From IMG/VR virus record IMGVR_UViG_3300036799_000277, positions 1-21,370 of that record: a stretch of DNA of 21,370 bases; one strand, given 5' to 3'. A model generated the notes under the pieces. The model made no database searches and was not told the origin of the DNA. It saw only the letters and a list, made by a program, of their open reading frames with translations. The position numbers and the translations under genes were made by a program. The stretch's first letter is position 1; every line of letters starts with the position of its first letter. This stretch comes from a virus. Below are positions 1-21,370 of the stretch, in pieces.

Positions 1-543
1 ATGTCCGTTCTTCGAAATTTGCGGCAGGAGAGGTTCGCGCACGAGCTGGTGAAGGGGAAGAATGCGACCGACGCCTATGAGGCGGCGGGCTATCTGCGAA
101 ACGCGCAGGGTGCATATCGTCTCAAGAACAAGCCGCATGTCGCGGCGAGGATCCGCGAGCTTGCGGAGCGCGCGGCACTGAAGGCCGAGGTGAGTGCGGA
201 GCGGGTGTTGCGCGAGCTGGCTTTGATCGGCTTCGCCAACATGAAGGATTATGCGCGGATCGGGGCGGACGGCGACCCGTATCTCGATTTCTCCGGGCTG
301 ACGCGGGACCAGGCGGCGGCGATCGTCGAGATGATCGTCGAGGATTTCAAGGACGGGCGCGGCAAGGATGCGCGCGACGTGCGGCGGGTGCGGTTCAAGC
401 TTGCCGACAAGAGGGGGGCGCTGGTGGATATCGGCCGGCATCTCGGCATGTTCCGGGACCGGACGGTGCATGAGAATCCGGACGGGAGCGCGGTGGCGGT
501 GCCTGTCGTCATCTTCCGGCTGCCGGATAATGGGCGGGGCTAA
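1..543 (+). CDS. terS: Terminase small subunit
   Basis: This 180-residue protein is probably the small terminase subunit, which recognises phage DNA and hands it to the large subunit for packaging. The N-terminal part (about residues 8-60, including NATDAYEAAGY and RIRELAERAA) resembles the helix-turn-helix region of the Terminase_2 family: an 'RERFAHELVKGKNATDAYEAAGY' type opening in which new DNA-binding helices follow a short Gly-Lys turn. The remainder is helical and charged, and is probably used for oligomerisation. The ATG is the first base of the window, so a ribosome-binding site cannot be seen and a start further upstream cannot be excluded. Its place directly before a large terminase gene supports the call. 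The gene ends in TAA and is followed four bases later by a large inverted repeat. Confidence 0.82.
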   Translation: MSVLRNLRQERFAHELVKGKNATDAYEAAGYLRNAQGAYRLKNKPHVAARIRELAERAALKAEVSAERVLRELALIGFANMKDYARIGADGDPYLDFSGLTRDQAAAIVEMIVEDFKDGRGKDARDVRRVRFKLADKRGALVDIGRHLGMFRDRTVHENPDGSAVAVPVVIFRLPDNGRG

Positions 544-546
544 GAA

Positions 547-668
547 ATCCTCCCCCGCTCCGCGGGGAGGGGGACCAGCCGGAGGTTGGTGGAGGGGGGT
601 TCGTGCCAGGTGCTGAGCCCCCTCCACCGCACTGCGTGCGGTCCCCCTCCCCGCGGAGCGGGGAGGAT
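547..668. repeat. Large GC-rich inverted repeat between terS and terL
   Basis: Two nearly matching arms, 547-599 and 618-668, are reverse complements of each other over about 50 bases around an 18-base spacer. Both carry the core CCCGCTCCGCGGGGAGGGGG or its complement; the main mismatches are near the inner part of the arms. It looks like a dispersed sphingomonad-type palindromic repeat that has landed between two phage genes. Transcribed RNA would form a very stable hairpin. The terL reading frame runs through the spacer and right arm, so this is not purely intergenic. Confidence 0.85.
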
Positions 669-2096
669 GTAAAAAGCATCGCGCCGCAGGCGGGGCCGCA
701 GACGGGGTTTCTTGCCTCGGCTGCGGACATCGCGATTTACGGCGGGGCGGCGGGGGGTGGGAAGAGTTGGGCGTTGCTGCTGGAGCCGTTGCGGCACGTC
801 CATGTGCGGGATTTCGGGGCGGTGTTCTTCCGGCGGACGGGGGTGCAGATCCGCAACGAAGGCGGACTGTGGGACGAGAGCGCGAAGCTCTATCCGCATG
901 TGGGCGGGCGGCCGCGGGAGCAGGCGCTGGAGTGGCGGTTTCCGAGCGGCGCCTCGGTGAGCTTCGGGCATCTCGAGCATGAAAGAAACGTGTTCGACTG
1001 GCAGGGATCGCAGATCCCGCTGATCGGCTTCGACGAGCTGACGCACTTCAGCGCGCAGATGTTCTGGTACATGCTGAGCCGCAACCGATCGATGTGCGGC
1101 GTCCGGCCCTATGTGCGGGCGACCTGCAATCCGGATGCGGACAGCTGGGTCGCGAAACTGATCGGCTGGTGGATCGATCCCGAGACAGGGTTGCCGATCC
1201 CGGAGCGGAGCGGGGTGCCGCGCTGGTTCGTGCGGGCGGGCGAAACGCTCGTCTGGGCGGACCGACCGGAGGGGCTTGCCGCGCATCGCGACGCGGCGAC
1301 GGGGGAGGCGATCCCGCCCAAGTCGCTGACCTTCATCGGCGCCAGGCTCGACGACAATGCGGCCCTGACGGCGGCGGATCCCGGCTACCGGGCGAGCCTG
1401 ATGGCGCTGCCTTTGGTCGAGCGGGAAAGGCTGCTCGGCGGCAATTGGAAAATCAGGCCGAGCGCCGGCATGTTCTTCCGGCGCGAGATGTTCGAGATCG
1501 TCGACGCGGTGCCGGCGGGCGGGCGCAGCGTGCGGGCGTGGGACTTCGCCGCGAGCGAGGAGAAAGCGGGTAGCGATCCGGACTGGACCGTTGGCGTAAA
1601 GGTCACGGCGGTGCCGGACCGGCTGAACCCGAACGCGAAGACCTTCTATGTCGAGGACGTGACGCGGTTTCGCGGCGCGCCGGCGGCGGTGGAGACGGCC
1701 CTGCTGAACCTCGCGAGCCAGGACGGGGCGGGTGTGACGATCCGGCTGCCGCAGGACCCGGGACAGGCGGGGAAGGCGCAGGCGCACGGCTTCGTGCGGG
1801 CGCTCGCCGGCTACCACGTGGTCGCGAAGCCGGTGAGCGGCGCCAAGGAGACGCGCGCCGCGCCGGCCTCGGCCCAGGCGGAGCGGGGAAATGTGAAGCT
1901 GGTGCGCGGCGCGTGGAACGACGCGTTCCTCGACGAGCTCGCCGCCTTTCCGGCGGGCGGGCATGACGACCAGGTGGACGCGCTGGCCGATGCGATCAAC
2001 GAGCTGGCGCTGGGCGAGAGCGATATTTCGGGATGGCTGGCCTGGGCGGATGCGAGGCTTGCACCTGCCAACGGTGCCGGCGTCTTTGGAAAGTGA
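603..2096 (+). CDS. terL: Terminase large subunit (ATPase/nuclease)
   Basis: This is the packaging motor ATPase and headful/cos nuclease, 497 residues from GTG 603. Visible motifs are a Walker A loop (GGAAGGGKS, Lys54), a Walker B (LIGFDE, Asp144 and Glu145), and an RNase H-like nuclease domain with Asp314 in RAWDF and the Asp455/Asp456 pair in GGHDDQVDA. The start is unusual. Between the inverted repeat and Walker A there is no in-frame ATG, GTG or TTG, so translation must begin at GTG 603 or GTG 636, both inside the repeat. GTG 603 has a GGAGG-like sequence at 591-599 in the left arm. Residues 1-22, rich in Pro and Arg, are therefore repeat-encoded and unlikely to belong to the ancestral protein. 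The TGA stop lies within the ribosome-binding site of the portal gene. Confidence 0.9.
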   Translation: MPGAEPPPPHCVRSPSPRSGEDVKSIAPQAGPQTGFLASAADIAIYGGAAGGGKSWALLLEPLRHVHVRDFGAVFFRRTGVQIRNEGGLWDESAKLYPHVGGRPREQALEWRFPSGASVSFGHLEHERNVFDWQGSQIPLIGFDELTHFSAQMFWYMLSRNRSMCGVRPYVRATCNPDADSWVAKLIGWWIDPETGLPIPERSGVPRWFVRAGETLVWADRPEGLAAHRDAATGEAIPPKSLTFIGARLDDNAALTAADPGYRASLMALPLVERERLLGGNWKIRPSAGMFFRREMFEIVDAVPAGGRSVRAWDFAASEEKAGSDPDWTVGVKVTAVPDRLNPNAKTFYVEDVTRFRGAPAAVETALLNLASQDGAGVTIRLPQDPGQAGKAQAHGFVRALAGYHVVAKPVSGAKETRAAPASAQAERGNVKLVRGAWNDAFLDELAAFPAGGHDDQVDALADAINELALGESDISGWLAWADARLAPANGAGVFGK

Positions 2097-2105
2097 GGAG
2101 GCCCC

Positions 2106-3452
2106 ATGGCCGAGACAGGAATCGTCGGCCGCGTCCTCGCGGCGGCGCGTTATGCGTTGACCGGGGCGGCTCCGGCCGACTGGTTCGGGCCGTCCGCGCC
2201 ACTGGCGCCGATGGCGCCGGCGGAGGTGAAGGGGCGGCAATATGATTATCCGGTCGCGATCAACCTCAATTTCGTGCCGCGGAGCGAGGAGCCGATCGGC
2301 TTTGCCAGGCTGAAGGCGCTGGCGCGGCATTGCGACACGCTTCGCATCGTCATCGAGGGGCAGAAGGACAAGATCGAGGCGCTCGACTGGGCGATCAAGC
2401 CGCGCCACGGGCAGGACGGGGATTGCGATCCGGCGGTTGCGGCGATCAAGGCGCAGCTCGAAAGCCCGGACGGCAATCTCGACTGGTCGCAATGGCTGCG
2501 GGCGCTGCTCGAGCAATTGTTCGTGCTCGACGCGGTGGCGATCTACCGGCGGCGGACGCTGAGCGGGACGCCGCATTCGTTCGAGCTTTTGGACGGCGCG
2601 ACGATCAAGGTGCTGCTCGACCAGAGCGGACGGGCGCCGGCGGTGCCGGAGCCGGCCTATCAGCAGGTGCTGAAGGGGGTGGTCGCCGCGGATTTCACGC
2701 GGGCGGAGCTGCTTTATTACCCGCAGAACGTGCGGGCGGACCATGCCTACGGCTATTCGCGGGTCGAGCAGATCCTGACCACGGTCGAGACCTCGATTGA
2801 GCGGATGAAGAGCCAGAAGGCCTTCTTCACGCACGGCAATCTTTCGGACGGCTTCTTCGAGGCGCCGGCGGGGACGACGCCCGACCAAGTGCGGCAGGTG
2901 GAGGAGAGGTGGAATGCCTTGCTCGGCGCGGGGAATGTCGAGAACCGGCGGCTGAACCAGTTTTTGCCGGCCGGCTTCAAGTGGAACGGGATCGGTCAGC
3001 CGCCGCTGCAGGAGGCGTTCGACGAATGGCTGATCCGGCTGATCTGCTTCACCTTCTCGACCTCACCGCAGCCTTTCCTCAAGCAGGCGGGGCTGGGGCA
3101 GGGGGGCCAGGAAACGCAATATATGGCGGCGGAGGCGGCGGGCCTCGCCACGATCATGGCTTACGTAAGGCGGGTGATGAACCGGGTCCTGCGCGAGGAC
3201 TTCGCACGGCCGGACCTGGAATTCGCCTGGGTGGAGGATCGCGAGTTCGATCCCGAGGTGAAGAACAGGATCGAGGAATCGCAGCTGAGGACCGGGCGGC
3301 TGACGCTGAACGAGGCGCGGGACCGGAACGGGCTGCAGCCGCTCGACGGCGGCGACGTGCCGCTCATCTATACGGGCGGCGGCGCGGTGCGGCTGGCGGA
3401 TGTGACGGCGGCGACGCCGAATGCGCCGGAGGCGGGGGAAGGTGCGGCATGA
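2106..3452 (+). CDS. Phage portal protein
   Basis: This 448-residue protein is the predicted dodecameric portal at the capsid vertex, through which DNA enters and leaves. The length and layout fit HK97/SPP1-like portals. A variable N-terminal arm is followed by a mixed alpha/beta wing (residues about 60-200). The stem and crown region contains YGYSRVEQIL, then the helix-rich FDEWLIRLICFTFSTSPQPF, and a C-terminal TLNEARDRNGLQPLDGGD segment typical of portals. A GAGGAG ribosome-binding site at 2095-2100 overlaps the terL stop, indicating translational coupling. The last four bases (ATGA) overlap the start of the next gene. Confidence 0.87.
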   Translation: MAETGIVGRVLAAARYALTGAAPADWFGPSAPLAPMAPAEVKGRQYDYPVAINLNFVPRSEEPIGFARLKALARHCDTLRIVIEGQKDKIEALDWAIKPRHGQDGDCDPAVAAIKAQLESPDGNLDWSQWLRALLEQLFVLDAVAIYRRRTLSGTPHSFELLDGATIKVLLDQSGRAPAVPEPAYQQVLKGVVAADFTRAELLYYPQNVRADHAYGYSRVEQILTTVETSIERMKSQKAFFTHGNLSDGFFEAPAGTTPDQVRQVEERWNALLGAGNVENRRLNQFLPAGFKWNGIGQPPLQEAFDEWLIRLICFTFSTSPQPFLKQAGLGQGGQETQYMAAEAAGLATIMAYVRRVMNRVLREDFARPDLEFAWVEDREFDPEVKNRIEESQLRTGRLTLNEARDRNGLQPLDGGDVPLIYTGGGAVRLADVTAATPNAPEAGEGAA

Positions 3453-3781
3453 TTCCGATTTGCCCCTGCTGCGGCTACGATATCAGCCTCGACGCGCCGG
3501 TGGAGCGGGCGGGGATCGCGATGGCGCCTTACGGGCCGGTGCGGTTCAACGGCGCCGAGATCCGGCTGACGCGCGGCGAGAGCGCGGTCTTGTGGGCGCT
3601 GATGAAGGCGGAAGGGCGGCCGCTGCCGCGGCTGGTGCTCGCCGAGCGTTACGGCCAGCGCGAATATAGCGACAGCAATTCGGTGGACGTGCTGCTGACG
3701 CGGATCCGGCAGAAGCTGGCGCCGCACGGCGAGGTGCCGATCCGCAATTGCCGCGGCGTGGGGGTCTATATCGGCGCCTGA
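3449..3781 (+). CDS. Small OmpR/PhoB-type winged-helix protein
   Basis: This 110-residue protein is a stand-alone winged-helix DNA-binding domain without a receiver domain. Residues from about 40 to the end follow the response-regulator C-terminal pattern: LTRGESAVLWALMKAEGRPL, then SVDVLLTRIRQKL as the recognition helix, and the wing hairpin IRNCRGVGVYIG. The N-terminus has a single metal-knuckle-like CPCCG (Cys5, Cys7, Cys8), half of a usual zinc ribbon. The ATG overlaps the portal stop (ATGA), so it is made with the head proteins and not from the lysogeny region. Its role is unknown. It could regulate late transcription, bind phage DNA, or serve as a structural adaptor that reuses the fold. 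The fold call is firm and the function is open. Confidence 0.8.
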   Translation: MIPICPCCGYDISLDAPVERAGIAMAPYGPVRFNGAEIRLTRGESAVLWALMKAEGRPLPRLVLAERYGQREYSDSNSVDVLLTRIRQKLAPHGEVPIRNCRGVGVYIGA

Positions 3782-3785
3782 GCCG

Positions 3786-3980
3786 TCAGGCGGGGTTCGG
3801 CGGGAGCGGCGCATGATCGCCGCGACGGTCAAGGGCCTCGACGCGGCCTTGCTCGAAGCCGGCGGCATATTCGTCCTGCTCGACCGAAGTCGGGGCCGCG
3901 GGAATGGCGGGCACGGGTTCGTGCAAGACCGACAGCCAGCCGTCGACGAAGCCGGCGGCGAAGGTGCGTGGCCTGTCCAT
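3786..3980 (-). CDS. Small reverse-strand protein with AAGF repeats
   Basis: This is a 64-residue reading frame on the strand opposite to the late operon. It starts at ATG 3980-3978 after a well-placed GGGGAG (3-base gap) and ends in TGA five bases from the convergent winged-helix gene. Codon third positions are strongly G or C. The protein has two similar segments, FAAGFVDGWLSVL (about residues 7-19) and YAAGFEQGRVEAL (about 38-50), separated by a Pro-rich linker; this looks like a real small helical protein. I do not recognise the family. A forward reading frame at 3813-4052 competes for the same stretch, but it lacks such internal regularity. The coding call is moderate and the function unknown. 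Confidence 0.55.
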   Translation of the reverse strand: MDRPRTFAAGFVDGWLSVLHEPVPAIPAAPTSVEQDEYAAGFEQGRVEALDRRGDHAPLPPNPA

Positions 3981-4018
3981 CGGCTCCCCACGGCAAAAGA
4001 ATCAGAGACGGGTCCTTA

Positions 4019-4034
4019 TGTCGGGTACCCGACA
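4019..4034. promoter_or_regulatory. Perfect 16-bp palindrome, candidate operator
   Basis: TGTCGGGTACCCGACA is a perfect palindrome. It lies between the reverse small gene (start 3980) and the forward protease gene (start 4095), where promoters for both could lie. Such symmetry is typical of a dimeric repressor site. No convincing -35/-10 pair was recognised next to it, and the protein that would bind it is unknown. Confidence 0.35.
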
Positions 4035-4094
4035 AAGGGAAGCGCGGTCTGAGCAGTTCCGCGGCTGCGGCCGCACCCAGAAAAGGAGACAATC

Positions 4095-5237
4095 ATGCCC
4101 GAGCCCGCGGATCGGCTGGCCATGTTTATTCCGCTCGCCAAGGCGGACGCCGCGCGGCGGCTGGTCTATGGCGCGTTCGACGAGACGCCGGACCGGGCGG
4201 GGGAGGTGTGCGATTACGTCAGCGCCCGGCCTGCGTTCGAGACCTGGTCGGCGGAGCTGGAGAAAGCGAGCGACGGGAAATCGCTCGGCAATATTCGCGG
4301 GCAGCATTCGAACGTCGCGGCCGGGAAGCTCGTCGAGCTCAATTTCGACGATGCGGCGCGGCGGATCGGCTTCGTGGCGCGGATCGTCGACGACAATGAA
4401 TGGCGCAAGGTCGAGGAGGGGGTTTATACCGGCTTCAGCCCCGGCGGGCGCTATGCGCGGCGGTGGAGGGACGGAGCGCACACGCGCTACACGCCTTTGG
4501 TGCGCGAGCTGTCGATCGTCGACGTACCGTGCAACCCGGCGGCGACCTTCACGATGGTGAAGGCGGACGGGGGCGAGCGGCAGGTCCGCTTCGCCGTGGA
4601 CAAGGCTTACGAGCCTGGGAACGAGAAGACGCTGGCGCGGGCGGAGGCGCTGGCCAAGGCTGCGGGCGGGGGGAAGCGGGCGAGCGACTTCGTGACCGTG
4701 GCCCGGGCGGAGTTGATCGCCGAGACTGCGGCGGCGGCGCTGGCGAAGCTGGCCGCGGAGGCGCCTGTCGCGCAGGCCGCGCCCGGCGGTGCGGTCGATC
4801 CGGACGCGACCGCACCGACCGACCAGCAGATCGTCCAGTCGATGCACGATCAGGCGGTGAAGCTTGGCGCCCGCTGCGGCGTGGGGGAGCAGCACGAAGG
4901 CGATGCCGGAGGGCAGGGGCCTGCTGGTGCCGAGACCGGCCAGGCGGGGATGGCGAAAGGGGACGGGCCGCGCGTCGAGCGGCTCGCCGCGGCGTTCGAG
5001 ACGCTGGCCGCCGCGCACCAGGAGGCGCAGGACAAGCTCGCCAAGGCCGAGGCGCGGATCGCGGACCTGATGCGCCGGCCGGAAATGGCCAAGGGGCGCC
5101 TCATCGCGATCGACAAGGAAAGCGACGGGGGCGGGGAGGCTTTGCGCAAGCAAGGCGATCCGCTCGACGCGATCCGGGCGATGCCGGCGGGGCCGGCGAA
5201 GGCGCGGGCCATCCTCGAGGCGGCGGCGCGGCGCTGA
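4095..5237 (+). CDS. Prohead protease with C-terminal scaffold-like region
   Basis: This 380-residue protein combines an HK97-type prohead serine protease domain with a long C-terminal extension. The protease part (about residues 8-150) shows the family pattern: His71 in RGQHSNVAAGK and Ser115 in YTGFSPGG, followed by the conserved ELSIVDVPCNP strand. After it come a charged Ala-rich region and an SMHDQAVKLGA segment (about 255-267) found in related phage proteases. A coiled coil follows (about 295-330: ERLAAAFETLAAAH, QDKLAKAEARIADL). The extension probably acts as the scaffold that directs capsid assembly, because no separate scaffold gene exists before the capsid gene. An AAGGAG ribosome-binding site precedes the ATG. 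Confidence 0.82.
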   Translation: MPEPADRLAMFIPLAKADAARRLVYGAFDETPDRAGEVCDYVSARPAFETWSAELEKASDGKSLGNIRGQHSNVAAGKLVELNFDDAARRIGFVARIVDDNEWRKVEEGVYTGFSPGGRYARRWRDGAHTRYTPLVRELSIVDVPCNPAATFTMVKADGGERQVRFAVDKAYEPGNEKTLARAEALAKAAGGGKRASDFVTVARAELIAETAAAALAKLAAEAPVAQAAPGGAVDPDATAPTDQQIVQSMHDQAVKLGARCGVGEQHEGDAGGQGPAGAETGQAGMAKGDGPRVERLAAAFETLAAAHQEAQDKLAKAEARIADLMRRPEMAKGRLIAIDKESDGGGEALRKQGDPLDAIRAMPAGPAKARAILEAAARR

Positions 5238-5260
5238 ATTCCGGTTCCCACGCGGGGAAC

Positions 5261-5325
5261 ATGCCCTCACCCTCCCAAGCCGTCGGCTTGGGTCCCTCCC
5301 TCTCCCGCGAGGGGAGAGGGGTTTT
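5261..5325. repeat. Palindromic repeat with two hairpins before the capsid gene
   Basis: The gap between protease and capsid genes holds two adjacent hairpins. The first, at 5274-5292, is CCCAAGCCG-T-CGGCTTGGG. The second, at 5298-5320, has 9-bp arms CCCTCTCCC and GGGAGAGGG. The composition (CCCTCACCCTCCC..., ...GAGGGGAGAGGGG) resembles dispersed intergenic repeats of sphingomonads and other alphaproteobacteria. Confidence 0.75.
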
Positions 5326-5326
5326 G
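5298..5326 (+). terminator. Terminator-like hairpin upstream of the capsid gene
   Basis: A 9-bp perfect GC-rich stem (5298-5306 with 5312-5320) is followed by GTTTTG. The T-run is short, so termination may be partial. It lies only about 27 bases before the capsid ATG. It could attenuate read-through or protect the 5' end of a processed capsid mRNA. Confidence 0.45.
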
Positions 5327-5352
5327 TAACCTCCGGATCTGGAGAAATCCCT

Positions 5353-6978
5353 ATGACTGCACTTACGCCGCGGTCGGTGTTTGCCGACCGCATGATGCTC
5401 GACGTCAACGGCATCCACCATGCCGATCCACAGCGGCCCGGCTTCCTCACCAGCGACCGGGCCGAGCGCACGCTCGATCTGTTCAAGGCGGCGCTTTCCA
5501 ATCCGCTGAACGGCGACCAGTTCTTCGACGGCGACGCCGAGCTCGCCAAGTCGGTGACGGTTTCGACCGGCCTCGCTTATTACGATTTGCGGGCGCCGGC
5601 GCTGAACCTGTTTCCGACGCTGACGCCGCTGCGCAACTCGATCCCGCGCAACCAGCGCCGCAATCCGGGCGATGCGCTGCGCTACAAGGTGATCAGCGCG
5701 ATCAACGGCTCGGGCTATAACTGGACCGGTTTCGTGCCCGAGGGCCAGCGCGCCGGGCGGATGAGCTACACGCTCACCAACAACACGCTCTCCTATGCGA
5801 CGATCGGCGAGGAGGATTCGCTGACCGAGGAAGCGCGCTTCGCCGCCGAGGGCTTCGAGGACGAGGATGCGATGGTGCAGCTTCGCCTGATGCTGAAGAT
5901 GATGGTGAAGGAGGAAGCGGCGATCCTCGCCGGCAACGCGTCGCAGGCGCTCGGCAGCCCCTCGGCGCCGACGCTGTCGGCGGCCGGCACCGGCGCGACA
6001 CTTCCGACCGCAACCTATTCGGTGATCGTCGTGGCGCTGACGCAGCTCGGCTATCTTCAGTCGTCGCTCGCCACCGGCGTCGCCACCACGCAGAGCGTGA
6101 CCGGCGCGGATGGGAAGAGCTTCACGCTCAACGGCGGCGCGTCGAACAAGTCGGGCAATGCGACGCAGGCGGTGACGCTGGGGCAGACGCTCTCCGCGGC
6201 CGTCGCGACGGTGCCGGGGGCGGTGGCTTATGCCTGGTTCGTCGGCACCGCCGGCAATGAAAGCCTGCAGGCGATCACCACGCTCAACTCGGCGACATTC
6301 CCGGCGCCGCTGGCGGGCTCGCGCCAGGCGGCGAGCACGATCACGGCCGATTGCTCGAGGAACAGTGGGCTTGCCTTCGACGGACTGCTGACGACTTTGT
6401 TCAGTGCCGCGGTGCTGGGCAATGCCTATCTCAAGGTGCTGCCGTCGGGGGTCGCCGGCGTCGGCACCCAGCTCTCCGCGACGGGTGCGGGCTCGGTCGT
6501 CGAGATCGACGCGATGCTGGAGGCGATGTGGAATGATTACCGGATCAGCCCGACCGTCATCTACGTCAACTCGCAGGAGCTGAAGTCGATCGCGCACCTG
6601 GTGCTGAACGGAAGCTCGGCGCCTCTGCTGCGTTACGATGCGGGCACCGACGGCTCGGAATATCGGCTGGCCGCCGGCGGCACGATCAGCTTCTACTTCA
6701 ACCCCTATACGCCGGACGGCGGGACCAAGATCCCGATCAAGATCCATCCGAACCTGGCGCCGGGGACGATCATCGCCTGGGCGGAGAAGCTCCCGGCCTG
6801 GTACGTCTCCAACGAGACGCCGCTGGTCGCGGAGATGCTGACCCGCAAGGATTATTACACGACGATGTGGCCGAAGGTCACCCGCCAGCAGGATTATGGC
6901 GTCTACGCGCAGGAGGCCCTCGCCATCTACGCGCCCTTCGCCATGGGCGGCATCACCAACATCGCGCCCACCGCGTAG
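5353..6978 (+). CDS. Major capsid protein with inserted Ig-like domain
   Basis: This 541-residue protein is the predicted HK97-fold shell subunit. It has the expected position after the protease. The charged N-terminal arm is followed by a core that includes LNLFPTLTPLRNSIPR, RNPGDALRYKVI and the acidic EEDSLTEEARFAAEGFEDED, then a long helix (LRLMLKMMVKEEAAILAGN). Residues about 203-320 differ: a Thr/Ser/Ala/Gly-rich beta segment (TYSVIVVALTQLGY, AYAWFVGTAGNE, TTLNSATFPAPL) reads like an Ig or fibronectin-type domain inserted into the core. Removing it would leave a protein close to ordinary capsid length. The core resumes with GLAFDGLLTTLFSAAV and ends with TRKDYYTTMWPKVTRQQDYG. A GGAG site 8 bases before ATG sets the start. 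Confidence 0.85.
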   Translation: MTALTPRSVFADRMMLDVNGIHHADPQRPGFLTSDRAERTLDLFKAALSNPLNGDQFFDGDAELAKSVTVSTGLAYYDLRAPALNLFPTLTPLRNSIPRNQRRNPGDALRYKVISAINGSGYNWTGFVPEGQRAGRMSYTLTNNTLSYATIGEEDSLTEEARFAAEGFEDEDAMVQLRLMLKMMVKEEAAILAGNASQALGSPSAPTLSAAGTGATLPTATYSVIVVALTQLGYLQSSLATGVATTQSVTGADGKSFTLNGGASNKSGNATQAVTLGQTLSAAVATVPGAVAYAWFVGTAGNESLQAITTLNSATFPAPLAGSRQAASTITADCSRNSGLAFDGLLTTLFSAAVLGNAYLKVLPSGVAGVGTQLSATGAGSVVEIDAMLEAMWNDYRISPTVIYVNSQELKSIAHLVLNGSSAPLLRYDAGTDGSEYRLAAGGTISFYFNPYTPDGGTKIPIKIHPNLAPGTIIAWAEKLPAWYVSNETPLVAEMLTRKDYYTTMWPKVTRQQDYGVYAQEALAIYAPFAMGGITNIAPTA

Positions 6979-7017
6979 CGGCGCGCGAGCCGGCCGGCAC
7001 CTCCCCCCGGCCGGTGG

Positions 7018-7056
7018 GCGGCCCCGTCTTTCGAAGGCGGGGCCGCTCCTTCTTTC
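7018..7056 (+). terminator. Terminator-like hairpin downstream of the capsid gene
   Basis: Perfect 9-bp arms GCGGCCCCG (7018-7026) and CGGGGCCGC (7038-7046) surround a loop that itself contains TTCGAA. They are followed by the pyrimidine-rich TCCTTCTTTC. A second GC-rich self-complementary pair, CCGGCCGG, lies just upstream at 6990-6997 and 7007-7014. It probably causes partial termination or stabilises the 3' end of the capsid message. Confidence 0.5.
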
Positions 7057-7080
7057 AGCAATTCAGACGAGGTGTCCGCC

Positions 7081-7290
7081 ATGGCCCGTTTCACTGCGCC
7101 CGCCGATACGAGCGGGATCACGCTCAGCACCGGTTTTCATGCCGTCCGCGGCGGCGGCGTCGAAGTGCCGGACGACATGCCCGCCGGCGATCGGCTGGGA
7201 CTTGCGGCCAACGGCTTCACGCTGGCGCCGGCACTTCCGGAACCGAAGGGGCAGAAGGCCGCCGGCGCTCCCGCTTCGGATGCGGAGTAA
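7081..7290 (+). CDS. Small conserved-looking head-region protein
   Basis: This 69-residue protein starts at ATG 7081, preceded by GAGG at 7069-7072; a GTG at 7072 would add three residues but would sit inside that site. The sequence has a beta-like N-terminal part (MARFTAPADTSGITLS, then GGGVEVPDDMPAGD) and a Pro/Ala-rich disordered tail. No family is recognised. Its position between capsid and head-tail connector suggests a small head accessory or decoration protein, but this is inference from context. It ends seven bases before the next gene. Confidence 0.65.
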   Translation: MARFTAPADTSGITLSTGFHAVRGGGVEVPDDMPAGDRLGLAANGFTLAPALPEPKGQKAAGAPASDAE

Positions 7291-7296
7291 GGCGCG

Positions 7297-7845
7297 ATGT
7301 CGGACCTGACGGATCTCGCTTCGCTGAAGGCCTATGCGCAAATCGGCGGGAGCGCGGACGATGTCCTGCTGCAGGCGATGATCGGCGCCTATTCGGAAGC
7401 GGCGCGGTCTTATTGCAATCGCGATTTCACGTCGCAGGATTATGACGTCGTCCGCGACGGGCAGGGCACTGCCAAGATGCTGCTGCCGCAATTTCCCGTC
7501 ACCGCGATTGCGGAAGTGAATGTCGACGGATGCGCGATCCCGGCGCAGGCGGGCTTCGGCGCGGCCGGCTATCGCTTCATCGATACGGCGGTGATGCTGG
7601 ACGGGCATGTGTTCAGCCGCGGCTTCGGCAATGTGCGGGTGCGGTTCACGGCCGGCTATACGACGGTCCCGGCGGATCTCGGCGAGGCGGTCAACGAATG
7701 GATCGCGCTACGCTATAAGGAGCGCGACCGGATCGGCCATGCGTCGAAGTCGCTGGCAGGCGAGACGGTGTCGTTCATCACCAAGGCGATGCCGGATTCG
7801 GTGAAGTCGATCCTCGACCAATATGCGTCGGTGGCGGCTCTGTGA
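7297..7845 (+). CDS. Head-tail connector (gp6 / phiE125 gp8-like)
   Basis: This 182-residue protein is the predicted adaptor ring that docks under the portal after packaging. The N-terminal pattern, LASLKAYAQIGG followed by DDVLLQAMIGAYSEAARSYCNRDF, is the two-helix signature of HK97 gp6-like and phiE125 gp8-like connectors. It is followed by a beta segment (MLLPQFPVTAIAEVNVDG) and C-terminal helices with LGEAVNEWIALRYKERDRIG. It stands directly after the capsid genes and overlaps the next gene by the 4-base GTGA, which indicates coupled translation. The family call is good, while the exact subtype is uncertain. Confidence 0.75.
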   Translation: MSDLTDLASLKAYAQIGGSADDVLLQAMIGAYSEAARSYCNRDFTSQDYDVVRDGQGTAKMLLPQFPVTAIAEVNVDGCAIPAQAGFGAAGYRFIDTAVMLDGHVFSRGFGNVRVRFTAGYTTVPADLGEAVNEWIALRYKERDRIGHASKSLAGETVSFITKAMPDSVKSILDQYASVAAL

Positions 7846-8324
7846 TCGACATCGCCCTGATAGGCGGCGCGGCTATCGCCGCGAAGCTGGACTCGATCCC
7901 GGCAAGGATGCGCGGCGAGCTGGACCAGGGGATCGGCCGGCTGGCCCTGCGGGCGCAGGCGCTGGTGCGGGACAAGCTTTCCGGCGAGGTGCTGAAGGTG
8001 CGCAGCGGCAAGCTTCGCGCGTCCGTCACCGAGCAGATGGCCGGCGGGGCCGGAAGCGTCGGCGCCATTCTCTCTTCCGCCGTGCCTTATGCGGCGGTGC
8101 ATGAATATGGCTTCAGCGGCACCCAGAATGTGCGGGAATCGCTGCGGACTGTGAGGCAGGCGTTCGGCAAGCCGATCTCGCCGGTGCAGGCCGTGGTGCG
8201 GGCGCATTCGCGGCAGGTGGATTTTCCGGAACGTTCCTTTCTCCGCTCGGCGCTCGCCGAGCTCGCGGGTTCGGGGTCCATCGCGGGCGAAGCCCAAGCG
8301 GCGATCGGGAAGGCACTGGCATGA
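7842..8324 (+). CDS. HK97 gp10-like head-tail/tail-completion protein
   Basis: This 160-residue protein starts at a GTG that overlaps the previous stop (GTGA). Family features include an N-terminal helix with regularly spaced Leu and Arg (LDQGIGRLALRAQALVRDKL), the typical VRSGKLRASV, then a strand and the PYAAVHEYGF motif that marks HK97-gp10-type proteins. A C-terminal PERSFLRSALAEL follows. These proteins occupy the neck or tail-terminator region of siphoviruses. The last four bases (ATGA) overlap the next start, continuing the chain of coupled genes. Confidence 0.8.
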   Translation: MIDIALIGGAAIAAKLDSIPARMRGELDQGIGRLALRAQALVRDKLSGEVLKVRSGKLRASVTEQMAGGAGSVGAILSSAVPYAAVHEYGFSGTQNVRESLRTVRQAFGKPISPVQAVVRAHSRQVDFPERSFLRSALAELAGSGSIAGEAQAAIGKALA

Positions 8325-8740
8325 ACCGGGAACCCATTTATGCCGCCTTGTTCGACCTCGTGTCGGCGGCGCCGGGGCTGGTGACGGTCTCGCGCAAGCT
8401 GAAGCATTGGTCCGACGTGCCGCGCAGCGAGCGGCCGGCCTTGTTCCAGGCGCAGAAGAGCGAGACGCCGGCGCAGCTCACCGGCCGGCCGGCCGCATGG
8501 ACACTTGCGGTCGATCTCTATCTCTACGTCTCGACCGCGGGCGGGGTGTCGCCCGGCGAGGTGCTGAACCCGATCCTCGACCATCTGAGCGCGCAGCTCG
8601 ACAATCGCACGGCGGGCGTGCCGCAGACGCTGGGCGGGCTCGTCCAGTGGGCGCGGATCGAGGGGACGATCGAGACGTCCGAAGGCGCGCTCGGGGACGA
8701 TGAAGTCTGCATTGTCCCGGTGCGCATCCTGACGCTCTGA
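8321..8740 (+). CDS. Tail-completion / tail terminator protein (DUF3168-like)
   Basis: This 139-residue protein resembles DUF3168 tail terminators, which cap the tail tube and join it to the head. Supporting features are REPIYAALFDLVSAAPGL at the N-terminus, a WTLAVDLYLYVS strand, VLNPILDHLSAQL as a helix, and a terminal beta strand CIVPVRILTL. Gene order (connector, gp10-like, DUF3168-like, tube protein) matches lambdoid and HK97-type tails. It overlaps the preceding gene by ATGA. A terminator-like hairpin follows 24 bases after its TGA. Confidence 0.75.
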   Translation: MNREPIYAALFDLVSAAPGLVTVSRKLKHWSDVPRSERPALFQAQKSETPAQLTGRPAAWTLAVDLYLYVSTAGGVSPGEVLNPILDHLSAQLDNRTAGVPQTLGGLVQWARIEGTIETSEGALGDDEVCIVPVRILTL

Positions 8741-8764
8741 GGCTCACGAAAACTGTTCAACCCG

Positions 8765-8787
8765 GCCCGCCTCCGCGCGGGCTTTTT
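8765..8787 (+). terminator. Intrinsic terminator before the tail tube gene
   Basis: GCCCGC (8765-8770) pairs with GCGGGC (8777-8782) around a six-base loop and is followed at once by TTTTT. This is the most canonical rho-independent terminator in the window. It lies only 14 bases before the ATG of the tail tube gene, so it probably works as an attenuator or a processed-RNA boundary and not as a full stop. Confidence 0.7.
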
Positions 8788-8801
8788 CATGGAGAAATGA
8801 C

Positions 8802-9563
8802 ATGGCCCAATATGGCTTCGGCTCCGGGACCCTTTGGGGCACGGCGCTTACCGACGGTTCCGGAAATGCGATCGCCAATCCGACGCCGATCCTGTTCGGG
8901 ACGCTGCAGGACTGCTCGATCGACATCAGCGGCGATACCAAGCAGCTGTTCGGGCAGAACCAGTTCCCGGTCGCGGTCGGCCGCGGCAAGGCGAAGATCC
9001 AGGGCAAGAGCAAGTTTGCCCAGATCAACGGGCGGATCCTCAACGATCTGTTCTTCGGCCAGACGGTGGCGTCGGGCCTCCTCTCCGACGTCTACGACAC
9101 GACCGGCGCGGCGATCCCCGGCACGCCCTTCGGGATCACGCCGACCGTGCCGAATTCCGGCACCTGGTCGCAGGATCTCGGCGTGCGCGACGCGGGCGGC
9201 GTGCCGATGGTGCGCGTCGCCTCGTCGCCGGCGGCGGGCCAGTACATGGTCGCCGCGGGAGTCTACACCTTCGCTTCCGCCGACACCGGCAAGACGGTGT
9301 TCATCTGCTTCCAATATACGGCGAGCTCCACCGCGGCGCAGAAATCGACGGTGATGAACGTGCCGATGGGCTACGCGCCGACCTTCCGCGCCGATTTCTT
9401 CAATGCGCTGGGCGGCAAGGCGCTGACGCTGTCTTTGTTCAGCTGCGTCGCCTCGAAGCTGGCCCTCTCGTCCAAGGCCGACGACTTCCTGATCCCGGAA
9501 TTCGATTTCGAGGCCTTCGCCGACCCGGCGGGCCGCGTCCTCCAGTGGGGGACGGCGGAATAA
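8802..9563 (+). CDS. Major tail tube protein
   Basis: This 253-residue protein is the predicted tail tube subunit. It has the beta-rich, Gly/Thr-rich character of siphovirus tube proteins, with an N-terminal arm (MAQYGFGSGTLWGT), PILFGTLQDCSIDIS, and the typical GRGKAKIQGKSKFAQINGRI loop. The terminal LIPEFDFEAFADPAGRV strand would close the barrel. Residues about 105-180 (TTGAAIPGTPFG... QYMVAAGVYTFASADTG) form a separate beta module found in related phages as an Ig-like decoration. A GGAGA site precedes ATG by seven bases. The TAATG stop/start junction couples it to the chaperone gene. Its position before the chaperone pair and tape measure is the main evidence. Confidence 0.82.
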   Translation: MAQYGFGSGTLWGTALTDGSGNAIANPTPILFGTLQDCSIDISGDTKQLFGQNQFPVAVGRGKAKIQGKSKFAQINGRILNDLFFGQTVASGLLSDVYDTTGAAIPGTPFGITPTVPNSGTWSQDLGVRDAGGVPMVRVASSPAAGQYMVAAGVYTFASADTGKTVFICFQYTASSTAAQKSTVMNVPMGYAPTFRADFFNALGGKALTLSLFSCVASKLALSSKADDFLIPEFDFEAFADPAGRVLQWGTAE

Positions 9564-9937
9564 TGGCGCGGCTGGAGACAGGTGGGCGCGCCTTCGACAT
9601 CGCGCCCTACAAGCTCGGCGCGCTGCGCCGGGCGGCGCCCTTTATCGACCGGATCAACGCGGCGGCGAGCTCGCTGAGCACGATCGAGGGGATGATCGAC
9701 AGCACCGCCGACATCGTCGCGGTGCTGTCGATCGGGCTGCAGAAGATCGACCCGGCGCTGACGCCCGAGGCGCTGGAGGAGATGGTCGGCTTCGACGACC
9801 TCCCCGCGCTTCGCGATGCTTTCATCGCGGTGCTGCGCGAATCCGGCATGCACGCCGCGGGGGAAGCCCCGGCTCCCGCGCCGGCGGACGCGGAGGGAGC
9901 CTCGCCGACCAGCTCCGCGCCCTCGTCCACGAGCTGA
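9563..9937 (+). CDS. Tail assembly chaperone, short (G-type) product
   Basis: This 124-residue protein starts at ATG 9563, overlapping the tube gene's TAA. It has a conserved-looking helical N-terminal domain (FDIAPYKLGALRRAAPFIDR, ALTPEALEEMVGFDDLPALR). It then degenerates into a Pro/Ala/Ser tail (PAPAPADAEGASPTSSAPSS) where the reading frame leaves the coding signal. The position between tail tube and tape measure matches lambda gpG, which coats the tape measure during assembly. The low-complexity end suggests that the functional long form comes from a frame change before the stop at 9937. Confidence 0.72.
   Translation: MARLETGGRAFDIAPYKLGALRRAAPFIDRINAAASSLSTIEGMIDSTADIVAVLSIGLQKIDPALTPEALEEMVGFDDLPALRDAFIAVLRESGMHAAGEAPAPAPADAEGASPTSSAPSSTS
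9859..9865 (+). promoter_or_regulatory. Candidate -1 frameshift site G GGG GAA
   Basis: In the chaperone frame the codons are GGG GAA, preceded by G. Slipping back one base keeps GGG in the P site but re-pairs the A-site tRNA on GGA with a middle-base mismatch, so this is not a perfect X XXY YYZ heptamer. It is the best candidate I found between the end of the conserved domain and the stop at 9937. The G-run is also Shine-Dalgarno-like, which can stimulate slippage. Confidence 0.35.
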
Positions 9938-10245
9938 TCGCGGCGGGCATCGAGGGCGGCTCGAAGCGCGCTGTCGAGGAGGAGTGGGGCCTCGACGACG
10001 TCGCCGCCCAGCGCGAGCATTGGGCGGAATTCGGGCCGCCCGTGCATATGGCGGTGGCGGTGTTCGCCGCCGCCTGGGGCGTGAAGCTGATGCGGGAGCG
10101 CGAGGCGGAGGCGCCGCCGCCGGATGAGGTGAGGGTGACGGGACCGAGCATCGCCGAAATGGCAGTGCTGGCGCGGCCTGCTGGCGACGACACTCTGGCG
10201 GCGTCGCTCGCGATCATGAAGATGCAGGAAGGCGGCAGCGGATGA
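9859..10245 (+). CDS. Tail assembly chaperone, -1 frame (T-type) extension
   Basis: A second coding frame, one base behind the short chaperone frame, encodes a well-formed domain from about 9901: LADQLRALVHELIAAGIEGG, EEEWGLDDVAAQREHWAEFG, AVFAAAWGVKLMREREAE, then a helical end SIAEMAVLARPAGDD. It has no usable start at its 5' end; the first GTG (10042) and ATG (10048) are deep inside the domain. The simplest reading is a gpG-gpT-like fusion translated from 9563 with a -1 frameshift near 9859-9900. The fusion would bind tape measure and tube protein. The ATGA at its end overlaps the tape measure start. The exact fusion point is not established. Confidence 0.7.
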   Translation, partial: GGSPGSRAGGRGGSLADQLRALVHELIAAGIEGGSKRAVEEEWGLDDVAAQREHWAEFGPPVHMAVAVFAAAWGVKLMREREAEAPPPDEVRVTGPSIAEMAVLARPAGDDTLAASLAIMKMQEGGSG

Positions 10246-13070
10246 GCGACACCGAGCTGAAGATCGAGATCACGGTCGATATTGGCTCTGTCGAGCCCGC
10301 CATCACGCAGGTGAAAAGCGCCATCGAAGGCCTGGGGGGTTCGAAGAGCGCAATCGAAGGGCTTGGCGCCGCGGTCGAGGGAGCCAAAGCGCATTTCGCG
10401 TCGATGGGCGCGGAGACCGAAGGCTGGTCTTCGAAACTCATGAGCAGTGCGGGTGGCGCCCTTTCCCAGATCACTGAGCTCGCGGGGGGTGCCGGCGCGA
10501 TCGCGGGGGCGGCGATCAGCGCGGGACAGAAGGTGTATGAGTTTGCCGAAAGCATCGCCAAGACGGCGGAAGAGAACAAGCATCTTGCCCAATCCTCCGG
10601 ACTGAGCACGGGCCGAATTCAGGAGCTCCGCGCCGTTTCGACGATGACTGGAACGTCCGTCGATACTCTTGCCAAGGGAGTGGGGCAGCTCAGCACCAGT
10701 GCATTGACCGCCGCGGCGGGCAACAGCACGAGCGCCGCAGCCCTGAAGAAGCTGGGGGTCAGCGCCAATGACGGCAAGACCGATCTCCAGCGCTTCTTCA
10801 CGATTGCCGACGGCTTCAAGAAGCTGCCGGACGACACGCAGAGGGCGGCGCTTGCGACGCAGATTTTCGGACAATCAGGTAAGGACCTGCTGCCCATCCT
10901 CAGCCAGGGATCAGCCGGCCTCAACGACATGATGAGCAAGGCCCAGGATTACGGGGTCGCGGATACCGCAGTCGCTCAGTCCGCCCAAGCGAACGGTGAA
11001 GCGCTTGCGGATAGCCTGCACGAAGGTGAGCTCGGCTGGCAGGGGCTTACCAATGTCGCTGCCGACGCATTCGGCCCGGTGCTCAAGGAGGTGATCGACG
11101 ATATCAATTCGCTGATCAAGGCATTCATCCAGAGCTACACGGAAGGGGGCGTCGTTGCGGTTATCGTCCAGGTCCTGAAGACTGTATTCACCGAGGTGGT
11201 GACGGTTATCGAATCGGTCGCTGCCATTTTCGGTGCGCTGTGGGACGCGGTGAGCGAGGTGGTGAGCTCCATTGTCGACGCCGTCACCGGCGCATTCGGA
11301 GCCAAGCTTCCCAACATGTTCGGAAACTCAGACACCGCACTCAACATCTTCAAGGACGTCTTCACGATCGTGACCCAGACGGTTGTCGGTCTGATCGACG
11401 TGATCGTGGGAACGGTGCGGCAGGTAATCGACTGGTTGGGCCTCTTCGCCAAGGTTGCGAATGATGCGCTTACGCTGAACTGGGGCAAGATCGGTTCCGA
11501 CTGGAAGTCGGGTATGGACAAAATCACCTCCGATGCGGAGGCGGATGCGAAGCGGGTCGGCGACGCCTGGAGGAAGGCAGCCGAGGCAGCCAATGATATC
11601 CGCAACGGCGGCAAAGGAGCGCCGCCGCCGGCAAAACCGGGCAAGAGCGGCGGGGGCCAAGGCGACAGCAGCGATGGCAAAAGCAAGCATCACGGGGGTG
11701 CTGGCGGCGGTGGCGGTAGTGGCCATGGTGGGGGTCACGCAGGCGGGGCCGGCCGCCGGGGAAGCAGTGGCTCACCCGCCGGCGCTGCAACGCAATCGCA
11801 TGACGACGACGCCGGGACGAAGGCGCTGGAGCAGGAACTCGACAAACGCAAGGCGGCGTATCAGGCGGAGCAGGCGGCGCAGAAGACCTTCCTCGATTTC
11901 AGCAAGCAGCAGGAGCTGGACTATTGGAACGAGGTCGTAAAGCGCACGAACATCAGCGAGAATCAGCGCAACGCGGCGAAGCAGAAGGCGGCGGAGCTCA
12001 GCGTCCAGATCGTCAAGGAGGAGCATGAGCAGCAGATTCAGATTGACGAGGACAAGGCACAAACCGCGCTTCGGCTGAAACAGGGGCAGATACAATCCGA
12101 CGAGGATGCCGCCAAGTTTCGCGTCCAGATGGGTCAGGAAACCGAAGAGCAGCTTCTCGCGCAGGAGAAGGATTTCGAGAAGCAGCGGTACGATGCGGAG
12201 CGTGCCGACCTGCAGCGACGAGCGGAGTTGCAGAAGAACAACAAGGTCGAATATCAGAAGATTCTGGATCAGATTGTCCTCTTGGCCCAGCAGCACCAGC
12301 AGAAGCTGAATCAGCTCGAGCAGCAGGGCGTTCTCCAGCGGACACAGAGCGAGCGTCAGGCGATCAACTCGATCGCATCTTCCTGGAGCCAGGCGATCGG
12401 CAAGATGCTGACGCTCCAGTCGTCCTTCGCCAGCACGCTCAAGAGCATGTGGCAAAGCGTGCAGCAGGCTGTCGCCAGCATGATCTCCTCGACCGTCCAG
12501 AAATGGATCACCAGCGAACACACCAAGAACGCGGCGACGGGAGCCGGCACGGCCGAGAGGACGGCCATGGAGCAGACGGCCGCGACCCAATCGATCGCGA
12601 CCTCGGCTTTTTCGGCCCTGAAGCAGATCGCGCACCAGGCCGCCGTCGCCGCCGCCGGCGCTTATTCCGCGATTGCGCGTATTCCCGTCGTTGGACCCGT
12701 CCTGGCGCCGGCGGCAGCCGCCGCCGCCTTGATCGCCGTCTACAAGCTTGGCCAGTCCGTATTCAGCGCGGAGGATGGAGCGGGCGATGTCCCGTTCGAC
12801 AATGCGCCCTTTCTGCTTCACCGCAACGAAATGGTGCTCCCCGCGAACATCGCGGCGCCGTTGCGGTCGATGATCGCCGGCGGCGGGGCCCCGGCCAACA
12901 GCAACGCCCCCGCGCCGGCGAATGACGGCGGTGGGGACGCCCACCTCCACCTCCACGGGGACATCATCCACAATCCGGCGCAGCTGGAAGCATGGTTCAA
13001 GCGGAATGCACCGGCGATCGGTGCGGGCGTCCGGCAATATGTTCGTCAAGGGGGGACGACGGGTCGCTAG
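10242..13070 (+). CDS. Tail tape measure protein
   Basis: This 942-residue protein sets tail length and is the largest product in the window. It begins ATGA-overlapped with the chaperone extension. In order it has: a short tandem repeat (KSAIEGLGGSKSAIEGLGAA, about 25-45), an alpha-helical Ala/Ser-rich region, and two hydrophobic stretches (about 303-355 and 370-410) that could cross or open the inner membrane. A Gly/His/Ser/Lys-rich linker (about 455-515) is followed by a long coiled coil (about 525-705) and another hydrophobic helix (about 795-835). The end, APFLLHRNEMVLPANIA, is typical of related tape measures and is followed by a His-rich tail (DAHLHLHGDIIH). I infer a siphovirus tail; by the usual rule of thumb for tape measures it would be roughly 140 nm long. 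Confidence 0.88.
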   Translation: MSDTELKIEITVDIGSVEPAITQVKSAIEGLGGSKSAIEGLGAAVEGAKAHFASMGAETEGWSSKLMSSAGGALSQITELAGGAGAIAGAAISAGQKVYEFAESIAKTAEENKHLAQSSGLSTGRIQELRAVSTMTGTSVDTLAKGVGQLSTSALTAAAGNSTSAAALKKLGVSANDGKTDLQRFFTIADGFKKLPDDTQRAALATQIFGQSGKDLLPILSQGSAGLNDMMSKAQDYGVADTAVAQSAQANGEALADSLHEGELGWQGLTNVAADAFGPVLKEVIDDINSLIKAFIQSYTEGGVVAVIVQVLKTVFTEVVTVIESVAAIFGALWDAVSEVVSSIVDAVTGAFGAKLPNMFGNSDTALNIFKDVFTIVTQTVVGLIDVIVGTVRQVIDWLGLFAKVANDALTLNWGKIGSDWKSGMDKITSDAEADAKRVGDAWRKAAEAANDIRNGGKGAPPPAKPGKSGGGQGDSSDGKSKHHGGAGGGGGSGHGGGHAGGAGRRGSSGSPAGAATQSHDDDAGTKALEQELDKRKAAYQAEQAAQKTFLDFSKQQELDYWNEVVKRTNISENQRNAAKQKAAELSVQIVKEEHEQQIQIDEDKAQTALRLKQGQIQSDEDAAKFRVQMGQETEEQLLAQEKDFEKQRYDAERADLQRRAELQKNNKVEYQKILDQIVLLAQQHQQKLNQLEQQGVLQRTQSERQAINSIASSWSQAIGKMLTLQSSFASTLKSMWQSVQQAVASMISSTVQKWITSEHTKNAATGAGTAERTAMEQTAATQSIATSAFSALKQIAHQAAVAAAGAYSAIARIPVVGPVLAPAAAAAALIAVYKLGQSVFSAEDGAGDVPFDNAPFLLHRNEMVLPANIAAPLRSMIAGGGAPANSNAPAPANDGGGDAHLHLHGDIIHNPAQLEAWFKRNAPAIGAGVRQYVRQGGTTGR

Positions 13071-13110
13071 CGACGCCCCGAATAGTTCGAATAGATGGTG
13101 GAGGGCGGTC

Positions 13111-13141
13111 GGCGCTGAAGCCGAGCTTAGGCTAGGGCGCC
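13111..13141. terminator. Possible bidirectional hairpin between convergent genes
   Basis: GGCGC (13111-13115) and AGCC (13119-13122) pair with GGCT (13130-13133) and GCGCC (13137-13141), forming an interrupted stem between the tape measure end and the stop of the reverse gene. No T-run follows on either strand, so termination activity is uncertain. Confidence 0.3.
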
Positions 13142-13772
13142 GAGAATACGATCGTCGTCGCGCCATAGGCGCCGTTATGGTTGCTTTTTGACGAGACCGA
13201 CCGGCTGTGGCCGAAGAGGTCGTTATACTGGAACCTGATGCCGCAGAGGGGGAGGGTGCCACTGTCGTGGGTTCCGAAATGGCTGCCGCCGCTGCCGCTC
13301 CCGGCCGAGCCGGTGATGCTGGGCTTCACGACATTTTCGAAGAAGCGGTAGAGGGGCAGACGCTCGGCGTCGGGGCAGCCGGTGCCGCCGAGAATGACAT
13401 TGGTGAAATCGTAGAGGGCGGTGTCGTCATATTCCTCAGCCGTCTCCGCCGCCATCGGCGCGCCGTAGAGATCGAAGCTGATTTCGCGGACGAGACCGGC
13501 GGCATCGAAGCGCAATTGGGCGTGGGTCTGCCAGAGGCGGCCCGGGAGGGTGACGCGGAAGCGGAACTGGGCCTCATCCCGAAGTGAGCGGCCGTTTACG
13601 TCGACTCGGCCAGGGCCTGTCTGCTCTCGGCGAGATCGGTTTCATCGATCGCCATATGCGCTCGCAGGGCCGCGAGGCATTCGTCGAGGGGGCGGCCGAT
13701 GCAGGCCGGCGCGTGCGGCGCTGGGGCGGGAGCGGCCTGAACTGTGGCCATCGTCAGCGCCAAGATCAGCAT
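13132..13772 (-). pseudogene. Reverse-strand secreted protein gene, apparently frameshifted
   Basis: A gene opposite to the tail operon is split across two frames. The first part runs from ATG 13772 (GAGGGGG site just upstream) to TAA at 13596: 58 residues with a signal-peptide-like start (MLILALTMATVQAAPAPAP) and then CIGRPLDECLAALRAHM and ETDLAESRQALAEST. The second part, in the frame one base back, is open from about 13641 to TAG at 13132. It reads VDVNGRSL, FRFRVTLPGRLWQTHAQLRF, GLVREISFDLYGAPMA, ALYDFTNVILGGTGCP and LPLYRFFENVVKPSI, with no ATG or GTG for its first 40 or so codons. The parts join naturally near 13600 into one exported protein of about 215 residues. The join requires one base lost (or two gained), so it is a pseudogene or a sequence error. 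I do not recognise the family. Its location suggests a lysogen-expressed accessory gene. Confidence 0.65.
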
Positions 13773-13862
13773 ATCACCACCCCCTCACGGACCGGGGCGA
13801 CGCTATTCCCGTCCGGCCCGCCCGTCGAGGGCGCCACCCAGAGTATTGGAGAAAGTCAGGCG

Positions 13863-14516
13863 ATGATGCAGCCCTATCTTCCTTCGCGGTGGCTGATCAG
13901 CACGCCGGACCTTGCCGACGATCCCGACGTGTTCCCGCTGCTGCCGGGGCAGGTCTTCGTGACGAAGAAGAGCCCGACCTGGTCGACCGACATCAAGCAG
14001 GCGGTGTCGGGACGGGAGCGGCGGCGGCAGAACTGGGTCTATCCGCTGTGGAATTTCCAGGTCCAGTATGAGGTGCTGCGCGACGGGCCGAGCTATCTGG
14101 AGCAGCAGCGGCTGATCGCCTTCTTCGCCGCCCATGCCGGCCAGTATCAGGAATTCTTCTACTTCGACCCCTCGGACAATAAGGTCGCCAACCAGCCGGT
14201 CGGCACCGGCGACGGCATCACGACCGATTTCCAGCTCACCCGCACCTTCACCGCCGGCCGCGTCGGCTTCACCGAGCCGGTGCGCGGGCTCAACGGGACG
14301 CCGGTGGTGACCGTCAACGGCACGGCGACGTCGGTCACCGTCGGGGCCTTCGGGCAGATCGTCTTTCCCTCGCCGCCGGCGACCGGCGCCGCCATCGCGT
14401 GGTCGGGCTCGTTCCTGTTCCTCTGCCGCTTCACGCAGGACAATCTCGACGTGCAGCAGATGATGGCGGGGCTGTGGTCGCAGTCCGGCCTCGCCTTCGC
14501 TTCGGTGAAACCATGA
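13863..14516 (+). CDS. Distal tail protein, DUF2460 (TIGR02217) family
   Basis: This 217-residue protein is the RcGTA gp12-like ring that ends the tail tube. Its features are PLWNFQVQYEVLRDGPSYLE, a FFAAHAGQYQEFFYFDPSDN block that is characteristic of the family, a beta domain with VGTGDGITTDFQLTRTF, and LFLCRFTQDNLDVQQ near the end. I chose ATG 13863, with GGAG at 13848-13851, over the longer frame opening at 13584. The additional 93 residues of that frame lie over the reverse gene and have no family character. ATG 13866 is an equally possible start. ATGA overlaps the next gene. Confidence 0.85.
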   Translation: MMQPYLPSRWLISTPDLADDPDVFPLLPGQVFVTKKSPTWSTDIKQAVSGRERRRQNWVYPLWNFQVQYEVLRDGPSYLEQQRLIAFFAAHAGQYQEFFYFDPSDNKVANQPVGTGDGITTDFQLTRTFTAGRVGFTEPVRGLNGTPVVTVNGTATSVTVGAFGQIVFPSPPATGAAIAWSGSFLFLCRFTQDNLDVQQMMAGLWSQSGLAFASVKP

Positions 14517-15373
14517 AATCCGCATCTCCGGCGCTGATCGCGCTGCTTAATTCGGGCGAGTTCGTGCGCGCCGACCTGTGGACGCTGACGCTCAACGGCG
14601 GCTCGGTCATCCACTGGTCCGGCGCCGAGATCCCGCTCAGCTATGGCGGCCAGACCTGGGCGCTGGGGCCGGCGATCGACCGGGGCCAGATCAGCGAGAA
14701 GCGCGGCGTCGAGGTCGCGACGCTGGACATGACGATTACGGCCAATGAGGACGATCTGATCAACGGCGTGCCGGTCGTGCAGTTCATCGCGCGCCGCGGC
14801 TTCGACGGCGCCAACGTCCGGCTGGACCGCGCCTTCGCGCCGTCGTGGCAGGATCCGGTGACGGGGATCGTGCTGCGTTTCTCCGGCCGGGTGACGTCGA
14901 CGCCGGCCTGCTCGGGCAACCAGGCCCAGATCACCATCTCGTCCTGGGCGATCCTGTTCAACGTGCAGATGCCGGCGAATCTTTACCAAGCCGCCTGCCT
15001 TCACACCGTCTACGATTCCGGCTGCGCGCTCGATCCGGCGGCATTCCAGTCGACGGGCGCGGTCGCCGCGTCGCCGGCGGCGAGCCAGGCGGGCTTCGGC
15101 TCGGCGCTCACCGGGAACGCCAATCGCTGGTCGCAGGGGAGGGTGCTCTTCACCTCCGGCGCCAATGACGGGATCAGCGTTGCGGTGAAGTCGAACGACG
15201 GCTCGGGGAATTTCTCGCTGGTGCAGCCTTTGCCGGCGGCGCCAGCGGCGGGCGATACCTTCACTGCATTCCCGGGCTGCGACCTCACGCAAGGCACCTG
15301 CCAGACCAAGTTCAACAACCTCGTCCGCTTCAAGGGCACGCCTTACGTCCCGGTCCCGGAGACGGCGTTGTGA
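14513..15373 (+). CDS. Tail hub protein, DUF2163 (TIGR02218) family
   Basis: This 286-residue protein is the RcGTA gp13-like hub at the tail tip. The N-terminus follows the family (LIALLNSGEFVRADLWTLTL), followed by LDMTITANEDDLINGVP and a C-terminal domain containing four cysteines: Cys162 and Cys171 (CLHTVYDSGC) and Cys256 and Cys263 (CDLTQGTC). In the RcGTA hub and in lambda gpL, an equivalent four-cysteine site holds an iron-sulfur cluster. This protein keeps that arrangement, so cluster binding is expected. It overlaps its neighbours on both sides (ATGA before, GTGA after), which points to coupled translation of tip proteins. Confidence 0.87.
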   Translation: MKSASPALIALLNSGEFVRADLWTLTLNGGSVIHWSGAEIPLSYGGQTWALGPAIDRGQISEKRGVEVATLDMTITANEDDLINGVPVVQFIARRGFDGANVRLDRAFAPSWQDPVTGIVLRFSGRVTSTPACSGNQAQITISSWAILFNVQMPANLYQAACLHTVYDSGCALDPAAFQSTGAVAASPAASQAGFGSALTGNANRWSQGRVLFTSGANDGISVAVKSNDGSGNFSLVQPLPAAPAAGDTFTAFPGCDLTQGTCQTKFNNLVRFKGTPYVPVPETAL

Positions 15374-15822
15374 CCGAGGCCGAGGCGCGCGCGGCGGTGG
15401 TCGCGGAAGCCCTCAGCTGGGAGGCGACGCCCTATCACGAGCGGGCGCGGATCAAGGGCGTCGGCGTTGACTGCGCCCAATTCCCGGCCGCCGTCTACGA
15501 GGCGGTGGGGCTCATTCCGCACCTCGAGCCCGATTATTGCGCGCAATGGATGCTCCACCGCGACGAGGAACGCTTTCTCGGCTGGGTGCTGCCGCATGCG
15601 CGCGAGATCGGGCGTGAGCGGCTCGGGCCGGGCGACTTCGCGATCTGGAAGTTCGGCCGCACCTACAGCCACGGCGCCATCGTCATCGATCCGCCGCTCG
15701 TGATCCATGCGGTGATCCGCGGGGGCGGCGTGATCCGCGGGGACATGGACCGCGACGTCGAGCTCGCTTCGCGCGCGGCGCGCTTCTTCACCTTGTTCGG
15801 AGGCAAAGATGGGGCTCGGTAA
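15370..15822 (+). CDS. NlpC/P60-family tail peptidase
   Basis: This 150-residue protein corresponds to the RcGTA gp14-like cell-wall peptidase (TIGR02219) carried on the tail tip. The catalytic triad is visible: Cys35 in GVDCAQF, His101 in YSHGAIVI and a third residue His113 in VIHAVI. WEATPYHERARIKGVGVDC is the expected opening, and LGPGDFAIWKFGRTYSHG precedes the histidine. It would cut peptidoglycan locally so that DNA can pass. It starts at GTG inside the hub stop (GTGA). Its 3' end overlaps the following gene by 14 bases. Confidence 0.87.
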   Translation: MTEAEARAAVVAEALSWEATPYHERARIKGVGVDCAQFPAAVYEAVGLIPHLEPDYCAQWMLHRDEERFLGWVLPHAREIGRERLGPGDFAIWKFGRTYSHGAIVIDPPLVIHAVIRGGGVIRGDMDRDVELASRAARFFTLFGGKDGAR

Positions 15823-18397
15823 GTCCACCTCCACCTCCGCCACCAAGCTGAACGGCATTTCCGTCCAGAGCTCGGTGCTGGGCGTTCCGATCACGATCGG
15901 CTGGGGCCGCAACCGGATCAAGTGCAACCTCATCTGGTACGGCGCCTTCACCGCCATCGCGCACACGACCAAGCAGAGCTCCGGCAAGGGGCTTGGCGGC
16001 GGCTCGAAGAACACGACCTATACCTATACGGCGTCGATCATCATGGGCCTGTCCGAGGGGCCCATTCAGGGCATTCGGACCATCTATCGCGACACTTCGG
16101 TGTTCACGACGCTCGCCGCCGCGGGGCTCAGCCTTGCCACCGGCACCGCGACGCAGGCGCCATGGGGATATCTCACGAGCAAGTTTCCGGGGCAGGCGAT
16201 AGGCTATTCCGGCATCGCCTATGTCTACGCGCAGGATTATGCGCTCGGCGACAGCGCGAGCTTGCCCAACCACAGCTTCGAGGTCGATTTCGGGACGCAG
16301 ATGGCGGGGCTGGCGGATGCCGACCCGAAGGACATCCTGACCGACTTCCTCACCAACCCGCAATACGGCCTTCCCGGCTGGGCGACCGGGTTGCTCGGCG
16401 ACCTCGGCAATTATTCGCTCTATTGCCGCGCCAACAATCTGCTGCTGTCGCCGGTACTGGAGAGCCAGGCTACCGCATCGGACTTCATCACCGAGATCAT
16501 GACCGCGACGAACAGCGAGGTCTTCTGGTCCGAAGGCGTGCTGAAGGTCGGCACCTATGGCGATGCCGCCGCGAGCGGGAACGGCGTCTCGTGGACGCCG
16601 GACCTCACGCCGGTCTACGACCTTGGCGAGGACGATTTCATTCCGACCAACGGCAATCCGGTGCAGCTGGAGATCGTCGACCAGTCCGACGCCTACAATA
16701 TCGTCCAGGTCGAATATCTGGACCGCGCCAATCAATACAATTCGGCGATCGCCTCGGCGCAGGATCTGGCGAACATCGTCCAGTACGGCAAGCGCAAGCA
16801 GGACCCGACGACGCTCCACAGCCTCTGCGACGCCCAGATCGCGCAGCATTCGTCCCAGCTCCTCCTTCAGCGCACGCTCTACCGGCGGGAGCTCTATCAT
16901 TTCACGCTGCCGGACGATTTCGTGCTGCTGGAGCCGATGAGCGACTATGTGACGCTCACCACCGTGACGGACGAGCTTCGTCTCGACCGCCAGCTCGTCC
17001 AGATCGTCGAGATCGACGAGGACGAGACGGGGAATCTGACCTTCGTCGGTGAAGGGGTGAATATCGGCACGGCTTCGGCGGCGCTTTACGCTCCGCATTC
17101 GGCATCAAGCTTCAGCCGCAACGGCGATGTCGCGCCCGGATCGGTTTCGGCGCCGGCGCTGATCAACGCGCCGACCTCGCTCACGAGCGGCGACCCGGAA
17201 GTGTGGTGCGCGGTCGCCTCGACCTCGCCGAATTGGGGCGGATGCGAGGTCTGGGTCAGCGTCGACGACATCAGCTATTCGCGCGTCGGCACCATCGACG
17301 GACCGGCGCGCTACGGCGTGCTGACCACCGCGCTGCCGAGCCATGCCGACCCGGATACCAGCAACACGCTCAGCGTCGATCTCTCGGCCTCGCTCGGCAT
17401 CCTCGGCAGCGCGACCTCCGCCGAAGCCGACGCCGGGGCCTCGCTGTGTGTGGTGGGAAGCGAGCTCGTCACCTACCAGGCGGCGGCGCTGACCGCGGCC
17501 AATCGTTACGACCTGACGGCGCTGCACCGCGGCTTTTTCGGAACGTCGCCGGCCTCGCATGCGAGCGGGGAGCGCTTCGTCAGGCTCGACGATGCGATCT
17601 TCAAGTTCAGCTATGCCAGCCTCAACGTCGGTTCGACCATCTACGTCAAGCTGCCCAGCTTCAACGTCTACGGCCGCGCGCTCGAGGATATCGCGAGCGT
17701 CACCGCCTATAGCTTGGCGCTCGCGCCACAGACGGCGCTGCCGAATCGGGTGAGCAACCTGCGGCTTGCCGCCGGCGGCACGACCTGGACCGGCGACCAG
17801 ATCAACCTCGTCTGCGATTCCTCAGACCGGGCCGAAACCTATCGCTTCGACATCTACAAGAGCGATGGCACGACGCTGCTGCGCTCGATCGCCAGCAGCA
17901 TCTCCTCGGCGACCTACACCGCGGCGATGGCGGCGATGGACGGGGCACAGCGCACTTATGTCATCGATGTCGTTGCCTCCAACGCGGCCGGCTCGGCGGC
18001 GGCCTCCTCGACGATCACGGTGACCAATGCGGCGCCGGCGGCGGTCACCGGCGTCTCCGCGACGGGCGGCACGACGACGGGATCGGTGAGCTGGAGCGCG
18101 GCGTCCGATCCCGACCTGCTCGGCTATGCCCTCTATTTCTCGGGCACGTCCGGGTTCAATCCCAAGAGTGCCGGGTCGCTCGTCTCGACCCTGGGGCTGA
18201 CGCAGACGATCTATGGCCTCGCGGCCGGCACCTATTATGCGAAGGTCGCAGCTTTCGATCCCTGGACGTCCGACCCCGACCTTCTGCACTTCAGCTCCGA
18301 GGTGAGCTTCGCGATCAGTGCCGGCGGCGGCGGCGGCGCGCCGTCGGGCGGCGGCGGGGGCGGCGGCGGCTATAGCGGCCGGGAATTGAGCTTCTAA
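15809..18397 (+). CDS. gpJ-like tail tip protein with fibronectin-type C-terminus
   Basis: This 862-residue protein is the main tail tip or baseplate protein, akin to lambda gpJ and RcGTA gp15. The N-terminal part (KLNGISVQSSVLGVPITIGW, GLSEGPIQGIRTIYRD) is typical. Residues about 225-400 match the Phage-tail_3 type hub domain (SDFITEIMTATNSEVFWSEG, YNIVQVEYLDRANQYN, YHFTLPDDFVLLEPMSDYV). Residues about 640-836 look like two fibronectin-type modules (ASNAAGSAAAS, SWSAASDPDLLGYALYFSG). A Gly run (about 837-858) ends in YSGRELSF. No TIM-barrel-like region such as that of the longer RcGTA protein is seen before the hub domain. GGAGG at 15799-15803 precedes the ATG, which lies inside the peptidase gene. 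Confidence 0.87.
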   Translation: MGLGKSTSTSATKLNGISVQSSVLGVPITIGWGRNRIKCNLIWYGAFTAIAHTTKQSSGKGLGGGSKNTTYTYTASIIMGLSEGPIQGIRTIYRDTSVFTTLAAAGLSLATGTATQAPWGYLTSKFPGQAIGYSGIAYVYAQDYALGDSASLPNHSFEVDFGTQMAGLADADPKDILTDFLTNPQYGLPGWATGLLGDLGNYSLYCRANNLLLSPVLESQATASDFITEIMTATNSEVFWSEGVLKVGTYGDAAASGNGVSWTPDLTPVYDLGEDDFIPTNGNPVQLEIVDQSDAYNIVQVEYLDRANQYNSAIASAQDLANIVQYGKRKQDPTTLHSLCDAQIAQHSSQLLLQRTLYRRELYHFTLPDDFVLLEPMSDYVTLTTVTDELRLDRQLVQIVEIDEDETGNLTFVGEGVNIGTASAALYAPHSASSFSRNGDVAPGSVSAPALINAPTSLTSGDPEVWCAVASTSPNWGGCEVWVSVDDISYSRVGTIDGPARYGVLTTALPSHADPDTSNTLSVDLSASLGILGSATSAEADAGASLCVVGSELVTYQAAALTAANRYDLTALHRGFFGTSPASHASGERFVRLDDAIFKFSYASLNVGSTIYVKLPSFNVYGRALEDIASVTAYSLALAPQTALPNRVSNLRLAAGGTTWTGDQINLVCDSSDRAETYRFDIYKSDGTTLLRSIASSISSATYTAAMAAMDGAQRTYVIDVVASNAAGSAAASSTITVTNAAPAAVTGVSATGGTTTGSVSWSAASDPDLLGYALYFSGTSGFNPKSAGSLVSTLGLTQTIYGLAAGTYYAKVAAFDPWTSDPDLLHFSSEVSFAISAGGGGGAPSGGGGGGGGYSGRELSF

Positions 18398-18412
18398 AGC
18401 AAAGGTGTGCCC

Positions 18413-20245
18413 ATGCAGTTCATCCAGTTCACGGCCGCTCGCGCTGATACCGGTGCGGTGCTCCCTTATGCGACGGCGACCGTTTATCTCGCCGGAACGC
18501 TGACAAAGGCGGCGCTGTTCGACCCCGGCGGGACTGCGATCACGAATCCCGTCACGGCGGATGTGAACGGGCTCGTCGGCTTCGCCGCGGCGAATGGGGC
18601 CTATGACGCAGCGGTGGTCTCATCTGATGGCTCCTACACCACCCCTGGGATCAAGGATCTCCAGCTCTATGACCTAACGCAGCTCGACAGTCAGGTTGCC
18701 GCGGCCGTTTCCGCTGGTTCGACGGCATCGAACGCCGCGAACATCGTGAGTGCTTACACGCTCAAGAAGGTGCTGCAGCGCATCCGTGTGCTCGAGGAGA
18801 TGAGCCGCCCCTATCTCCCCGCCCTCACGACCTCCGGCGCGACCTATTACGGTGTCTATTCCACCGAGCGTCTGGTCAGCAGCTATTCCGGTGCCCTCGC
18901 GCGGGTCATCAACCCCACGGGCGGCGCGACCGTCGATCTCGGCTCCGGAGAGACCAGCATTGGTACGTTCGAGATTGAGAATTTGCGGGTATCGGCCGTC
19001 AACGTGAAGGTCGATAAATGGTACGATCAGGGCGGCAGCGCCCGCGACTTGACGCAACCGACGGCGGCCAGTCGCCCCTCGTTCCACGAAAGCGGCACGA
19101 TCAACGGGAAGCTGGCGATGACCTTCCCCGACGTCGAAAGCAGTGTCGGCCGCTTCAGTCACTTCGTCAGCCCAACCATAAGTGTGGATCGCCAGAACTT
19201 TACGATGTTCCTCGTGATCGACCCAACCGCGAGCTATAAAAACCAAATCTATTTTCGGCTGGAGACCAGCGTACCGGCCACGAATATAACTATGTTCAAC
19301 CTGTCCTCCGGCAGCGCGGTGGACAACGGCAGGCTCGCCATCAACGTTGGCACCATACAGCAGACCCACAAATATATTCAGGCGACCGCGCACGTCCTGG
19401 TCATTCGCGGCACCTCGGGGGTGCTGGACGTATGGCTCGACGACGTCCACGTACCGCTGACAAATACCGCCTCCACCTCGGCCAAATTCTACCTGGGCTC
19501 CGATCCGACGAACACGGCCACCGCCAACTTCCGCTGCGGCGCGTGCATCCTCAATGACAAGGGACTGAACGATGCCGACGTGGCGGCGGTCTCGGCCGTG
19601 CTGCGCGAGCGCTTTCGGCTTTCGACTGATTACGACGCAACGATCGTCTATTCGGGAACGAGCCGCACCGTCTCGGGCCAGGCCGACAACGCCTTCTCCA
19701 AGATCTTCTACGAGCAGAAATATTTCGCCCGGAATTACCGGGTCATCAACCTCGGTCAGGACGGGCAGGCGCTGAGTACCACGCTCACCAACTTCGCGGC
19801 GAGAGAAGCGACGGCCTATGACGCGACCAAGCCGTGGATCTATGTGATCGACGATCCGATCAATGATCTCGGCGGCCTCGGATCATCGTCCAACCCGAGC
19901 ACGATCTACAACACGACCATTGCGGGCCTCATCACGGCTGCCAAAGCGCTCGGCTCCAACGTGCATGTCATCGTCCGCACCTGCCTCCCGCAGGATTCGA
20001 CGAGCGTCTATAGCCGCACCTCCGCGGCGATCGAGGCCGACCGCCAAACGCTGAACACCCTGATCCTCGCCAACACTGCCGGCGCGGGCCTGGTGATCGA
20101 CACCGCCGCGCTCCCGACGATGGGAACATATCCGACGAACCCCGATGACGCGACCAAGTACGTCGACAGGCTGCACCTGACCGCGCTCGGCAACTCGCTC
20201 CTTGCCCCTGCGAATGCAGCGCCGATTGAAGGGTTGAGCTTGTAA
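18413..20245 (+). CDS. Tail spike/fibre with C-terminal SGNH-hydrolase-like domain
   Basis: This 610-residue protein is the receptor-binding protein. Domains in order: a beta-rich virion adaptor (about 1-90, with PVTADVNGLVGFAAANGAYD), a short trimer-like coiled region (about 95-130), and a lectin/arabinofuranosidase-like jelly roll (about 140-390; KWYDQGGSARDLTQPTAASR and INGKLAMTF). From about 410 there is an SGNH-type esterase domain. All four blocks can be matched: Ser417 in SGTSRT, Gly448 in NLGQDGQ, Asn484 in DDPIND, and Asp585/His588 in DRLH. Block I reads GTS where GDS is usual. It probably removes acyl groups from host surface polysaccharide. ATG 18413 was chosen over GTG 18407 because AAGG lies 7 bases before it. 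Base composition becomes more AT-rich in the middle. Confidence 0.8.
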   Translation: MQFIQFTAARADTGAVLPYATATVYLAGTLTKAALFDPGGTAITNPVTADVNGLVGFAAANGAYDAAVVSSDGSYTTPGIKDLQLYDLTQLDSQVAAAVSAGSTASNAANIVSAYTLKKVLQRIRVLEEMSRPYLPALTTSGATYYGVYSTERLVSSYSGALARVINPTGGATVDLGSGETSIGTFEIENLRVSAVNVKVDKWYDQGGSARDLTQPTAASRPSFHESGTINGKLAMTFPDVESSVGRFSHFVSPTISVDRQNFTMFLVIDPTASYKNQIYFRLETSVPATNITMFNLSSGSAVDNGRLAINVGTIQQTHKYIQATAHVLVIRGTSGVLDVWLDDVHVPLTNTASTSAKFYLGSDPTNTATANFRCGACILNDKGLNDADVAAVSAVLRERFRLSTDYDATIVYSGTSRTVSGQADNAFSKIFYEQKYFARNYRVINLGQDGQALSTTLTNFAAREATAYDATKPWIYVIDDPINDLGGLGSSSNPSTIYNTTIAGLITAAKALGSNVHVIVRTCLPQDSTSVYSRTSAAIEADRQTLNTLILANTAGAGLVIDTAALPTMGTYPTNPDDATKYVDRLHLTALGNSLLAPANAAPIEGLSL

Positions 20246-20255
20246 GAATGCTTAC
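20242..20255. terminator. Small hairpin spanning two convergent stop codons
   Basis: GTAAG (20242-20246) pairs with CTTAC (20251-20255) around AATG. The stem contains the TAA of the spike gene and, on the other strand, the TAA of the acyltransferase gene. It is short and lacks a T-run, so it is a weak terminator candidate at best. Confidence 0.2.
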
Positions 20256-21370
20256 GTCATGGGTGCCGCGATGGGTGAGTGAGTCTTACTGGCAAGCTTT
20301 CCGACCTCGATGCCCGGCTGCTCGACTATCCGGTACATCACCCAGGCGACGAGATAAGAAAGCGGGATCACGGTAACGACCATAGCGCCGACGCCGCTCA
20401 GCAGTGCGTAGCCTCCCTTGTGCAGCATCACGGCCAGCGGGGCGCCGACGAGGGCGATCACGAAAATGTGGATCAGATAAAGAGAGTATGACGTTCCCGA
20501 CAGGAAGCGGACGACGCGAGACCGAGACAGCTGTGCGGCCCAAAGTCCCCGCATCCAGCAGGCGGTGAAGACGAGCAAAATCGCAAGCAGCGACAGGAGC
20601 GAAACGCCATATTCGCGGGCCTGGACAACGAAAGTGACGAACGCCAGGCCAAGAAGCCACTTCTGCTTCCTCGCCTCATAGATCAGCATGCCGACGAGGA
20701 ACATCGGAAGCTTCAGCACCAGCAACGACGGCTCCTCGTAATATGGCCAGAGGCCACGGCTCCCGCCGAACCAATACACCCTCGTCAACACGACCGAGAC
20801 GACCAGGATCGCGACAGCCACCCGCCACATCGGAAATCTTCTCGCCGCCATATAGATGAGCGGAAACACCGCGTAGAATTGCATCTCAAGCGAGAGGCTC
20901 CAATCGGGGAGGTTCGTGGAGAAGGAATAAGACGGGACCAAGCCGAAAAGGAACGTTGCGTGCAAGAGCAGGCTGAGAGGCCCAAAATCTTGATAGAGAG
21001 GGCCGTAGACGTGATCCTGAGACCAGTTTGCGAAGTGGAGATGCTGCAGATTATCCATGGCTGGCGCGATGAGAGGCCACAGGGCCGCCATAGCCGCAAG
21101 AGCGACATAATATGCGGGGGCGATCCTGAAATAGCGGCGAAGATAGAAGCGCCTCCACGTCTTCCATGAGAACGGCTCAGCCTTTCGGCGATCGGATTGG
21201 TAGACCATCAAAAAGCCCGAAATGACCATGAAGAGGTCAACGGCCTTCTTCGGATCGGCAATCATCGGAAGCGCGACCCCACCCCAGATGAAGCAATGGG
21301 CGACGGCGACCCACAGTGCGGCGAAACCCCTGAAGAGGTTGAGAAAGGCAGATTCTTCGTCGCGATACAT
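20252..21370 (-). CDS. Membrane O-acyltransferase (OafA/acyltransferase-3 family)
   Basis: This 372-residue polytopic membrane protein probably transfers acetyl (or another acyl group) from the cytoplasm to a cell-surface polysaccharide. Family motifs are clear: LFRGFAALWVAVAH at the N-terminus (Arg14, His25), DLFMVISGFLM, RRFYLRRYFRIAPAYY, LPDWSLSLEMQFYAVFPLIY, and SGTSYSLYLIHIFVIAL near the C-terminus, with about ten hydrophobic segments between and after them. Length is normal for a stand-alone acyltransferase-3 protein. The ATG coincides with the window edge, so promoter and ribosome-binding site are outside and a longer N-terminus is possible. It faces the spike gene across six bases. 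Composition is more AT-rich than the head genes. A host gene just beyond the prophage remains possible, but the tight packing argues for a phage accessory gene. Confidence 0.87.
   Translation of the reverse strand: MYRDEESAFLNLFRGFAALWVAVAHCFIWGGVALPMIADPKKAVDLFMVISGFLMVYQSDRRKAEPFSWKTWRRFYLRRYFRIAPAYYVALAAMAALWPLIAPAMDNLQHLHFANWSQDHVYGPLYQDFGPLSLLLHATFLFGLVPSYSFSTNLPDWSLSLEMQFYAVFPLIYMAARRFPMWRVAVAILVVSVVLTRVYWFGGSRGLWPYYEEPSLLVLKLPMFLVGMLIYEARKQKWLLGLAFVTFVVQAREYGVSLLSLLAILLVFTACWMRGLWAAQLSRSRVVRFLSGTSYSLYLIHIFVIALVGAPLAVMLHKGGYALLSGVGAMVVTVIPLSYLVAWVMYRIVEQPGIEVGKLASKTHSPIAAPMT

Follow-up and report, generated by a model that had tools for sequence, protein, structure and literature searches.

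Deacylating spikes of virions and acylating enzymes of prophages have usually been studied apart. On the virion side, an SGNH esterase domain is carried by Klebsiella prophage receptor-binding proteins and by gp63.1 of coliphage G7C; two of the Klebsiella prophage tail fibres and the G7C protein have been shown to be active esterases, and an interplay of acetylation and deacetylation has been discussed for Klebsiella (PMC13123978). On the prophage side, the temperate Shigella phage Sf6 encodes Oac, a stand-alone acyltransferase-3 (AT3) protein that acetylates the receptor polysaccharide and is established to block superinfection by Sf6 (PMC9558356). AT3 proteins have two essential motifs, R/K-X10-H in the first membrane helix and RxxR in the first cytoplasmic loop, and in OafA, OafB and OatA an AT3 part is fused to an SGNH domain (PMC9558356). 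Both kinds of function come together in the Serratia temperate phage vB_SspM_BZS1, where a tail fibre with an acetyl-esterase domain is encoded close to a PF01757 acyltransferase on the opposite strand; roles of this pairing in entry, exclusion and release were proposed as speculation in 2020 (PMC7556043).

Here, we describe such a pair in the complete, linear IMG/VR record IMGVR_UViG_3300036799_000277 (21370 bases; hereafter the window), which is a putative prophage of Sphingomonadaceae type. Its siphovirus structural cluster comprises terminase, portal, protease, capsid and tape measure genes, followed by tail tip genes that include one for a tail protein of the Rcc01698 type, and the spike and acyltransferase genes lie at its right end (Table 1). 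Base 1 falls on the start codon of one gene and base 21370 exactly on that of the acyltransferase, so the ends look like the result of gene-boundary trimming and not like phage ends. The right edge of the window is thus an edge of the record, and a conversion cassette situated there has probably been cut off by automatic trimming.

Table 1. Features of the spike-acyltransferase region, with positions in the window
Feature	Position	Strand	Evidence and remarks
Tail tip protein (Rcc01698-like, Phage-tail_3), conserved anchor gene 5' of the spike	15809..18397	+	Pfam Phage-tail_3 E 6e-27, Rcc01698_C E 1e-19; phrog_1101; 93% identity in nearest relative
Spike protein: N-terminal anchor, middle domain (phrog_10356, virion structural), C-terminal predicted SGNH hydrolase	18413..20245	+	
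Spike N-terminal anchor module, ~94 aa	18413..18694	+	Common to all spike classes with this anchor; ~47-91% identity over residues 1-94 among otherwise unrelated spikes
SGNH hydrolase domain (predicted acyl esterase)	19604..20242	+	Pfam E 5e-5; alignment to cellular SGNH enzymes; hhalign probability 95%
Predicted SGNH residues (numbered from the GTG at 18407)	Ser419 (19661-19663), Gly453 (19763-19765), Asn486 (19862-19864), Asp587 (20165-20167), His590 (20174-20176)		
Gap between the two stop codons, six bases (GAATGC)	20246..20251	.	
Stand-alone AT3 membrane protein	20252..21370	-	Pfam E 1e-26, phrog_3333 E 5e-48; invariant R14-X10-H25 and R79xxR82

Elsewhere in the cluster, an opposite-strand ORF (13132-13515, -) lies between the tape measure gene and the next tail gene; in the two chromosomal relatives (L090 and L088), the equivalent slot, between the tape measure and DUF2460 genes, is taken by different genes, likewise on the opposite strand, and it may be a second cargo site. 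The tape measure (10242-13070) is 40% identical to that of the nearest relative, IMGVR_UViG_3300049889_000049, versus 87-96% for the neighbouring proteins, pointing to an apparent local replacement. Between the portal and protease genes, a small protein (3449-3781, +) seems, by eye only, to combine a CPxCGYD motif with a winged-helix-like region.

The first-pass annotation of this DNA had read the spike as carrying an SGNH-like domain, its opposite-strand neighbour as a polysaccharide O-acyltransferase, and the two genes as lying tail to tail, six bases apart; profile searches agree with the first two predictions, and the spacing is confirmed. No terminator-like hairpin was found in the six-base gap. 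The spike ORF runs from an ATG at 18413 to a stop codon at 20243-20245, and although a GTG at 18407 is also in frame, we favour 18413 as the start because homologues begin with MQ.

Judged by sequence comparison, the C-terminus of the spike is a predicted SGNH hydrolase with putative esterase activity. The Pfam family Lipase_GDSL_2 matches residues 437-596 with 24.3 bits (E 5.2e-5), which is under the curated cut-off of 32.9 bits. A profile built from this domain and that of the nearest relative (78% identical) matched cellular SGNH hydrolases with E-values of 1e-15 to 1e-3; in 398 Sphingomonadaceae genomes, it found one strong match (E 1e-15) and eight weaker ones, and four of those read are classical SGNH hydrolases that show the GDSIT and DxLHP motifs. 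A profile-profile comparison with these four enzymes in hhalign gave an E-value of 2e-8 at a probability of 95%. The catalytic Ser, Gly, Asn and His of blocks I, II, III and V are present and, together with the Asp of the Asp-x-x-His motif, align with those of the cellular enzymes (in L154, the Asn is off by one column), while block I reads GTS versus GDS in the SGNH consensus. AlphaFold models, computed from two-row alignments, did not confirm an alpha/beta/alpha fold, with pLDDT values of 34 for the full spike and 44 for the SGNH domain, and a Foldseek search with the latter model returned GDSL esterases among its matches, none of them significant.

The acyltransferase, whose stop codon occupies 20252-20254, covers positions 2-326 of the 326-position Pfam profile Acyl_transf_3 (PF01757) with its residues 8-343, scoring 94.3 bits versus a cut-off of 31. 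Both AT3 motifs are intact, and their residues are invariant in all eight aligned members. The enzyme is predicted to add acyl groups to the bacterial surface. Its gene has a GC content of 57.9%, compared with 61.5% for the spike, 69.7% for the terminase and 66% for the window.

What lies beyond the record edge can be seen in the nearest relative, in which the tail protein is 93%, the acyltransferase 82% and the spike 70% identical to that of the window. There, the acyltransferase belongs to a three-gene opposite-strand cassette, with genes for a family 2 glycosyltransferase (GT2) and a PglD-like hexapeptide acetyltransferase upstream of it on the same strand; it starts four codons further upstream than in the window, and the PglD-like gene overlaps this start. 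Past the cassette, a phage lysozyme gene returns to the late direction, and more distant relatives have holin and endolysin genes past the acyltransferase, where their sequence reaches. The acyltransferase therefore lies inside the phage in these relatives, and very likely in the window as well. A bacterial origin of the gene, taken in through a wrong prophage boundary, might be suspected from the record stopping on its start codon and from the abundance of AT3 genes in bacterial chromosomes; such contamination is ruled out for the relatives by the lysis genes, and we regard it as extremely improbable here. The first-pass annotation would have been contradicted by a conserved host gene outside the prophage, and its view of a phage gene stands. 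The placement is that of a moron: the gene has the opposite orientation and a lower GC content and, in the relatives, is bounded by the spike at one end and by lysis genes at the other.

The same neighbourhood bears on the question of substrate. AT3 proteins have many substrates, including peptidoglycan (PMC9558356), and with lysis genes adjoining it, the acyltransferase might act on another molecule, either on peptidoglycan, to confer resistance to lysozyme-type endolysins, or on a glycolipid. We consider this very unlikely, given that its closest phage families, phrog_3333 and phrog_6705, consist of O-acetyltransferases of the O-antigen type, that the protein has no fused SGNH domain, unlike OatA, and that its GT2 and PglD-like partners are glycan-building.

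For a comparison across relatives, we scanned with six tail proteins, which yielded 64 viral loci, and added prophages from Sphingomonadaceae genomes; acyltransferases were located by a local profile 3' of the tail gene, and Pfam confirmed representatives of each class. After merging near-identical loci, an acyltransferase follows the spike in 14 distinct loci, always on the opposite strand, and this recurrence shows that the arrangement is not due to chance. The spikes share the N-terminal anchor and then continue into different modules, while the acyltransferases form three classes, A (the window and its nearest relative), B and C, with ~22-28% identity between and 48-100% within classes. 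Spike class I, that of the window, is paired with A; eight distinct loci combine class II with B and three combine class III with C, although these counts are not independent, as most loci fall in one tail group of 19 rows. Class IV occurs with C in one locus (L106) and without an acyltransferase in two (L093 and L124), and class V has none. The association between spike class and acyltransferase class is significant (p 5e-5, permutation over 16 merged entries). In the tail tree, spike classes are intermixed on close backbones; classes II, III and IV, for instance, occur in one tail group, and classes II and IV appear in two separate groups. Taken with the class association, this intermixing indicates that spike and acyltransferase have been exchanged together, and exchange of both as a block is indeed seen on near-identical tail backbones.

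Physical linkage alone could explain this block exchange. The acyltransferase may be an independent moron, a general coat-modifying enzyme directed against other phages, predators or stress, which stands beside the spike only since a recombination hot spot lies there, ahead of the lysis genes. Relatives do carry other cargo at this site, namely an FkbM methyltransferase together with the AT3 gene, or a glycosyltransferase and an acetyltransferase in the chromosomal copy G036, or nothing in L093, and the AT3 protein varies freely inside spike class II. Yet its class tracks that of the spike across tail backgrounds, and it was found only in phages whose spike has the shared anchor and in none of the others examined; we take this explanation as a real possibility, if a doubtful one.

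Acyltransferases are missing from a number of relatives, among them L093, L124 and L100, and none was found beside the esterase-type spikes of L058 (SASA), L102 (GDSL) and L100. By a hand count that ignores ancestry, 14 phages have both an esterase-type spike and an acyltransferase, five have the esterase only, none has the acyltransferase only and ~12 have neither (Fisher p 9e-5). The esterase assignment is weaker for spike classes II-V than for the spike of the window: searching the records with the GDSL and SASA families of Pfam gave few matches, the reading of class II rests on the tail-fibre family phrog_4201, shared with a SASA-bearing relative, weak GDSL matches and mutual homology underlie the reading of classes III-V, and direct hhalign comparisons of classes II-V with the cellular SGNH profile were negative. 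The suggestion of a coupled system thus holds insofar as class follows class, but not for class IV, which occurs with and without the gene, nor for L058 and L102, which do without it despite their esterase-type spikes.

A similar division appears in how the two proteins diverge. Co-variation of spike and acyltransferase, the comparison proposed in the first-pass annotation, is found at the level of classes across related phages, but not within class II, where spikes are 75-98% identical, acyltransferases fall to 48% identity, and the two are uncorrelated (Mantel r 0.14, p 0.39). This looser pairing argues against a strict cycle in which one bond is made and broken, and a common acyl bond as the target of both proteins is one possibility only, which we do not favour. 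In its strongest form, the AT3 protein would add exactly what the spike esterase takes off, and the coat of the carrier would block esterase-less phages while its own virions pass or detach. This idea fits two predicted activities of opposite direction whose genes are neighbours and are swapped together, and progeny detachment was suggested by the authors of the BZS1 study (PMC7556043). We nevertheless think it improbable, because acyltransferases only ~50% alike accompany class II spikes that are ~90% alike. A spike removing exactly the group added by the AT3 protein would also find more substrate on a lysogen, not less.

Two copies of the phage family reside in Sphingomonadaceae chromosomes (G036 and G159), and a class II member is among the chromosomal ones. 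Integrases are present in records of other family members; no tyrosine integrase was found in the acyltransferase-bearing records searched or in the stretch of ~39 kb that was read at each of the two chromosomal copies. A serine recombinase lies ~30 kb from the G159 copy, around which no clear attachment-site repeats were detected. Behind its spike genes, the G036 copy encodes a GT61 glycosyltransferase and an acetyltransferase resembling AlgX (Pfam ALGX E 1e-6; L087:3979-6107, -); by their predicted functions, these two genes form another set for modifying the coat at the equivalent site. In the G159 copy, an additional acyltransferase-3 gene, not related to the first, lies past the lysis genes (L089:6350-7438, +).

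The reading that we prefer, and to which we give about even chances, is that the SGNH spike serves entry while the acyltransferase on the opposite strand serves lysogenic conversion by changing the receptor of the carrier, both being exchanged as one module. At adsorption, the SGNH-type C-terminus of the spike would bind and probably deacylate the surface polysaccharide of the host. As the cassette lies on the other strand and is thereby free of late transcription, the acyltransferase could be expressed from the resident phage independently of the late virion genes. Alone, or in the nearest relative together with the glycosyltransferase and the PglD-like acetyltransferase, it would acylate the surface glycan of the carrier, and the acylated coat would present an altered receptor to superinfecting and released phages alike. 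The likeliest benefit would be the exclusion of phages that share the receptor, as proven for Oac of Sf6 (PMC9558356). Since the spike anchor and tail sequence are conserved on one flank and the lysis genes on the other, recombination could swap spike specificity and acyltransferase as a single module. More tentatively, and rather less likely than not to apply, each spike esterase class and its own acyltransferase class might form a matched module, so that receptor recognition and receptor masking are traded together and one recombination event provides a new receptor along with the means to close it to competitors.

With several spike-acyltransferase combinations on nearly the same tail, this phage family offers a natural experiment for asking if the use of a receptor and its masking evolve together as one unit, in a host group, the Sphingomonadaceae, in which the relation between the two has hardly been studied. 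The data further suggest that the boundaries of some prophages in catalogues fall within conversion cassettes of this kind. Searches with the spike, the SGNH domain and the acyltransferase (tblastn) gave no match in 50,697 phage records, so there is no isolated relative with a detectable form of the pair.

Among the described systems, Sf6 differs in that its spike is an endorhamnosidase and not an esterase, and oac maps beside the integrase gene, according to a reference cited in PMC7556043. For the Klebsiella prophages and G7C, which have other hosts and another spike architecture, a neighbouring AT3 gene is not described in PMC13123978. OafA, OafB and OatA contain the same two folds as the pair in the window, but in one fused membrane protein, whereas here they are encoded by separate genes on opposite strands, with the SGNH part on the virion spike. 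BZS1, finally, is an unrelated phage of an unrelated host, in which two extra genes lie between the pair and the esterase is of the SASA type (PF03629); it is a single case, for which no co-exchange of classes was analysed (PMC7556043). The pairing and its interpretation were already published, as speculation, for BZS1, and what we add is that the pairing recurs in a phage family unrelated to it, that a cassette of several genes exists, and that exchange as a block is seen at the level of classes.
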